From: Luteolibacter pohnpeiensis
GTDB lineage: Bacteria > Verrucomicrobiota > Verrucomicrobiia > Verrucomicrobiales > Akkermansiaceae
Direction of reading: 5' to 3'
Assembly (NCBI RefSeq): GCF_016595435.1
Contig: NZ_JAENIJ010000008.1
Coordinates: forward strand, 62,001 to 126,000
DNA length: 64,000 bases
Shown in pieces: positions 1 through 64,000 of this stretch (position 1 is the stretch's first letter; every line of letters begins with the position of its first letter). A program made the position numbers and the translations under genes. A model generated the notes under the pieces. The model saw only the letters and a list, made by a program, of their open reading frames with translations. It did not search any database and had not been told where the DNA came from.

Positions 1-1
1 A

Positions 2-673
2 TGGCAAAGCTATGATATCGATTTCACGGCTGCGCGCTGGAGTGGCACTACCAAAATTGAGAATGCCAAAGTGACAGTGCGATGGAATGGCGTAAAGATT
101 CACGATGAGGTGGAAATTCCTGCCCCAACAGGGGCTTCGCTAGCGGAGGCATCAGGGTTGCAACCTTTGCTGCTGCAGGCTCATGCGTCAGACGCCTCCG
201 GGCCAGTCAGGTTCCGGAACATCTGGATCATACCCAAAGATACGTTTTCCCAACATTGGCAATCCTGGCTGGAATCCCAAGGAATTGCATGGTCGACAGG
301 TGTGGAATATCAGGATTCGGACCACGATGGTTTACCCAACCTTTGGGAGTATGCGGTCGATGGTGGCGCAACAGCAAATGACGATGGCGTTTCAAGAATG
401 CCGACCATGAAGCTGGTCGAGGATGATGAGCAGGTTTATATGGAGTTCGAGTTTGTTAGACGCGCCGACTCCGCTGCGATCGGGTTGCGCTATTCTCTCC
501 AAACCTCCGAATCTCTGGATTTTGGTTCGTGGACCAATCATCCAGCGAGTCAAATTGGACCTGCTGTGCCGATTGGTGATGGCCATCTGGAACGAGTTGT
601 TTTGAAAATGGACGAGCCTGTAACCGGTCTGAAACGGATATTCGCGCGCTTACAAGCCGAGTTGATCGAATGA
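2..673 (+). CDS. DUF1080 (3-keto-disaccharide hydrolase-like) secreted protein, 5' end outside the window
   Basis: The frame is open to the left edge, so this is the C-terminal 223 residues of a longer protein. The stretch running from WQSYDIDF through ENAKVTVRWNGVKIHD and PAPTG to FRNIWI matches the end of the DUF1080/3-keto-disaccharide hydrolase fold, a LamG-like beta-sandwich common in secreted verrucomicrobial and planctomycete proteins. It is followed by a calcium-binding-like motif DSDHDGLPNLWEYAVDG and a tail ending IFARLQAELIE. The same tail architecture ends the beta-strand repeat protein at 3129-5843. A carbohydrate-binding or glycoside-cleaving role outside the cytoplasm is inferred from the family; the signal peptide lies outside the window. 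Confidence 0.8.
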   Translation, partial: WQSYDIDFTAARWSGTTKIENAKVTVRWNGVKIHDEVEIPAPTGASLAEASGLQPLLLQAHASDASGPVRFRNIWIIPKDTFSQHWQSWLESQGIAWSTGVEYQDSDHDGLPNLWEYAVDGGATANDDGVSRMPTMKLVEDDEQVYMEFEFVRRADSAAIGLRYSLQTSESLDFGSWTNHPASQIGPAVPIGDGHLERVVLKMDEPVTGLKRIFARLQAELIE

Positions 674-754
674 AGCAATTCGAGGCACAGAGCGCAGAAT
701 GCTTGCCGGGAAACCGACTCTTCGATCATCTTGAAGGGCAATGTAGATTTCGAC

Positions 755-2941
755 ATGCCGGATCAACTGGATCAACATCATCTTGCGATAGAAAACGCCA
801 TCTTTGATACCGCGCTGGAGATCAAAGATGGTGAGCTGCGTGAGCTATATCTTCAAAAAACCTTCCAAGGTGACCCGGATGGCCTGGAGCGGATGAGAAA
901 CTTGTTGTCAGCAGTGGGGGAATCTGCGGCGTATTTCCTCCAAAGCAGAGTTGAGCGTGCTGAGTTAGCGGAGGATTTGATGCGGGAAATCGGCCCGGTG
1001 AATTTATCGCAACCAGAGCCTGACCCTGATGCTGAAGTTGAGGGTACGGTGATTGATCGCTATGTGCTTCTCAAGCGAATCGGCGAAGGTGGCTGCGGAG
1101 TCGTTTACGAGGCAAGGCAGGATGGCATGCGACGAACCGTAGCCCTGAAAATCATCCGTTTGGGCATGGATTCGGAATCCGTGGTTAAGCGATTCGATGC
1201 AGAACGGCATGCGCTTGAGCTCATGGATCATCCGAATATTGCACGGGTGGTCGATGCTGGCCGCACTCCTGTTGGACGCCCTTATTTCGTGATGGAGTTG
1301 GTGCGAGGACAGAAAATCACCGACTATTTCCGGTTGGAGAAGCCTGACCTTCGCGCCAAACTGCAAATCTTTTTGCAAGTCTGCCAAGCCATCCAACACG
1401 CCCACCAGAAGGGCATTGTTCACCGTGATATCAAGCCATCAAACATTCTGATAGAATCCCATGACGGCGTTGTTTTGCCGAAGGTGATCGACTTTGGAAT
1501 TGCAAAGGCTACGGAAAATCCGGTTCGGGATCGGGGGGAATTGACGACGCTCGGCCAGTTCCTTGGAACACCGGCCTACATGAGCCCCGAGCAAATCGAC
1601 ATGGGTGGAATTGATATCGATACCCGTAGTGATATTTACAGTCTTGGGACTTTGTTGTATGAATTGTTATCCGGGAGACCTCCCTTTGACAGCGTTGAAC
1701 TGACAAAGTCCGGAATGTCAGAATTGCGGCGCATTTTGTTAGAAGTCGATCCACCTATACCATCTGCTGTGGCGGAAAGCGGGGTATCTGCCTCGTTGAA
1801 AGGGGAACTCGATTGGATTGTCGTTAAAGCCATGGAGAAGGACCGGAACCGTCGTTACCAGACGGTCTACAGCCTCGCGATGGATATCCGCCGCTATCTA
1901 ACCAATGAGCCGGTATTGGCTCGGCGCCCAAGGAAGCTGTATCTTATGCGAAAGTTTTTCCTGCGGAATCAGGTCGCCTGTATTTCGGGAATTATGGTGG
2001 CGATTTCATTGGTCGTTGGAATGGGAGGTGCGACCGTCATGTATCTGAAGGAGCGCAATGCATTAGCGGTCCAGGCGAGGCTCAAGGAAGAAGCGGACCG
2101 GGCAAGGTTTGTGGAAACCCATCTGAGACAGCAGGCGCAGGCACGGGCGAATGTTTCACGAGTGGCCATTCTTTTGAGCGAGGGTAAGATTCGCGAAGCC
2201 GATTTGCTACTGCAGGAAAATCCTTTGGACACGATCGAACCTTCGAAAGAGGCTGCCGATGTTTTCCGTTCAGTCGGTGGATGGAATGCAGTTTATGGTC
2301 GGTGGAATCAGGCACTTGCTTGTTTTGAATTGATGAATCAGGCAAACCGTTTGGAAGATCCACAACGGACCGTACAAGGGCTTGATCTTTTAATGACAGG
2401 GCCGACTTATCTGGAGGCTGGTGATATCGATGGGTATAAAAATTTCAGGACTGAAGCGCTATCGCGCTATTTGCCCACCCGAAATTCGTTGCAGGCTGAG
2501 CACCTGTTAAAAGTCTGCTTATTGCTGCCGGTTGATCAACAGATCCTCGAAAAACTCGCCGCTCCTGCAGACTTGTGTAGGCTTGGAACTGATAAAGTGT
2601 CAGGTCAAAACCGGTTGCCTGAATGGAATGCTCTATCTGCCGCACTCTATTGCTATCGTGCGGATCAGCTGGATGAGTGCCTGAAGTTGGCCTATCGATC
2701 CCTGGAATTCAAAGATCCGGCTGGAACGCGTGAGGCGGCGGTGAGGTGTTTGCTGGCATTGGCACTGGAGCGCAAGGCACGCCACCCTGAAGCACGTGAA
2801 CAACTGCAGATCGTGCATCGGATGCTACGGGATGCATCCAACCCGTCCGATCCTGTCGACAGTCCGACGAACGGACATTGGTTTGCCTGGTCTGTCGCGC
2901 GCATTTTATGCCGTGAGGCTGATGGGCTGATTGATCTTTGA
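755..2941 (+). CDS. Transmembrane serine/threonine protein kinase (PknB type)
   Basis: 728 residues from ATG 755; a TTG at 731 would add 8 residues, but neither start has a clear ribosome-binding site. The Hanks-type kinase domain covers about residues 99-385: glycine loop GEGGCGVVYEA, catalytic lysine in VALKII, catalytic loop HRDIKPSN near 223, DFG near 245 and activation segment GTPAYMSPEQ. A single membrane segment follows at about 404-432, then an Ala/Arg-rich helical stretch and a TPR-like C-terminal region, presumably facing the periplasm. In Planctomycetes and Verrucomicrobia such kinases often sit beside genes for large surface proteins, as here. The substrate is unknown. Confidence 0.93.
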   Translation: MPDQLDQHHLAIENAIFDTALEIKDGELRELYLQKTFQGDPDGLERMRNLLSAVGESAAYFLQSRVERAELAEDLMREIGPVNLSQPEPDPDAEVEGTVIDRYVLLKRIGEGGCGVVYEARQDGMRRTVALKIIRLGMDSESVVKRFDAERHALELMDHPNIARVVDAGRTPVGRPYFVMELVRGQKITDYFRLEKPDLRAKLQIFLQVCQAIQHAHQKGIVHRDIKPSNILIESHDGVVLPKVIDFGIAKATENPVRDRGELTTLGQFLGTPAYMSPEQIDMGGIDIDTRSDIYSLGTLLYELLSGRPPFDSVELTKSGMSELRRILLEVDPPIPSAVAESGVSASLKGELDWIVVKAMEKDRNRRYQTVYSLAMDIRRYLTNEPVLARRPRKLYLMRKFFLRNQVACISGIMVAISLVVGMGGATVMYLKERNALAVQARLKEEADRARFVETHLRQQAQARANVSRVAILLSEGKIREADLLLQENPLDTIEPSKEAADVFRSVGGWNAVYGRWNQALACFELMNQANRLEDPQRTVQGLDLLMTGPTYLEAGDIDGYKNFRTEALSRYLPTRNSLQAEHLLKVCLLLPVDQQILEKLAAPADLCRLGTDKVSGQNRLPEWNALSAALYCYRADQLDECLKLAYRSLEFKDPAGTREAAVRCLLALALERKARHPEAREQLQIVHRMLRDASNPSDPVDSPTNGHWFAWSVARILCREADGLIDL

Positions 2942-3128
2942 GGCAGAAAAGACCTGCGTTCAGGGGGATTTTTACGAAATCATCGAATTTCCCTGTCGGG
3001 ATACGGAAGTAAAAATCGCAATAGGAAAAGGGGCGATGCTTTTGGTTTCATCCGAAACCTCAAATCGCCCTCAGGCCGCGCCAAGAGGAATAACCCACCT
3101 CACGCGTCGATCGCCCAAACCCATCATT

Positions 3129-5843
3129 ATGAAAAACCGTCATCGATCTTTCCGTCGTCCGTTTTATCCATCTGAATTCCCGTTCGCCAACACACCTCCA
3201 TCGATTCGCCAAGCATGTTCCATAGCATTCATGGCGTGGATCGGTTTTGCGGGCGTGATGCATGGAGCTGAAGTTTCATTGAGTGAAAATGATACTTTGG
3301 GCACCTCATCGTTCGCTGATGCCGGGCATTGGGATAATGCTGCAGCTCCCTCAGCTGGAAATGATTATTTTACCAACTCATTCGTGCTTCGGACACCGGC
3401 TGACGATGGCATGACCTATGTCTTTGGAGGAGATTCCCTGAAAGTCGCGACTGGTGGAAGATTACTTGGTAAAACCAAAGGCACGCAAACCATCGATTTT
3501 TCGAGTGGAGATGGTTTGATCCTGGATGGTGGAACTTTCGATCAAGCGAATTCACCGAATGACAGCACTCAATTGATCGTTACCGGGAAGATCTCAGTCT
3601 TGAGTGACTCTTTCCTTGGCGCGTTGGGCTCTGCTTCGAATGATAGTCCGAATTTTGAAGTGTTGGATGTTCAAGCACCCATATCCGGGGCAGGGGTCTA
3701 TCTGAATATTGCTGGGACCGCCAACAGTGGAACCAATTCCGGGGTCGTGAAATTCAGCGCGGCAAATCCATTTTCTGGAGTCGTCACGGTGGCTGGTCCA
3801 GGCAATGGATTCACAGCCAGTGCGGTGAATCGATTGCTGCAATTGAATCATCTCGATGCTCTCCAAAATGCCACGATTTTGCTGAGCTCGACTCAGCCAA
3901 ATCCATTGTCATTCGCTGCATCCGTCAATACCGGGAACTTTCGCATCGCTTCCGTGGGTGGATCGACCGATCAGATTTTGGAAGATACCAACGGTGATCC
4001 CGTAACCCTTGAAATCGGTGAGGGAGCCAGTAGTGACATGATCTATCGTGGTGCTTTCCGTGGTGCCGGAGGCCTGGTCAAAACCGGAACCAATACCATG
4101 TATTTGTTAGGGTTCGATACCTATACCGGCGATACAACCATCAAAAGCGGTGTTATCAGTCTCGATTATGCGAATTTCGATGATGGTTCCACGGTGACGG
4201 TGGATACCGGTGCAATGCTTGATCTTTACCATGGTGAAAATGACCGGGTTGCTGCATTGGTGCTCGGTGGAGTTTCACAGCCGGAAGGGATTTATGACGC
4301 AACAACCTCGCCGGACTTCATCAGTGGCACTGGAAGTATTGAGGTTAATACTGGTCCGGCAGGTCCTCAGAACATTGTCATGATTACCAGTGATACCGGT
4401 AATTTAATGGAAACCTCTTTCAATAGTGATGTCGGGCACTGGAGCAGTCCCGGCGCACCGGTTTCGCCAAATCACTACTACACCGGGCCATATACCATTC
4501 GGACAGCTGCGCTCAAGGAGTCTGGTGACGGTGGGACCTTCGCCGGAGATTCATTGCAAATTGATATCGACGGAAGATTCCTTGGGAAAGCTGGTGCTTC
4601 GATGGTGGGCAATACAGTGGTCGAAACAATTACCGTGCCGAAACTGGTCCTCAATGGTGGTTCATTCTATCAGGCGAGTGCATTTGGCAGCAGCGCGACC
4701 TTGATCGTAAATGGTACCATGGAAGTTAAAAGCGCATCGGTGTTAGGTGCCCTCGGATCAGGTGAATCGAATTCAGCCACCTGGGAAACACTGGATATCG
4801 CCTCAGTGATCAGCGGTGAAGGGGATCTAACCATTTCTGGTTCCATCAATGGCGGTGGCAATAATGGAGTGGTCCGTCTGAGTGCGGCGAACCCATATAC
4901 TGGTCAAATCGCGGTTGAACAACCCGGCAATGGTGCCATCGCAAGTGAGCACCTCAGACTTCTCCAGTTGAGCCATCCGAATGCTCTCCAATACGCGACC
5001 CTCGCGCTCAACACCTATGTCCCTGACGGGATTTCCTTCGATGCTTCAGCAAATACAGCACCATTCTTGGTTGGTTGTCTAACGGGCACTGCAGATCAGT
5101 TACTAGCTGATACCGATGGCAATGCGGTAACGTTGAATATCGGTGGTAACGATGGGAGCAGTGATTACGAAGGTGCCCTGACGGGACCTGGGTCATTGGT
5201 GAAATCCGGAACCGGAACAATCACACTAAGCGGTCTGAATACCTATCAGGGATCGACCATGGTAGCAGGCGGCACGCTTCGTTTGGAGTCGGCTGGGTTG
5301 TCTGATTCATCCAAGGTCAGCATTGCTGCAAGCGGGATACTGGAATTGGATCACAATGAGACGGATGTGATTGGTGTCCTGGTGTTGGATGGGGTCGCAC
5401 AAGCGCCTGGTATTTATAATTCATCAAATTCGGGCGGACATCTAACAGGTAGTGGAAGTTTGCAGGTTACGGCCACCCAAGTTGGCTTCGCTGAATTTAT
5501 GAACTCCTTCTCGGGCTTGAGTTCTGAGGAGATGTTGCCGGATGCGGATCCTGATTCAGACGGATTGGTGAACTTGATGGAATATGCCTTGGATGGATTC
5601 GATCCAGTCGTTCCCAATTCGTCGGCGACATTATCAAGCGGTGAAATTTCTTACAGCAAGCGTCAGCTCGCAGTCGAAAATGACGATGTGACGTATCAGA
5701 TCGAAATATCATCAACCCTAGGCACGGGATCCGATCCGTGGGTGGTCGTCACTCCGACGGTGAATGATTCATCCGTTATCTCATACACACTCCCGACGGG
5801 TTTGAATCAAATCTTCGCCCGCTTGGTAGTTCGGCAAAAATAG
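3129..5843 (+). CDS. Autotransporter-type beta-strand repeat surface protein with an internal tandem duplication
   Basis: 904 residues from ATG 3129, chosen because it is followed by a basic n-region and a hydrophobic signal peptide ending near GVMHGA (about residue 47). The open frame runs upstream to 2931, into the kinase gene, but that part looks non-coding. Two long homologous units follow, at about residues 48-415 and 416-782. Each ends with a passenger-type beta-strand repeat (GAGGLVKTGTNTMYLLG and GPGSLVKSGTGTITLSG) and a GIY...SGTGS closing motif. The C-terminus carries DADPDSDGLVNLMEYALDG and ends IFARLVVRQK, as in the protein at 2-673. No beta-barrel transporter domain is visible. 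It is probably a secreted or cell-surface beta-helix protein of unknown ligand. Confidence 0.9.
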   Translation: MKNRHRSFRRPFYPSEFPFANTPPSIRQACSIAFMAWIGFAGVMHGAEVSLSENDTLGTSSFADAGHWDNAAAPSAGNDYFTNSFVLRTPADDGMTYVFGGDSLKVATGGRLLGKTKGTQTIDFSSGDGLILDGGTFDQANSPNDSTQLIVTGKISVLSDSFLGALGSASNDSPNFEVLDVQAPISGAGVYLNIAGTANSGTNSGVVKFSAANPFSGVVTVAGPGNGFTASAVNRLLQLNHLDALQNATILLSSTQPNPLSFAASVNTGNFRIASVGGSTDQILEDTNGDPVTLEIGEGASSDMIYRGAFRGAGGLVKTGTNTMYLLGFDTYTGDTTIKSGVISLDYANFDDGSTVTVDTGAMLDLYHGENDRVAALVLGGVSQPEGIYDATTSPDFISGTGSIEVNTGPAGPQNIVMITSDTGNLMETSFNSDVGHWSSPGAPVSPNHYYTGPYTIRTAALKESGDGGTFAGDSLQIDIDGRFLGKAGASMVGNTVVETITVPKLVLNGGSFYQASAFGSSATLIVNGTMEVKSASVLGALGSGESNSATWETLDIASVISGEGDLTISGSINGGGNNGVVRLSAANPYTGQIAVEQPGNGAIASEHLRLLQLSHPNALQYATLALNTYVPDGISFDASANTAPFLVGCLTGTADQLLADTDGNAVTLNIGGNDGSSDYEGALTGPGSLVKSGTGTITLSGLNTYQGSTMVAGGTLRLESAGLSDSSKVSIAASGILELDHNETDVIGVLVLDGVAQAPGIYNSSNSGGHLTGSGSLQVTATQVGFAEFMNSFSGLSSEEMLPDADPDSDGLVNLMEYALDGFDPVVPNSSATLSSGEISYSKRQLAVENDDVTYQIEISSTLGTGSDPWVVVTPTVNDSSVISYTLPTGLNQIFARLVVRQK

Positions 5844-5984
5844 TCATTATGTTCACGGGATCCTCTCCAGCCTGAAATGCTAAATCATGCTGTCGGAATT
5901 GATCTTAAAAAATCGCCAATAGAACCAGAGGGCATCCCGATTTTCCGATATCCATCGGCCCCTTGATTCCACCAACCCATTAAC

Positions 5985-6851
5985 ATGAAATCTTATCATC
6001 ACTTCGCATATCTCGTATCCATTCGAAATGTTGCATTGGTCAGTGCTTCCACGATCCTGCTCGCATCCACAGCATCCGCCGCCTTGGTTTCCCAATACGA
6101 TTTGGAAGAAGGCACTGGAACTGTAGCTAGTCAGTCTGTCATCGGTGGAGCTCCCGATGGAAATATCGTGGGTTCGGCAACCTGGGTGTCTGGCATTGCC
6201 CCTGACTCGACCCAGGCAGTCCAGGTCGTTTCTGGAAGCCGTATCGAAATCGCTTCGAATGGAGTTTGGGGCAACCTCAGTGGCTTCAGCGTTTCTGCCT
6301 GGATACAGCCGACGGGTTTCGCAGGTTCCGGTAATACTGCAAGCCCGGTATTTTGGTTGGGAACGTCTGGTGGTAGTGCCCGTTTTACCCTTCAGATGAA
6401 CGATTTCGGTGACCTTCGTGTTGGCGGTCGCCGGACAGGCACTGAAACCGACTTCAACGGCTCGCTGGTTGTGGGAACAAACGTAGGTGGCGGAACCAAT
6501 GGCTCGGATTCGGATCCCATCCAGCTTGGACAAATTTACCATGTCGCAGCGACAGCCGATTATTCTACCGGCCTGCTGTCTCTCTATATCAATGGGGTTC
6601 TTGTCGCCAGTGACACCATCTCCGCCTGGGGAACAGGAACCACCGCAGATGAGCAATATGTGATCCGGATTGGATCAAACGCCGCCGGAAGTGAGCAATT
6701 CTTAGGGGTGATCGACGATGTCCGGGTTTACGATACCCAGTTGTCTGCCTCTGAGGTGGCGGCACTGGCCATACCGGAACCTACCATCGCTGCTCTCGGA
6801 GGATTCGCTCTACTAGGATGGACGCTGACAGGTCGCCGTCGTATTTCCTGA
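5985..6851 (+). CDS. LamG-domain protein with PEP-CTERM sorting signal
   Basis: 288 residues. An N-terminal signal peptide ends near LLASTASA. The body looks like a concanavalin/LamG beta-sandwich (FSVSAWIQPTGF, YSTGLLSLYINGVLVASD, GVIDDVRVYDTQLSASEVAAL), a fold usually used for carbohydrate binding. The C-terminus is a textbook PEP-CTERM signal: a PEP motif near residue 265, a hydrophobic helix and a closing RRR cluster. Such proteins are processed by exosortase and usually exported to the surface or the extracellular matrix; no exosortase gene is in the window. It lies 141 bases downstream of the beta-strand repeat gene on the same strand. A 258-codon frame on the other strand here is a shadow. 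Confidence 0.93.
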   Translation: MKSYHHFAYLVSIRNVALVSASTILLASTASAALVSQYDLEEGTGTVASQSVIGGAPDGNIVGSATWVSGIAPDSTQAVQVVSGSRIEIASNGVWGNLSGFSVSAWIQPTGFAGSGNTASPVFWLGTSGGSARFTLQMNDFGDLRVGGRRTGTETDFNGSLVVGTNVGGGTNGSDSDPIQLGQIYHVAATADYSTGLLSLYINGVLVASDTISAWGTGTTADEQYVIRIGSNAAGSEQFLGVIDDVRVYDTQLSASEVAALAIPEPTIAALGGFALLGWTLTGRRRIS

Positions 6852-7014
6852 GTAGTTAACTAAGTAATTCGCCATAAGACAAACGAGTTGTTTGAATTTA
6901 AACGATTGTCTAGTGATTCAGTAAAATTTTATCGTTCGACCAAATTTCGATAGATTTTCAGAAATTAAACAATCTGTTTTATTTTATTCTCAATGAAGAA
7001 TCTTTTGGCGTTAC

Positions 7015-7056
7015 AAAAAACCACCCGAGTCGCCCTCAGTTATGCGACAAGGGTGG
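7015..7056 (-). terminator. Rho-independent terminator of the leftward gene at 7086-7619
   Basis: CCACCC at 7021-7026 pairs with GGGTGG at 7051-7056, and an inner GTCGC/GCGAC stem extends the hairpin. Read on the minus strand, the hairpin is followed directly by six T residues (7020-7015). It begins 30 bases beyond the stop codon of the leftward gene. Confidence 0.85.
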
Positions 7057-7085
7057 TGATTAGATCGAAAAACTAGGGTGATATC

Positions 7086-7619
7086 TTATCCTTTAATTCC
7101 AGCTAGTTCCAAGAATCGGTCGAGCGTCATAGCCACTTGGATCTGTGGCGTGGTGCGCTGAACATAGACTTTGGTGTGATCCGCATTATTTGGGATTTGT
7201 TGATAAGCCAAGTTAAGTCGGGCGATCTTTGGATCACTTTCTTCTTTGACAACCTCGCCCGTGATCGTGTTGACCAAACGAGTGAACTTGAAGCCTTTCC
7301 CAGCAAGAACTTTCACAAAAGCGTCCTCGGAAATGACTTGTTCTTTGCTAGTTGAAACTGGTGTAGCAACTGACTCGCTGCGTGGTGTTTCACGTTCGCC
7401 AGTGGCTGGGCAAACACCGCGATGTGAAGTAAGATACTTACCCGCAATATAAAGTGGGGAATCACCTGCGCGACGATAACGTGGTGTTTCTTTGAGAGTA
7501 AACTTGGTCTTAGCGGTGGTAATATCCTCAATTACAGCTTCGGGAGTCGGTACAAGACCGTTTTTCTTACGAAGCTCGAGGATTTTCTCCATTACGTCTT
7601 CAGGAATATCTATCGACAT
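7086..7619 (-). CDS. Hypothetical protein, probably cytosolic
   Basis: 177 residues starting MSIDIPEDVMEKILELRKK. I do not recognise the family. It has no signal peptide or membrane segment and is charged, with a predicted helical N-terminus and a C-terminal part containing NTITGEVVKEESDPKIARL and MTLDRFLELAGIKG. Its own hairpin terminator (7015-7056) and the secA terminator upstream suggest a monocistronic, well-expressed gene. Base composition matches the neighbours. The stop-to-terminator spacing and normal codon use argue that it is a real gene. Confidence 0.75.
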   Translation of the reverse strand: MSIDIPEDVMEKILELRKKNGLVPTPEAVIEDITTAKTKFTLKETPRYRRAGDSPLYIAGKYLTSHRGVCPATGERETPRSESVATPVSTSKEQVISEDAFVKVLAGKGFKFTRLVNTITGEVVKEESDPKIARLNLAYQQIPNNADHTKVYVQRTTPQIQVAMTLDRFLELAGIKG

Positions 7620-7680
7620 GCGGGAGGCTTAGTAGCGGACTGGCCTTCTTGCAAGTGTTTCTCAGTTAATTTATAAAAAT

Positions 7681-7734
7681 AAATCCGGTCACGTTAGATT
7701 TACTGAAGGACAGAAACTAACGTGCCGGATTTTT
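7681..7734 (-). terminator. Terminator downstream of secA
   Basis: Long inverted repeat: left arm 7681-7697 and right arm 7717-7732 pair over 16 bases with a single bulged T. It is flanked by T-rich sequence on both strands, so it could act in both directions, but secA is the only gene ending next to it. Confidence 0.8.
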
Positions 7735-7749
7735 AAACAAGTAATACTC

Positions 7750-10700
7750 TTATGCTTCTCTACCGCAGCATTGCTTGTATTTCTTACCAGAGCCGCATGG
7801 GCATGGGGCGTTGCGGCCGGTATTTTCAATCGAGAAGCTAGGCTTGCGTTTCGGCAGGCTCAATTTCGCGCCGGTGCCTTCAGGCGAGGGCAGGCCGCTT
7901 GGATCGATATCAGAAATCGAAATCGACGGGCGGCTCAGTGCTTCCTCTCCACCGTGGAGCTCTTGTGGGGCGCTGTGCAGCTGGCGAAGGAATGCTTCAA
8001 GGTTAGCGGCAGAGCGGAAGAGATTCTGAAGAGCTTCGTCCTTGATCGATCCCATCAAGCTGACGAAAAGTTCGTAAGCTTCGTTTTTGTATTCGATCAA
8101 CGGATCTTTCTGACCTTGGGCGCGCAGGCCAACGCCTTCGCGGAGGGCGTCCATGTTGTAAAGGTGGGCCTGCCACTGCTTATCGATCGCAACCAGAACC
8201 ATCCGGCGCTCCTCTTGATCCAGAACTTCTGGCGGCAGGTTCGTCACCCGTTGGCCATAGGCTTCCTTGACTTTGGAAACGATGAGTTTGATCAATTCGT
8301 CCTCGCTGCTGGATTCAATCTTGAGATCCGCCTCCGTCATGCGGATCGGCAGGGTGGCGTTCACCCAATGCAGCAGTTCGTTGTAGTCCTCCGACTCGCT
8401 GTCGCGATTGACCAGGAAATCATTCACTTTGGCGGAAATCGTCTCTTCGATGATTTCATCGACGAGATCGCGCGGTGTCTCGGTGGTCAGGACTTCATTG
8501 CGGTAGCCGTAAACGACCTCACGCTGTTTGTTCATGACGTCGTCGAAATCCAGAACGCGCTTCCGGCCACTGTAATTTCGCTGCTCAACGCGCTTCTGGG
8601 CGGTTTCTACCGAGCGGTTCAGCAGTGAATGCTCAAGAGCCTCTCCTTCCTTCATGCCAAACCGCTCCATCATGTTGGTCATGCGGTCAGCGGCAGCGAA
8701 GTTGCGCATCAAATCGTCCTCGAAGGAAATGAAGAATTGCGAACGACCAGGGTCTCCTTGACGGGAGCAGCGGCCACGCAGCTGGCGGTCGGTCCGGCGC
8801 GATTCGTGGCGCTCGGTGCCGATCACGTAAAGTCCTCCCAGTTCGTCAACGCCTTGGCCGAGTTTGATGTCGGTTCCCCGACCCGCCATGTTGGTGGAAA
8901 CCGTCACGGCACCACGTTGTCCGGCGCGGGCAACGATTTCAGCTTCTTGTTGGTGGAACTTTGCGTTGAGCACCGCGTGTGGGATTTTCGCCCGTTTGAG
9001 CATCCGCGATACGGTTTGGGAGGCTTCAACGGAGGCGGTACCAACGAGAACCGGTTGTCCTTTAACGTGCGCTTCCTCGATCTTTTGGATCACCGCATTG
9101 AATTTTTCACGGCGGGTTTTGAAAACCTGGTCGTTGGCGTCAATGCGTCGGTTTGGACGGTTGGTTGGAATCGGCAGAACATCCAAGCGGTAAATATCGT
9201 GGAATTCCGCAGCTTCGGTTTCCGCGGTGCCGGTCATGCCTGCCAGTTTTTCGTAGAGGCGGAAATAGTTCTGGATGGTGATGGTGGCGAAAGTCTGAGT
9301 TTCCTTCTCGATTTCCACGCCTTCCTTGGCTTCCACGGCTTGGTGGAGACCGTCCGACCAGCGTCGACCGGGCATCTCACGGCCGGTGTTGTCGTCCACG
9401 ATGATGACCTTGCCTTCTTTGACCACGTATTGGACGTCTTTTTCAAAGATGCAGTAAGCTTTCAGCAACTGGGAAATGTTGTGAATTTTCTCAGCTTGAG
9501 CGTCCATGCGGACCTGCATGGCGTTCTTCGCCGTAACTTTTTGCTCATCATCCAATGACGGATCGAGATCGATATCCGCAAAGGCAGTGCCCAAATCTGG
9601 AAGCACGAACGCATCCGGATCACCTGGGGAAAGGTATTCACGCCCCATTTCCATGAGGTCGGCGTCGTGTGCTTTCTCATCGATGGTGAAGTAGAGCTCT
9701 TCCTTGATTTCGAAGAGTTCTTTCTTCTGCGCATCTTGATAGAAAGAGAGCTCGGTCTTCTCAAGCAGACGGCGCATGTCTGGGTCCTCCATCATGCGCA
9801 TCAGCTGGCGGTTGCGAGGTTGACCGAGTTTAACCTTGAACAGGCATCGGCCAGCGCCGGTGGTATCACCACTTTCCAGAAGCTGTTTTGCTTCAGCGGC
9901 GAGGTCGTTGCAAAGCTGAGTCTGGCGCTTCACCAGTTGATCGATCAATGGCTTGTAGCGGTCATATTGATGAGATGACTGATGCGATGGACCGGAAATG
10001 ATCAGCGGCGTCCGTGCTTCATCGATGAGGATCGAGTCAACTTCGTCGATGATCGCAAGGTAGTGACCGCGTTGGACTTGTTCGTCCTTGGATGAAGCCA
10101 TGCCGTTATCCCGTAGGTAGTCGAAACCGAATTCGGCGTTTGTTCCGTAGGTGATATCGCAAGCGTATTCAGCGCGGCGTTCCCATGGCGGCATTTGGTT
10201 TTGGATGCAGCCAACGGTCAGGCCAAGGAAGCGGAACAAGGTGCCCATCCACTGGGAGTCGCGGAAGGAAAGGTAGTCGTTCACCGTCACGACGTGCACG
10301 CCGAGACCGGTTAGAGCATTGAGGTAAACCGGCAGCGTCGCCACCAGGGTTTTTCCCTCACCGGTTTGCATTTCCGCAATCATGCCGCGATGAAGCGCGA
10401 TACCACCGGCGAGCTGGACATCAAAGTGGACCATCTCCCAGGTCATGGCTTGCTCTGAAATCGTAACCGTGGTCCCGGACAGGCGTCGTGCACCATTCTT
10501 AACGACTGCGTAGGCCTCTGGAAGGATTTGCTCCAGATATCGGGCACGGGAGCGAACGAAATCGGGTTCGATCTCGAAAAACGCCGCTTTGGCAGCTTCG
10601 ATCGCTTCCGGGGTTGCCAGAACTTGGGACGGAAGTGCAGGGAACTCCTCACGCAGCACGCCGAGGCGTTTTTCGATGGTTGCAGCGGTTGCAGCCAATT

Positions 10701-10923
10701 CATCGGCGCTCATGCGCAAAACCAAAGGCTTCGCCGGGGCTCCGAGGGCGTGATAGCGAGCAAGGTGGTCCTGCCATTTGGCGGTCAATTCCCGGAGCTT
10801 ATCTTCCGGTTCGCGTTGCAGCGCTTCTTCAATTTCATTGATACGGGCGATCGTGGGACGAATGCGGCGAAGTTCGCGTTGGTTCTTACTACCAACGATT
10901 TTTTGGAGAATCCACTTGATCAT
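7750..10923 (-). CDS. secA: Preprotein translocase ATPase SecA
   Basis: The motor that pushes unfolded preproteins through SecYEG. The start at 10923 (MIKWILQKIVGSKN) is chosen because upstream codons look non-coding; 1057 residues result, longer than the roughly 900 of E. coli. Visible are the nucleotide-binding MQTGEGKT (residues 185-192), the second motif IIDEVDSILIDEARTP near 290, TNMAGRGTDIKLG, and a C-terminal zinc-binding SEC-C tail CPCGSGKKYKQCC. The extra length is largely a charged insert after the first nucleotide-binding region, from LVKRQTQLCNDLAAEAK to the MDAQAEKIHNISQLLKAY segment, similar to long SecA forms in Bacteroidota-like lineages. A terminator follows at 7681-7734. Confidence 0.98.
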   Translation of the reverse strand: MIKWILQKIVGSKNQRELRRIRPTIARINEIEEALQREPEDKLRELTAKWQDHLARYHALGAPAKPLVLRMSADELAATAATIEKRLGVLREEFPALPSQVLATPEAIEAAKAAFFEIEPDFVRSRARYLEQILPEAYAVVKNGARRLSGTTVTISEQAMTWEMVHFDVQLAGGIALHRGMIAEMQTGEGKTLVATLPVYLNALTGLGVHVVTVNDYLSFRDSQWMGTLFRFLGLTVGCIQNQMPPWERRAEYACDITYGTNAEFGFDYLRDNGMASSKDEQVQRGHYLAIIDEVDSILIDEARTPLIISGPSHQSSHQYDRYKPLIDQLVKRQTQLCNDLAAEAKQLLESGDTTGAGRCLFKVKLGQPRNRQLMRMMEDPDMRRLLEKTELSFYQDAQKKELFEIKEELYFTIDEKAHDADLMEMGREYLSPGDPDAFVLPDLGTAFADIDLDPSLDDEQKVTAKNAMQVRMDAQAEKIHNISQLLKAYCIFEKDVQYVVKEGKVIIVDDNTGREMPGRRWSDGLHQAVEAKEGVEIEKETQTFATITIQNYFRLYEKLAGMTGTAETEAAEFHDIYRLDVLPIPTNRPNRRIDANDQVFKTRREKFNAVIQKIEEAHVKGQPVLVGTASVEASQTVSRMLKRAKIPHAVLNAKFHQQEAEIVARAGQRGAVTVSTNMAGRGTDIKLGQGVDELGGLYVIGTERHESRRTDRQLRGRCSRQGDPGRSQFFISFEDDLMRNFAAADRMTNMMERFGMKEGEALEHSLLNRSVETAQKRVEQRNYSGRKRVLDFDDVMNKQREVVYGYRNEVLTTETPRDLVDEIIEETISAKVNDFLVNRDSESEDYNELLHWVNATLPIRMTEADLKIESSSEDELIKLIVSKVKEAYGQRVTNLPPEVLDQEERRMVLVAIDKQWQAHLYNMDALREGVGLRAQGQKDPLIEYKNEAYELFVSLMGSIKDEALQNLFRSAANLEAFLRQLHSAPQELHGGEEALSRPSISISDIDPSGLPSPEGTGAKLSLPKRKPSFSIENTGRNAPCPCGSGKKYKQCCGREA

Positions 10924-10967
10924 TTTAGAATGGGGTATGGCGAGATTTGGACCGCCGGGCGGAGGGC

Positions 10968-10994
10968 AATATACCGGAGAAGTGTTGAGTGCAA
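10968..10994 (-). promoter_or_regulatory. Possible sigma-70 promoter of secA
   Basis: On the minus strand TTGCAC (10994-10989) is followed after 15 bases by TATATT (10973-10968), about 45 bases before the secA start. The spacer is shorter than the usual 17, so this is only a candidate. Confidence 0.3.
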
Positions 10995-11057
10995 GAGCGG
11001 GGGTTGTAATCGCGGCTGCCAACGAGTGGCATCCGGCGGATTTCAACCGATCGGAGT

Positions 11058-11846
11058 TTAAATGGACATGGATTCAAAGCCGCCATCGACCACCAATTCG
11101 GTGCCGGTGATGAAGGAGCCTGCGGCGGAGGAGGCGAGGAGCAAGGTGGCTCCGATCAGCTCTTCGGTGTTGCCGAATCTTGAAGTCGGCGTCTGGCGAA
11201 GAATGTCCAGAAGGCGGGATTCGTCGAGAACCTTGCGATCCTGCTCAGCTGGGAAGAAACCTGGGACCAAGGTGTTGACCCTGATGTCGTTATCAGCCCA
11301 TTCGCGGGCGAGATTTCGGCTCAGGTTATGCACCGCAGCCTTCGAAGCGGAGTAGGTGAAAACCCTGGAAAGCGGGCTCAAACCCGAGATGGAACCGACG
11401 TTGATGATGGATGCCGGCTGGCATTCATCGACGAAATATTGGCCAAAAACCTGGCACGCACGGAATACCGCAGAAAGGTTGGTATCCATGATGCGCTGGT
11501 ATTCTTCCTCGGTGATTTCAAGGAAAGGCGTGGGAACGTTGATCCCGGCACCGTTGATTAGAATATCGACTTTGCCTGAACGCTTCAGAACCGTATCGAG
11601 CAGTTCGTGCAAGGATTCGCGCGATGTGACATCGACGGGAACAAAATAGCCTTTGCCGCCATGGGATTCGATTTCCGCGAGACGCTTATCTGCTTTTTCG
11701 GCAATTCTTCCCCCCAAAACAACCTCGGCACCAGCGCGTGCGAGACCCACGGCCATCGCGCCGCAAACTTCTCCCGTGCCGCCGATGACGACGGCGGTTT
11801 TGCCGGACAGATCAAATAGATTTTTAAGAAACGCAGCGACTTGCAT
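11058..11846 (-). CDS. Short-chain dehydrogenase/reductase, sugar-acid type
   Basis: 262 residues from ATG 11846; the longer open frame upstream overlaps the divergent tilS start and is not protein-like. Classical SDR features: cofactor-binding GGTGEVCG (residues 22-29), NGAG motif in [11 protein letters not shown], catalytic Ser near 152, Tyr165 and Lys169 in YSASK, and a C-terminal [11 protein letters not shown]. The overall pattern resembles gluconate 5-dehydrogenase and D-mannonate oxidoreductase-like SDRs, so oxidation of a sugar acid with NAD(P) is the best guess. The substrate cannot be fixed from sequence alone. It is divergent from tilS with 90 bases between. Confidence 0.88.
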
Positions 11847-11936
11847 GGACTGAGAATTTAGACTGGTGATGGAAGATTCAAGGGAGAAGATGGAAGAAGA
11901 TTGAAGATCCCGCATGGCTCGGGATGATCGCACTCG

Positions 11937-12887
11937 ATGAGCGCCGATTGGTTCGATCAAATGCCGAAAACCCACCGCTGGCTGGTCGGTGTTTCTGGCG
12001 GTGCTGACTCAATGGCTCTTCTCAACTTACTCGTGGATCAGGGTTTTCGCGAGTTGGTCGTTTGTCATTTGAATCATCGCCTGCGTGGTGCCGCGGCTGA
12101 TGACGATGCGGACTTTGTCGCGAATGCTGCGGATCGACTCGGGCTCAGTGTTGAAATGGGGACCGCAGACGTGCCTTCGCTCATGCAAAAATCCGGAATT
12201 TCCCTCGAAACGGCCGCCCGGGAGGCTCGCCAAGATTTCTTCGCGAACTGCGCAAGTCGCTGGCAATGTCCACGTGTCATCCTGGCTCACCATGCGGAGG
12301 ATCAGGCGGAAACGGTTCTGTGGAATTTATTACGCGGTTCACATGGTTGTCGCGGGATGCAACGCGAACGGACGATGGGAGATCTCACCTATTTTCGACC
12401 GCTTTTGGGGGTTCGGCGTGCCGAATTGAGAGATTACCTACGATCCAAGGGGCTGCCATGGCGGGAAGATGCGAGCAATGCGGAGCCGATTGCAGTGCGC
12501 AATCGCTTACGGAACGAAGCCATGCCGCTACTGGCAGAAATTTCCGGGCGCGATCTGGTACAGGCACTTGGATCGGCCGCCGAATCCGATGCGGGTCTGA
12601 GAGAGATCGCAGCGTTTGCATTGCATCAGGCAGAGGTTCGCGATCCGCAGGGCAGGCTGCATTTGCCGAAAATGAGAACGCTTCCGGTTGCGCTTCAGAA
12701 AGCGGCGCTAGTGGCTTTTTTGGCAGATGCAGGAGTGGGGGATATCAGTCGCAGAACGATTTCCTGCTGCATCGAGCTCCTGTCGCCAGAAGGTCCGACG
12801 GCCGTGGATTTGGCGAACGGTAAAAGGTTGCGTCGCCGGGCGGGGCGCTTGTTGGTTGAGTCCCAGCACGGGCAGGAACTCGATTAG
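11937..12887 (+). CDS. tilS: tRNA(Ile)-lysidine synthase TilS
   Basis: 316 residues. It ligates lysine to C34 of the CAU-anticodon tRNA(Ile), changing its codon specificity from AUG to AUA. The PP-loop motif SGGADS is at residues 20-25; further family signatures are [27 protein letters not shown] and [11 protein letters not shown]. It is shorter than the E. coli enzyme, lacking most of the C-terminal domains, as in many bacteria. The stop overlaps that of the convergent gene at 12884 by three bases (TTAG). Confidence 0.96.
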
Positions 12888-13672
12888 GACCCGGAATCTT
12901 CGGCTTCGCCTGAATCGGCTTCTTCCTCAGGGCCGTTCCAGACTTTCTCGTAGTCGTTCGGGGATTTCACCGCTTGGCGAATCACACCATTGGCGGTGAT
13001 TCCGAACCACGGATTCATCTTTCCGCCGGTTGCTTCGATGGCTTGAACTGTCCACACGTTGCAGATGCGCGGGAAAAAGTAGTGGTAGCGGGATTCCAAA
13101 AGCAGGCCGCCGCCCCAGCTTGATGGGCCAATGCTGATGGGGTGATCGTTTTCATCCCAGCGACTGCATTTGTTCAAAAATGCAGCCAGTTTCGGGCCTT
13201 GATCGCGCTCCAGTAGCTTGCGATAGACTCGCTGGTGCGGGACAACATCGACGACATCCCAGGTGATTGGGATGATTTCCATGACCGCTGGCGATGGCGT
13301 GAAGAGAGCGCGGGCAGCCTTCCAAGGGCTAAGCCAGCGTTTTTCCACGTAAGCATCACGATTTCCCCAACTCATGCTGACATAGAGTGGGTGACCAAAA
13401 TTCTCCGGCGGGACGAATCCGGATTCCAGCAGCCAGTCATAGGGAAACACCATCCCGGTGTGCAGGGTGTCCGCCAGCAGCCAGATCAGCACATATTTCT
13501 CTTCATCCGCCGGTTTGGCGGATGCATGAGCTTGTGGATGAGTCGTGGCTGACGAGCTCACCCGGGTGTGGATCACTTGATCTTTAACCGGCAGGCGCAG
13601 GCTGCATGAAGAAAACATGCATGCCGTGGCGATGGTAGATGTGAAAAACCGAGCGATCCGAGATCCCGACAT
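12884..13672 (-). CDS. DUF2459-family lipoprotein
   Basis: 262 residues with an N-terminal hydrophobic segment followed by MFSSC, a plausible but not ideal lipobox. The body has DTLHTGMVFPYDWL, MSWGNRDAYVEKRW, a WTVQAIEATGG segment and conserved aromatic residues typical of DUF2459 (TIGR02117), a family of unknown function. The C-terminus is acidic. It is probably anchored in a membrane facing the periplasm. It is the last gene of a leftward group with ppnP, a rhodanese lipoprotein and the FKBP gene, but the only tight link in that group is the 4-base overlap between rhodanese and FKBP. Confidence 0.8.
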   Translation of the reverse strand: MSGSRIARFFTSTIATACMFSSCSLRLPVKDQVIHTRVSSSATTHPQAHASAKPADEEKYVLIWLLADTLHTGMVFPYDWLLESGFVPPENFGHPLYVSMSWGNRDAYVEKRWLSPWKAARALFTPSPAVMEIIPITWDVVDVVPHQRVYRKLLERDQGPKLAAFLNKCSRWDENDHPISIGPSSWGGGLLLESRYHYFFPRICNVWTVQAIEATGGKMNPWFGITANGVIRQAVKSPNDYEKVWNGPEEEADSGEAEDSGS

Positions 13673-13688
13673 GGCTGTGAGTTGGAAC

Positions 13689-14021
13689 TTATTCCCCTGG
13701 GAGGAATGAGCAGATGTATTGGCAAATCACTTGCTCGGGAACCGAGATGGTGAAGCCGCTTTTTCCTGGGACATCGAAGGATGAACCCGCTTCGACAGAA
13801 CGTTTTACATCGGTTCCATCAATGGTGACTTCACAAGTTCCGGCGGAAATTTCCATCAGCTCGGGCGCAGCTGTGCCGATGTGATATTCACCTGGGTAAA
13901 TCAGGCCGATGGTTTTGCGTGAGCCATCAGGCAGGTGGAGCGTGTGGGAAACGACGCGACCATCAAAGTAAACATTGGCTTTGGGGTCGACGCTGACGTT
14001 CTCAAAGGTAGTCGTAGACAT
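13689..14021 (-). CDS. ppnP: Pyrimidine/purine nucleoside phosphorylase PpnP
   Basis: 110 residues, a small cupin. The sequence matches the PpnP (formerly YaiE/DUF1255) family: FENVSVDPKANVYFDGR, RKTIGLIYPGEYHIGT, PELMEISAGTCEV, and the glycine-rich FDVPGKSGF ending in ICQYICSFL. Family members cleave several nucleosides with phosphate to the base and ribose 1-phosphate. It lies only 6 bases from the end of the rhodanese gene, so co-transcription is likely. Confidence 0.93.
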   Translation of the reverse strand: MSTTTFENVSVDPKANVYFDGRVVSHTLHLPDGSRKTIGLIYPGEYHIGTAAPELMEISAGTCEVTIDGTDVKRSVEAGSSFDVPGKSGFTISVPEQVICQYICSFLPGE

Positions 14022-14027
14022 GGGATT

Positions 14028-14567
14028 TTATTCAGTGGGGAGATCTCCTTCTTTCCAGGCAGCCCAGCCGCCTTCCAGGACGTATACATCCAAGCCGCGA
14101 TCCGTCAGCCAACCAGCGACTGTGCGGGAATCCGGGCATTCGGCATCCGTGCAATACAGCACCACGGGTTTTCCTGAGCGATTTGCGGCGAGGATGGCTG
14201 GTTCAAATTGTGAGAGTTTGCTGGCAAAAGCCCGTTTGGGCCAGCTGACGGCGCCAGGAACGTGGCCAAATGCGTAAACGAAACCCGGGCGAACATCGTA
14301 AATGAGTGCGCCATCTGTTTGTTGCAGCTGAAAGAATTGCTCCAACGGCATGCGGGTCATGCTGCCGACACGCTTGCCAGTCCGATCCGGAGCAGTGGAA
14401 GCTGCCGCAGAGGTCTTGGTGGTTGAGTTGGAGCGACTTTCCACACGCGCCATACGCTCCGCGTCCCTGATTTCGGAAGAAGCGGGCGGTTCTGACGAAA
14501 TCTCCGCGCAGGAGTTAAAAACCAGCGCGGAGATAGCAAGAAGACAGATGAAGCGAAAACTGGTCAC
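14028..14567 (-). CDS. Rhodanese-domain lipoprotein
   Basis: 179 residues. N-terminal signal with a lipobox-like ALVFNSC, then a low-complexity Ser/Thr/Ala linker, then a rhodanese domain: GALIYDVRPGFVYAFGHVPGA, active-site loop beginning at the cysteine of VLYCTDAECPDS, and GLDVYVLEGGWAAW. This is a single-domain periplasmic sulfurtransferase-like protein that could carry persulfide or bind a small anion. The start overlaps the stop of the upstream FKBP gene by 4 bases, so the two are translationally coupled. Confidence 0.9.
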   Translation of the reverse strand: MTSFRFICLLAISALVFNSCAEISSEPPASSEIRDAERMARVESRSNSTTKTSAAASTAPDRTGKRVGSMTRMPLEQFFQLQQTDGALIYDVRPGFVYAFGHVPGAVSWPKRAFASKLSQFEPAILAANRSGKPVVLYCTDAECPDSRTVAGWLTDRGLDVYVLEGGWAAWKEGDLPTE

Positions 14568-15781
14568 TTGATTTTGAACAGTTCAACATCGAACACCAGC
14601 ATGCCGCCAGGGCGGCCAGCAGCAGGTTTTTCGCCGTAGGCCAGATTCGCAGGAATCCAGAAGCGGCGCTTTTCGCCTTCGACCATGAGCTGCAGACCTT
14701 CAGTCCAGCCTGGGATGACTTGGTTTAGTCCGAAGGTTGCGGTTTGACCGCGAATCACGGAGCTGTCGAACAATTTTCCGTCCGTCGTCCAGCCAGAATA
14801 GTGAACTTCGACCCGGTCGGTTGCTTTCGGATGAACGGAGCCGGTGCCTTTCTTCAAGACTTTGGAGGCGATGCCGGATTCGGTTTTTTCCGCGTCTGCA
14901 GGAGCTGCAGCGACGTCTTCAGGAACTTTTGGTCCAGATACTATCTTGTGAAGCTCCACATCGAATACGAGCATGCCAGCAGGGCGGCCTCCGGTCGTTT
15001 TTTCGCCGTAGGCGAGATTTGCAGGAATCCAGAAGCGGCGTTTTTCACCTTCGACCATCAGTTGGAGGCCCTCGACCCAACCTGGGATCACCTGGGTGAC
15101 TCCGAATGTAGCAGGGCGGCCGCGCATCACGGAGCTGTCGAACATTTTGCCGTCAGTGGTCCAACCGGAGTAGTCAACAGTTACGGAATCTTCAGGGCTA
15201 GGGTGTTCGGTGCCGGTGCCTTTTTGTAAAACTTTGGAAGCGAGACCGGATTCGGTTTTCTCCGCGTCGGCAGGAGCTGCGGCGACGTCTTCGGGGACGG
15301 CGGGTGGTTTTGGAGCCTGGGTGATTTTTTGCAGCTCCACATCGAAAACGAGCATGCCCGCTGGTGCTCCAGATGGAGGATTTTCACCGTAGGCGAGATT
15401 CGCAGGAATCCAGAAGCGGCGCTTTTCGCCTTCGACCATGAGCTGGAGACCTTCGGTCCAGCCTGGGATGACCTGATTCAGTGGAAAAGTAGCAGGAGTG
15501 CCGCGTTTGACGGAGCTGTCGAATAATTTGCCGTCGGTGGTCCAGCCGGAATAGTGAACCGTTACGGTATCAGCTGCGGCAGGGTGAATGGTGCCGGTGC
15601 CTTGTTGAAGGACTTTGGAGGCCAGACCGGATGCGGTCTTTACAGCGTCTGCGGGTACAGCTTTTACGTCAGTGGGAGTCTCGGGCATGGTCGGTTCTGC
15701 TTGAGCGGTAGGGGTGAGTGCAATCACTATTGCCGCCGCGCAGGGGACAAGCGATCTCAAGGATTTCAAGTGGAAAAGCAT
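14564..15781 (-). CDS. Exported peptidyl-prolyl isomerase with three tandem FKBP domains
   Basis: 405 residues with a Sec signal ending near TPTAQA. Three FKBP domains follow at about residues 50-154, 178-280 and 300-405. Each is introduced by a PxDVxAxPADAxKTxSG linker and each contains HYSG or DYSG-type strands, FDSS, QVIPGW, LAYGE and MLVFDVEL, so the binding-pocket aromatics appear intact in all three. The central segment from GLQLMVEGEKRR onward is almost identical in the three copies, pointing to recent duplication or gene conversion. Its likely role is prolyl isomerisation and chaperoning of periplasmic proteins. Confidence 0.95.
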   Translation of the reverse strand: MLFHLKSLRSLVPCAAAIVIALTPTAQAEPTMPETPTDVKAVPADAVKTASGLASKVLQQGTGTIHPAAADTVTVHYSGWTTDGKLFDSSVKRGTPATFPLNQVIPGWTEGLQLMVEGEKRRFWIPANLAYGENPPSGAPAGMLVFDVELQKITQAPKPPAVPEDVAAAPADAEKTESGLASKVLQKGTGTEHPSPEDSVTVDYSGWTTDGKMFDSSVMRGRPATFGVTQVIPGWVEGLQLMVEGEKRRFWIPANLAYGEKTTGGRPAGMLVFDVELHKIVSGPKVPEDVAAAPADAEKTESGIASKVLKKGTGSVHPKATDRVEVHYSGWTTDGKLFDSSVIRGQTATFGLNQVIPGWTEGLQLMVEGEKRRFWIPANLAYGEKPAAGRPGGMLVFDVELFKIK

Positions 15782-15827
15782 GGCGAAAACTCTTGCGGTA
15801 AGGGCGCGCTGTCAATCCGTGGATCGA

Positions 15828-16229
15828 TCAGGCCTGAATATTTCGTCGCTGACGGACCTCCATCAGGGTGGGTTCGCCGCAATAAGGGCAGCGGAAATTG
15901 CCTTTGAAGGTGATGGAGGTGGCGACGCGGAGCTTGTAGCTGCCCATCAGTTTTTTCGCGTTGCGATGGCGCGAACACGCTTTGTTGGCGAGCGATGGCG
16001 TGAGGCAAAGCGGACAACGGGCGCGCGCTGCGCTTGCCCATTGGATCAACGCAAGAATGATGCCCACCAAAAGCAAGCCGAGGCTGATCAAGGTGAGTTC
16101 CATTTTTTCAGCGAAAATCGAGTAGCCCAAGAGAACGATCGATACCGGGAACAAAACGAAATTGATCAAAATCAGCATCGCCGAGAGCCGGAAGCGATGG
16201 ACAACAGAAGCAGATGGGAGTCGGTGCAT
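15828..16229 (-). CDS. Small membrane protein with a zinc-ribbon-like tail
   Basis: 133 residues, family not recognised. Two hydrophobic helices (about 18-38 and 46-64) are followed by a cytosolic or periplasmic tail with CPLC near residue 72, a single Cys, and CPYC near 115. The paired CPxC motifs look like a zinc ribbon. An internal ATG at residue 18 is an alternative start. It precedes the FKBP gene on the same strand. Confidence 0.6.
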   Translation of the reverse strand: MHRLPSASVVHRFRLSAMLILINFVLFPVSIVLLGYSIFAEKMELTLISLGLLLVGIILALIQWASAARARCPLCLTPSLANKACSRHRNAKKLMGSYKLRVATSITFKGNFRCPYCGEPTLMEVRQRRNIQA

Positions 16230-16325
16230 GATACGGGATTCAGCGAAACGGGCTGGAAAAATTTACCCGATGAGGCAACGGGTCAATGTGAAACAGTTGA
16301 TTCGTCGTGAAGATGCGTTGGAATT

Positions 16326-16616
16326 CTAAAACAATTCGCCCTCAGATGGCGGGATTTGCGGTTCACTCGGTTTTCCTGCAGCGAGTTTGTCGAGGCGCGC
16401 CAGGACTTCGAGAGTTGGTGCCTGGCGGCCATTCAGGATGGATCGTAGTCTTCGCCGCCAAACGTCGACGTCGCCGCCTTCTTCACGAGCGAAAATGTGG
16501 GCGGCTTGTGAAATCATGCCACTGCCAGAGAACTGCTTGCGGGTTCGGCGTACCCACGCGTCGAGAAAAGGGTCCGGACGTTTTTTCTTCGGTTGATCCG
16601 ATTTTTCCTCAGACAT
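16326..16616 (-). CDS. Hypothetical small basic protein
   Basis: 96 residues from ATG 16616; the frame is open to 16733 but that extension overlaps the end of the efflux adaptor gene and is not needed. Lys/Pro-rich N-terminus, then a helical core with FLDAWVRRTRKQFSGSGMI and WRRRLRSILNGRQAPTLEVL, which could be a helix-turn-helix-like fold (unproven). No signal or membrane segment. It is the last gene of the leftward efflux group. Confidence 0.6.
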   Translation of the reverse strand: MSEEKSDQPKKKRPDPFLDAWVRRTRKQFSGSGMISQAAHIFAREEGGDVDVWRRRLRSILNGRQAPTLEVLARLDKLAAGKPSEPQIPPSEGELF

Positions 16617-16659
16617 GGATACGATCAGGCAAATAGCGCCGCAACAGAGCGTTAGAAAT

Positions 16660-17889
16660 TTAGGAATCCTCGGATTCTTGTTTCGGAAGCTCCGCTGCAG
16701 TTTGCGGATAGATGATCTCCACCGGCGCTCCATTCGGGGCGTAAGGCAAGCGGGATGTGGCCAGCCAGCTTCCTACTTCCAGGCCATCGCGGATCACGAG
16801 AATTTGGTCCGTGGACCAAATGGCTTTGATTTCCTTGCGCTGGATTTTCGGCATTTGTGGATCGTCCCGGTTGATCAAAAATACCCGGTTGACTCCTCGC
16901 AGAGCGGTTCGCGGCAAGACGAAGACATCTTTCAGGACTTTTCCCTGAATGCTGGCGCGCACGGGTTGGCCGATGCGCAATTGCGGGCCGCCGTTGATGA
17001 GGCCGAATGGATCATCAATTCTCGCAATGGCAAACAGTTCGCGGGAAGTCGGATCGAGTGTGCCTTCGCTGCGGACGATTTTTGCTTTCCACTCGTGTTT
17101 GCCGAGTGTGCCAGGAGCGGTCAGGGCATCCGTCAGGGTGACATCAAGCGTTGGATCGTCATCCCGGGTCGGCAGATTGATGAATTGGAGCTGGGAAGGG
17201 GTCAAAGGCAGGCGGACCTCAGCGGTATCCGTGGCAAATATTTCACCAAGCTGGGTGGTTCCATTGATCGATTGACCGAGGCCAACCAGGCGGGATTGGA
17301 CCCGGCCGGCGAATGGCGCACGGATTTTGGCCCGTTCCAAATTTCGGGTCGCACGCTCAAGCTCAGCCTGCGCAGCTGTCACATTGGCATTTGCTTCCTT
17401 CAGCTGTGGAATTCGCAGAACCAGCGGGGATGGCGCTTCTTCGTAGCCGATGTCTTCCCAGTTGAGCCTGGCTTGTTTCGCGCTGGCTTCTTCCTGAGCG
17501 AGCGCGGCTTCAGAGCGGGCTAGTGTCGATTTTGCCGAGGTGAGATCGGCCTGCAAATCCGCGGGATCGAGTTCGGCCAGAATGTCGCCTTTTTCAAAGA
17601 AAGCTCCGTCTTCGAAGGTTGGATTGATTTTGGTGATCACCCCGGAAACCATCGCCGTGAGCGGGGTCGTGTGGTGTGCCTGGACGGTGCCCTGGCTTTC
17701 CAGGCTGACCGGGAAATCGGAGCGACTCAGTTCCAGATGCTCCGTTTTCAGTCGCAATGGCGGACGTGGTTGTGGGGTCGGGGCTTTGACCGGGATACCC
17801 AGCCACGACCAAGCCGCGTAACCACCGGCAAGGATGGCCACGGGAATGGCAATGCGAATCAGAAGATGAGACTTGGGAGCAGAGGGCAT
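16660..17889 (-). CDS. Efflux RND-type periplasmic adaptor (membrane fusion protein)
   Basis: 409 residues. One N-terminal membrane anchor, then the lipoyl/barrel-sandwich halves (VSGVITKINPTFEDGAFFEKG and AKIRAPFAGRVQSRLVGLG) separated by a coiled-coil hairpin of about 100 residues rich in Ala, Glu and Arg, then beta-barrel and membrane-proximal domains (RIGQPVRASI, VFVLPRTALRG). The family links an inner-membrane pump to an outer-membrane channel. The channel gene lies just upstream (17991-19457), but no RND, ABC or MFS pump gene is adjacent. Confidence 0.93.
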   Translation of the reverse strand: MPSAPKSHLLIRIAIPVAILAGGYAAWSWLGIPVKAPTPQPRPPLRLKTEHLELSRSDFPVSLESQGTVQAHHTTPLTAMVSGVITKINPTFEDGAFFEKGDILAELDPADLQADLTSAKSTLARSEAALAQEEASAKQARLNWEDIGYEEAPSPLVLRIPQLKEANANVTAAQAELERATRNLERAKIRAPFAGRVQSRLVGLGQSINGTTQLGEIFATDTAEVRLPLTPSQLQFINLPTRDDDPTLDVTLTDALTAPGTLGKHEWKAKIVRSEGTLDPTSRELFAIARIDDPFGLINGGPQLRIGQPVRASIQGKVLKDVFVLPRTALRGVNRVFLINRDDPQMPKIQRKEIKAIWSTDQILVIRDGLEVGSWLATSRLPYAPNGAPVEIIYPQTAAELPKQESEDS

Positions 17890-17990
17890 GAGCAGCGCGT
17901 CGGGATGATTACGAGCGGAGTTCCCAGCGACTTTCGTTGAAAAAATGCAGAAAGGCGAACTGGAATATCCCGCAGATTTGTCCTGAAAGG

Positions 17991-19457
17991 TCAGGGTTGG
18001 GTTTCAAAGTCGCCTCCTAGGGCGAGGTGGAGATCGATGCGGTTTTGCAAACGCTGATTTCGCAGGCGGATCATACTGGCGCGGGCATTGTTGGCACGTC
18101 TTTGCGCTTCGAGCACCGAAAGGATGTCTGGATTGATGCCTTCCGAATAGTCGCGCTCAGCTTGTTTTTCGGCGAGAGTTGCCTGTTCCAGCTCGGAGTT
18201 GAGGAACTTTTCTTGTGCTCCCAATGACACATCGGCCGATAGCGTGGCTTCCACTTCCTGAAAGGCCTCGAGGGCAGTTTGAGTGTAATCCTGGATGGCG
18301 GCTTCATTTTGAGCCAATGCCGAGCGGGCCTCGGCAGAAACGGCTCCGCCCTCGGTGATGACCTGGTCTACGCTCGCGGCGATGGTCGAAATCAGCAGAT
18401 CCGGATTGAGAAGCTGGGCGAATCGGTCGGTGGGGGTTCCCGCGCTTCCCGTGAGTGAAAAACTCGGCAACAACGCTTTACGAGCCACGTCCGCACGTTT
18501 GGCGCTGGCCATGACCCGCGCGCGAGCGGCTGCCAAGTCGGGCCTTCTTTCCAATAACTGGGAGGGTAATCCAGCTGGAACATTCGGTGGTAAAACCGGC
18601 AAATCGTTATCGGTGCGAATGCTGCCCGATGGATAGCGCCCGAGTAGCAATTCCAAGGATCTGGCGGCACTTTCGCGCGACTGCTTTTGACTTTCCAAGG
18701 TGCGCTTGGCGGATGAGACGTTGGTCCGGCCGAATTGAATGTCCAGCGCGCCCTCACCGGTGCCGATGTAGTTGCGCTCGATGATCCGGAGGTTGCTCTC
18801 GTAGGACTTGAGTGTGAGCTCGGCCAATGAGACTTCTTGCTCAGAGGAAATCAGATTGCACCAAGCCTTCGCAGTATTTGCGGCAAGAGACAGTCTTGCT
18901 CCGCGGAAATCTTCTTCGGCTGCCCGGAGATCGGCTTCCGATGCCTTGGTCGCATCGCGCAACCTGCCCCAAAGATCGGGCTCCCAGCGGGCGGACAGGG
19001 TTAGGCCGTAGCTCTCGCTAGTGGTTCTGGGCGAGCTGCCATTTTCAGAACTGGTCAGGGAAGCATTGCCGCCGAGGCCTACCGATGGACGTTGCCGGGC
19101 GCGTGTGGTGATCAAGGATTCCCGTGCTGCTCTCAACCGGGCGGACGACGCTTTGAGGTTTCGGTTATGCTCCAGGGCCTCATCGACCGTTTGGGTCAGC
19201 TCCCTGGATTGGAAGGTTTTCAGCCAGCCGGTGGAAATGGCCTTGTCCTTCCCAGAACTGGCTGCAGCCCAGCTTCCGGGAGTCTGAATGGGAAATTGTT
19301 CAACGGGTTTCGCAAAGCGGAATTGTTCGCAGCCGCCGAGCAACAGGGGAATGATGATTAAGGTGGGAAAGCGCACGGATCGGGGCCGATACGTGAGGGG
19401 CGGGACAAATAATTCAAGAAAGAACGGCCGGAAAGGCTTCGATTTGGCGGGCGGCAC
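17991..19457 (-). CDS. NodT-family outer-membrane efflux lipoprotein
   Basis: 488 residues from ATG 19457. A GTG at 19376 would give 461 residues and a tidier lipoprotein signal (MRFPTLIIIPLLLGGC), so the start is uncertain. Two TolC-type repeats are visible: an alpha-hairpin half from WLKTFQSRELTQTVDEALEH to RWEPDLWGRLRDATKAS, and a second half containing LLERRPDLAAARARV and FQEVEATLSADV. Members form trimeric outer-membrane channels for tripartite pumps. It lies 6 bases from the gene upstream and 101 bases from the adaptor. Confidence 0.93.
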   Translation of the reverse strand: MPPAKSKPFRPFFLELFVPPLTYRPRSVRFPTLIIIPLLLGGCEQFRFAKPVEQFPIQTPGSWAAASSGKDKAISTGWLKTFQSRELTQTVDEALEHNRNLKASSARLRAARESLITTRARQRPSVGLGGNASLTSSENGSSPRTTSESYGLTLSARWEPDLWGRLRDATKASEADLRAAEEDFRGARLSLAANTAKAWCNLISSEQEVSLAELTLKSYESNLRIIERNYIGTGEGALDIQFGRTNVSSAKRTLESQKQSRESAARSLELLLGRYPSGSIRTDNDLPVLPPNVPAGLPSQLLERRPDLAAARARVMASAKRADVARKALLPSFSLTGSAGTPTDRFAQLLNPDLLISTIAASVDQVITEGGAVSAEARSALAQNEAAIQDYTQTALEAFQEVEATLSADVSLGAQEKFLNSELEQATLAEKQAERDYSEGINPDILSVLEAQRRANNARASMIRLRNQRLQNRIDLHLALGGDFETQP

Positions 19458-19463
19458 AGTCCG

Positions 19464-19910
19464 TTACCGATTCAGCAGCATTGAGTCCCAAACCAGGTAC
19501 CGACGCGCGGTTTCGTCCGGTTCGGCGACGAATTTGCGCAGCAGCGCATCGGCCTCGGCTTGCTGGTCAGCTGGAACCTTGCCATTTCGGAATAACAAGT
19601 TGAGCTCGGCGGAAGCCGGCAAATTGGAGGTGCAGCCTCTCGATTTCATCCCGAGAACGGTGCGAAACGAGCCGGTATTTTTCCATTTTCCTGCGATGGA
19701 AATGCCTTGTCGCTTGGCGGATTCCGTAGCCCAGGTCGGGCTGATCCGATCCGCGCCGAAGATGAAGAATGCGTAGCGGACCTGTGTCCGAGTGGCTCCG
19801 GTGACCGTGTTGATCGAGTAAGTTTCGTCGCGGGCCGATGCCAGGATCAAAACCGCGAGAAACACGGTGAAACCGATCGTGATCCAATCCGCTTTGTTCG
19901 ACCGAGACAT
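19464..19910 (-). CDS. Hypothetical membrane-anchored protein
   Basis: 148 residues with one N-terminal membrane helix (about 9-26), then a soluble region of unknown fold containing VRYAFFIFGADRISPTWATES and a C-terminal helical part ending RRYLVWDSMLLNR. No family recognised. It sits between leuB (21 bases upstream) and the efflux channel gene (6 bases downstream), probably in the same transcript. Confidence 0.6.
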   Translation of the reverse strand: MSRSNKADWITIGFTVFLAVLILASARDETYSINTVTGATRTQVRYAFFIFGADRISPTWATESAKRQGISIAGKWKNTGSFRTVLGMKSRGCTSNLPASAELNLLFRNGKVPADQQAEADALLRKFVAEPDETARRYLVWDSMLLNR

Positions 19911-19931
19911 CGCGGAATTGGATCAGGTTTT

Positions 19932-21035
19932 TCAGAAGCGTTCAAGGATCGCATCGGTCATGCCGACTGTGCCCACCTTGGTTTCTCCATCGCGTCCGGT
20001 GGCGATGTCACCCGTGCGGAAGCCGTCGGCGATTGCAGCCGCGACTGCTGCTTCGACTGCATCGGCCGCTTCCGTTTCACCGAGCGAGAAGCGCAGCAGC
20101 ATCGCCAACGAAAGGATCTGCGCGATCGGGTTGGCGATTCCTTGGCCGGCAATATCCGGGGCCGAGCCGCCGGATGGTTCGTAGAGGCCGAAGTAGAGGC
20201 CGTCCTCGCGCTGGTTGCCGAGCGAGGCGGATGGCAACATGCCCAGCGAGCCGGAAATCATGGCCATTTCATCGGAAAGAATGTCGCCGAACAGGTTTTC
20301 GGTGACCAGCACGTCGAATGAGCCAGGACGTTTGATCAGCTGCATCGCTGCATTATCCACATACATATGAGAAAGCTCGACTTCCGGGAATTCTTTCGCA
20401 ATTTCCAGAACCGTTTCGCGCCACAGGACGGAGGATGCCAGGACGTTCGCTTTATCAACGGAAAGCAGCTGTTTTTTGCGCCCCATCGCGGCGGTGAAGG
20501 CGACGCGAACGATACGTTCGATCTCGCTCTTGTGGTAAATCATCGTATCCAGAGCGACGGGTTCGCCGTTTTCCTCATGGCGGCCTTTTGGCGAGCCGAA
20601 ATAGATGCCGCCTGTCAGTTCGCGCACGCAAAGCACGTCGAATCCATCGGCGATGAGTTCCTGCTTCACTGGCGATGCATGGGTGAGTGCAGGCAAGCAA
20701 ACTCCAGGGCGAAGGTTGGCAAATAGACCGAAATGCTTGCGGATGGGAAGCAGTGCACCGCGTTCTGGTTGCAGATCAGGCGGCAGATTTTCCCATTTGG
20801 GGCCGCCCACGGAGCCGAACAAGATGGCCTGGGCTTTTTCGCAAGCAGCTACCGTTTCCGGCGGAAGCGGATGGCCGGTGGCATCAATGGCGGCGCCGCC
20901 GACCGGGTGCGCGGTGCGGGTCACGGTAAAGCCGAATTTCGCTTCAGCGGCTTCGAGCACGCGCACGGCCTGGTCCATGACTTCGGGGCCGATGCCGTCT
21001 CCGGCGAGAATGGTGATGGTGTGGTTGCGTGGCAT
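19932..21035 (-). CDS. leuB: 3-isopropylmalate dehydrogenase
   Basis: 367 residues from ATG 21035 ([19 protein letters not shown]); the longer frame upstream is not protein-like. It oxidises and decarboxylates (2R,3S)-3-isopropylmalate with NAD+, the third step of leucine synthesis. Signatures: [59 protein letters not shown], and the NAD-binding [18 protein letters not shown]. No other leu genes are adjacent. Confidence 0.97.
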
Positions 21036-21096
21036 GGGGCGGAGAAAATGACCGCCAGCTGCCGAACTGGCAAGATGAAGAATCGGCTTCCAAAAA

Positions 21097-22110
21097 TCAG
21101 GGCTGAGGCGGACAGTTGAACAAATAGTCAGCCACCACAAACCGGTGATCGGAATGACGCGTGGTCACCGCCCGACAGCGCACCGGCGTGAAATGCGAAG
21201 TTGAGAAGAGATGGTCGATGCGGAGGATCGGCACGCGCCGCTGGAACGTGTTGCCCCAGCCTTTGCCTACCGCCGTGAAGGCATCGGTAAGCTCCGCGGG
21301 AATGTAGCGCATGACTTGATCGTTGGCGGGTGCGTTGAAATCACCTCCCAAAATCACAGGCGTCTCCGGGAACGAACTGGTTTCGTAAAGCTGCGAGAGA
21401 ATCCCGTTCAGCTCGTTCCTCCGCAGCACGCGATTTTCCCGGTGCTCCCGCCACGCTCTCGGCTGCCACAGGCGAATGTCCGTTGCGGCGGTAAGTAGGT
21501 GCAAATTGACGATTTTAATTTCACGTCCATCCGGCATCACCACGGTTACTTCCTGACTGGCTTTCGAGTGAATCAGCGGCTCCTGCTTGAATTTCCAGCG
21601 AGTGATCACTCCGTTGTCGAAAAAGGTCCGAATCTGGGCGTCTTTGCCGTAAAGTTCGGTGGCGACGTGACGCACGCTTTTCGGCAAAGTCTGCTGAAAT
21701 AAAACGATGTCTGGATGCCAGACGGCGATATCTGGCGTGGGATCGCCAAAGTTGAATTGCGCGCAATTGATCGTGAGAACCCGTAATACTGGCTCGCCTT
21801 TAAAGGGTTGTGGGATTCCGGGTTGCGGAGCTTCGCGATGGAGGTTGGTGAGGACCTTCGCCTCATCCGCGCCTACCAAAAGGGTGACAACCCAGATAAA
21901 ACTGACGATCAGTGAGAGGGAGGCTCGCAGGGAATAGTAGGCGAGGGAGGAAAGAACCAGCCCGATGCCTCCCCAAACCCAGATCGGGATCACCGTTACC
22001 GCCGCAAACCGATCCGGTTGGCGTGAGTAAAGAACGACGGTAGCTGCATGCAGCAGCAGGGACGATCCCACCAGAAACCATCCCAGACTGCGGCGGAACG
22101 AAATGTGCAT
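21097..22110 (-). CDS. Membrane-anchored endonuclease/exonuclease/phosphatase-family protein
   Basis: 337 residues. Three hydrophobic N-terminal helices (to about residue 80) precede an EEP-fold domain with [35 protein letters not shown] and the closing [10 protein letters not shown]. These supply the metal-binding Asp/Asn/His set of the family. The arrangement of a membrane anchor with an outward-facing EEP domain is seen in proteins of unclear substrate, possibly lipid or phosphodiester. The Glu of the usual LQE motif is replaced by Gln (FQQ). Confidence 0.88.
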
Positions 22111-22134
22111 GATGGTGATGCCGCAAGATGCAGA

Positions 22135-22440
22135 TCACATGCCGGGAATGCCGAGACCGCCGGTGAGTTTTTTCATTTCGGCAGCTGCCTTTTCTTTGCC
22201 TTTGGCAATGGCTTCACGCACGCCTTTCAGCACGAGATCTTCGAGAAATTCGACATCGGATGAGTCCACGACGGATGGGTCGATTTTGATGGCAAGCACG
22301 TCCCCGGCGCAGGTGGCGATGACGTTGACTTTGCCGCCGCCGGATGAGGCTTCGACGGTTTGGATGGCGAGTTCTTCTTGTTTGGCGGCAAGCCCGGCCT
22401 GCATGTCCTGGGCTTGTTTCATCAATTTGGCGATGTTCAT
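22135..22440 (-). CDS. ybaB: YbaB/EbfC-family nucleoid-associated protein
   Basis: 101 residues: MNIAKLMKQAQDMQAGLAAK, then the beta core VEASSGGGKVNVIATCAGD, and DLVLKGVREAIAKGKEKAAAEM. Homodimeric DNA-binding protein of the bacterial nucleoid. The gene is normally paired directly with dnaX; here a small membrane-protein gene lies between them. Confidence 0.96.
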   Translation of the reverse strand: MNIAKLMKQAQDMQAGLAAKQEELAIQTVEASSGGGKVNVIATCAGDVLAIKIDPSVVDSSDVEFLEDLVLKGVREAIAKGKEKAAAEMKKLTGGLGIPGM

Positions 22441-22496
22441 GGTATCAGATGAGTTCGGTTGAAATAGGGTAAGGGAGCCGGTGGATTACCGGCAGG

Positions 22497-22940
22497 TCAC
22501 CGTGTGGGTGTTGGCTTTGCCAATCTTGCCCGACTGCGTGCCAGAAGAAAGCACAAGATGGCGGTCGTCGTCGAGCATCCAAGGAAGCCGTTGAGTAGAT
22601 CCATCATCGTCTCCTGAAGCGACTTCTGAATGTTGCTGGAAAAGGTCAGATCCATTAAAAATTCGACGATGTCCCAACAAAGTGCAGCGGTGCAACCGGC
22701 CAGAAATGCGATCGCAATTCTGCCGACTGGCGTTATTTGTCCGATCCAGCGACCAAACAATGGCAGGCTTTTCCATGCAAAAAAACAAAAGGCCAGGCCG
22801 CCGGAATAGTGGTTCCACCAGTCGATTTGGGTCCGATACCCACGAATATTGAGAAATTCGTGCAAAATCAGCACCAGTGCCGGAGCCCAGGCACCAGTCC
22901 TTTTAAGAAATTCGAGGATGATTGCCGCCAGCCGCGTCAT
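22497..22940 (-). CDS. Small integral membrane protein, DUF2238-like
   Basis: 147 residues with three or four membrane helices. IDWWNHYSGGLAFCFFAWKSL and WDIVEFLMDLTF followed by QETMMDLLNGFLG resemble the conserved positions of the DUF2238 protein at 61262-61888 (YDRIGHFFQGF, YELIEW, QSDMFMALIG), suggesting distant homology. The start overlaps the end of dnaX by 4 bases, so it is translationally coupled to it. Function unknown. Confidence 0.75.
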   Translation of the reverse strand: MTRLAAIILEFLKRTGAWAPALVLILHEFLNIRGYRTQIDWWNHYSGGLAFCFFAWKSLPLFGRWIGQITPVGRIAIAFLAGCTAALCWDIVEFLMDLTFSSNIQKSLQETMMDLLNGFLGCSTTTAILCFLLARSRARLAKPTPTR

Positions 22941-24514
22941 CTTAGGATTTTGCCTTCAAATTTCTCAAGGGCGGACTGGATCAGCGGATCTTGGTGAAAT
23001 GCGTCGTCAATGGGCGCAGCTGCTGGCGCGGGTTCAGGTTCGGCGGCTTTTTTCGGTTCTTCCCAAGGTGCTGGCTCGGGTGCCGCTGGTGGCTCGCTTT
23101 CCTCAGGTGCGGCTGCGATCAGGGAATCCAGTGCACCGATGGCTCCGCCAATGGGTTTGCTTCGTTTGGGCTCAGATTCGACGACAATGGTAGCCGGTGG
23201 AGCCGGTGCTGCAGACTCAGGTTCGGGTTCGGGTTCGGGCGTGGCTGGGGGCGCGTCGGTAGGAGTTTCACTCGTTGTGGCTTCTACCGGAGCGGGTTCT
23301 TCCGGTGCAGCTGTGCTCGCTGGAGCACTTGGTGGTGTCTGCTCCGTTTGGACTGGGCGAGGTTCTGGGACAGGGATGAAATCCGCGCCTCGGGTGAGCA
23401 CTTTGATCACGTCGGTGATCCGGACTTCGCCGAGAGTTTGGATCGATTTGATGACTCCGAGCTCGAAGTGCAACCGCTTGTTGGTCGCCCATTTCATCCG
23501 GCCTTCGGTTTCGGCAAAAACGTCAATTGCCGCCAAAATCCGGTCTGGCGGGTATTCGTCGGCAGCCTCAAGCAAGGCATTCCACAAATCCGCAGGAATG
23601 CCTTCGCCATCGGCAGTGGGATCGAGTTTCGCAACCAGCAAGGCACGCAGGCAGCCGATGAGTTCGCCCAGCAATTGGCTGAGCTCGCGGCCGGTTTCCG
23701 CTTCTTTCTGGATCAGGGAAAGCGCAGCTGGAGTTTCTCTCGATAGCAGACAGCCAGTGAGTTGGGCGACTTTTTCGCGGGAGGTGAAACCGAAAATATC
23801 CAGCACGTTTGCTTCGGTGATGGTTTCGCCACAGAACGCCACCAACTGGTCCAGCATCGATTGCGCATCGCGCATGCCGCCGTCCGCGCCCTTCGCGATC
23901 GCCCACGCAGCCGTGGCTTCCAGGGTGATGCCTTCTTCGGCGGCGATGTGCTGCAAGTGCGCGGCAATCGTTTCCGTTGGGATCGGCCGCAGATCGAAGC
24001 GCTGGCAACGGGAAATGATGGTCGGAAGGATTTTGTTCGCCTCGGTGGTGGCGAAGATGAACTTCACGTGTGGTGGCGGCTCTTCCAGAGTCTTCAACAG
24101 GGCGTTGAAGGCTGCGTTGGAAAGCATGTGAACCTCGTCAATGTAGTAAATTTTGAATTGGCCGCGGGCTGGGGAGAAGCGGACGGATTCGCGCAGATCG
24201 CGCACCTGCTCCACGCCGTTGTTTGAGGCACCGTCGATTTCCAGCACATCGAGCGACCGGCCTTCGGCGATTTCCTGGCAAATATCCTCGTCCGGATCAA
24301 AATCGATTTTTGGACCACCCGTGCAATTCAGAGCTTTCGCCAGAATCCGTGCGGTTGAGGTCTTTCCGGTGCCGCGCGGACCGACGAAAAGATAGGCGTG
24401 TGCCAAGCGATTCTGGGCAATGGCGTTGCTTAGCGTACGGACGACATGATCCTGACCGAGGACATCGGCGAATGTTTTGGGACGATATTTGCGGGCGAAG
24501 ACCTGATAGCTCAC
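22937..24514 (-). CDS. dnaX: DNA polymerase III subunit gamma/tau
   Basis: 525 residues from a GTG start. Clamp-loader AAA+ ATPase: Walker A GPRGTGKT (residues 45-52), [11 protein letters not shown], the LLKTLEEPP sensor region and arginine-finger-like ISRCQRF. The usual four-cysteine zinc module is altered: Cys64 and Cys79 are kept at the E. coli spacing, but the two middle cysteines are Asp73 and Glu76. The C-terminal third is a Pro/Ala/Glu-rich linker followed by a short conserved-looking tail. It heads a long leftward operon. Confidence 0.97.
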
Positions 24515-24642
24515 GCGTCGAGTGTAGGGATGGGGAACGGTTTGTCATGGCTGACTTTCCAGAGAGCGGAAATTTTGCCGGATTTTCGATTCTGTCTCGA
24601 AGTTCTATTGATGGTGACGAGAAGGCTGCTACGCTATGCTTC

Positions 24643-26178
24643 ATGGAAGATCAGCAACGCGGCAACCGACGGAAAACCAAGAGATTTTCGTGGATCGCTG
24701 CGGGCTTTTTGCTGCTGGGAGTGGCATTTTTGGTGACGCTTTTGTCGCCCATTCCGGGCAAAGTTAAACGAGGGTTGAAGGAGATTTTTGCCCCCAAACC
24801 GGTGGTGATGTCCGCCGCCAATGAAGACCTCCTGCGTCAAGCGGAAGAGCGAATCCATGCGGAAATGGAAGAGGAGTATGAGCGCAAAATTGCGGAAATC
24901 CGCAAGCAATTGGAGTCAGACGCAACGCCACCTCCTGCCGTCACCAGCTCGCAACTTGGCACCGTGACCGATGTCCGCCAACTGCGCTCAGGTATTCCAT
25001 TCAAAACGGAACTGAATCTCCTCAAGGGCGAAACCGCTTCGAAAGAACGGGTGTCTGACGATAGTTACGTGGCTTCTTATCAGCTCACGGTGAAAGTCCC
25101 CGCGCCAGCGAAGACAGTTGCGGAATTGGAGCAGAGTAACCCGAATCTTTCCAAGATGCTTCCCGGATTGACCGGATTGGTTGAAAAAGGAGAGGTATCC
25201 AGTTGGTTCTACAAGCTTTACGATAAAAAAACAGCACGTATCCGAACCGATGCGAATCGACTCTCGGAATTGCTTTCCAAACACAATCTCTACGACTGTG
25301 AAACGATCCTGCAACTTCGCTCCGAATCAGGGCGCCGGGTGTTTTTCCTCCAGGCCGAGATGGATGTCGTTTCGGATGGGTCGGATGGTGATCGTTTGCC
25401 GAAGATGCCGGATTCCATCGTAAATTCGACCTACTACCAGCCCTACACCAGTTTCGGTTGGCCGAAGCAGACGAGGACTCCGAATCCGATGATTGTGGGG
25501 TTCGAGCAAAGAATTGCCGGTGCTGAAAAAGAGATCGCGGACAAAACAACCACGGCAGAGCGTAAAAAATGGCTCCAGAGCCGCATCGCGATGCTGAAGC
25601 GTGGCATCGTGGACATGAAGGGACGTAGCTTCCTGATTGCCGAGTATGACCCGTTCATCGTGATTCCGCAGGACATCATGTCCACGAAGGGTGATCCATT
25701 TGCGCCATCTGCTGGAGATTTCGCGGTGGTTGTATTCGGCGACAAATTATATCCAGCGATCGTGGGTGATGCAGGACCGACCTATAAGGTGGGCGAGGCT
25801 TCACTCCGTTTGGCCAAAGAGATCAATGCCAGAGCATCTTCCTACAGTCGGCCTGTATCAGATTTAAAAGTGAGCTATGTGGTCTTTCCAGGCAGCCGCG
25901 ATAAGGATCGGGTCCCTCCCGATTATGATCATTGGCGGCAACGATGCTATGAGTTGCTGCAGGAAATCGGCGGTATTGGCACCGGGTTTGAGCTGCATCA
26001 ATGGCAAAACCTGCTCCTTCCGCCCGCGCCGCCTGACGTGCCTCCAGCTGCCCCTGAGCCACCACCGGTCGTTGTTCCAACACCTCCGGCGGTCGGAACT
26101 CCTCCGGTTGAAGCTTCACCTTCCGGAACGCCGCCTGCGAGTGAATCAACTCCGCAGCCGGATGCTGGAAACGAGTAA
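24643..26178 (+). CDS. Membrane-anchored protein with a glycoside hydrolase family 75 (chitosanase-like) domain
   Basis: 511 residues from ATG 24643; the frame continues upstream but there it is a shadow of dnaX, and an ATG at 24547 is a second option. One N-terminal membrane helix (about 14-34), an alpha-helical charged segment ([20 protein letters not shown]), then a large domain whose centre, [20 protein letters not shown] followed by [19 protein letters not shown] and [11 protein letters not shown], matches the GH75 fold. Chitosan or a related amino-sugar polymer would be the family substrate; activity is not proven here. The C-terminal 50 residues are Pro/Thr/Ser-rich. Confidence 0.8.
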
Positions 26179-26230
26179 TTCAACCGAATGAACGGCAGTG
26201 TGGATCAAAACTCGGCTTCGAGTGGAGATC

Positions 26231-26632
26231 TCAACTATCCAGCTTGGCATCGTCTTCTTCCAACATCCGCCGCAGCCGCTCGGCTTGTAGGTAGCGCAAC
26301 ACGCGAAACATCAAAATGACGCAAATCAAGGCAACCGAGCTTTCGAAGAGGGGAGCAGGTCCGTCATGTCTGGTTCCGCTAAAATAGCCGGGAAGTTTCG
26401 CGACATTCGCCAGCCCGCGGGCAGCACCGAGCAATGAGACCACTCCAGCTCCGATGACTCCGTGCCAGTGGGTTTGCGACCGAATCGCGAACAGACCACA
26501 GATCAGCAATCCGCCGCCGAGTTGGAGTGCACCGGTCAAAAATCCCGTTGCAGGTGCGCGCTCCAGAAAGCGCATGGCAAAAAATCCGAGAGCAATGATG
26601 GTTGCGCTACTGAGAAAAATAGGGAGCCGCAT
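26231..26632 (-). CDS. Hypothetical membrane protein
   Basis: 133 residues with about four hydrophobic helices (SSATIIALGFFAMRFL, GALQLGGGLLICGLFAI, HGVIGAGVVSLLGAARG, ESSVALICVILMFRVL) and a charged C-terminus RRMLEEDDAKLDS. The family is not recognised. It is convergent with the GH75 gene, 52 bases away. Confidence 0.65.
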   Translation of the reverse strand: MRLPIFLSSATIIALGFFAMRFLERAPATGFLTGALQLGGGLLICGLFAIRSQTHWHGVIGAGVVSLLGAARGLANVAKLPGYFSGTRHDGPAPLFESSVALICVILMFRVLRYLQAERLRRMLEEDDAKLDS

Positions 26633-26720
26633 GCCGCAAACGGAATGGATCGGAAGACTCCTGGCAAGCGGAGGATGATCCTAAATCACTTTTCCCAAGT
26701 CCCTGCGGACATCACCGCAG

Positions 26721-27479
26721 CTATTTGCGAAGCCCATGACGCTGCGAATTGGGCAGATCGACCGCCTGGACCGCAAAGCGGGAGGATGGTGAGGCAGTTC
26801 CATCACCTGTGACTGCCAGGAAGCGAAGCGAAAAGGGGCTTCGTTGTAGATCAGGTCCGCACATGGCGAGGGCAGGGGTAGGACTGAGATTCTCTCCGTA
26901 ATAGTAAAATCGCACCTCGAGCGGAGCAGACAGGTTTCCGGTGAATAAAGATTCGAAATGGTAAAAATTCGTTCTGCTAACTGCCCCGGATGAAATCATG
27001 CCGAAGGCCTCTCCACCTCGGCATTTCACCATAGGCGACTCAAATTGGTCAAAACTGGTTCGAATCTCGAAATTGCAACCTGGCAGATCGACAGCCTGGC
27101 GTTTTGCTGATGAGAGTGAGGCGATCACGTAGTCCAAGCTGCGAAGCGCAGCCCGAGGATCAAATTTCAGTGATATGTAATAGTCCTCATCGAATGCGGT
27201 GAGATCTTTATAGTTGTTAATCCTATAAGTGTAGTAGTCACTCGGTGCTATTGGATTTACCTCAGATGCTTGGATCCAGCTAAGGTCTAATCCTACTGCT
27301 GAGTAATCGTTTGATCCAATTCCCCAACCGTTTTTTGTCGGAGATTCATAATCAGACAATGGTCCAAGCGGCGCGAATACCCATCTCCCGGAAATGGCTT
27401 CAATCCCGGTTGATTCGTCGAGTGATGAATATGGAAAGCCTGTTGCCATCCGATACAAGCGGGGATTTGTTAATTTCAT
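26721..27479 (-). CDS. Secreted-type beta-sandwich protein lacking a signal peptide, possibly a gene remnant
   Basis: 252 residues starting MKLTNPRLYRMATGFPYSS. The body is aromatic-rich, with DYYISLKFDPRAALRSLDYV, CNFEIRTSFDQFESPMV and LEVRFYYYGENLSPTPAL, a pattern seen inside verrucomicrobial secreted PEP-CTERM or repeat proteins (jelly-roll-like). There is no signal peptide, an in-frame stop lies 10 codons upstream, and the C-terminus ends abruptly without a sorting signal. It may be the surviving middle part of a decayed surface-protein gene. The nearby AT-rich, gene-poor DNA fits that view. Confidence 0.5.
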   Translation of the reverse strand: MKLTNPRLYRMATGFPYSSLDESTGIEAISGRWVFAPLGPLSDYESPTKNGWGIGSNDYSAVGLDLSWIQASEVNPIAPSDYYTYRINNYKDLTAFDEDYYISLKFDPRAALRSLDYVIASLSSAKRQAVDLPGCNFEIRTSFDQFESPMVKCRGGEAFGMISSGAVSRTNFYHFESLFTGNLSAPLEVRFYYYGENLSPTPALAMCGPDLQRSPFSLRFLAVTGDGTASPSSRFAVQAVDLPNSQRHGLRK

Positions 27480-27848
27480 GCAGAACGGGGAAAGTAATGA
27501 TTGTGATCAGTAACTTTTGAATGATCCAAATAGCTTTCTGATAGATGATTCAAGGTATCAGCTGAACAGGTCAAAAAGGTCAATGAAATAGAGAATAAAT
27601 CAGATTTTCACCTAGCGTTTTTGCTGTGTGAATCTGATATATGAAATGAAGTTTGAGTTAGATAACGAATTGGCAGGTAGATAGTTGAATCTAGGTGTGG
27701 ATGTAGTGGTTAGATGATTTGCTGGAAGGCATTCGCTGTAGGGGTGCTGATGCAGTTCAATGCCTCTGGTAGGTGTGCAATTTAATAACTGTTACTTACT
27801 CTTTTCGATGTCATTTGACTCAAGAATGCAAGAAATTATTATGCTTAT
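27480..27848. other. AT-rich gap upstream of the rimK operon
   Basis: No convincing gene was seen in this 369-base stretch, which is clearly more AT-rich than the flanking genes. It contains one imperfect hairpin at 27599-27638 (ATCAGAT and TCAC pairing with GTGA and ATCTGAT across a two-base bulge). The promoter of the rightward rimK operon should lie here, but no strong -35/-10 pair was identified. Confidence 0.4.
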
Positions 27849-28004
27849 ATGCAATTTGCGGATACGATTCAAATGTTTGTCTATCTGCTGTTTAAGTGGA
27901 TCTATGGCTTGAGATCTCCCTTTGCTTTGACTCTATTAGGCAATGGTCTTATGAAACGGTATCGGGATGAGTCATCACGGAATGACACCGAGTTGTTGTT
28001 ATGA
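27849..28004 (+). CDS. Small ORF (51 codons) coupled to rimK
   Basis: ATG 27849 to TGA 28004. The product has a hydrophobic N-terminal half (IQMFVYLLFKWIYGL) and a charged C-terminal tail (LMKRYRDESSRNDTELLL), like a small membrane-associated peptide. Its last codons overlap the rimK start as ATGA, the typical arrangement for translational coupling. The surrounding DNA is AT-rich and no ribosome-binding site is obvious. It could be a real small protein, a leader ORF or chance. Confidence 0.4.
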   Translation: MQFADTIQMFVYLLFKWIYGLRSPFALTLLGNGLMKRYRDESSRNDTELLL

Positions 28005-29203
28005 AACTTTCCATTTTGTCCTGTTCGCCGAAGTGTTACTCCACCCGCCGACTCGTTGAAGCGGGTCGAAATCGAGGGCATAAAATCGAAGTCCTTAATA
28101 CGCTTCGGCTTACCATCGGGCTCGATCACGGAACGCCGGAGCTTTATTACCACCGCAAGATCCTCAGGACGCCCGATGCGATTCTTCCGCGGATCGGCAC
28201 ATCCATCACACGCTACGGCACTGCCGTAGTTCGACAGTTTGAGCAGATGGATGTCTTCACCCCGAACACGGCGGCTGGGATTGGAAATTCGCGGGACAAA
28301 CTGCGCAGCCTGCAAATTCTCTCCCGGCACGACGTGGGAATCCCCTTGAGTGCCTATGTCGATGACAAGCGCGATGTGGAAGATGCATTGCAGCGGGTGG
28401 GCGGAGCGCCGGTGATCATCAAACTGCTCGAAGGAACCCAAGGCGTCGGAGTGATTTTGGCCGACAAACTGGAAATCGCGAAGGCGATCATCGAGACCCT
28501 GCACAGCACCAAGCAGCAGGTGCTGTTGCAGAAATTCGTAGCCGAAAGCAAAGGCAAGGATGTTCGAGCCTTCGTGATCGGCGATCGGGTCGTGGCTGCG
28601 ATCCGGCGGACTGCTCAGGGACAGGAATTTCGCTCAAATGTTCATCGCGGTGGCAAAGCGGAGATGATCCAGCTGGATTCGGTGTATGAAGAGGCCGCTG
28701 TGCGCGCGGCTCAAATCATGGGATTGCGGATTTGCGGCGTCGACATGCTCGAAGGTGCCTCGGGCCCGCAGGTGATGGAGGTGAACTCTTCCCCCGGCCT
28801 GGAGGGGATCGAAGGGGCGACGGGCTTGGACATTGCCGGGGAAATCATCGATTACATCGCGGATCAGGTGAAATTTCCAGAAATCGATATCCGCCAGCGA
28901 CTTACCGTCAGTCGCGGCTATTCAGTGGCAGACATCAACATTCCGGAAGGAAGCCAGTTCGTCGGCGTGACCATCGATGATACCGGGTTGCGGGAGCTGG
29001 ATGTTGTGGTGCTGACGCTTCGCCGAAAAGGCATGGTCATTTCCAATCCGAAGGGATCCCGTGTTCTGGAAGCAGATGATTCCTTGCTCTGCTACGGCAA
29101 GTCCGAGCACATGAAAGGCCTGATCCCGACGAAACCGAAAAAGCGACGACGGGTCAAAAAGCTGGAGCCGAGCCCAAAATCCACCACTGACCCGAATCCC
29201 TGA
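28001..29203 (+). CDS. rimK: RimK-family ATP-grasp ligase fused to a C-terminal TrkA-C (RCK_C) domain
   Basis: 400 residues. The first 290 or so match RimK, which adds glutamate residues to ribosomal protein S6 or a similar acceptor: MKLSILSCSPKCYSTRRL, RIGTSITRYGTAVVRQFE, the ATP-grasp VIIKLLEGTQGVGV, RAFVIGDRVVAAIRR and the metal-binding EVNSSPGLEGIEGATG. E. coli RimK ends soon after that point. Here a domain of about 65 residues follows (DINIPEGSQFVGVTIDDTG to ADDSLLCYGKSEH) with the TrkA-C pattern known from K+ channel and transporter regulators, then a basic tail. The start is firm. It overlaps the next gene by one base (TGATG). Confidence 0.93.
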   Translation: MKLSILSCSPKCYSTRRLVEAGRNRGHKIEVLNTLRLTIGLDHGTPELYYHRKILRTPDAILPRIGTSITRYGTAVVRQFEQMDVFTPNTAAGIGNSRDKLRSLQILSRHDVGIPLSAYVDDKRDVEDALQRVGGAPVIIKLLEGTQGVGVILADKLEIAKAIIETLHSTKQQVLLQKFVAESKGKDVRAFVIGDRVVAAIRRTAQGQEFRSNVHRGGKAEMIQLDSVYEEAAVRAAQIMGLRICGVDMLEGASGPQVMEVNSSPGLEGIEGATGLDIAGEIIDYIADQVKFPEIDIRQRLTVSRGYSVADINIPEGSQFVGVTIDDTGLRELDVVVLTLRRKGMVISNPKGSRVLEADDSLLCYGKSEHMKGLIPTKPKKRRRVKKLEPSPKSTTDPNP

Positions 29204-30285
29204 TGAGCCGAAAATCGAGCGACATCGGAACATGGGGGGCGAGTGAAATTGCGCCGGGTGAGCGCAAGCGACTCCGATTGGAGATCGGAAAAAACTTCAG
29301 TGGCTCCAGCGTCACGCTGCCGCTCATGGTCTGGCGTGCGCCCGAGGACGGTCCGGTCGTCGGTATCACGGCGGCGGTCCATGGAGATGAAATCAATGGA
29401 ACGGGAGCCATCCGCCGACTGATTCAGGAACCGCCTTTTACCCTGACTCACGGCACGCTCATTTTGGTTCCTGTGGTCAATATCATGGGGTTTGAGCGAC
29501 ATAGCCGCTACATGCCGGATCGACGGGATCTGAACCGATGCTTTCCCGGCAGTTTGCATGGCAGTCTGAGCTCCCGATTGGCCCGGGCGGTATTCGATCA
29601 GGTCGTCGGCCGTTGCGACTATTTGATCGACCTGCACACGGCGGCGGTTCGTAGGACGAATTTTCCCAACGTCCGGACGGATTTTGACGAGCCCGAGTGC
29701 GCTAGGCTCGCACGCGCCTTTGGTTGCGAAGTCATCGTTAACAGCGCCGGGCCGGATGGCTCTCTGCGGAAAGCCGCGGTGAAAAGCGGCTGTCCCACCA
29801 TCGTGCTGGAGGCGGGTGAAGTTTGGAAAGTGGAGCCGAGCGTTCAGGAGCTGACTTTGCGCGGCATTTCCAATGTGCTGGCAGAGTTGCAGATGACCGG
29901 CGGAGTTTGTGAGCCGCCACCGCATCAGGTCATTGTTCGTGAAACACGCTGGATCCGTTCCGAAAGCGGGGGCTTCCTGCACTTTCATGTGGCTCCGGGA
30001 GATGCGGTAGCTGAAGGGCAGGCGGTGGCGAGCAGCACCAACCTCCTCGGTTCAGAAATGGAAATCATCCGCAGCCCGCTCGCGGGAGTCGTGATGGGAA
30101 TGACTACGATGCCCGCCGTAGGACCAGGCGATCCTGTGGTGCATATTGCTTTGCCGTCCGATGCCAAACAACAGCTGAAATTGGAGAAAAGCATTGATAA
30201 TCTGGACTCGGATACGATTGAAATTCAGCTGCGCGAACACCTCGCTACGAATATTGTGGTGAACGTCCTCGAAGAAAATTCCTAA
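29203..30285 (+). CDS. Succinylglutamate desuccinylase/aspartoacylase-family deacylase
   Basis: 360 residues. Zinc carboxypeptidase-like fold with AAVHGDEING (His and Glu ligands), RDLNRCFPG, LIDLHTAA (third ligand) and VLEAGE (catalytic Glu), then a C-terminal barrel (GGFLHFHVAPGDAVAEG). Relatives hydrolyse N-acyl amino acids such as N-succinylglutamate or N-acetylaspartate. Placed directly after rimK with a one-base overlap, it could remove or recycle the amino acid that RimK ligates; the substrate is not established. Confidence 0.92.
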   Translation: MSRKSSDIGTWGASEIAPGERKRLRLEIGKNFSGSSVTLPLMVWRAPEDGPVVGITAAVHGDEINGTGAIRRLIQEPPFTLTHGTLILVPVVNIMGFERHSRYMPDRRDLNRCFPGSLHGSLSSRLARAVFDQVVGRCDYLIDLHTAAVRRTNFPNVRTDFDEPECARLARAFGCEVIVNSAGPDGSLRKAAVKSGCPTIVLEAGEVWKVEPSVQELTLRGISNVLAELQMTGGVCEPPPHQVIVRETRWIRSESGGFLHFHVAPGDAVAEGQAVASSTNLLGSEMEIIRSPLAGVVMGMTTMPAVGPGDPVVHIALPSDAKQQLKLEKSIDNLDSDTIEIQLREHLATNIVVNVLEENS

Positions 30286-30293
30286 CAATTCCC

Positions 30294-30731
30294 ATGATCA
30301 TCGGCTGGAGAGAATGGATCGAGCTTCCGGAATGGTCGCTGCGCATGCGGGCCAAGGCGGATACGGGCGCACGCAGCAGCGCGATCGATTGCGCTGAAAT
30401 CGTCGAACTGCCGAACGATCGGGTGCGATTCACTGTTCGGTTAGATCGGAAACAAAAAAAACTGATCACGCTCGAGGAGCAGATCAAGTTCCGCAAACGC
30501 GTCCGCAGCAGCACGGGCGATGGGAATGACCGGATTTTCGTCGAGACCACGCTGAGGCTTGCCGGTGTCGAAAAGAAAATCGTGATGAGCCTGGTGAGCC
30601 GCAAGACCATGATTCATCGCATTCTGTTAGGGCGCGAGGCACTAGGGGATGATTTTTTAGTCAACAGCGCCGTCGACCATTGGGCTACGCCGCGCAAGCG
30701 CGGCAAATCCGCGCCGCCCGCAGAAAATTGA
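30294..30731 (+). CDS. Retropepsin-like aspartic protease of the RimB/DUF785 type ('ATP-dependent zinc protease')
   Basis: 145 residues. The active-site motif DTGA is at residues 23-26 (KADTGARSSAID) and the family's closing motif is LLGREALGDDFLV. The fold is that of single-domain retropepsin-like proteases, despite the historical name. In Pseudomonas this type of gene is linked with rimK (rimB). It starts 8 bases after the deacylase, making a three-gene operon of ligase, deacylase and protease. It is convergent with the next gene, with two bases between their ends. Confidence 0.88.
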   Translation: MIIGWREWIELPEWSLRMRAKADTGARSSAIDCAEIVELPNDRVRFTVRLDRKQKKLITLEEQIKFRKRVRSSTGDGNDRIFVETTLRLAGVEKKIVMSLVSRKTMIHRILLGREALGDDFLVNSAVDHWATPRKRGKSAPPAEN

Positions 30732-30733
30732 TC

Positions 30734-32062
30734 TCAGTTTTCCGAGCCCTTGAGCTTTGGGTCATCCAGATCGAGTCGATACATGATCTGGTTGTAATCG
30801 TATTTCGCGGTTGGGACCGGGTTTTTCGCAAAGGTTGTGGTGTAGGTTCCTTCGAACAAAATGTAGGGCGCCTTTTCCGGAACCAATTCGGCATGAAGAA
30901 GGGGATTGTAGAAGGTGTAGTTGTCGTGGCTCAGCACCTTCGTCGCTGGGCCCCAGGGGCCGAGAGGTGAAGTGGCTTCCGCATACCAAATTTCGCCGAG
31001 ATAGGACGAGTCGCCACCGTTCTGAGTGTAAATCGTGATCCAACGATCCCGATATGCGTTCCAAGCCACGGATCCACGGTGTGCGGGAACCGGCTTTCCA
31101 TTCTCTGCTGAAACCGGAGCCTTTGGCGGCTCGATTTTTTTCCAGCTGGATGCATCGCTCCAACCCTCGAACGTTGCCGGGCACTGAAATGTGGGAAAGG
31201 GATCGCCTAACAAAAGCATGTCTTTGAATAAAACCGGGTGCCCGCGGGGAATTAAATCCGGCATGGCATCGCCCTCTTTCCAAAGGACCCGGTATGGCTT
31301 GAACTGTTCGGATGGATCATCCCACACGCACAGGCCGACTTCATATTCCGACAGCGAGTTTTTGATTTTTGAATAGGTCGCGACCAAGTGCTCGCGACCC
31401 GATTTATCGGGTAGGCTGACGATTGCACTGAGCCAAGTTGGTCCGTCGCCGGTCATTGGTGCGACTCCGCGTGGCTTCCCATTTTTATCGCGATAGAGGT
31501 CGAATTCCAAGGCAAGGGGAGCCTCGAATTTTTTCAATGGATGGAGCGGTGTGGTCGCGGCCGATGAATCAAAAATGCCAAGCGGGTAACCGGGCATCGA
31601 CGTGTCGCCCCAGAGCCAGAACAGTTTTCCGTGATAGGGTGCCACCAGAACCGAGTCACAACCCATGATGCCGGATTCAGGAATCAGTGGTTTGGGGCTG
31701 TTGGAATAGAGTCCCGCGCCCGTGAGGCGGCCAAGCCGTTTGGCAATGATCTGGCGGTCGATTTCGACCCGGAGATGTTTCCCGGCTTCGGGTGTGCAGC
31801 GAAATCCTTGGTACCCGAGCCCGTCGGGTTTCAGCCCGTAGCCGTGGCTTTTCAGGCTGAGCCAGATTTCATGGTCCTGCAGCTCAGGATCGGAAATCGC
31901 AACCATTCCGAGGTTGTCCGTAACGAATTTTTCTTGGTGGGTGGTTTGCAGCTCGACGAGCGGAACCGGCCAACCGTTTTCACGATCGACGATCTGAATT
32001 CGAAACGGTTCCGCAGCTTGAACACCTACGGCCAACCCCAAAATTACTGCTAAAAAACGCAT
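30734..32062 (-). CDS. Secreted glycosidase-like five-bladed propeller protein
   Basis: 442 residues from ATG 32062, chosen for its signal peptide (MRFLAVILGLAVGVQA). After an N-terminal beta-rich domain come repeated propeller-like motifs: GCDSVLVAPYHGKLFWLWGD, GVAPMTGDGPTWLSAIV, HRGSVAWNAYRDRWITIY, and WYAEATSPLGPWGPA. The last is typical of GH43/GH32-type and DUF4185-type propellers. A role in extracellular polysaccharide breakdown or binding is likely; the catalytic acids could not be assigned. Divergent from the aminotransferase gene at 32139. Confidence 0.78.
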   Translation of the reverse strand: MRFLAVILGLAVGVQAAEPFRIQIVDRENGWPVPLVELQTTHQEKFVTDNLGMVAISDPELQDHEIWLSLKSHGYGLKPDGLGYQGFRCTPEAGKHLRVEIDRQIIAKRLGRLTGAGLYSNSPKPLIPESGIMGCDSVLVAPYHGKLFWLWGDTSMPGYPLGIFDSSAATTPLHPLKKFEAPLALEFDLYRDKNGKPRGVAPMTGDGPTWLSAIVSLPDKSGREHLVATYSKIKNSLSEYEVGLCVWDDPSEQFKPYRVLWKEGDAMPDLIPRGHPVLFKDMLLLGDPFPTFQCPATFEGWSDASSWKKIEPPKAPVSAENGKPVPAHRGSVAWNAYRDRWITIYTQNGGDSSYLGEIWYAEATSPLGPWGPATKVLSHDNYTFYNPLLHAELVPEKAPYILFEGTYTTTFAKNPVPTAKYDYNQIMYRLDLDDPKLKGSEN

Positions 32063-32138
32063 GGCTGGGGCATACGTGACAAATGGAGGCAGATGTTTCA
32101 ATTTTACATCTTTGAGAGATCCGACAACATCGCCAGGA

Positions 32139-32978
32139 ATGGTGACGCTGTGGCAAGATGGGCGATGGATCAAAGAGGGAGAATTCTCGATCAATCCTGG
32201 CGATCGTGGCTTGCTGCACGGTCTAGGGTTGTTCGAGACGATACTCGCGGTTGATGGCAACCCGAAATTTCTCGGAAAGCATCTTCGCCGACTTCGGGAA
32301 TCCTGTCAGCGATTGGGCTGGAAATCCCTCGAGTATTCTTTCGAGTCCATCATTCGCGAGCTTTTGCAGCGGAATCAGCTCGAAATCGGCAGGGCGAAAG
32401 TAAGGCTCGCCCTCACGGCCGGCAGCGGATCAATCCGGGACTTGAACTCGGGAGCCAATCGATCCGTCTGGCTGACGGCAGAGGCTGCTGGAACCGAAAT
32501 GGAATCGATAGCCGTTGATATTTCGCCCTGGGTCCGCAACGAAAGATCACCCCTCAGCGGACTGAAATGCGCGTCCTATGCCGAGAATCTACTGGCACTG
32601 GAACACGCCAGAAATGCCGGTTTTGAGGAAACGCTTTTTTTGAATACCTCTGGTAAAGTCTGTGAGGCAGCGACGGCCAATGTGTTCGCAGTGGTTGCAG
32701 GTAAGCTTTTTACGCCTCAACTCTCATCGGGATGTCTTCCCGGCATCACCCGGGCAGTGGTGCTTGAGCTTGCCAGGCAACTGGGAATCGACGCTCGCGA
32801 GGCTGATATTGATCTCGGAACCTTGGTTTCTGCGACAGAAGTTTTTCTAACTTCTTCAGTGCAAGGCCCGGTCCCGGTATGTCGTATCGGCGAGCGCCGC
32901 CTGGCGATTGGGACCCTATTCCATCGCATTCGTGGGGCATGGACAGGTAGGGTTGAGCCCAATTCTGAATGGAGATGA
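32139..32978 (+). CDS. Aminotransferase class IV (4-amino-4-deoxychorismate lyase or branched-chain type)
   Basis: 279 residues from ATG 32139 (MVTLWQDGRWIKEGEFSIN); the frame is open further upstream but would overlap the divergent gene. Fold-type IV PLP enzyme: GDRGLLHGLGLFETI, the PLP lysine Lys143 in SGLKCASYAENLLAL, and GKVCEAATANVFAVV. The lysine context and overall length favour aminodeoxychorismate lyase (p-aminobenzoate for folate) over branched-chain or D-amino-acid aminotransferase, but the choice is not secure. Confidence 0.85.
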   Translation: MVTLWQDGRWIKEGEFSINPGDRGLLHGLGLFETILAVDGNPKFLGKHLRRLRESCQRLGWKSLEYSFESIIRELLQRNQLEIGRAKVRLALTAGSGSIRDLNSGANRSVWLTAEAAGTEMESIAVDISPWVRNERSPLSGLKCASYAENLLALEHARNAGFEETLFLNTSGKVCEAATANVFAVVAGKLFTPQLSSGCLPGITRAVVLELARQLGIDAREADIDLGTLVSATEVFLTSSVQGPVPVCRIGERRLAIGTLFHRIRGAWTGRVEPNSEWR

Positions 32979-33046
32979 GTGAGGCGTTTGCTTTTCAGTA
33001 AATTGAAGAAGATGGCCGAATTTTTACATGGCTGATGCAGCGCAAA

Positions 33047-33181
33047 ATGCCGAGCACCGTGAAGCCGGGATCGCTTAAGAAGCGGCAATCGAGCGGTTTT
33101 GTGAGTCAGGGTAAAGTTCTTCGATTGGGTGAAGAAATGTGTCGTATTGGGCGTTACCAACTCGTAGATTACAGGCATTGA
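33047..33181 (+). CDS. Possible small ORF (44 codons) resembling ribosomal protein L34
   Basis: The product MPSTVKPGSLKKRQSSGF aligns without gaps with the first 18 residues of E. coli L34, sharing T4, P7, L10, K11, S15, G17 and F18; the later part is poorly conserved and lacks the RAR and RRR arginine blocks. It lies in a 378-base gap and not next to rnpA or dnaA, so it is not the normal rpmH. It could be a degenerate paralogue or coincidence. Confidence 0.25.
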   Translation: MPSTVKPGSLKKRQSSGFVSQGKVLRLGEEMCRIGRYQLVDYRH

Positions 33182-33356
33182 GTCAATTTGTGAGGTGCCT
33201 GGCAGATCAACGTTTTCCGTCATATAGCATTAATTAAATAATGGTTATTGCGTGGGTATTTCAGTATTATTAATTGCAATGATTATTGGATTAATAACAG
33301 TCTTTAAATATTGAAAAAAGCTTGACAGAGATGGTCCTGCTTTTAAAGGGGGGGAT
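33182..33356. other. AT-rich upstream region with a dyad, preceding the orphan gene at 33357
   Basis: Very AT-rich. TTATTAAT at 33267-33274 is perfectly repeated in inverted form as ATTAATAA at 33290-33297, an operator-like or weak hairpin element about 60 bases before the next start. No other feature seen. Confidence 0.35.
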
Positions 33357-34187
33357 ATGAAAAAATGTAGCTTGGTGTTCCTAATATTTTTGACTTTCTC
33401 AAGCTTTGTTCGATGTGAAGAGAGTTTTTCTATTAATTACAGCGACGTATATGTATTAGTGCTTTCGAAAGCAACGGCTGATGATGCAACGACCGATGAT
33501 GCAACGACCGATGAGAAAAGTAATTTATTGTGCGCCATGGTTAATGGTAATCCTGTTGCAGTGTTTGATTCAGGAGAACCGTTTGGTGTGAGAATAAATC
33601 AATTCTTGAAGGAAGGGGTTAATAAAATATATTTATCTCATAAGAAAGGTGAGATATGGAAGGTTTCAGTCATTAAGAGTAATATATTAAATCCGTATGA
33701 AGTCATTAAGTCGGAGGAGTTTTCTGGTGATAAGACCTCATTTGAAATGAATGTGAATCCTTCTGTTCATTGGGAACTTCCAATATTTCATAGTAATATC
33801 AAAGATTCTGATCTGAATGATGGGTCAATATGCAAGTTTTTATCAGGATTGCCCTCTTTGGATAAAGCTAATTTTTATCAAGTTGAGATATGTGGGGTTT
33901 TACTGTGGTCGATGAAATGCTACGATAGCAGTTCTGAGGATATGAAAAATATTAAGAAATCCTATTATGAAAAACTAAAAGGATTTTTCAATCAACTTGA
34001 ATCCCTTCATGATGGTGATTTGAACATCGTCAAGGGTAAAAATTTAATTTATCTCTATACGTCAACTGAAAAGATTGATGGTAAGGAATGTCCGTATTTC
34101 ATGAAGATGAAAGATGATTCAGGGGGAGTTATATATCTGCCGCCATTAACTCTATATAGACGCTACGATCAATGGTGGCTTTGGTGA
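33357..34187 (+). CDS. Orphan secreted protein of low GC content
   Basis: 276 residues with a Sec signal peptide (MKKCSLVFLIFLTFSSFVRC). The family is not recognised. The coding sequence uses AT-rich codons (AAT, AAA, TTT, GAT) throughout, unlike every neighbour. It has an unusually strong ribosome-binding site, GGGGGG followed 3 bases later by ATG, where most genes in this window have none. A 15-base unit is repeated twice (33477-33510 region), giving DDATTDDATTDE. These features point to recent acquisition. The product may be exported and soluble; the C-terminus is aromatic (YRRYDQWWLW). Confidence 0.7.
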   Translation: MKKCSLVFLIFLTFSSFVRCEESFSINYSDVYVLVLSKATADDATTDDATTDEKSNLLCAMVNGNPVAVFDSGEPFGVRINQFLKEGVNKIYLSHKKGEIWKVSVIKSNILNPYEVIKSEEFSGDKTSFEMNVNPSVHWELPIFHSNIKDSDLNDGSICKFLSGLPSLDKANFYQVEICGVLLWSMKCYDSSSEDMKNIKKSYYEKLKGFFNQLESLHDGDLNIVKGKNLIYLYTSTEKIDGKECPYFMKMKDDSGGVIYLPPLTLYRRYDQWWLW

Positions 34188-34253
34188 TTTAAATGAAATA
34201 GTATTTATTATTTGTTTGATGATGTTATACGTTGTAATTTGATGGTTTATAAT

Positions 34254-34285
34254 ATACCTAATCTAGGTATTCCTATATTTTTATT
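34254..34285 (+). terminator. Possible terminator after the orphan low-GC gene
   Basis: ATACCTA at 34254-34260 pairs with TAGGTAT at 34264-34270 around a three-base loop, followed by T-rich sequence. It lies between two convergent genes and could serve both. Confidence 0.4.
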
Positions 34286-34305
34286 TAAAATTCTTTAAAC
34301 TACGA

Positions 34306-34980
34306 TTATGGGTAACGGTATCCCACGCCACGAACCGTCTGAATCCATCGAGGTGTTGATGGATGATGCTCCAACTTCTTACGGAGGTTGAGTATGTGCT
34401 GATCGAGAGTTCTCGATTCCGGATAATATTCCATTCCCCAACAAGTATTGAGCAATTCATCACGGGTTACGACTTCACTTTGCCTGGCGATTAGAAGTTG
34501 TAGGATCTTTATCTCGCGATCGGTTAAATCAATCGCGCCATTGCCGTGGTTCTCTGCAATGAGGCGCTTGGGATAAATCACCCAATCACCGAATGGAAAG
34601 CTACCTCCGGTTGGTATTGATTCGTTACGTCGGGTGACTGCGCGAATCCTGGCGAGCAGTTCGTGTTTGCCGAAGGGCTTTCGCACGAAATCGTCGGCTC
34701 CAAGCTCAAGCCCCAGGACGACATCGACTTCTTCAGATTTTGCCGATAGAAAAAGAATGGGAATAGACCGATTGGCTTTTCGGATGCTACGGCAAACGTC
34801 GTAGCCACTGGCTCCGGGCATCATGATGTCCAGCAGGATGATCTCCGGGCGATGATGGTCCCAGGTATGAATGGCTTCAGTGCCGTCCATTGCTGTTGCA
34901 ACCTCATAACCTTCGTCCTCCAATAGTTCCTGGATGGTGGTGCGCGTTACGGGATCGTCCTCTGCAAGAAAGATCTTCAT
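34306..34980 (-). CDS. OmpR/PhoB-family response regulator
   Basis: 224 residues. Receiver domain with acidic AEDD at 6-9, phosphoacceptor Asp51 in IILLDIMMPG and a KPFG lysine motif, followed by a winged-helix DNA-binding domain (LTDREIKILQLLIARQSEVV to RTLDQHILNLRKKLE, ending WIQTVRGVGYRYP). Its start overlaps the histidine kinase stop by 4 bases, forming a two-component pair. A set of about 11-bp direct repeats upstream of the operon (37991-38022) is a candidate target. Confidence 0.96.
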   Translation of the reverse strand: MKIFLAEDDPVTRTTIQELLEDEGYEVATAMDGTEAIHTWDHHRPEIILLDIMMPGASGYDVCRSIRKANRSIPILFLSAKSEEVDVVLGLELGADDFVRKPFGKHELLARIRAVTRRNESIPTGGSFPFGDWVIYPKRLIAENHGNGAIDLTDREIKILQLLIARQSEVVTRDELLNTCWGMEYYPESRTLDQHILNLRKKLEHHPSTPRWIQTVRGVGYRYP

Positions 34981-36521
34981 GGGATGTCGTCATGGGTAAA
35001 GCTGCATGGAAGGGTGAGTTCGAAACTTGCTCCTTCAGTGGTGGATAGAAGATCGAGTGTTCCTCCTGCACGGATTGCGAGTTCTCTTGAAATGGCAAGA
35101 CCGAGCCCGGTGCCACTGGCTCCTTCGGTAGTTGTCTCGTAAACTCGCTCGAATGGCAGAAAGATTCTTTCTGCTGCCTCTCTTGGAATGCCGGGGCTAT
35201 CGTCACATACTTGCACTCGATATCGGCCAGATTTGATGCCGCTCTGTATGCTGACCTTGGCATTTAGACCGGCATATTTTTCAACATTTGAGAGCAAATT
35301 GCTGATAATTTGGGTGAGGACATCCTTGGCGATGGAAATCCTATCGGGACCATCATTTTCGAAAGAATAATGGATGCCTTTCCGTCCAAAAAGTGGGGCG
35401 AAGTTTACAAGGATTTCCCGGATCACCCGCGATGGATCGCATAAAGTGAGTTGAGTTTCTAAACAGCCATGATCGAGTTTTGCGAAGGTAAGAACATTGT
35501 CGACAATTCGTCCAAGTCGACCGGTTTCTTCACGGATAAGCCTGAGCCGTTGATTCAGTTTTTCATCGTTGGATGATTGATCGATAGCGACATCGGTATT
35601 GAGAAGGATGTTGGTGAGAGGGGATCGAAGTTCGTGGGAAACCCGGTTCACAAAGCTGACACGCTGGTCTGCGGCAAAGGCAGCTTTGCGTTGATTCGAA
35701 GCACTCCAAAACCCGCCGGAAATGAGGAGAATGGTTAGAGTTACTGTAGCCGTAACAGATGGAACTTGGTAGATTACGGTTTCTTTGATCGGAAACCAAC
35801 ACTTTAACTGCCAATCCCCGAAGCTCGAAACATGCCTCAGCGTTTCATCGGGTGGGCGTTTCGGTGGTTTCGGCGAGGTTTCTGATATAATCTTTCCATC
35901 GGGGCCGACCCATTGAACTGAACCAGGAATTTTATTCAATTCGGCCGCTTGAAGTGATGGCAACATATTCTTGAAAACGATTGCTCCTGCTTGGGTCGGA
36001 TCAAGAATGAGTATCACAGCCATGGAGCGATTTCCTTTTGCATAAGCCAATGGCTTTCCTGGTGTACGGATGAAGTCGCCGTGGCTGGATAAAATTGAAT
36101 CTTCGAAAACCCACTCAGCCGGGTTATTCTTTTCATGTTTCTCCAAAACCGGGCGGATTGTTGGATGCTCCTGAAAAGAGGCATGGGCATGGGGCTCTTC
36201 CGGTTTGGAAGGAATCAGATAACTCCGTTGAATCACGCCTACTGCGGTGGGAATTCTAGCATTCCCACTATTTGCTGGATTTTCCTTCAGGCTTATATCG
36301 GCTTCCTCTTCCAATGCCTGCTGCCATAGCGGTTCCATTTCATCGATTGCGATGATCGCTTGGCGGAAGCTGTCATCGATTTGATTTCCGACGGGAGGCA
36401 AAGTTTGTCGATTGATTTTACGTGATAGGAACAAACCTCCCGTAAGCACACACGCCGCCAGCAAGCCTGCGATGAGGATCGTCAGGCCGCCGGGTTGAGT
36501 GATGAATCGAATGTGCTTCAA
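34977..36521 (-). CDS. Membrane sensor histidine kinase
   Basis: 514 residues. One membrane helix near residues 11-32 and a second near 250-270 frame a periplasmic sensor domain of about 220 residues without a recognised fold. The HisKA domain follows with His296 in SHELRSP, then the HATPase with LLSNVEKYA (N box), DDSPGIP (G1) and GTGLGLAIS (G2). It lies between the response regulator (4-base overlap) and the secreted protein upstream (4-base gap), so all three are one operon. The signal sensed is unknown; the co-transcribed secreted protein is an obvious candidate partner. Confidence 0.94.
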   Translation of the reverse strand: MKHIRFITQPGGLTILIAGLLAACVLTGGLFLSRKINRQTLPPVGNQIDDSFRQAIIAIDEMEPLWQQALEEEADISLKENPANSGNARIPTAVGVIQRSYLIPSKPEEPHAHASFQEHPTIRPVLEKHEKNNPAEWVFEDSILSSHGDFIRTPGKPLAYAKGNRSMAVILILDPTQAGAIVFKNMLPSLQAAELNKIPGSVQWVGPDGKIISETSPKPPKRPPDETLRHVSSFGDWQLKCWFPIKETVIYQVPSVTATVTLTILLISGGFWSASNQRKAAFAADQRVSFVNRVSHELRSPLTNILLNTDVAIDQSSNDEKLNQRLRLIREETGRLGRIVDNVLTFAKLDHGCLETQLTLCDPSRVIREILVNFAPLFGRKGIHYSFENDGPDRISIAKDVLTQIISNLLSNVEKYAGLNAKVSIQSGIKSGRYRVQVCDDSPGIPREAAERIFLPFERVYETTTEGASGTGLGLAISRELAIRAGGTLDLLSTTEGASFELTLPCSFTHDDIP

Positions 36522-36525
36522 CGGT

Positions 36526-37926
36526 TTATTCGATTTTCATGAGATAGAGTCGGCAGGTGTCCGGATTGATCTGCCCAAACTCCGTATAGGTTCCTGTCGT
36601 TCCTATGAGTGTCCAGTGTCCCGTATTCAATCGAAAGGTGCCCTTCAGTTCGGTCGATGCAAATAACGGAAAGGTCACGTCAGGAATCCATGCGTCACCT
36701 GATTTGATACGACGCATGACGGAGTCGCCTAAGTGTTCAACTTTTACGATCGTCCCCGAAAAGTAGACTCCGGCCTCGTCCTGCTCGACCTTGCCATTTA
36801 GGGTGGAACCGATATTCCGGGTTTCGTAGGAGGTTCCCATGCTTGGTTGCTCTGGTGTGCTCTCCGTTGAGCTTTCGTCAGGATTTGAAGATTTGGCAGG
36901 CATCCATTCTGTTGGATAAATATATTCGATCGTTTGGCTAAATCCTGAATCCAGATTCATTTGTGCTCGCGCGGATAGTTGGTCCGAGATTTTAGCAGTT
37001 GATGATTCGAGCCATTGAGGGATCGCTTGCTCTGCTGACCAGCAGGCGGTTGTTAGCTCATTCGAGTCCAACCAGGCAGAGAATGTCATTTGAGGTATTT
37101 CAACGACTCTCATTGAGATCGTGAAGGATTCAGACTTGAGATTTGACTTTGGAATATGCGTGGATTCTGGAATGTCACCTCGCGTTAGGACGACTCTTGC
37201 AGTTCGAGTAGTCTCTGTTTCGGAAATGGGTTTGTCAGTCCTGAAGAGCAATTTGACTTCGCCGGGGAAACAAGGTGTTAAGGGAATCGGTAACCAATCG
37301 GGATCTGGATCTGCGAATGGATCATCATGATCTTTTGGAACTTCAGGCAGGCGACAATTCCAGATTTTCGGTAAGAAGACATCGGTAGATTGCTGTGTTT
37401 TTTTCTCAAGCATTCCGTAATTTAACGACGGGATCAATTTCTCCACTGATTCGAACGTCGAGCTGAGTCTGACGTTGTCTTCTACTCTCGTAATCCCAGC
37501 GATCGTAGTGAAACCCGCATTTCTAGTTTGAAAAGAAACGGGTTTCGCCCATGTCCCTGGGGCGGAGGGATCATAGCTAGTTGGATAGATTTGTTCTGCG
37601 GTGAAACTCGTTTGAGCAGTTCGATTTTCGGTGCCGAGGGATAGGGTCGTTTGCACCAACGTCGCCTGATTCTCGGCAACCCATTTTAGAATTTGCGCCC
37701 GGAGTGGCTTGTCGTCGGTTGAAGGTGGTTGGGCGTCCATCCATTGATCCAGCATATCAGCAGGAACATCGAAATACTCGAGGACGTTCACAAATGCCTG
37801 GCCTGGTGGTGGCAGTTCTTTCTTCTCAGGAGCCTTTTTGACGAAGGGATTTTTTTCATCCGCAGCCTGGGTGAGAGGAAGGGCTAGAATGGGCGCGAGG
37901 GCTAAAGTTAGATATTTGGTTTTCAT
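36526..37926 (-). CDS. Exported protein with two secretin-like motifs, co-transcribed with a two-component system
   Basis: 466 residues with a signal peptide ending LPLTQA. Two segments resemble the C-terminal core of verrucomicrobial type II/III secretins, which typically have a YPTEY...FETRNVG pattern: EQIYPTSYDPSAPG with VSFQTRNAG (near residue 110-140) and EYIYPTEWMP with TSYETRNIG (near 335-375). N-domains and a full secretin barrel are not seen, so this is unlikely to form a channel by itself. It may be a periplasmic protein derived from secretin modules. First gene of the operon with the kinase and regulator. Confidence 0.75.
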   Translation of the reverse strand: MKTKYLTLALAPILALPLTQAADEKNPFVKKAPEKKELPPPGQAFVNVLEYFDVPADMLDQWMDAQPPSTDDKPLRAQILKWVAENQATLVQTTLSLGTENRTAQTSFTAEQIYPTSYDPSAPGTWAKPVSFQTRNAGFTTIAGITRVEDNVRLSSTFESVEKLIPSLNYGMLEKKTQQSTDVFLPKIWNCRLPEVPKDHDDPFADPDPDWLPIPLTPCFPGEVKLLFRTDKPISETETTRTARVVLTRGDIPESTHIPKSNLKSESFTISMRVVEIPQMTFSAWLDSNELTTACWSAEQAIPQWLESSTAKISDQLSARAQMNLDSGFSQTIEYIYPTEWMPAKSSNPDESSTESTPEQPSMGTSYETRNIGSTLNGKVEQDEAGVYFSGTIVKVEHLGDSVMRRIKSGDAWIPDVTFPLFASTELKGTFRLNTGHWTLIGTTGTYTEFGQINPDTCRLYLMKIE

Positions 37927-37959
37927 GGCATTGCTTTTCTCAGCGCAGCTACGAAAACA

Positions 37960-37965
37960 TATCTA
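37960..37965 (-). promoter_or_regulatory. Possible -10 element of the 37926-34306 operon
   Basis: TAGATA on the minus strand, 34 bases before the start codon, with no matching -35 hexamer 17 bases upstream. A promoter without a -35 element is what is expected if a bound response regulator (repeats at 37991-38022) recruits polymerase. Confidence 0.3.
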
Positions 37966-37990
37966 ACCGACCCTTGTGCCAAACGGCGAT

Positions 37991-38022
37991 CAAAGCTTTG
38001 CAAAAGTTCTGCAAAACTTCCT
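37991..38022 (-). promoter_or_regulatory. Three direct repeats of about 11 bp, candidate response-regulator box
   Basis: On the plus strand CAAAGCTTTG, CAAAAGTTCTG and CAAAACTTCCT follow one another with a period of 10-11 bases, 65-96 bases before the start of the exported-protein gene. OmpR/PhoB regulators bind tandem repeats of this spacing. The target assignment is inference. Confidence 0.4.
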
Positions 38023-38034
38023 CGCACAGACCGC

Positions 38035-39348
38035 TCAAGCGACGTCTTTGAGGAATCCGGGCATGGAGATGCGAATCTTGGCGCGTAGCATCCCTTCCAA
38101 ATTGTAGAGCCCGAAATAGGCTCGGTTGAGGTAGAGCGCCTCTGGGTTGCCGCGGCCGCGCTGGGCACGCTGAAGCTGCGGATCAACCTTGGCACGTTCG
38201 CCGAATTCGAAGATTTCCCGGAGATAGGTGGCGTCGGAAAAATCAAATTCTTCCTGCCAGAACGGGCGGCCTAACAGTTCAATTGATTCACGTATCCACG
38301 GCCGGAGGAAATTCCGTTCTTCCACGCTTTCGCCGACTTTGAACAGGGTGAGCCGTTCTAACAACTCATCGAGCTGCGATTCACGCGCGTGTTGATAGCA
38401 GGCCATCAATGCAAAGTAATCCTGATAGAAATCGGGCTCCAGCGCTTTTACACAGCCGAAATCGAGTACCCAAAGCTGGCCATCCTTGACGATGAAGTTT
38501 CCCGCATGGGGATCGGCGTGGAAGATGCGCAGCTCGTGAATCTGATGATGATAAAAGTCCCACAGGGATTGCCCGATCTGATTCCGTTCTTCCTGCGACG
38601 CATCGGTTTTGGCGAATTGATCCACGTGCAATCCATCAATCCAATCCATGGTTAGAATCTTATCGCGGCTCAGTTCGGGGTAGTACGTTGGAAATCGTAC
38701 ATTCTCGATCTCAGCAGTCGCCTTGCTTAACTCGACGGATCTCCGAAGTTCATGCGCATAATCGGTTTCCTCCAACAAGCGCTTCTTCACTTCGCCCAGG
38801 TAGGGATCGATGGTTTCGGCATCGAGTTTGAATAAGGCCATCGCCAACGGACGGACGATGCGAAGATCGGAATCGAGGCTGTCGGCGACGCCTGGATATT
38901 GGACTTTCACAGCGTAGTCCTTGCCATTTTTACGGGCTTTGTGAACTTGCCCGATTGACGCTCCAGCGACGGCTTCGGTGGAAAATTCGTCGAAAATCTC
39001 CGTGGGTTTCTTGCCGAATTCGCGTTGAAAGCTACGGACGACCAGTGGGTAGGAAAGAGGTGGAGCGGTGTATTGTGCCTTCGAAAATTCGCGGATGTAT
39101 TGATCCGGCATCAGGTTTTGATCAAGGCTCAACATCTGCGCCACTTTGAGCGGGCCGCCTTTTAGTTTGCTGAATGCTTTATAGGTGTCGATGGCGGTTT
39201 CATCATGAAACGAAGCCCGGGCATTTGGGTCGCCCATGCCGGAGCGACCTTTATATTTCAGGTAATTCACGCCGATTTTCGCGCCGGTTGCGGCGAGCGA
39301 GGCGGCGCGTGCGACCTTGCTTTTTGGAATGGAACGTTGCCCGGACAT
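38035..39348 (-). CDS. AarF/UbiB (ABC1) family atypical kinase
   Basis: 437 residues. ABC1-family motifs: KLKGGPLKVAQMLS (the KxGQ-like motif, here with VAQ), AGASIGQVHKA (the Ala-rich loop), YAVKVQYPG, HADPHAGNFIV and VLDFGCVK. Family members support ubiquinone or other isoprenoid-lipid metabolism. The start abuts the stop of the TetR-like gene with no gap (TGA then ATG), so the two are coupled. Confidence 0.93.
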   Translation of the reverse strand: MSGQRSIPKSKVARAASLAATGAKIGVNYLKYKGRSGMGDPNARASFHDETAIDTYKAFSKLKGGPLKVAQMLSLDQNLMPDQYIREFSKAQYTAPPLSYPLVVRSFQREFGKKPTEIFDEFSTEAVAGASIGQVHKARKNGKDYAVKVQYPGVADSLDSDLRIVRPLAMALFKLDAETIDPYLGEVKKRLLEETDYAHELRRSVELSKATAEIENVRFPTYYPELSRDKILTMDWIDGLHVDQFAKTDASQEERNQIGQSLWDFYHHQIHELRIFHADPHAGNFIVKDGQLWVLDFGCVKALEPDFYQDYFALMACYQHARESQLDELLERLTLFKVGESVEERNFLRPWIRESIELLGRPFWQEEFDFSDATYLREIFEFGERAKVDPQLQRAQRGRGNPEALYLNRAYFGLYNLEGMLRAKIRISMPGFLKDVA

Positions 39349-40038
39349 TCAGCGGAAGTTGTTTCGGGGAGTGAGGAATCGGGCCAGATCAAAGGCGGAT
39401 TCGATCACGCTCCAGCGCGCTGCATCGAAGAAAAATCGGACGGATTTCTCGATCAACGCATCGGTGTCTTCAAACTTACTGCTCGTATCCCGGCGGTAAT
39501 AATCCAGCAGCCATAAGAGGTGCAATTTCAGACCTCGCTTGTAAATCGAGTCCAGCTTTGACGGCCCGGCGATGCTTCCTTCCAGACGACCCTCGGCGAT
39601 AATCGCCTCCGCGAATTGACTGAAAACGTCGGTCATTCCGGAAATCACCCTGGCTGACTCAAGCTTGCGTGGCAGGCGGCAGAGTAGCTTTGAGCGATGC
39701 TGCAGCATGCCTTCGAAGAAGGTGAAATAAAACGCCAGCAGTTTCTGGCGGGCGTCGTATTCTGCGGCGTCGGGATCGCCATTCACGATCGCTACGGTTT
39801 CCTCGGTAAAACTGCGCCAGAAGGCTTTTTCGATGGCCTGGAAGGTGCTGAAATGGGCGTAAAATTCCTCCTCTTTCCAGCCATGGTCCTTGGTGAACTT
39901 GAAGACCGAGGCCGGTTCCTGGCCATGTTCCAGAACGTAGTTCCAGTAGGCTTCTTCGATCAGCTCCTTGACGGGTTGAGCTGCGGATTTTTTGCCCCGG
40001 GGTGCTTTGACAGCAGCAGATGTGCTCGCTTTTGGCAT
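39349..40038 (-). CDS. TetR-like helical protein paired with AarF
   Basis: 229 residues, entirely helical. The N-terminal part (LIEEAYWNYVLEHGQEPASV, FKFTKDHGWKEEEFYAHFST) has the layout of a TetR helix-turn-helix but is weakly conserved, and the C-terminal half resembles the TetR C-terminal or COQ9-like fold. Similar proteins neighbour aarF genes in Bacteroidota. A basic, Ala/Lys-rich extension precedes the domain. It may be a regulator or a lipid-binding partner of AarF. Confidence 0.75.
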   Translation of the reverse strand: MPKASTSAAVKAPRGKKSAAQPVKELIEEAYWNYVLEHGQEPASVFKFTKDHGWKEEEFYAHFSTFQAIEKAFWRSFTEETVAIVNGDPDAAEYDARQKLLAFYFTFFEGMLQHRSKLLCRLPRKLESARVISGMTDVFSQFAEAIIAEGRLEGSIAGPSKLDSIYKRGLKLHLLWLLDYYRRDTSSKFEDTDALIEKSVRFFFDAARWSVIESAFDLARFLTPRNNFR

Positions 40039-40084
40039 ACCTCAGGATGCCACGAAATTTTCCTGCGTCAATCGGACGGTTTGG

Positions 40085-40717
40085 TCACTCTTTGGAATGC
40101 TCGAATTGCTTTCGCAGCGCGGCGGAAATCGATGCGGCAGCCTCAGCGATCGTAATTTCGCGGCCAGCTTCGCTTTCCAGTGAGGTCATGCTGACGCCAT
40201 CCAGACCACATGGGGTGATGGCAAAAAACGGTGGCAGGCTGGCGCGGGTGATGTTGATCGCAAACCCATGCATCGAAATCCATTTGCGGACGCCGACGCC
40301 GATCGAGGCGAGTTTCCGGTTTTCTACCCAAACGCCGGTCAAACCTTCCCGCCGACCCGCTTGGACGCCGAAATCCGCACAACCTTGGATCAAGGCCTCT
40401 TCGATCAAGCGCAGATGATCGTGCAAATCCCGGCCACGGTTCGATAGATCGAGGTGCGGGTAGCCGACAATCTGGCCGGGCCCGTGAAATGTCGCCTGGC
40501 CGCCACGGTTGGTTTCATGAACCGGATAGGGAAGGGAAGTCGCATCGCGCAGTGAGGATTGATCGCGCAGCCGACCGATGGTGTAAACCGGTTGATGCTC
40601 TAACAGATAGACCGTTTCCGCTTTCTCCTTCGCATGGATCGCGGCAACCGTCGATTCCTGCAATTTCAGTCCGTCATCGTAATCGATGAAACCGGGGAGG
40701 TGGAGAATTTCGAGCAT
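40085..40717 (-). CDS. lipB: Lipoyl(octanoyl) transferase LipB
   Basis: 210 residues. It transfers octanoate from acyl carrier protein to lipoyl domains. Signatures: NRGGQATFHGPGQIVGYPH, RKLASIGVGVRKW with the catalytic Lys135, and ITPCGLDG with the acyl-thioester Cys170. It is 6 bases from the end of ruvC, which lies upstream on the same strand. Confidence 0.97.
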   Translation of the reverse strand: MLEILHLPGFIDYDDGLKLQESTVAAIHAKEKAETVYLLEHQPVYTIGRLRDQSSLRDATSLPYPVHETNRGGQATFHGPGQIVGYPHLDLSNRGRDLHDHLRLIEEALIQGCADFGVQAGRREGLTGVWVENRKLASIGVGVRKWISMHGFAINITRASLPPFFAITPCGLDGVSMTSLESEAGREITIAEAAASISAALRKQFEHSKE

Positions 40718-40723
40718 GGTGGT

Positions 40724-41227
40724 TCAGACGATTCGCCGATCGAGCAGCTTGGCCTTGAGCGGATCAGAAGCTTGCAAGTGCGCCATCGCGATCGCAAGCG
40801 CGTCCGCAGCATCCGGTGGCGGTGTTTCAGCGAGGCCGAGGAGGGCGCGGACCATGAAAGCGACTTGTTGTTTGTCCGCGGTGCCTTTGCCGACGACCGA
40901 GAGCTTCACCTTTTTCGGCGAGTATTCGTAAACCGTCAACCCATGGTCCGCAGCGGCGATCAGGGCGGCGGCGCGGGCGGCACCCATGGAAATTGCCGTT
41001 TGGTGCGATTGCACGTAGATGATGCCTTCGACCGCGACTTCATCAGGCTCGAATTTGGCGATCACATTGGCCAGGTGAGCCCGCACGGCAGCCAGCGCTC
41101 CGGATTGGCTGACGCTACGCGGGATCGAAATGGTGTCGAACGCCAGCACGGTGGGTCGGCGTGGATCTCCCTCCAGCACGGCGTAGCCCGTGTTGCGGAT
41201 AGCGGGGTCGATGGAGAGCACTCTCAT
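40724..41227 (-). CDS. ruvC: Holliday junction resolvase RuvC
   Basis: 167 residues. Structure-specific nuclease acting with RuvAB. The catalytic acids are visible: Asp7 in SIDPAIRNTGY, the Glu of VAVEGIIY, and the Asp pair in PPDAADALAIA. Length and motif order are normal. No ruvA or ruvB is nearby. Confidence 0.97.
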   Translation of the reverse strand: MRVLSIDPAIRNTGYAVLEGDPRRPTVLAFDTISIPRSVSQSGALAAVRAHLANVIAKFEPDEVAVEGIIYVQSHQTAISMGAARAAALIAAADHGLTVYEYSPKKVKLSVVGKGTADKQQVAFMVRALLGLAETPPPDAADALAIAMAHLQASDPLKAKLLDRRIV

Positions 41228-41286
41228 CCGGGATCAGAGTGGAAATGCAAAACAGAGTGACCGGTCGACGGCTGGGAATTTCCCAA

Positions 41287-42480
41287 TTAGCGGCGCTTTT
41301 TGCCCGGCGGTTTTTTGCGGCGGATCGGCTTCGGCGGGGAATCGTCCAACAGAGCGGTGTAGATATAGGAGAAGTTTTCCAGTTTCTTGCGCGCGATCGT
41401 TTGATCGATAAAGACTTCGACGGATTTCGCGTAGTCGAGCTCGTCAGCCGTGAGAATGGTGAACGCATCGCCTTCCGCTTCCGCGCGACCGGTCCGGCCG
41501 ATGCGGTGGACGTAGTCTTCGGCGTTTTCAGGGACCCGGTAGTTGATGACGTGGGAAACGCCGGAAATGTCGATGCCGCGGGCGGCGACATCGGTGGCCA
41601 CCAAGATTTCGTAATCGCCAGCCTTGAATCCAGCCAGGGCCTTCATCCGATCCACCTGGCTGATGTCCGAGTGCATGGCGGCGACTTTCTTTTGACCGCT
41701 TTCCTTGATCATGTTGGTGACCTCATCCGCTTCCTTGCGGGTGCGGGTGAAAATCATCACCGAGTGATAGTCCGTTTCTTTCAGCAAGGCGAGCAGCAGT
41801 TCGTCACGCTGATCCATCGCGACTGGGTAAAACGCGTGAGTCACCGTGGAGGCGACGGCACGGCGTGCGATCTCGATGCTGACAGGATCGGTCAGGCACC
41901 ATTGGGCGAAGGTCTGGATCGCCGGAGGCATCGTGGCGGAGAAAAACAGCGTCTGACGGCCATCCCATGGGCAGAGATTGACGATTTTGCGGACCTGCGG
42001 AAGGAAACCCATGTCGAGCATGCGGTCGACTTCGTCGAGGATCAGGACTTTGACTTCACCAAAGCGCATGGTGGCGCGGTAGAAGTGATCGACCAGGCGA
42101 CCCGGGGTTGCGACCACGATATCGACACCGGCGGTGAGTGCGTCTGACTGTTTTCCCAGGCCGACACCGCCGTAGAGAAGAGCGACTTTGAGACCGGTGT
42201 GCTTGCCGTATTTTTCGAACTGCTCGGCAACCTGGTGGGCCAATTCGCGAGTTGGCTCCAGCACCAGGATCTGCGGTTTGCCGAGTTTTTCGATTTTTGA
42301 AAGCGTCGGCAAAGCAAAGGCTGCGGTCTTTCCGGTTCCGGTTTGCGATGCGCCAATGACATCCTTGCCATCAAGAATGACAGGGATCGCCTGCGCCTGG
42401 ATCGGGGTGGGGGTGGTATATCCGGATTCCCCGATTGCTTCGAGAACGGGTGCGGAGAGTCCTAGTGTGTCAAATCCCAT
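41287..42480 (-). CDS. DEAD-box-type RNA helicase (RhlE-like)
   Basis: 397 residues. All superfamily motifs are present: Q motif (GYTTPTPIQAQAIP), motif I ASQTGTGKT, PTRELA, motif II DEVD (instead of DEAD), SAT in FFSATMPP, and VI HRIGRTGR. A basic C-terminus (PIRRKKPPGKKRR) suggests RNA binding. Likely roles are ribosome assembly or RNA turnover. Transcribed away from apaG. Confidence 0.95.
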   Translation of the reverse strand: MGFDTLGLSAPVLEAIGESGYTTPTPIQAQAIPVILDGKDVIGASQTGTGKTAAFALPTLSKIEKLGKPQILVLEPTRELAHQVAEQFEKYGKHTGLKVALLYGGVGLGKQSDALTAGVDIVVATPGRLVDHFYRATMRFGEVKVLILDEVDRMLDMGFLPQVRKIVNLCPWDGRQTLFFSATMPPAIQTFAQWCLTDPVSIEIARRAVASTVTHAFYPVAMDQRDELLLALLKETDYHSVMIFTRTRKEADEVTNMIKESGQKKVAAMHSDISQVDRMKALAGFKAGDYEILVATDVAARGIDISGVSHVINYRVPENAEDYVHRIGRTGRAEAEGDAFTILTADELDYAKSVEVFIDQTIARKKLENFSYIYTALLDDSPPKPIRRKKPPGKKRR

Positions 42481-42744
42481 GTGGGGGCTGTATTACGAGC
42501 CACAGCCGAGGTGGTCAAGTGGAGATGATGCCTGCAAATTTCAACCTTTCGCCCACACAGTCAGGAATGAATCAAATCCTGTGGTGTGAGGTGGCTGTCA
42601 GTTGATTGCCAGGTGTTGCTGGGGGCGCCCCATTGTCAGCTGTGCGCACTGCCTTCATTTTCTACTTTGGTTCAGCGGTGGAAAGCATCAGGCGTTTGTC
42701 CTTTCGTGCTTGGCAGTCTGGAAATCCCGCCGGACGATCCCGTC

Positions 42745-43131
42745 ATGGCGCATGCAATCCAGGAATTCGATGGCCTCCAGGTGAAGGTCGACGACGTGAT
42801 CTACATGCCGAGTCTTGAGGCTCCGGCGGACAAACCGCATCCGTTTGTGTATTTCATCTCGATCCATAACGATTCGCCATTACCAGTGATCATTCGTGCC
42901 CGCAAATGGGTGGTGCGTGAGAAAAGCGGCGAAGTCACCGTGGTGGAGGGCGATGGCATCGTTGGACAAACTCCGATGATCGCGCCAGGTGAACATTTTT
43001 CCTACAATAGCTACCACGTAGTCGCGGAATCTGCAGATGTCAGCGGCGCGTTTTTTGGTGAAACAGTAACGGGTGATTGGTTCTTCACTCGTATTCCGGA
43101 ATTCAAACTAGAGCCGCCGATTGAGAACTAA
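42745..43131 (+). CDS. apaG: ApaG-family protein
   Basis: 128 residues from ATG 42745; the open frame continues upstream to 42586 but those codons are not protein-like. ApaG domain: fibronectin-like beta-sandwich with PFVYFISIHNDS, WVVREKSGEVTVVEGDGIVG and GEHFSYNSYHVV. The domain's biochemical role is not settled in bacteria (an older name links it to Co2+/Mg2+ efflux). Confidence 0.92.
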   Translation: MAHAIQEFDGLQVKVDDVIYMPSLEAPADKPHPFVYFISIHNDSPLPVIIRARKWVVREKSGEVTVVEGDGIVGQTPMIAPGEHFSYNSYHVVAESADVSGAFFGETVTGDWFFTRIPEFKLEPPIEN

Positions 43132-43505
43132 ACCCAAGTCTTCTTGATGACTGATCACTGAGGCTCCGTTTATTTCGTAGATGCTGGTTGATTCGGTGAA
43201 GTAGCTGAAATAGGTCGAAATTTTAGCTCATTCAGTGGGTTACGCGATGGCGTAATGGCCTTGTGGCCGATTTTGGGACATGTTGTTCCTGTCAGCGAGA
43301 CGGGCCTCCCCCCAACCCATCGGAGCTGATTCAGGAGTGTTCATTCCACAGAAAAGCAAATCGGACGGCTGCCGAAATCCCCCCATCGGCAGCCGCTTTT
43401 TTTGGCCGCGACGCCGAGAATGCGGTTCAAATTGAGGGTGAAAATGGGCCGCGAGAAAGCAATCCCCGCGCTTGCGGTGTCGGGCCGTCCAGTTTAGATC
43501 GGCAC
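43132..43505. other. Gap between apaG and pdxJ, 374 bases
   Basis: No protein-coding region seen on either strand. The only strong element is the terminator at 43366-43403. The stretch from about 43240 to 43365 contains short self-complementary segments and could be the body of an untranslated transcript, but no known RNA family was recognised. Confidence 0.4.
43366..43403 (+). terminator. Strong Rho-independent terminator upstream of pdxJ
   Basis: Perfect 10-bp stem CGGCTGCCGA (43366-43375) and TCGGCAGCCG (43386-43395) around a 10-base loop, followed by C and seven T (43397-43403). It is 235 bases beyond the apaG stop and about 100 bases before the pdxJ start. Confidence 0.9.
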
Positions 43506-44252
43506 ATGTCATTGCTTCTCGGAGTCAATATCGATCATGTGGCAACCCTGCGCCAAGCTCGCTACGCGAGAATGCTGGAATCACCAAATGCTGAGCCATC
43601 CCCCCTGCAGGCAGGTTTGGATGCACTGGAAGGCGGCGCCGACTCCATCACGATTCACGTTCGCGGGGACCGGAGGCACATGCAAACATCGGATGCTTTT
43701 TTGATCCGGGCAGAGGTTGGACTTCCGCTGAATTTTGAGATGGGAGTCACCGAGGAAATGGCGGCGATCGCTTTGAAATTGAAGCCGGACTTTGCCTGCC
43801 TGGTCCCTGAAAGTCGGGAGGAAGTCACCACTGAAGGCGGATTGGATGTTCGTGGTCGATTTGACGGAACCCGAATGATGGTAGCCCGATTGCAAGACGC
43901 CGGAATTCGAGTCAGTTTGTTCATCGATCCGGATCTCGCTCAGATTGAAGCGGCGGCGGAGACCTGTGCCGACATGATCGAACTTCACACCGGTGCATTC
44001 GCAAATGCGGAAGGTGCGGCTCAGGATGCCGAACTGGAACGGCTTGTGACTGCCGCGAAGGATGGCAAGGCCTGTGCCCTGCAGGTCAATGCCGGACATG
44101 GCATCAACTACAGCAACATCGGCAAAATCCTGACAGTGCCTCATTTGGCGGAGCTCAACATCGGCCACAGCATCGTCGCACGCGCCATGCGCTATGGCTT
44201 CATCACCGCAGTGAAGGATATGAAGGCCTTGATGGCAAATTACGACCTCTAG
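43506..44252 (+). CDS. pdxJ: Pyridoxine 5'-phosphate synthase PdxJ
   Basis: 248 residues from ATG 43506, well inside a longer open frame. It condenses 1-deoxyxylulose 5-phosphate and 3-amino-1-hydroxyacetone phosphate to pyridoxine phosphate. Signatures: LGVNIDHVATLRQAR, GADSITIHVRGDRRHMQ, VSLFIDPD, ELHTGAFA, and VNAGHGINYSN with IGHSIVARAMRYG at the end. The usual pairing with acpS is present, 9 bases downstream. Confidence 0.97.
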   Translation: MSLLLGVNIDHVATLRQARYARMLESPNAEPSPLQAGLDALEGGADSITIHVRGDRRHMQTSDAFLIRAEVGLPLNFEMGVTEEMAAIALKLKPDFACLVPESREEVTTEGGLDVRGRFDGTRMMVARLQDAGIRVSLFIDPDLAQIEAAAETCADMIELHTGAFANAEGAAQDAELERLVTAAKDGKACALQVNAGHGINYSNIGKILTVPHLAELNIGHSIVARAMRYGFITAVKDMKALMANYDL

Positions 44253-44261
44253 GTTTCCACA

Positions 44262-44648
44262 ATGCGGATTTTTGGAATCGGAATTGATGTGGTGGAAGTG
44301 GACAGGATTGCATCTGCGATCGAACGCCACGGTGAGCCATTTTTAGCGCGGCTGTTCACTCAGGCAGAGCGTGACTATTGCGCGGCCCAAAAGAAACCAG
44401 CGCTTCATTACGCGGCCAGATTTGCCGCAAAAGAAGCCGTGTCAAAGGCGCTCGGGACCGGGATTGGTGGCGAGGCAGGCTGGTTGGATTTGGAAATCGT
44501 TCGCGGTCCGACCGGAGCTCCGAAATTGATGCTGAGTGGCGCGGCTGCTGATTTTGCCAAGCGCGAGGGAATCCGCGAGGTCAGCATCAGCCTGACTCAC
44601 GCCAAGGAATACGCCGCCGCAAATGCGGTGGCCGTGGCGGATTCCTGA
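44262..44648 (+). CDS. acpS: Holo-[acyl-carrier-protein] synthase AcpS
   Basis: 128 residues. It transfers 4'-phosphopantetheine from CoA to apo-ACP. Metal-binding signature IGIDVVEVDRI with Asp9 at its start and FAAKEAVSKALGTG, and SISLTHAKEYAAA at the C-terminus. Standard length for a group I transferase; coupled with pdxJ as in many bacteria. Confidence 0.97.
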   Translation: MRIFGIGIDVVEVDRIASAIERHGEPFLARLFTQAERDYCAAQKKPALHYAARFAAKEAVSKALGTGIGGEAGWLDLEIVRGPTGAPKLMLSGAAADFAKREGIREVSISLTHAKEYAAANAVAVADS

Positions 44649-44720
44649 AAATCCCTGAAGTAAGGAAATTCCCTTTTCTAAGTCTTGTATCGGGACTGCC
44701 GAGTGCCGACGCTCCCGCGC

Positions 44721-45716
44721 ATGAACCTATCGATTCGCCCGCGTCGCAATCGTCGCAGCAGTGCCATCCGGTCCATGGTCCGGGAAACGGTTTTGACCCC
44801 TGGGGATTTGATCCTTCCGGTATTTTTGCATGAAGATGAGGAAGATACGCCTCTGAGTTCAATGCCGGGATGCACCCGATGGTCGATTCCTGGGTTGGTG
44901 AAAGAAGCCGGGGAAGCCCTGGCTGCGGGTGTCCCCGGGGTGGTGCTTTTTCCGAAGATTGAAGAGTCACTGAAATCTTCACACGGCGAAGAATCCTATC
45001 GCGAGGATGGACTCGTTCCTCGTGCGATCCGCGCACTCAAGGAAGCCTATCCGAAGTTGTGCGTGATCACTGATGTGGCGCTCGATCCCTATAGCTCAGA
45101 CGGTCATGATGGCGTGGTTCGCCGTGATAAAAATGGCGAGTTGGAGATTTTGAACGACGAGACTGTGGAAATCCTGTGCAAACAAGCGCTCTGCCACGCT
45201 CGCGCTGGCGCGGATATTGTCTCTCCATCGGACATGATGGATGGCCGGGTCGCGGCGATCCGTGCCGTCCTCGATGCGGAAGGATTCACCGATGTGCTGA
45301 TCATGAGTTACACGGCGAAATACGCTTCTTCTTTCTATGGGCCGTTTCGCGGTGCTCTGGATTCGCAACCGAAGGAAGGGGACAAGAAAACCTATCAAAT
45401 GGATCCCGGCAATATCCGCGAAGCCATGCGCGAAACGCTTCTGGATGAGGCGGAGGGAGCTGACGTTTTAATGGTCAAGCCAGCCGGACCGTATTTGGAC
45501 GTGATTTCAAAAGTGCGTGAAAATTCGACCCTGCCCGTCGCCGCTTACCAGGTGAGCGGTGAGTATTTGATGCTGAAAAGCGCATCAGCCGCAGGCTGGT
45601 TGGACGAAAAGGGAATTGTGCTGGAATCCCTAATGGGCATCAAGCGGGCCGGGGCTGACATGATCCTGACCTACTTCGCCAAACACGCCGCCAAATGGTT
45701 GGCAGAAAAATCGTAG
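44721..45716 (+). CDS. hemB: Delta-aminolevulinic acid dehydratase (porphobilinogen synthase)
   Basis: 331 residues from ATG 44721; a TTG at 44685 would add 12 poorly conserved residues. It condenses two 5-aminolevulinates in tetrapyrrole synthesis. Schiff-base lysines are seen in SYTAKYASSFYGPF and VLMVKPAGPYLD. The metal site reads DVALDPYSSDGHDG, without the three-cysteine zinc site, so this is the magnesium-dependent, Asp-rich type. Confidence 0.97.
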   Translation: MNLSIRPRRNRRSSAIRSMVRETVLTPGDLILPVFLHEDEEDTPLSSMPGCTRWSIPGLVKEAGEALAAGVPGVVLFPKIEESLKSSHGEESYREDGLVPRAIRALKEAYPKLCVITDVALDPYSSDGHDGVVRRDKNGELEILNDETVEILCKQALCHARAGADIVSPSDMMDGRVAAIRAVLDAEGFTDVLIMSYTAKYASSFYGPFRGALDSQPKEGDKKTYQMDPGNIREAMRETLLDEAEGADVLMVKPAGPYLDVISKVRENSTLPVAAYQVSGEYLMLKSASAAGWLDEKGIVLESLMGIKRAGADMILTYFAKHAAKWLAEKS

Positions 45717-45766
45717 GATACATCTGGAGATTCGTTCGTTGAGCGAGTATCATCCCAGGCAACGAG

Positions 45767-47104
45767 ATGGAGTTCGGTCAAAAGCGGAGTCGGATCAAAG
45801 TGGAGCCAATCCTTGGTGGATTGGCGCTGTTTCTATTGTTGCTGGGATGTGTTTTGGTCCTCAGACCCTTCCTTTCGGCCGTGATTTGGGCGATCGTGCT
45901 CGCTTATTCGCTGAGCCCTTTGCAGAAGCGGTTTACCCGCTGGTTTCGCGGTTCGCGCACTTTGGCGGCTTGTTTGGTAACGCTGACGTTAACCGTGACC
46001 CTGGCCGGACCACTGACAGTCATCGGCTTCAGCGTGGCTGAGGACGGGAAATCATTGGCCACAGCGACCAAAAAGTGGTTTTCCACGCCGCCGGCAAATC
46101 CACCGGAGTGGTTGGCGAATTTACCCGTCGTGGGAGACGAGGTGACCACCTACTGGTCGGAATTTTCCGCAGGTCAGAAACGTTGGATGGACGATTTGGA
46201 GCGCGCCTCTCATGTGGAGGAGAATGCACCGCGTCCGCAAATCGTCGTCGAAGACGGCGAAGATCCGATTTTGAAGGATGCGCCGCCGGTAGAACCTATC
46301 GCGCCCAAAGTGGCAAGTGAGGAGGCACCCGATGATGCCGCGGATGGCCCGCATTCCACAAATATGGTGATCTTGTTGGGCAAGATCATCGCTTGGGCAA
46401 GAGGTTGGCTTCTGAGTGTAGGAGTGACCTTGTTACAAGGGATCAGCCAGGTGCTGATCAGTGCGTTTTTGACCTTTTTCCTTTTGCGGGATGCGTCGGT
46501 TCTCTCGGAACGTCTCGGCGTGACTGTGGATCGGCTGGCCGGCTGGCGGGGGCGCCGACTGCTTCAGGTAGCAGGTGATACGGTGCGCGGGGTGATGTAT
46601 GGCATCATCGGCACGGCATTGGCCCAAGCGTTGGTGGCAGGGCTTGGCTTTTGGATTGCCGGGGTGCCGGGGCCGGTGCTGTTGGCTGGTCTAACTTTCT
46701 TTTTCGCCGTGATCCCGTTCGGTCCGCCGCTGGTCTGGATTCCTGCTGCTCTGTGGCTGTTTTCCCAGGAAACTCCAGGGTGGGGCATTTTCATGCTCGT
46801 TTGGGGCATTTTCGGAATCAGCGGGGTGGATAACATTTTGCGGCCGTATTTGATCAGCGCGAACAGCAAGATGCCATTTGCGCTGATCTTCTGTGGCGTG
46901 ATTGGCGGTGCTTTGTCATTCGGGCTGGCAGGGGTTTTCCTTGGGCCGACATTGCTTGCGGTTGCATTCCGATTGATCGAAGAATGGTCCGCAAATCCGG
47001 CGATGGCCCGGCGTTCTGCAGAAGACGAAACAAGTTCAGGATTGCAAGAAGAGCTAGGATCGGCAAAGCCGTTGCATGGCGGTAGCTCCATCAGTGCTGG
47101 GTGA
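45767..47104 (+). CDS. AI-2E family transporter (PerM/YdiK-like)
   Basis: 445 residues with seven or eight membrane helices. The typical C-terminal half is present: SQVLISAFLTFFLLRDASVL, AVIPFGPPLVWIPAALWLF, and GVDNILRPYLIS. A hydrophilic, acidic loop of about 50 residues (near 146-195, rich in Glu, Asp and Pro) is inserted before the third helix pair. Members of this family include a quorum-signal exporter and Na+/H+ antiporters, so the substrate is unknown. It overlaps the next gene by 29 bases. Confidence 0.92.
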   Translation: MEFGQKRSRIKVEPILGGLALFLLLLGCVLVLRPFLSAVIWAIVLAYSLSPLQKRFTRWFRGSRTLAACLVTLTLTVTLAGPLTVIGFSVAEDGKSLATATKKWFSTPPANPPEWLANLPVVGDEVTTYWSEFSAGQKRWMDDLERASHVEENAPRPQIVVEDGEDPILKDAPPVEPIAPKVASEEAPDDAADGPHSTNMVILLGKIIAWARGWLLSVGVTLLQGISQVLISAFLTFFLLRDASVLSERLGVTVDRLAGWRGRRLLQVAGDTVRGVMYGIIGTALAQALVAGLGFWIAGVPGPVLLAGLTFFFAVIPFGPPLVWIPAALWLFSQETPGWGIFMLVWGIFGISGVDNILRPYLISANSKMPFALIFCGVIGGALSFGLAGVFLGPTLLAVAFRLIEEWSANPAMARRSAEDETSSGLQEELGSAKPLHGGSSISAG

Positions 47105-48212
47105 GATTGCGGAGGTTTTCGAGCGGAACTTCCGGGAACGTGGTGAACTGGGTGCCTCGATCAGCATCTGGTGGAATGGGATCGAACTTCTGAGCGAAAG
47201 TGCCGGATGGTGCGAAAAAGAACAGCTCCGGCCCTGGGATTCGGCCACCATGGTGCCTGTCTATTCCGCAACAAAGGGACCGGCCGCAGCCACCTTGCTG
47301 GTCGCTTTGGAATCGGCCGGGTTGAATCCGTCGTCGCGGGTTCGTGAAGTATGGTCGCGATTTCCCGTCGCGGAAGCGACTTTTGCCCATTTGTTATCCC
47401 ATCAATGCGGACTCCCAGCCTTGGATCAGAGAGCCAGCGTATGGGATCATGAAGCGGTCGTGGCCGCGATTGAAGAGCAGGAACCGGCCTGGCAGTTAGG
47501 CCATGGTCATGGCTATCATCCGAGGACTTTCGGAGCATTGTTAGAAGAACCTGTTAGACGGCTCACCGGCATGCCTCTGGGTGAGTATTGGCGGCAGAAA
47601 ATTGGCGACCCTCTGAATCTCGATTTCTGGATCGGCTTGCCTGAGAAATATTGGCCCCGGGTTGCCAAGCTGTATCCCGGGAAAGCTGCGAAAAGTGATC
47701 TCGAAGAAGGGTTTTATCGAGAGTTCAACCAAGAGGGAACCCTGACAAGGCGGGCATTTTCCTCCCCGCGAGGATTGCATTCCGTGCAGGAAATGAACGA
47801 TCCCAAGGCGTGGTCGGCAGGGATTTGCTCTATGGGGGGCATTGGCACCGCGTCCGCCTTGGCCAAATTCTATCAGGCGGCAATCGGTGCTCTGGAAAGC
47901 CCGCTGTCTACTGAAGTTCGGTTGGCGTTGGCGACGGTGCAAAGTGCTGCCGAGGACCGGGTCTTGCTGCGTCCCACCGTTTTTACCTGCGGCTGTCAAA
48001 AGGATCCAGTGGGAGTGGATGGTGAAAAAATCCGCCGATTGTATGGGAAGAATCAAGCAGCCTTCGGTCATCCTGGAGCAGGTGGCAGTCATGGCTTCGG
48101 GGATCCTGAAACCGGCATTTCCTTTGCCTACGTGATGAATCAGATGGAGCTGAGTGTCATGCCGGGACAAAAATGTGTGGAGATGATTGAGGCACTTTAT
48201 GATGGGCTATAA
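47076..48212 (+). CDS. Serine hydrolase of the beta-lactamase/esterase (class C-like) family
   Basis: 378 residues. The nucleophile motif SATK is at residues 64-67, a Tyr follows in GHGYHPRTFG (near 147), and a late GHPGAGGSHGFGDP segment fills the third-motif position. No signal peptide, so it is probably cytosolic and more likely an esterase or peptidase than a beta-lactamase. The start lies inside the preceding transporter gene (29-base overlap). Confidence 0.9.
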   Translation: MAVAPSVLGEIAEVFERNFRERGELGASISIWWNGIELLSESAGWCEKEQLRPWDSATMVPVYSATKGPAAATLLVALESAGLNPSSRVREVWSRFPVAEATFAHLLSHQCGLPALDQRASVWDHEAVVAAIEEQEPAWQLGHGHGYHPRTFGALLEEPVRRLTGMPLGEYWRQKIGDPLNLDFWIGLPEKYWPRVAKLYPGKAAKSDLEEGFYREFNQEGTLTRRAFSSPRGLHSVQEMNDPKAWSAGICSMGGIGTASALAKFYQAAIGALESPLSTEVRLALATVQSAAEDRVLLRPTVFTCGCQKDPVGVDGEKIRRLYGKNQAAFGHPGAGGSHGFGDPETGISFAYVMNQMELSVMPGQKCVEMIEALYDGL

Positions 48213-48339
48213 TCCACCGAGGTGAATCGTCCGATCCTGAGTGTTCGAAAGATCATGGTATGCGTTGCCTCGATGTTTTCGGTTTCGAGATTTCTTTACG
48301 TGCCACAGATTCCACTTAGTCTGCAGCCACCGATTGAGA

Positions 48340-49110
48340 ATGATGGTCGTGGAGAAGCTGGACACCTTGCAATCTGTTGAACTCGCGGAAGGCGTCGAGA
48401 TTCGTCTTAGAATGGCGGGACCCATGGTTCGTGCGGGGGCATTCATGTTGGATTTATTGATCCGTATCCTGGCGTTGTTTGTGATCGGACTTTGCCTCGG
48501 TTGGGCTGGTGTCGCACTGGGCGGCCGAGTGATCAGCGGCATCGGCTTGCTGGTTTGGTTTTTGATGGATTGGTTTTATCCAGTGATCTTCGAAGCCGGA
48601 GCCTGGGGGGCGACACCCGGCAAGCGGATGATGGGGCTGCGTGTGATCCAGGCAAACGGTTCTCCCATTACATTTGGCCAGGCGATGGTTCGAAATTTCA
48701 TGCGATTCATCGATGCCATGCCGATATTCACTTATGGATTCGGAGTCGCGAGCTGCTTGTCCTCCAAGCGTTTTCAGCGATTGGGTGATCTGGCTGCCGG
48801 AACGGTGGTGGTTTATGATCGGTTGCAGGCCATGCCGGTGATCGCGTCACCACCTCCCATGGCGGCGATCCCATTGCCTGTGGGTCTTTCGGCAGATGAA
48901 ACGCGAGCCTTGATCATGTTCAGGGATCGTTCCGGACTTTGGTCGGAAGGTCGCCGGGTCGAAATTGCGGATCAAATCGTCAGCCTTAGCGGAGTAGCGG
49001 GAACTGCTGGTGTGAATCGATTGATGGCGATGGCGCACTGGGTGCAGGAGCGTCGCAGTGATGCTCCCGTGGCCAAAGTCGAAAAGTGGAAGGGAGTGGA
49101 GACGAAATGA
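48340..49110 (+). CDS. RDD-family membrane protein
   Basis: 256 residues from ATG 48340; a second ATG follows at once at 48343. RDD domain: an Arg in VRAGAFMLDLLIRILAL, then WGATPGKRMMGLRVIQANG and FQRLGDLAAGTVVVYDR, with three or four helices. The C-terminal cytosolic part is unrelated and helical. First gene of the RDD-SpoIIM-DUF4129-DUF4350-MoxR-DUF58 operon; it overlaps the next by 4 bases (ATGA). Confidence 0.93.
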   Translation: MMVVEKLDTLQSVELAEGVEIRLRMAGPMVRAGAFMLDLLIRILALFVIGLCLGWAGVALGGRVISGIGLLVWFLMDWFYPVIFEAGAWGATPGKRMMGLRVIQANGSPITFGQAMVRNFMRFIDAMPIFTYGFGVASCLSSKRFQRLGDLAAGTVVVYDRLQAMPVIASPPPMAAIPLPVGLSADETRALIMFRDRSGLWSEGRRVEIADQIVSLSGVAGTAGVNRLMAMAHWVQERRSDAPVAKVEKWKGVETK

Positions 49111-50081
49111 CACCGGGTGATTTTGAACACAAAAACTCACAGCGTTGGTTGGAATACGAACGACTGGTGGCCGGTTTGGAATCTGGAAAGCCGAACGAGC
49201 ACGCGGATCAGCTTCCACGTCGGTTCCGTGAGCTTTGCATCGACCTCTCACTGGTCGAGTCACGCATGTATGGCGATCGCCTGCATGAGCGTCTGAATGG
49301 TCTGGTAATTCGAGGTTACAACGTCATCTACCGTGGCAAAAGAGGGGGCTTTGAACATGCGGTCTCATTTGTAACCTGGAGATTTCCATGTGCGGTAAGG
49401 CGTGAGTGGCGGCTTTTCCTGCTGTGCAGTCTGGTCTTTTGGTTGCCGTTTTTCGCAATGATACTTTCGGCGAAGCACGATATGTCCTGGATTCAATCCG
49501 TCCTCGGACCAGCTGGCATGGCGTCGATGGAGCAAATGTATGGCGGCAAGGAACAACAAATCGCCCACTTGAGGTCCGAGTATGGATCGAACTTCATGAT
49601 GTTTTGTTTCTACATCTATAACAACGTCGGCATAGATTTCCGGATTTTTGCGGGCGGCATGGCGGCAGGCGTCGGAACCTTATTTTTCCTGTTGTTCAAT
49701 GGGGTCTACATGGGAGCTGCGGCAGGATATGTGAATCAGGTTGGCAATCCTGAGTCATTCTGGACCTTTGTAATCGGACATTCCTCGTTTGAGTTGTTAG
49801 GGATGATTGTCGCTGGAATGGCCGGCATGAGGGTGGGGTTGGCCATCCTGAATCCCGGGCGATTGCCGCGCGTCCGGGCATTGGTCGAAGCGACCAAGCG
49901 ATCGCTTCCCTTGATCTATGGCGCCGCTGTCATGACAGCCATGGCTGCGGTGGTTGAAGGTTTTTGGTCAGCTCAGGAGATCCCCTCGAATATCAAATAC
50001 GGTGTGGGTGCCACGGGGTGGGTTTTGGTAAGCGCGTATCTATTGTTAGTTGGGAGGAACCGCGGTTATGAGGTTGGATGA
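49107..50081 (+). CDS. SpoIIM-like (stage II sporulation protein M family) membrane protein
   Basis: 324 residues. An N-terminal helical region (WLEYERLVAGLESGKPNEHA) is followed by five or so helices with NNVGIDFRIFAGGMAAGVG, FNGVYMGAAAGYV and FVIGHSSFELLGMIVAGMAG, the family signature around conserved His and Glu. The relation to SpoIIM is structural; this organism is not expected to sporulate. Coupled to the RDD gene by 4 bases and overlapping the next gene by 14. Confidence 0.93.
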   Translation: MTPGDFEHKNSQRWLEYERLVAGLESGKPNEHADQLPRRFRELCIDLSLVESRMYGDRLHERLNGLVIRGYNVIYRGKRGGFEHAVSFVTWRFPCAVRREWRLFLLCSLVFWLPFFAMILSAKHDMSWIQSVLGPAGMASMEQMYGGKEQQIAHLRSEYGSNFMMFCFYIYNNVGIDFRIFAGGMAAGVGTLFFLLFNGVYMGAAAGYVNQVGNPESFWTFVIGHSSFELLGMIVAGMAGMRVGLAILNPGRLPRVRALVEATKRSLPLIYGAAVMTAMAAVVEGFWSAQEIPSNIKYGVGATGWVLVSAYLLLVGRNRGYEVG

Positions 50082-51552
50082 GGTTACTGCGGAAATCCGC
50101 CCCCGTAGCGATTGGGAGGCGGTGGATCTTGGATTTGCGATGGTCCGGCGTCATTTTTGGCGCTGCCTGATTCTGTGGTGGATGGCGTTGGGAATTCCCA
50201 TTGCGGTGCTTGGCTGGTTGTTGTGGGATCACCCTGCGCTGTATCTCGCCTTGATTTGGTGGTTTAAGCCAGCTGGTTCGCGGATGGTGTTGTTCGAGCT
50301 CAGTCGGCGGCTGTTTGGGGAAAAACCCAGTTGGAAATCTATCTGGAGGGAAGTCCCTCGGGTATGGGTTCGCCGTCTCTTTTTCAGGTTTGGCTTCGGT
50401 CGCTTGTCGCCCTGGCTTCCAATCACACTTGCGGTGGATGATTTGGAAGGACTACGGGGAAAGCATTATAAAATGCGGGCACGGCAGCTTTCTCGCCGCG
50501 GGGATGGAGCTGTGACATGGATTTTTCTATCAGCAGACTTGGCAACCGCCTGGTTTGCCATCGGCCTGATTGGGCTCGGGGCGATCATGCTGCCATCTGG
50601 TCAGGACGCGCCCTGGACAGAGGCGATGCAATCGTGGTCTTCGGATGAGCCGTTTGTGATTCCGCTACTGGTGATGCGCACCGTTGCCTTTGCCACGATC
50701 CTCTCCATGTCACTCGTGGATCTTTTTCTAACCGGAGCGGGGTTTGGAATCTACGTCAACAATCGTACTTGGATCGAGGGATGGGATGTTGAGTTGGCGT
50801 TCAAACGCCTGGGACAGCGGCTTGGCAAAGTTGCAGCCGGAGCGGCGGTGTTGTTCTTCTTCATTCTTCCTGCCATTTCCTCAGCACGCCCCCAGAGCAT
50901 GACAGTTGGGAACCCTCCGCCTGCGGAAGTGATCCGAGAGATCAAATCGAATCCGGATTTTGAGGTGCATACCATAACGCGTAAAATCCCCAAGGAAGAG
51001 CCCAAAAAATCATCTACCCGCCGGAGTTGGTTGGAAGATATTTTTGGGTCGATCCCCCCCGAAATCATTCCATTGTTCCTCTATTCGCTTTTAGGATTGG
51101 TGATCTGCTTTTTGGCCTGGGTGATCTGGCGTTTCCGACACGCATTTATCTACCGGGGTGGAATTGCCTCAACTTCCGCGACCGTACCCTCGGCGCGAGT
51201 GGTGATGGGAATGGAAGTTACTCCTGAATCCTTACCGGATGATATTCCGGCAGCGGTCATGGCTTTGTGGCAGCGTGGATTGCGCCAAGAAGCACTCGGA
51301 TTGCTTTACCGTGGAGCCATTTCAAAAGTCATGGTGTTGGCCCATGTCGAAATTCAGGAATCGGATACCGAGGGAGATTGTCTTGAACGGGTACGCCATG
51401 CCGGTGCTGTCGCACATCCGGATTACTTCGGGAGCTTGACTCATACTTGGATGAGAATGGCGTATGCGGGTACCGCTCCCGCAGATCTTGAGGTGGGAAC
51501 TTTGTGTAGCAGCTGGCCATTCCAGGCGCTGCCGGAAAGGAGGCGGGCATGA
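50068..51552 (+). CDS. DUF4129-type membrane protein of the MoxR operon
   Basis: 494 residues from ATG 50068, with a Shine-Dalgarno GGGAGG (50052-50057) about 10 bases upstream. Several hydrophobic helices in the N-terminal 270 residues, a periplasmic loop, one more helix (LFLYSLLGLVICFLAWVIW near 335-355), and a C-terminal cytosolic DUF4129 domain (AVMALWQRGLRQEALGLLYR to HTWMRMAYAGTAPA). In MoxR operons this protein's C-terminal domain is thought to be an accessory of the ATPase. Confidence 0.85.
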   Translation: MRLDEVTAEIRPRSDWEAVDLGFAMVRRHFWRCLILWWMALGIPIAVLGWLLWDHPALYLALIWWFKPAGSRMVLFELSRRLFGEKPSWKSIWREVPRVWVRRLFFRFGFGRLSPWLPITLAVDDLEGLRGKHYKMRARQLSRRGDGAVTWIFLSADLATAWFAIGLIGLGAIMLPSGQDAPWTEAMQSWSSDEPFVIPLLVMRTVAFATILSMSLVDLFLTGAGFGIYVNNRTWIEGWDVELAFKRLGQRLGKVAAGAAVLFFFILPAISSARPQSMTVGNPPPAEVIREIKSNPDFEVHTITRKIPKEEPKKSSTRRSWLEDIFGSIPPEIIPLFLYSLLGLVICFLAWVIWRFRHAFIYRGGIASTSATVPSARVVMGMEVTPESLPDDIPAAVMALWQRGLRQEALGLLYRGAISKVMVLAHVEIQESDTEGDCLERVRHAGAVAHPDYFGSLTHTWMRMAYAGTAPADLEVGTLCSSWPFQALPERRRA

Positions 51553-52643
51553 AGGCATGGATTTATGCAATTGCAGGCGGGCTTCTGCTTTTCTTGTGCG
51601 GTTGCGAATATAAGGAAGTGACCGTGGAGACTGGCTACAAGGGGAAAGCGAGGGTGAATCCTTGGCTTGCCGCGCAGCGGTTTTCAGAGGCCTACGCGGA
51701 TGAGGTGAAGTCGCTGTCTTCCTGGTCAACTCCGGACTGGAGCGATGCGATGTGTCTGGTCCCGGCGACATCACTCTCGAACGAGGGATACACGCGCCCC
51801 CTTGAACAATGGGTTCGCGAAGGTGGCCATCTGGTGGTGCTGGTGAATTATGCCGATGGCTCAACCAATGATTGGAGCCTCTACAGCAACGAAGTTAAAT
51901 TGTCCGATCCACTTCTAGAGATGCTCGATCGATCGGGAATCGAGTTGAAACCATTCGGAAACGTCGCAGAGGCTGTGGATCGGGTAAAGTTCCGTGGTGC
52001 TCAATTCGAGGTTGCTGAAGACTCGACTTCGGTGGTTTCGTCAAATGGAGGAAAGGCTGGATATTTTGCCAGTGTGCCTTTGGAAAGTGGCAGAATTACC
52101 GTGGTGACGGATGCTCGGATTTTCCGCAACCGGTGGATTGGTGATAAGGATCACGCCGCTTTGTTGAAGGCAATGATTGATGCATCCCGTTCAGGAAGTA
52201 TCATTTTTCTTCGCGGGGGTGCGGTTTCACTCTGGCGAATGTTACTGCAGTATTTATGGCCAGTGTTGATCGGCCTCGGGGTGTTGGTGGTCCTTTGGCT
52301 GTGGAAAAATTTCAGCCGATTCGGGCCCTTGGAAGCGGCGGAAGCGCCGTCGCCTTTGCGGGGCTACGATCATCATCTGGAAGCCTTGGGCGATTTCCAA
52401 TGGCGTCTCGAAAAGGCGGTTTCGTTGCTCAGACCGCTCCGCGAACAGATCATAGAGCGCGGCCAGCACTGGAGTCTGAAAGCTGGTCACCGCGATGACG
52501 ATTTTTTTCAATGGCTGGCAGATCGCGCAGGCTTGAGCCGCGACCGCGTGGCGCGGGCATTGTCCGAAACCACTCCTTCAGATTCGGCCGTGCTGATTCG
52601 GACTACGGCGGACCTGCAACAACTTTCAAAAGTGCTGAACTGA
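51549..52643 (+). CDS. DUF4350-domain lipoprotein/membrane protein
   Basis: 364 residues. Signal with lipobox-like FLCGC, then a DUF4350 domain (LEQWVREGGHLVVLVNY, GRITVVTDARIFRN), one C-terminal membrane helix (QYLWPVLIGLGVLVVLWLW), and a cytosolic helical tail with DDDFFQWLADRAGLSR. The DUF4350 fold resembles glutamine-amidotransferase-like domains. It overlaps the preceding gene by 4 bases and is 10 bases before moxR. Confidence 0.88.
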   Translation: MKAWIYAIAGGLLLFLCGCEYKEVTVETGYKGKARVNPWLAAQRFSEAYADEVKSLSSWSTPDWSDAMCLVPATSLSNEGYTRPLEQWVREGGHLVVLVNYADGSTNDWSLYSNEVKLSDPLLEMLDRSGIELKPFGNVAEAVDRVKFRGAQFEVAEDSTSVVSSNGGKAGYFASVPLESGRITVVTDARIFRNRWIGDKDHAALLKAMIDASRSGSIIFLRGGAVSLWRMLLQYLWPVLIGLGVLVVLWLWKNFSRFGPLEAAEAPSPLRGYDHHLEALGDFQWRLEKAVSLLRPLREQIIERGQHWSLKAGHRDDDFFQWLADRAGLSRDRVARALSETTPSDSAVLIRTTADLQQLSKVLN

Positions 52644-52653
52644 ATTTTCTAAC

Positions 52654-53643
52654 ATGACACAAGACTTGAATCCTGAAACCCCGAGCCATCCACCTGTCAA
52701 CAGCCTGGCTGAACTGATCCATCGCATCCGCGATCAAATCCGGCGCGTCATTATCGGGCAGGATGTGGTGATTGACCAGGTGTTGGCGGCATTGCTGGCA
52801 GGTGGTCACGTGCTTTTGGAAGGCAAGCCTGGCCTCGGGAAAACCTATCTTGTCACCACACTAGCCAAGGCATTTGGCGGCAGCTCGACACGAATTCAAT
52901 TCACCCCGGACCTGATGCCATCGGATGTCACCGGCTTCCGGCTGTTTGACATGAAAAGCCAGACGTTCCAACTCCGCCACGGTCCGATTTTTACCAATCT
53001 CCTCCTGGCGGACGAAATCAACCGTGCCCCCGCGAAAACTCAGGCCGCGTTGTTGGAAGTGATGCAGGAACGCCAGGTCACGATTGATGGTGAAACCATG
53101 CGTCTGCAGCCGCCTTTCATGACCTTGGCAACCCAGAACCCAGTGGAGCATGAAGGAACGTATCCTCTGCCGGAGGCGCAACTCGACCGGTTCCTGATGA
53201 AAGTCCTGATCGATTATCCGGATCGGGAAGCCGAGTGCTCGATCGTCGAGATGGCTGCAGCTGAGTTTCCTGGCGCTCAATCAGCGGACTCAACAGCCGT
53301 CTGCGGACCGCAGGAAATCATCGCCGCGCAACAGGCGACTGCTGCGGTGCAGGTCGTGCCGGAAGTGACCAACTATGCCGTCGCAATCGCAAGAGCAACG
53401 CGGGAAGCAAGGTCGATCGGACTGGGAGCGGGAACGCGCGGTGCGATCAGTTTGGTTAAAATCGGCAAGGCTTTTGCGGCCTTGGATGGACGGAATTATG
53501 TGGTGCCAGATGATGTGAAAAAAGCCGCACTCCCTGTGCTGCGGCACCGGGTTCAATTGACACCTGAAGTGGCGATCAGCGGCCAGGACATCGACGAAGT
53601 TCTGCGTGCGATTGTGGATAGCGTTCCCGCACCACGGCAGTAA
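52654..53643 (+). CDS. MoxR-family AAA+ ATPase
   Basis: 329 residues. Walker A GKPGLGKT (57-64), LLADEINRAPAKTQAALLEV (Walker B), MTLATQNPVEHEGTYPLPEAQLDRF (sensor 1 and arginine-finger region) and a C-terminal lid helix bundle (YVVPDDVKKAALPVLRHR). MoxR ATPases act as chaperones that activate or assemble envelope enzymes; their partner is usually a DUF58 or vWA protein, here the next gene. Confidence 0.97.
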   Translation: MTQDLNPETPSHPPVNSLAELIHRIRDQIRRVIIGQDVVIDQVLAALLAGGHVLLEGKPGLGKTYLVTTLAKAFGGSSTRIQFTPDLMPSDVTGFRLFDMKSQTFQLRHGPIFTNLLLADEINRAPAKTQAALLEVMQERQVTIDGETMRLQPPFMTLATQNPVEHEGTYPLPEAQLDRFLMKVLIDYPDREAECSIVEMAAAEFPGAQSADSTAVCGPQEIIAAQQATAAVQVVPEVTNYAVAIARATREARSIGLGAGTRGAISLVKIGKAFAALDGRNYVVPDDVKKAALPVLRHRVQLTPEVAISGQDIDEVLRAIVDSVPAPRQ

Positions 53644-53693
53644 TCGGGCATGAACCACCATCCACCAATCCGACGGAAAAAGCGCCCTTGAGT

Positions 53694-54998
53694 ATGAGCC
53701 CAACATCAAAATGGCTCGGCCTCGCGACGGTCTGGTTGATCGTTTCCGTGATTGCCGTGTTGAACCCGTTAGCGGCGATCGTCTGGATGGGATTGGGGGC
53801 GGTGTTCGGCGGTCTTTTGTTAATCGATGGTCTTCTGCTTCTTGCCTATGCTCCCATGAAAGTGGAGCGTCGGCTGCCGGGGAGGTTCGCTCTGGGCGAG
53901 GCTGGCGAAGTCCGATTGATTCTGAAAAATTCCGGTAAATGGATCGCTAAGGTTGAGATTTTTGACGGTGTCCCACAAGGGGCAACGGCCACAGGAATGC
54001 CGTGGGGGGGAGTGATACCAGTCGGCGGTGAAGCGCGGATTTTTCATCCTGTGCGGTTGTTCGAACGTGGAGAAAAAGTCTTTGGCCCGGTTCATGTTAG
54101 ACGGACCTCGCCGATCGGATTTTGGGCGAGGAAGACCTACCATCTGGAACCTCAGACCGTCCGGGTCTATCCGAACTATGAGCCGGTGATTCGGTTTGCA
54201 TTGCTGGCGATGGCGAATCGTGAAAACCCGCTTGGCATCGTGCACCGTTCGCTGGCAGGTACCAGCCGCGAGTTTCATCAACTACGCGATTACCGCGATG
54301 GAGATCCGCTCTCGCAAATTGATTGGAAGGCGACATCGCGCAGACAGATTTTGATCAGTCGTGATTTCCAGGAACAACGCAATCAATCGGTGGTCTTTCT
54401 GTTAGATACAGGCCGCCGGATGAGAGCCATGGATGGAGATCTGCCGCAATTCGATCACGCGCTGAATGCCATTTTGCTGGTTTCCCACATTGCTTTGAAA
54501 CAAGGGGATCAGGTCGCGGTGAAATCATTCGGCGGCACCGAGCGCTGGCTTCCACCGGTCAAAGGAGCTCATGCGATGCCCGTCCTCCTGAATCACCTTT
54601 ACGATTATCAGACCACCGCGGCACCCAGCGATTTCGCGGGCGCTGTGGAGCAACTGATGGCTCGCCAGCGCAGACGATCCTTGGTCATCGTGATGACGAA
54701 CCTTCGTGGTGAAGACGGCAAGGAATTGGTCCCAGCGATGCAGGTCTTGAAGACCAAACATTTGGTTCTGCTTGCCAGCTTGAAAGAGCGATCGATTTCC
54801 GATTCGGTGGAGAGTCCCGTCGAGTCGTTTGCAGATGCATTGAAATATCTCGCCGCCGGTCGCTACATGAGTGAACGGGAGGAAATCCTGCGGGAATTGG
54901 GCGCTTTGGGTGTCTTGTCATTAGACTCAACCGCACAAAATTTCGCGGTCGCTTTGGCAAATCGCTATCTGGACATCAAAGCTGCCGGACGTCTGTAA
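53694..54998 (+). CDS. DUF58-domain protein, MoxR partner
   Basis: 434 residues from ATG 53694 (a TTG lies two codons earlier). Two N-terminal membrane helices, a beta-rich periplasmic part (KNSGKWIAKVEIFDGVPQG), and the DUF58 signature REFHQLRDYRDGDPLSQIDW followed by a vWA-like domain (VVFLLDTGRRMRA). The pair MoxR-DUF58 is the core of the operon. Confidence 0.95.
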   Translation: MSPTSKWLGLATVWLIVSVIAVLNPLAAIVWMGLGAVFGGLLLIDGLLLLAYAPMKVERRLPGRFALGEAGEVRLILKNSGKWIAKVEIFDGVPQGATATGMPWGGVIPVGGEARIFHPVRLFERGEKVFGPVHVRRTSPIGFWARKTYHLEPQTVRVYPNYEPVIRFALLAMANRENPLGIVHRSLAGTSREFHQLRDYRDGDPLSQIDWKATSRRQILISRDFQEQRNQSVVFLLDTGRRMRAMDGDLPQFDHALNAILLVSHIALKQGDQVAVKSFGGTERWLPPVKGAHAMPVLLNHLYDYQTTAAPSDFAGAVEQLMARQRRRSLVIVMTNLRGEDGKELVPAMQVLKTKHLVLLASLKERSISDSVESPVESFADALKYLAAGRYMSEREEILRELGALGVLSLDSTAQNFAVALANRYLDIKAAGRL

Positions 54999-55001
54999 GA
55001 G

Positions 55002-55040
55002 CGCGAAATGGTGAGTGCCTCACCGATGTCAAATTTCGCG
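55002..55040. terminator. Nested hairpin after the MoxR operon
   Basis: An outer stem CGCGAAAT (55002-55009) pairs with ATTTCGCG (55033-55040), enclosing a tight inner hairpin GGTGAG, TGC loop, CTCACC (55010-55024). It starts 3 bases after the DUF58 stop. There is no T-run, so it may terminate transcription weakly or stabilise the 3' end. Confidence 0.45.
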
Positions 55041-55138
55041 GCGAAATTGGATGCAGATTGTGAATCATGGCGTAGATTCCGCACTTCTTGACCGCATCGG
55101 CCCGAAGGAGGCACGATGCGGCAAGAAACCGTGAATCT

Positions 55139-58100
55139 ATGAATCGCTTCAAAACTCAGTCCGCCCCCATTGCCCTCATTGCTGCCGGGGTTACGCTTGC
55201 AGCGGTCTATGTGGTGGATTTCTTTTCGGACCCGGGTATCGCGGTCTTCATCCTTTTTCTGGTTCCGGTCGTTCTGACGTTCTTTTCCTGGCGGCCTTTA
55301 TTGCCAATCATTGCGGGTTTTATTTCCACCACGCTGATCTTGATGAATTACATCATGACGCCGGTGGGGCCAAATCCCGAGATGGTCCAATTGAACCGTA
55401 GTTTTTGCATTTTGACGCTATGGGTGGTTTCGGCGATTGGGATGATCTTCATCAGAGCGCGTTTGGTCTCACGCCGCGAAAACTGGCTTCGTGCAGGCCA
55501 GACGGAACTGGGTATCAAGCTGGTGGGAGAGCAATGGATGGATGCCCTTGGCGATGGGATTCTAAAATTCCTTTGCGGATATCTTGATGCCCAAGCTGGA
55601 GCGATGTTTGTGGAGGATGGCACGGAGTTTCATCGCGTTTCGACCTATGCGGCGGCGGTGGATTCGGTTCCAAAAACATTTTCAAAGGGTGACGGCGTTC
55701 TCTCCCAGGCGGTCAAAGATGGTCAGTGCTTCGTCGTCAGCGATGTTCCTGATGGATACCTTTCCGTGGGTTCGAGCTTCGGGAAATCAGCACCACGCCA
55801 TTTGCTGGTCATGCCGATACATGTGGAAGGCCAGGTGAAGGCGGTGTTGGAACTGGGCTTCTTCAAACCGGTTCAGGAAAGTGACAAGGAATTGCTGGCA
55901 CGGGTGGAATCATCCATCGGGGTAGCGATCCGTTCGGTGAAGTATCGCATGAGATTGCGTGAGTTGTTAGAGCAAACTCAGCAGCAGTCTGAGGAAGTGC
56001 AGGCGCAAAGCGAAGAACTCCGGGTTTCCAATGAAGAGCTGGAGGAACAATCCCGTGCCCTGATGGAATCCCAGTCCAGACTGGAACTGCAGCAAACCGA
56101 GTTGGAGCAAAACAATGTCCAGTTGGAGGAGCAAACGCAGATGCTCGAACAACAAAAACGCTATCTGGTCAATGCCAAGGAAGCTCTTGAGAAGCAGGCA
56201 TGGGAAGTGGAGCGTGCGAGCCGCTACAAGTCGGATTTCCTGGCCAACATGTCTCACGAATTGCGCACGCCGCTCAATTCATCCCTGATCCTTGCCAAGC
56301 TTTTGGCGGAAAATCGCAATGGGAATCTAACCGATGAGCAGATCAAGTTCGCCCAGACCATCGAGTCTTCCGGCAATGATTTGTTGGTCTTGATCAATGA
56401 CGTCTTGGATCTTTCCAAAATCGAAGCCGGTCACATGGAAATACATCCCGAGCGCATGCAGCTCGATCGTTTGGTCAATACCCTGCAGGATGTCTTTGAA
56501 CCAGTGGCCACCCAGAAATCCCTCGGCTTCCAAATTGAAATCGGTCCGCAGGTTCCTGACAGTCTGATCACGGACCGGCAGCGCTTGGAGCAGGTGTTGA
56601 AGAATCTGCTATCAAACGCGCTGAAATTCACCGAAAGCGGTTCGGTTGCGTTGCGGATCTCCCGAACTCCCGGTGATCAGATTGCATTTGCCGTGAGTGA
56701 TACGGGCATCGGCATCGAGTCGGAGCAGCAACAGGCGATATTCGATCCATTCTTCCAAGGTGATGGGACCACAAGCCGAAAGTACGGCGGAACCGGACTC
56801 GGGCTTTCCATTTCCCGCAATCTAACACGCTTGCTAGGCGGAGAAATCGATTTGGTAAGTGAGGCAGGAAAGGGTACGACTTTCACCGTAACTCTTCCGG
56901 AGAAGTTCGAGAGTTCACTCGACGTCCACGACGCGTTGCTTCCGTTGGAAAACCACAGAAAAGTTGAACCGCCGACAGCAAACTTGAAATCCGAGGAGCC
57001 GGTTGAAACTCTCCCAACTGCGGAATTTGGCGTAGTGCCGGACGATCGTGAAACACTCAACGGCAGTCGCCCACTGATTCTCGCGGTTGAGGATGATCGG
57101 CCATTTGCGGAGATCATCTATCATCTCGCTCATGAGATGGATTTCCAATGCATCATCGCAACCAGTGCGGAGGAGGCGCTGGTGCTTGCTCGTGGCCATT
57201 TGCCGAGTGCCATCGTCCTGGATGTCGGATTACCCGACAATTCCGGTCTGATTGTTCTGGAACGATTAAAGAGCGATTCCAAAACCCGGCATATTCCTGT
57301 CCACGTTGTTTCTGCCAGTGACTACACTCAAACCGCGATGGCTCTGGGCGCGGTTGGATATATGTTGAAGCCAGTAAAGCGGGAAGAACTTGCCCTGGCA
57401 TTCCGTAATCTGGAACAGCGCCTGACGCAAAAAATGCGACGTGTCTTGGTCGTCGAAGATGATCCGGTGCAAATGGAGGCCATGAGTGAGTTGTTAGGCT
57501 CCCGCGATGTCGAAACTCTTGGCGCACGTACGGCGGCGGAATGCCTTGAGCATTTGAAGAGCACTTCGTTTGACTGCATGGTGCTTGATCTCAGCTTGCC
57601 TGATGAATCCGGGTTTTCATTGCTCGAGAAGTTAAGTCAGGAGGATACGTATTCATTCCCCCCGGTGATCGTTTACACCGGGCGTGAATTGTCAGGAATG
57701 GAAGAGCAACGGCTGCGCAAGTATTCCAAGTCAATCATCATCAAGGGCGCGAAATCACACGAGAGGTTGTTAGATGAAGTTTCGCTATTTCTTCACCAGG
57801 TGGTTTCAGATCTTCCACCCGAGAAACAACGCATGCTTGAGAAAGCAAGCAATCGCGATGCCGCATTGGAAGGACGCCGAATCTTGGTGGCGGAAGATGA
57901 TGTCCGAAATGTGTTCGCGCTTACCAGTTTGTTGGAAGGCCGCGGAGTGAAGCTGCAAATTGCTCGAAACGGAAGGGAAGCTGTGGATGCGCTTGATCGT
58001 GCGGCGAAGGATCCGAAAGCAGCGGTTGATCTCGTATTGATGGACATCATGATGCCGGAGATGGATGGCTTGGCCGCCATGCGTGAAATCCGCAAGCGGA

Positions 58101-58255
58101 GGGAGTGGAGCAAACTTCCGATCATTGCCCTGACAGCCAAAGCAATGAAAAGTGATCAAGAGCAATGCCTTGCAGCAGGCGCGAATGATTACCTGGCGAA
58201 GCCGCTGGACGTTGAAAAACTATTGTCCCTGATCCGGGTCTGGATGCCGCGATGA
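55139..58255 (+). CDS. Hybrid sensor histidine kinase with three receiver domains
   Basis: 1038 residues from ATG 55139. Domains in order: three or so N-terminal membrane helices, a GAF-like domain (about 140-280), a long Gln/Glu-rich coiled coil (about 280-360), HisKA with His373 in SHELRTP, HATPase, then three receivers beginning near residues 645, 767 and 917. All three receivers keep a phosphoacceptor Asp context (VLDVGLPD, VLDLSLPD, MDIMMPEMDG); the second lacks the usual conserved Lys, having IIIKGAKS instead. It overlaps the CheR gene by 4 bases. Confidence 0.96.
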   Translation: MNRFKTQSAPIALIAAGVTLAAVYVVDFFSDPGIAVFILFLVPVVLTFFSWRPLLPIIAGFISTTLILMNYIMTPVGPNPEMVQLNRSFCILTLWVVSAIGMIFIRARLVSRRENWLRAGQTELGIKLVGEQWMDALGDGILKFLCGYLDAQAGAMFVEDGTEFHRVSTYAAAVDSVPKTFSKGDGVLSQAVKDGQCFVVSDVPDGYLSVGSSFGKSAPRHLLVMPIHVEGQVKAVLELGFFKPVQESDKELLARVESSIGVAIRSVKYRMRLRELLEQTQQQSEEVQAQSEELRVSNEELEEQSRALMESQSRLELQQTELEQNNVQLEEQTQMLEQQKRYLVNAKEALEKQAWEVERASRYKSDFLANMSHELRTPLNSSLILAKLLAENRNGNLTDEQIKFAQTIESSGNDLLVLINDVLDLSKIEAGHMEIHPERMQLDRLVNTLQDVFEPVATQKSLGFQIEIGPQVPDSLITDRQRLEQVLKNLLSNALKFTESGSVALRISRTPGDQIAFAVSDTGIGIESEQQQAIFDPFFQGDGTTSRKYGGTGLGLSISRNLTRLLGGEIDLVSEAGKGTTFTVTLPEKFESSLDVHDALLPLENHRKVEPPTANLKSEEPVETLPTAEFGVVPDDRETLNGSRPLILAVEDDRPFAEIIYHLAHEMDFQCIIATSAEEALVLARGHLPSAIVLDVGLPDNSGLIVLERLKSDSKTRHIPVHVVSASDYTQTAMALGAVGYMLKPVKREELALAFRNLEQRLTQKMRRVLVVEDDPVQMEAMSELLGSRDVETLGARTAAECLEHLKSTSFDCMVLDLSLPDESGFSLLEKLSQEDTYSFPPVIVYTGRELSGMEEQRLRKYSKSIIIKGAKSHERLLDEVSLFLHQVVSDLPPEKQRMLEKASNRDAALEGRRILVAEDDVRNVFALTSLLEGRGVKLQIARNGREAVDALDRAAKDPKAAVDLVLMDIMMPEMDGLAAMREIRKRREWSKLPIIALTAKAMKSDQEQCLAAGANDYLAKPLDVEKLLSLIRVWMPR

Positions 58256-59091
58256 GTAGCGAAGTGTCAGAAACGGAGAAGATCGAGTTATCGCTATTTT
58301 TAGAAGCGATTTACCGGAAGTATCATTACGATTTTCGGAACTACTCGCCGGCATCGCTGAAACGCCGTCTGGCTCAGGCGAAGGATCACTTCGGTTGTGA
58401 GAGCTACTCGCAACTGCAACACCTGGCGCTTCATGATTCGACCATGGTTTCGCAGTTGTTGCCATTTCTCACGGTTCAGGTGAGTGATATGTTTCGTGAT
58501 CCCGAGTATTTCCGGGCAATCCGGGAAAAAGTGGTGCCACATTTGAGGACTTATCCGTCTCTGAAGGTCTGGGTCGCAGGTTGCAGCGCTGGCGAAGAAC
58601 TTCATTCCTTGGCCATTTTATTTCGCGAGGAAGGTCTGGAGAGTCGGACGATTTTCTATGCAACGGATATTAACACGGAAGCATTGAAAAAGGCGGAAAG
58701 CGGAGTATATGATCTCAACCGTATCGCCCTTTTCACGGAGAATCACCGAAAGTCAGGCGGGAAGTCATCGTTATCTGAATATTATACCACTGGCTATGGA
58801 CGGGCGAAATTTGATCAGAGTTTGCGGGAGCGAACCGTGTTTTCAGATCACAGTTTGGTATCGGATGCGGTGTTTGCGGAAACCCACCTCATCTCCTGTC
58901 GCAACGTGTTGATCTATTTTAACAGGGAATTGCAGAACCGCGTGGTCGGCTTATTCCATGAGTCGCTCGTCCGTCGTGGTTTTCTTGGTCTGGGTTCGAA
59001 GGAAAGTCTGCGATTTTCATCTCTTGCAGATCGATTCAGTGAGTTCGATCTATCAGAAAGAATCTATCAGAAAGAGGGGGAGGGAGTATGA
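58252..59091 (+). CDS. CheR-type protein glutamate methyltransferase
   Basis: 279 residues. SAM-binding motif VWVAGCSAGEELHSLAIL, TDINTEALKKAESGVY, ISCRNVLIYFNRELQ and FLGLGSKESLRF match CheR. It lacks TPR or other extensions. Chemotaxis CheR methylates receptor glutamates using S-adenosylmethionine. With no receptor genes around, its target is probably the kinase GAF/coiled-coil region or another protein. Four-base overlaps couple it to both neighbours. Confidence 0.95.
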   Translation: MSSEVSETEKIELSLFLEAIYRKYHYDFRNYSPASLKRRLAQAKDHFGCESYSQLQHLALHDSTMVSQLLPFLTVQVSDMFRDPEYFRAIREKVVPHLRTYPSLKVWVAGCSAGEELHSLAILFREEGLESRTIFYATDINTEALKKAESGVYDLNRIALFTENHRKSGGKSSLSEYYTTGYGRAKFDQSLRERTVFSDHSLVSDAVFAETHLISCRNVLIYFNRELQNRVVGLFHESLVRRGFLGLGSKESLRFSSLADRFSEFDLSERIYQKEGEGV

Positions 59092-59684
59092 CGATTGAAC
59101 CCTCCATTCCTCCGCCTGGCGGCATCGTGATAGGGGCTTCGATGGGCGCGATCGAAGCGCTTTCGGAAATCTTGCCCGTGTTGCCGGAGGGGTATCCCTT
59201 GCCGGTTTTGGTTGTTGTTCACGTTGCGCGAGATCGTAAAAGCGGCTTGCCGGAGTTGTTTGCGAATCGTTGCCGGATCCCCGTGAAAGAAGCGGAGGAT
59301 AAGGAACCGATTCAGGGTGGAGTGATCTATTTCGCCCCGCCGGATTATCATTTGTTGGTGGAAAATGATTTCAGCCTTTCGCTATCGAATGAGGAACCGG
59401 TCCTTTATTCACGTCCAGCCATTGATGTCCTCTTCGATTCCGCTGCAGATGCCTATGGAGATCGTTTGGTTGGCATCGTGCTGACCGGTGCGAGCACCGA
59501 TGGTGCCAAAGGATTGCGTGCGATCTGCTTGGCCGGAGGAAAAGCGCTCGTTCAAGATCCGGAAACAGCCGCTGGCCAGACGATGCCTCTGGCTGCGCTT
59601 GATCTTTGCCCGGATGCACGTTCCTTGCGTCTTGATGAAATCGCGGCCATTTTATCGGCCGATATCGTTGATATTTTGAAATGA
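59088..59684 (+). CDS. CheB-type methylesterase domain protein without receiver
   Basis: 198 residues, equal to the isolated CheB catalytic domain. The triad is visible: Ser18 in GASMGA, His45 in VVVHVARDRKSG and Asp138 in LTGASTDGAKG. The regulatory receiver of chemotaxis CheB is absent; control may come from the adjacent hybrid kinases. Coupled by 4-base overlaps on both sides. Confidence 0.95.
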   Translation: MTIEPSIPPPGGIVIGASMGAIEALSEILPVLPEGYPLPVLVVVHVARDRKSGLPELFANRCRIPVKEAEDKEPIQGGVIYFAPPDYHLLVENDFSLSLSNEEPVLYSRPAIDVLFDSAADAYGDRLVGIVLTGASTDGAKGLRAICLAGGKALVQDPETAAGQTMPLAALDLCPDARSLRLDEIAAILSADIVDILK

Positions 59685-61252
59685 CCCCAGACCGAAAAAT
59701 CAAGTTTCTGCTCGTGGATGACCTGGAAGCCAACCTTTTGGCTCTGGAGGAGTTGATCAAGCGCGATGGCCTGGAGGTGCTCAAGGCTCGATCTGGCCCT
59801 GAAGCACTGGAGCTTTTGCTGGCCCATGATGTGGCATTGGCCTTTTTGGACGTGCAAATGCCAGGGATGAGCGGATTCGAACTGGCGGAGATCATGCGCG
59901 GAACAAATCGGACCCGGAATGTTCCCATCATTTTCCTAACCGCAGGTGTGGTCGATCAAGATCGGAGGATTCGAGGTTATGAAACCGGTGCCGTTGACTT
60001 TTTACCGAAGCCGATTGATCCGGGAAATCTGTTAACCAAAGCGGCGACGTTTTTTGAGCTGGCTCGCCAAAGGGAAGAACTCCGCGAGAGTGAAACACGC
60101 CTGCGAATCGCAAATGAACAATTGGCTCATCGCAATCAGGCACTGGCAGAAGCTGATAGAAATAAAGATCAGTTTTTAGCGGTATTGGCCCATGAGTTGC
60201 GAAATCCACTCGCCCCGATTTTGATGGGATTGGACATGGTCGATTCAGTCGAAGGCTGTCCTGATCAGGTCACTGAGCTGGCAAGAATGATGCGTCGCCA
60301 GATGGGGCAAATGGTTCATTTGATCAATGATTTGTTAGATGTATCGCGCATCAATACCGGCAAGATTTCCCTGAAGCGTGAGAAAGTCACATTGGCATCG
60401 GTGCTGGATGAGGCGGTCGAGGCATCACGTCCCTTGATCGATGCTCAACATCATGAACTGGTATTTGTCCCCGTCGATGAATCCATGGTGGTAGATGTCG
60501 ATCGCCATCGCCTTTCACAGGTCATCTCGAATCTGCTCTCGAACGCGGCCAAATACACACCTGCCCATGGTCGGGTCGAGCTATGCACCGAGGTGCCTGA
60601 AGAAGGCTGGGTGAAAATATCCGTTAGAGACAATGGAGAAGGGATCACTGCGGATGCACAGGAGCGAATTTTCAAAATGTTCGAACAGATTGATTCAAGC
60701 CGGCAGAACGGATTGGGCATCGGTTTGACGTTGGTGAAAAACCTGGTGGAGATGCATGGCGGCTCGATATCCGTTTTTAGTGAAGGCGCAGGGAAGGGCA
60801 GTGAGTTTTCAGTGTCACTACCTCTTTTGGAAGGCGGTGAAATCAAAACGGCACAGCAGGATGAAAAGTTGATTGTCGATGCCGAGAAGCTGCATTCAGC
60901 CCGGGCCATGGTGGTGGATGATGGCAAGAGCATTGCTGACATGTTGGCCATGTTTCTGCAAAGCGAAGGCGTCGAATCGAAAACTGCTTACGATGGGAAG
61001 CGCGCGGTGAGCTTGGCTAAAGAGTTCAAGCCTCATATCGTTTTCATGGATCTCGGAATGCCGGAAATGGACGGCTATCAGGCAGCGAGGGAAATCCGCA
61101 AGGATGACAGTGAGGTCATCCTGATTGCTCTAAGTGGTTGGGATCGGCCGGAGGACCGGCAACGTTCTGCAGAGGCTGGATTCGATGGTCATGCGGCCAA
61201 ACCAGTAACGCCGAACACGTTGAGGGAGTTTCTCAGCATGCTCGAACACTGA
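59681..61252 (+). CDS. Response-regulator/histidine kinase hybrid (REC-HisKA-HATPase-REC)
   Basis: 523 residues, soluble. N-terminal receiver (Asp57 in FLDVQMPGMSGFE), a short coiled coil, HisKA with His171 in AHELRNP, HATPase (LLSNAAKYT, RDNGEGI, GLGIGLTLV), and a C-terminal receiver (Asp457 in FMDLGMPEMDGYQ). Last gene of the operon; it overlaps the CheB gene by 4 bases. With receivers on both sides of the kinase core it can both receive and forward phosphate. Confidence 0.95.
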   Translation: MTPDRKIKFLLVDDLEANLLALEELIKRDGLEVLKARSGPEALELLLAHDVALAFLDVQMPGMSGFELAEIMRGTNRTRNVPIIFLTAGVVDQDRRIRGYETGAVDFLPKPIDPGNLLTKAATFFELARQREELRESETRLRIANEQLAHRNQALAEADRNKDQFLAVLAHELRNPLAPILMGLDMVDSVEGCPDQVTELARMMRRQMGQMVHLINDLLDVSRINTGKISLKREKVTLASVLDEAVEASRPLIDAQHHELVFVPVDESMVVDVDRHRLSQVISNLLSNAAKYTPAHGRVELCTEVPEEGWVKISVRDNGEGITADAQERIFKMFEQIDSSRQNGLGIGLTLVKNLVEMHGGSISVFSEGAGKGSEFSVSLPLLEGGEIKTAQQDEKLIVDAEKLHSARAMVVDDGKSIADMLAMFLQSEGVESKTAYDGKRAVSLAKEFKPHIVFMDLGMPEMDGYQAAREIRKDDSEVILIALSGWDRPEDRQRSAEAGFDGHAAKPVTPNTLREFLSMLEH

Positions 61253-61261
61253 GCTGCTGAT

Positions 61262-61888
61262 TCAAAATTCCTTCATCTGAAGCCGCATGATCTGTCGATC
61301 CTGAAAGCGTGACACGAATACAAGAGCGCTTATGGCACCGATAAGTGCCATGAACATGTCCGATTGGGTGTCCCAGGGATCACCTTGGGTTCCCAGGAAT
61401 GCATCCGCACCTTTCCCCAAAGCCAATGCGGCACCCCATTCGATTAACTCATAACTTGAGCTGATCGTCATGACGATGCAAACTGCCAGCCCGGATATCA
61501 GTTTTGAATTTTGAACCATTTTGGTCCGGATTAATATTTCACGAGCTAGCAAAAATGGCACGAATCCCTGGAAAAAGTGCCCGATGCGGTCATAGGGATT
61601 TCTCTGGAGATGGAAGAAACTCTGCAGTTCAAAACCCAATGGGACTTTTGCATAGGTGAATGCTCCGCCAAGCATCAACACCATCGCGTGCGCCGCGATC
61701 AGGCAGTAAAGGAGCGAGGTGAGTGGAAATCGTTTCCGAGTCCACCACAACACCGGATAGACCAGAACCACCGGGGCGACTTCCATGAACCAAGTTGCTC
61801 GATCATAGGGATGTAGCCCTGAAATGATCAGCAACACCAATACCAGTGCGCTGCTTGCAAAAAGTAAGGAATGTTTGCGATGATCCAC
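61262..61888 (-). CDS. DUF2238/YjdF-family membrane protein
   Basis: 208 residues with six helices. Family signature NPYDRIGHFFQGFVPFL, SSYELIEW and QSDMFMALIGAISAL. Function unknown. Convergent with the hybrid kinase gene, 9 bases apart. Confidence 0.88.
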   Translation of the reverse strand: MDHRKHSLLFASSALVLVLLIISGLHPYDRATWFMEVAPVVLVYPVLWWTRKRFPLTSLLYCLIAAHAMVLMLGGAFTYAKVPLGFELQSFFHLQRNPYDRIGHFFQGFVPFLLAREILIRTKMVQNSKLISGLAVCIVMTISSSYELIEWGAALALGKGADAFLGTQGDPWDTQSDMFMALIGAISALVFVSRFQDRQIMRLQMKEF

Positions 61889-61948
61889 GGGCGAAGATCG
61901 GAAATCTACGCCTGTTAGATCCTTGATGCGAATCTTAAAATCGCATCA

Positions 61949-63586
61949 TTACTCAGCCTTTTGATAATATGAAGTCACTGTTTCCGCAGCGACATCAGGA
62001 AAGTCGGTCGCAAAGCTAGCCACACCGAGATCTAACAAACGGGTGAATAATTCCGGATCGCGGCTTCCCCATGGGAGTGTTTGGAAGAGAACGTCGTGTT
62101 TGCGTAGTCTGGAGCCGACATTTCGGAGGAAATCAGCAGAGGGGGTGAATCCGTCTGGAGCAGACTGGGACGGTTTTACATGGATTTGAAGTTGATCGAT
62201 TCCAGCGAAGTTTTCCTTCTCCAATGAATGAATACGCTTTTCCAGATCTTGCTCACTGCCACCCATCCAATGCAGGGTCGAGGATTCAGGAGCAAGCTCC
62301 TTCCATTCTCGAATGACCTCAATGTGCGTGCTTGCAAGAATTAATCGATTTGCCAGGCCCTGAAGGTGCGCTTCTTTCGCAAGTTGCTTCAAATCGATAT
62401 TTTTGATATCTACATACACTCGGCGAGTGTCATCTTCTTTTAATTCTTGAAAAATATCTTCCAGAGATGGGATGCGCTGCCCTCGGAAATGATCGCCTTT
62501 CCATGCTCCGATATCGAGTTTGCTCAATTCTTCCCAGGTGAAGTCTTCCACACTGCGTTTCCTTATTTCATCCGATTCGTTGGGTAGAATTCGAGTAAAG
62601 TCGTTGTCATGAAATGCGACGATCACCCCATCTTTGGTTGTCCTCAAATCAGCTTCCGGAATGGTCCCTAATTTCCAGGCGAGGCGAAAGCTCTCTGCAG
62701 AATTTTCAGGCATGAGTTCTCCCGCTCCGCGATGGCTTTGGATGATAAAGTTTTGCCGAGGGATATGCTGACGAACATTCCAGCTGGATTCATTCTGGAA
62801 CAGCTGAGTGCGAAGATCTTTTGGCTGATTGGTGGTGATGAAATCCACTCCCAGATCGATCATTTGCTTGGCGATGATGGGATTATCCACCGTCCATGCG
62901 TCGATTTTATAGCCGGATTGTTTTAGCTGATTAATCCATGATGATGTGACAGGAGCTTCAGAATTGAATTGGAAGCCTTGAGCTCCCAGACTTTTCAATT
63001 CCTCAAAATATCCGTCCGCCATTCCGGGTTGTTTGAAATTTTTCAGTGAAGATAGCCAGTGCGCCTCGAACTGTGGCAGTTGGCGGCGGCATTCCTTGAT
63101 GACTTCTTGGTCGAATGAAATCAGCACAACCTGTTTGGGGTTTGCCTTCTTCGTTTCCAGGATTTTCCGGATTGGAGCTACAATTTCGATCCCATCCTTG
63201 ATTTCCAGGAAAAACATTTTTCCTTCAGGAAGAATGTCTAACACATCACCTAATCTGGGGATGTGTTCATGGTGATATTTTTCACTCTTCCAGGAACCAA
63301 CGTCCAACTTTGCCAATTCCGGCCAGGGGGTATTTTGAACGACGAGATTTTTATTAGCCACACGTTTTGTATCAGCATCATGGATGCAAACCACCTCACC
63401 ATCAGGTGTTAGATAGAAATCTCCCTCAATCCCATCTGCTCCCTCTTCCCAGGCGAGACGAAAGGAAGATAGGGTGTTTTCCGGCGCGGCGTGGGATGCA
63501 CCGCGGTGCGCGATGAGTTTGACCGGACCAGCATTTGCGAAGGCGATCATGACACAACTCATGCCAATAGGTAGAAGGGTTTTCAT
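61949..63586 (-). CDS. Exported double-domain glycerophosphodiester phosphodiesterase
   Basis: 545 residues with a signal peptide (to SCVMIAFANA). Two complete GDPD domains in tandem: the first begins KLIAHRGASHAAPENT with GIEGDFYLTPDG and VVCIHD, the second begins IIQSHRGAGELMPENS with EADLRTTKDGV and FHDND. Both carry the HRG, ExD and HD catalytic motifs, so both are probably active. GDPDs hydrolyse glycerophosphodiesters to glycerol 3-phosphate and an alcohol, usually as a phosphate or carbon source. Confidence 0.94.
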   Translation of the reverse strand: MKTLLPIGMSCVMIAFANAGPVKLIAHRGASHAAPENTLSSFRLAWEEGADGIEGDFYLTPDGEVVCIHDADTKRVANKNLVVQNTPWPELAKLDVGSWKSEKYHHEHIPRLGDVLDILPEGKMFFLEIKDGIEIVAPIRKILETKKANPKQVVLISFDQEVIKECRRQLPQFEAHWLSSLKNFKQPGMADGYFEELKSLGAQGFQFNSEAPVTSSWINQLKQSGYKIDAWTVDNPIIAKQMIDLGVDFITTNQPKDLRTQLFQNESSWNVRQHIPRQNFIIQSHRGAGELMPENSAESFRLAWKLGTIPEADLRTTKDGVIVAFHDNDFTRILPNESDEIRKRSVEDFTWEELSKLDIGAWKGDHFRGQRIPSLEDIFQELKEDDTRRVYVDIKNIDLKQLAKEAHLQGLANRLILASTHIEVIREWKELAPESSTLHWMGGSEQDLEKRIHSLEKENFAGIDQLQIHVKPSQSAPDGFTPSADFLRNVGSRLRKHDVLFQTLPWGSRDPELFTRLLDLGVASFATDFPDVAAETVTSYYQKAE

Positions 63587-63639
63587 AAAGGATTAAAATA
63601 CAATCGTAGGTTTGACTCAAATTTAGTGATTCTGAATTT

Positions 63640-64000
63640 TTACTCAGGATTCACGACGGTGACTTTGCCTCCTCTTTCGACAATGGTGAACATGCCTCCC
63701 GTTGCATGGGCTAATGCTTTCATACCTTCCTCAGCCTCGGGTTCCATCATCGCAATGGTGTTGATTTTGGTTTTTCTCGATTTTGCGTGACGTATCACAT
63801 CTCTCATGGCGTCTCGCGTATTATCTGAGGATGCACCATCGGTCATGAAAAAGATTTGATCAGGCGGGGGATCCATTGCGAGAGCAAGTTCGAGCGGGGC
63901 AACCCAGTAGCCACCATACTGGAAAGGAGTCGATTTGATCTGATCTACAGCGTTATGGATCGAATCGGCGTCGACCATCCTCCAAGGTGGAGTGGGGATG
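63640..64000 (-). CDS. von Willebrand factor A domain protein, N-terminus outside the window
   Basis: Only the last 119 residues or so are present; the frame is open to the right edge, so the ATG at 63978 is not necessarily the start. It contains ALAMDPPPDQIFFMTDGASS, the central strand and TDG region of a vWA domain, and NTIAMMEPEAEEGMKALAHA near the end. The family is common in Verrucomicrobia as secreted or membrane-bound proteins of unknown function. Confidence 0.8.
   Translation of the reverse strand, partial: IPTPPWRMVDADSIHNAVDQIKSTPFQYGGYWVAPLELALAMDPPPDQIFFMTDGASSDNTRDAMRDVIRHAKSRKTKINTIAMMEPEAEEGMKALAHATGGMFTIVERGGKVTVVNPE

Follow-up and report, generated by a model that had tools for sequence, protein, structure and literature searches.

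The window, a 64,000-nucleotide stretch of Luteolibacter pohnpeiensis DNA, holds three genuine genes at one locus on the forward strand. The first, rimK-trkA_C (28001–29203, 400 aa), is identified by its domain matches and 80 relatives as a RimK-type alpha-L-glutamate ligase fused to a C-terminal TrkA_C (RCK_C) domain. It is followed by a gene for an AstE/aspartoacylase-like zinc amidohydrolase, likely a glutamyl-amide hydrolase (29203–30285, 360 aa), and by rimB (30294–30731, 145 aa), predicted to encode a retropepsin-like polyglutamate endopeptidase. The first two genes share one base, at 29203, and an 8-base gap (30286–30293) precedes rimB. The initial annotation had described this tight packing correctly; its start at 27849 and a further 4-base overlap came from an unsupported 51-codon open reading frame (27849–28004) and are wrong. 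We rejected this frame as a gene: tblastn against 80 related loci, not all of which extend upstream of rimK, gave a best E value of 2.1, and its GC fraction is 0.41 compared with 0.57 for rimK. The operon starts at 28001, not 27849. A weak promoter-like site on the same strand (TTGACT-16-TATTAT, 27815–27842) is no evidence by itself, since three such sites were seen in the region and 2.4 were expected from shuffles. No Rfam match in the whole window exceeded its gathering score, and the surroundings of the leader gave only two weak matches, far below threshold.

The ligase part consists of a Rimk_N pre-ATP-grasp domain (residues 1–94, 28001–28282; E 6.8e-35) and a RimK ATP-grasp domain (residues 98–286, 28292–28858; E 5.3e-57). 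K100, K141, D248, E260 and N262, which we take to be the ATP-grasp catalytic residues, were invariant in 58 RimK sequences. The protein scored above the subfamily cut-off of TIGR00768 (RimK family alpha-L-glutamate ligases; 238.1 versus 143.4 bits) and under the equivalog cut-off of NF007764 (S6--L-glutamate ligase; 303.4 versus 331 bits).

At its C terminus lies the TrkA_C/RCK_C domain (residues 310–372, 28928–29116; PF02080, E 6.4e-9, 36 bits versus a cut-off of 27), which was present in 58/58 scanned relatives at E 0.001 or better. The linker joining it to the ligase (residues 291–308, 28871–28924) was the best conserved among the stretches compared, with a mean frequency of the commonest residue of 0.877, against 0.847 for the ATP-grasp domain and 0.698 for TrkA_C. 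Within the RCK_C domain, four polar or charged residues (D334, N349, R354 and D360) were invariant. The predicted RimK structure is modest (mean pLDDT 70.6), with a local pLDDT of 81–91 and a fitting strand-helix-strand order in the RCK_C region; the matches listed by a fold search with it were all RimK or ATP-grasp chains. Literature searches found no report of RimK joined with TrkA_C or of TrkA joined with ATP-grasp.

The second protein matched Pfam PF24827 (AstE_AspA_cat; E 2.6e-38) with 131.9 bits, above the gathering score of 25. HGDE, DLNR, H145 and E203 were invariant in an alignment of 41 sequences, leaving the zinc-site motifs intact, and a fold search with the structure model (pLDDT 92) placed DoeB nearest, then CphZ, for which a literature search found nothing. 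Because the protein reached no equivalog cut-off (DoeB TIGR02994, 67.5 versus 402.7; aspartoacylase NF002601, 31.7 versus 180), its substrate is deduced from its gene partners. RimB matched PF05618 (Zn_protease; E 1.8e-19, 70.5 versus 27 bits) and was below the NF052261 equivalog cut-off (76.8 versus 200 bits); its K21 and DTGA motif (23–26) were invariant in 28 sequences. The initial annotation had thus been right about the extra C-terminal TrkA_C domain, the deacylase family of the glutamate/aspartate type and the retropepsin-like third gene.

Conserved co-location in related genomes

To describe the distribution of the module, we used the best 80 of 501 candidates retrieved with the fused query. 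Of these 80 closest relatives, 38 had all three genes on one strand at one locus, arranged in any of four orders, and 41 loci contained all three when the other strand was counted too. RimK stood without either partner at 10 of the 64 loci having 3 kb on both sides. Among 115 Verrucomicrobiota genomes, eight had RimK, with RimB adjoining in all eight and AstE also in seven (Fisher P values of 1.7e-12 and 1.4e-9 for the coincidence of RimK, close RimB and AstE). Such clustering of the three genes greatly exceeds what chance would give. Given the co-location in 38 of the 80 relatives and RimB beside RimK in 8/8 Verrucomicrobiota, the genes are commonly adjacent, and the module is widespread and no local oddity. 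Neither a missing TrkA_C match nor rare adjacency, which would have counted against the initial annotation, was observed.

The fused RimK-TrkA_C proteins formed one clade spanning six or seven phyla, in a tree whose unfused rows came from plasmids, three phylum genomes and the organism's own genome. The AstE partner adjoins unfused RimK as well, on annotated plasmids and in Verrucomicrobiota. To call the fusion and the deacylase partner unusual, as was done at first, was therefore too strong. The fused form was not seen among 102 plasmid and 32 phage matching records, none of which covered 80% of the query.

Candidate targets of the ligase

We read the sequence of ribosomal protein S6 in RimK carriers (30 of 50 handled genomes, plus the organism's own). 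S6 of this genome ends in HLQQYQRIA, with no acidic C-terminal acceptor, and an acidic tail was missing in 12/12 Verrucomicrobiota carriers checked (this genome and 11 others). We therefore rejected the S6 tail as acceptor in Verrucomicrobiota carriers, where this classical RimK target, to which the initial annotation had pointed, is unlikely to be the substrate. Outside Verrucomicrobiota, S6 ended in Glu or Asp in 9 of 19 carriers, so it could be the target in other phyla.

The ligase might instead polyglutamylate the C terminus of a particular non-S6 protein, whose tail would be removed by RimB and by the AstE-like enzyme, the latter working as a carboxypeptidase. Eukaryotic deglutamylases are carboxypeptidases that remove glutamate tails, and the AstE-like model also resembled M14 carboxypeptidases, which ranked lower than DoeB and CphZ. 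The acidic S6 ends outside Verrucomicrobiota are in keeping with protein modification, and the action of RimK and RimB on S6 is proven in Pseudomonas (PMC7343187, PMC11957791). However, the S6 tail was missing in all 12 Verrucomicrobiota carriers, no candidate target gene recurred beside the module, and no frame in this genome ends in four Glu codons and a stop, although fewer glutamates might suffice. On balance we consider this modification unlikely.

A small-molecule pathway, in which the ligase would make a glutamyl amide and the aspartoacylase-like enzyme would degrade it, seems improbable. RimK-family ligases elsewhere make compounds of the beta-citryl-glutamate or N-acetylaspartyl-glutamate type, of which the product would be an analogue; the MptN and CofF models match the RimK protein, below cut-off, and aspartoacylase and DoeB hydrolyse N-acyl amino acids. 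Such a pathway needs no endopeptidase, yet RimB adjoins RimK in 8/8 Verrucomicrobiota genomes, and RimB of Pseudomonas is a polyglutamate-specific endopeptidase (PMC11957791).

A putative poly-alpha-glutamate cycle

Our leading interpretation, to which we assign a probability of about 0.45, is that the operon is a cytoplasmic module that builds, cuts and trims poly-alpha-glutamate, and that an ionic or osmotic signal may gate its ligase. The analysis establishes the genes and their domains, catalytic motifs that are intact, co-location maintained across relatives, the lack of an S6 tail and an excess of ion-channel neighbours in relatives; the polymer product, the sequence of reactions, the hydrolase substrate and the sensing are inferred. 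RimK-TrkA_C would add glutamate at the expense of ATP, more likely to free chains or another protein than to S6. RimB would cleave polyglutamate stretches and probably stimulate the ligase, as does its relative in P. fluorescens, which cleaves polyglutamate and stimulates the synthesis of free poly-alpha-glutamate by RimK (PMC11957791). The glutamyl amides so produced, whether short or terminal, would then be hydrolysed to free glutamate by the AstE-like zinc enzyme. Through the almost invariant linker, RCK_C may couple the ligase to a K+ or osmotic signal, so that both pooled glutamate and the polyanion made from it would track ion balance. The earlier picture of a write/erase/cut system with a sensor was thus a fair outline, its domain calls being right.

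The RCK_C domain may bind a small molecule, and the presence of a sensor domain typical of potassium transporters hints at a cycle responsive to salt or osmotic stress. A DAC-family gene was present in this genome and in 38 of 50 carriers, and absent in 9/9 tested Pseudomonadota carriers; c-di-AMP cannot therefore be the universal RCK_C ligand, and we rejected it as such. That this best-known ligand is not universal speaks for RCK_C being a mere dimerisation clamp of the ligase with no sensing role, as does the dimeric state of RCK_C domains even without ligand (BusR; PMC8517857). Yet the four invariant RCK_C residues and the near-invariant linker suggest a further role, and RimK without a fused domain works, which leaves the clamp a less probable alternative, if one to be taken seriously. 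Counting against a sensor-gated cycle, P. fluorescens RimK is under c-di-GMP regulation without any RCK_C domain (PMC7343187).

In a broader and more doubtful version of the poly-alpha-glutamate cycle, the RCK_C-gated module would act with CorA/MgtE magnesium channels and MscS as an ion-responsive intracellular glutamate store and charge buffer. Glutamate is the main K+ counter-ion; on a change in K+ or osmotic state, the gated ligase would convert free glutamate to a polyanion, which RimB and a dedicated glutamyl hydrolase would give back as glutamate. Across 50 carriers, CorA occurred near the module 5 times versus 0.14 expected from gene density, an excess that is post hoc after many families were viewed, and MscS, which had been suggested beforehand, 7 times versus 0.70. 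The MscS excess gave P = 8e-4 minus two weak matches and 6e-3 minus a near-duplicate as well, in a test whose profiles derive from clusters in the same loci and which includes non-independent near-relatives (L023–L025, L078/L080). Neither CorA nor MscS was found in the 18-kb stretch tested at this locus.

If true, such an ion-responsive cycle would give bacteria of six or seven phyla a means of storing glutamate and buffering charge that can be compared with cyanophycin. RimK is usually classified among the enzymes that modify ribosomes; the fused clade has kept the ligase and protease and added a hydrolase and an ion-transporter sensor domain, in Verrucomicrobiota alongside a tail-less S6. 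Polyglutamate made under ionic control would show a role for RimK where S6 cannot be the target, would link the system to osmotic stress and would bring the question within reach of work on three small soluble enzymes.

Comparison with known systems

The cyanophycin cycle comprises CphA, cyanophycinase and CphZ, which acts on dipeptides of the polymer made by ATP-grasp synthesis. It has the same plan as the putative module (ATP-grasp polymer synthesis, endo-type breakdown and an AstE-fold hydrolase for small products) but a different polymer, protease class and sensor, a likeness of plan and not of family. RCK_C serves as a sensor in KhtT, KtrA and BusR, the last a non-transport protein (PMC8517857); the RCK_C partner here is a glutamate ligase, and c-di-AMP is not the ligand in all carriers.

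RimABK of Pseudomonas fluorescens likewise encodes a RimK ligase and a RimB retropepsin together (PMC7343187, PMC11957791). It differs from the present module, which has RCK_C on the ligase, an AstE-like partner and, in Verrucomicrobiota, a tail-less S6; an EAL-domain RimA was absent among the five flanking proteins scanned. RloABC of P. aeruginosa also combines a retropepsin with an ATP-grasp protein and is tied to osmotic stress, the RimB relative RloA being needed in hypo-osmotic stress (PMC12239564). RloA is described there as secreted, with a membrane partner RloB, whereas RimB here has no visible signal peptide or such partner. A separate rloABC-like operon is present in the same genome.

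Parts of the rimK operon

The operon lies on the forward strand and comprises rimK-trkA_C (28001–29203; 400 amino acids; Pfam Rimk_N, RimK and TrkA_C), an AstE-like gene (29203–30285; AstE_AspA_cat, E = 2.6e-38) and rimB (30294–30731; Zn_protease, E = 1.8e-19), which bears out the deacylase and retropepsin families assigned in the initial annotation. The TrkA_C domain proposed there for the RimK C terminus was matched above the Pfam cut-off (residues 310–372, E = 6.4e-9), as it was in all 58 RimKs scanned from the best 80 relatives of 501. Tight packing had been claimed from 27849: the 1-base overlap between rimK-trkA_C and the AstE-like gene and the 8-base gap before rimB hold, but 27849 is the start of a 51-codon open reading frame (ORF) in the leader (27849–28000, forward strand) upstream of rimK-trkA_C. 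We rejected this ORF as a gene, as it had no credible relative in 80 related loci (best E = 2.1). Upstream of the operon, 27480–27848 is AT-rich and non-coding (GC 0.37 versus 0.53 for the window); downstream of rimB, the next long ORF (30734–32260) is on the opposite strand.

Residues that we take to be catalytic were invariant in all three families: K100, K141, D248, E260 and N262 in 58 aligned RimKs, HGDE, DLNR, H145 and E203 in 41 AstE-like proteins, and K21 and DTGA in 28 RimBs. The predicted AstE-like structure (pLDDT 92) had DoeB as its closest fold, followed by further AstE-family entries, CphZ (a cyanophycin dipeptide hydrolase), AstE and aspartoacylase, with M14 carboxypeptidases lower. 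The best supported reading is a module that would build, cut and trim polyglutamate, with an RCK_C-bearing ligase. Because the AstE-like protein falls below every equivalog cut-off, its substrate is one that we infer, as are the module's product and signal.

Co-conservation and gene order

One draw of 115 Verrucomicrobiota genomes was searched three times, for RimK, RimB and AstE. Eight of them had a RimK relative at E ≤ 1e-30, four with the fused form (L. pohnpeiensis included) and four with the plain form only; the 14 same-family genomes of the draw had none at this threshold. Exactly the same eight genomes had RimB relatives of at least 159.5 bits, a line drawn after seeing the gap to 91.3 bits, the best of weaker RimB-family matches in 11 further genomes. 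AstE relatives at E = 1e-30 were present in 7/8 RimK-bearing genomes versus 1/107 others (Fisher P = 1.7e-12 for RimK with RimB and 1.4e-9 for RimK with AstE, the genomes not being independent). By coordinates, RimK and RimB were adjacent in 8/8 RimK-bearing genomes and all three genes in 7/8.

A single scan of genome contigs with the 400-residue RimK gave 501 candidates, of which the best 80 were kept; all 80 RimKs are 391–424 residues long. On either strand, all three genes were found at 41 of these loci, upholding the proposed neighbourhood (RimB only 12, AstE only 11, neither 16); for the 64 loci that had 3 kb of sequence to each side, the counts were 34, 10, 10 and 10. Same-strand orders were RimB-RimK-AstE (17), RimK-AstE-RimB (16; the window's order), RimK-RimB-AstE (4), RimB-AstE-RimK (1), RimK-RimB (10), RimK-AstE (9), RimB-RimK (4) and RimK alone (19), with spacing of at most 60 bases in 83/99 adjacent pairs. 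That the module is kept together in four different orders points strongly, on gene arrangement, to RimK, the AstE-like protein and RimB acting jointly.

In a tree of catalytic parts (eight near-duplicates of the 80 omitted), 76 fused and 12 unfused RimKs split with 100/100 support, the bootstrap being not fully settled and the root unknown. Fused RimKs came from Verrucomicrobiota, Planctomycetota, Thermodesulfobacteriota, Chloroflexota, Acidobacteriota, Pseudomonadota, with Myxococcota assigned from the record title only. The commonest residue had a mean frequency of 0.877 in the linker (291–308), versus 0.847 in residues 96–290 and 0.698 in 309–374. AstE partners are not restricted to fused RimKs: unfused RimK had RimB and AstE adjacent at five of eight plasmid loci inspected (Acaryochloris, Vibrio nigripulchritudo, Phaeobacter inhibens, Salinivibrio proteolyticus and Vibrio europaeus). 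Neither partner was seen at the Allocoleopsis plasmid locus; of the other two, E. coli was viewed with 200-base flanks only and Persicobacter is unannotated there.

Searches of the open-access literature, most subscription papers lying outside them, listed nothing on the RimK-TrkA_C fusion, AstE partner or CorA neighbours; a 2009 ATP-grasp amidoligase survey by Iyer and colleagues reportedly may cover parts of this neighbourhood. Two near-identical Pseudomonadota loci (L078, 7297–8088; L080, from 7304) carry a conserved protein of ~270 residues between rimK and rimB, with relatives at loci L071 and L083. In cyanophage records (KX349313 and others), short relatives of RimK bear the annotation ribosomal protein S6 glutaminyl transferase.

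Ribosomal protein S6 and a possible RCK_C ligand

We read S6 C termini in 31 genomes (12 Verrucomicrobiota and 19 carriers from other phyla). The L. pohnpeiensis S6 terminates in HLQQYQRIA directly after the core, and a search of the genome for four Glu codons plus a stop gave no match. S6 stopped at most 13 residues past the matched core in 12/12 Verrucomicrobiota, and ended in Glu or Asp in 0/12, versus 9/19 carriers of other phyla. In these Verrucomicrobiota the classical RimK target, the S6 tail, is missing. One study describes S6 without terminal glutamate in some bacteria and poly-alpha-glutamate synthesis stimulated by RimB (PMC11957791). Although its S6 has no tail, L. pohnpeiensis has a second, unfused RimK (contig C184, locus L120, 6831–7772). 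It shares 47% identity with the RimK of the window, and the surrounding 16 kb contain neither a RimB nor an AstE relative.

Among solved RCK_C domains, those closest in sequence were KhtT (E = 0.005) and MthK (E = 0.011), both weak leads. The P. fluorescens RimK, by its protein length, has no RCK_C domain. In one study, c-di-GMP stimulates that enzyme (PMC7343187), and BusR is an earlier example of a non-transport protein that bears RCK_C (PMC8517857). A DAC-family gene was present in L. pohnpeiensis and 38/50 carriers but in 0/9 Pseudomonadota carriers; c-di-AMP may therefore be the ligand in L. pohnpeiensis, but not across the whole clade.

Ion-channel neighbours

The V. nigripulchritudo operon is followed by an MscS gene, which prompted us to cluster the ORFs of 90 loci. 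Besides the module and shadow frames, the biggest clusters were CorA (12 loci), MscS (11), ABC transporters (9) and kinases (8); profiles matched MscS at 12/80 loci (two weakly) and CorA at 10/80. By gene counts in 50 carriers, MscS lay near the module at 7 loci versus 0.70 expected (P = 9e-6) and CorA at 5 versus 0.14 (P = 4e-7). Without the near-duplicate L080 these became 9e-5 and 1.5e-5; the MscS value was 8e-4 without weak matches and 6e-3 without both. Among 195 nearest neighbours at 52 loci, counted from the 25 commonest Pfam families of each batch, were MscS (7), CorA (5), MgtE_N (4) and Na/H exchanger (2), with MFS and M20 peptidases (4 each) as frequent as MgtE. Two plasmids inspected after the channel test agree with the excess: the rimK operon of Salinivibrio has MscS and a magnesium transporter beside it, and V. 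europaeus has rimK-astE-rimB-MgtE-CorA-MscS in series. The window's operon has no CorA or MscS within the 18 kb tested.

A link between the module and ionic or osmotic balance is probable. We give a chance of roughly one in four to an ion-responsive intracellular poly-alpha-glutamate cycle working with CorA/MgtE and MscS, odds set lower because of the stricter MscS figures. We take K05844 to be rimK. One study lists K05844 with the glutamate-modification genes that are more frequent in brackish than in marine genomes (PMC10219603). In Bacillus subtilis, K+ influx on osmotic upshift is accompanied by Mg2+ loss and reimport (PMC8844918). In the 50 carrier genomes, MscS and CorA genes often adjoin each other away from rimK too (for example, genome G025 contig C11, G036 C15, G043 C9, G046 C1 and G047 C2), and so may form one unit.

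L. pohnpeiensis also has a complete rloABC-like operon (contig C77, locus L127, 6914–10220), encoding a secreted-looking Zn_protease/RloA (242 residues), an inactive transglutaminase with seven TM helices and an ATP-grasp protein; with the window's module, the genome thus carries both RimK/RimB and Rlo systems.
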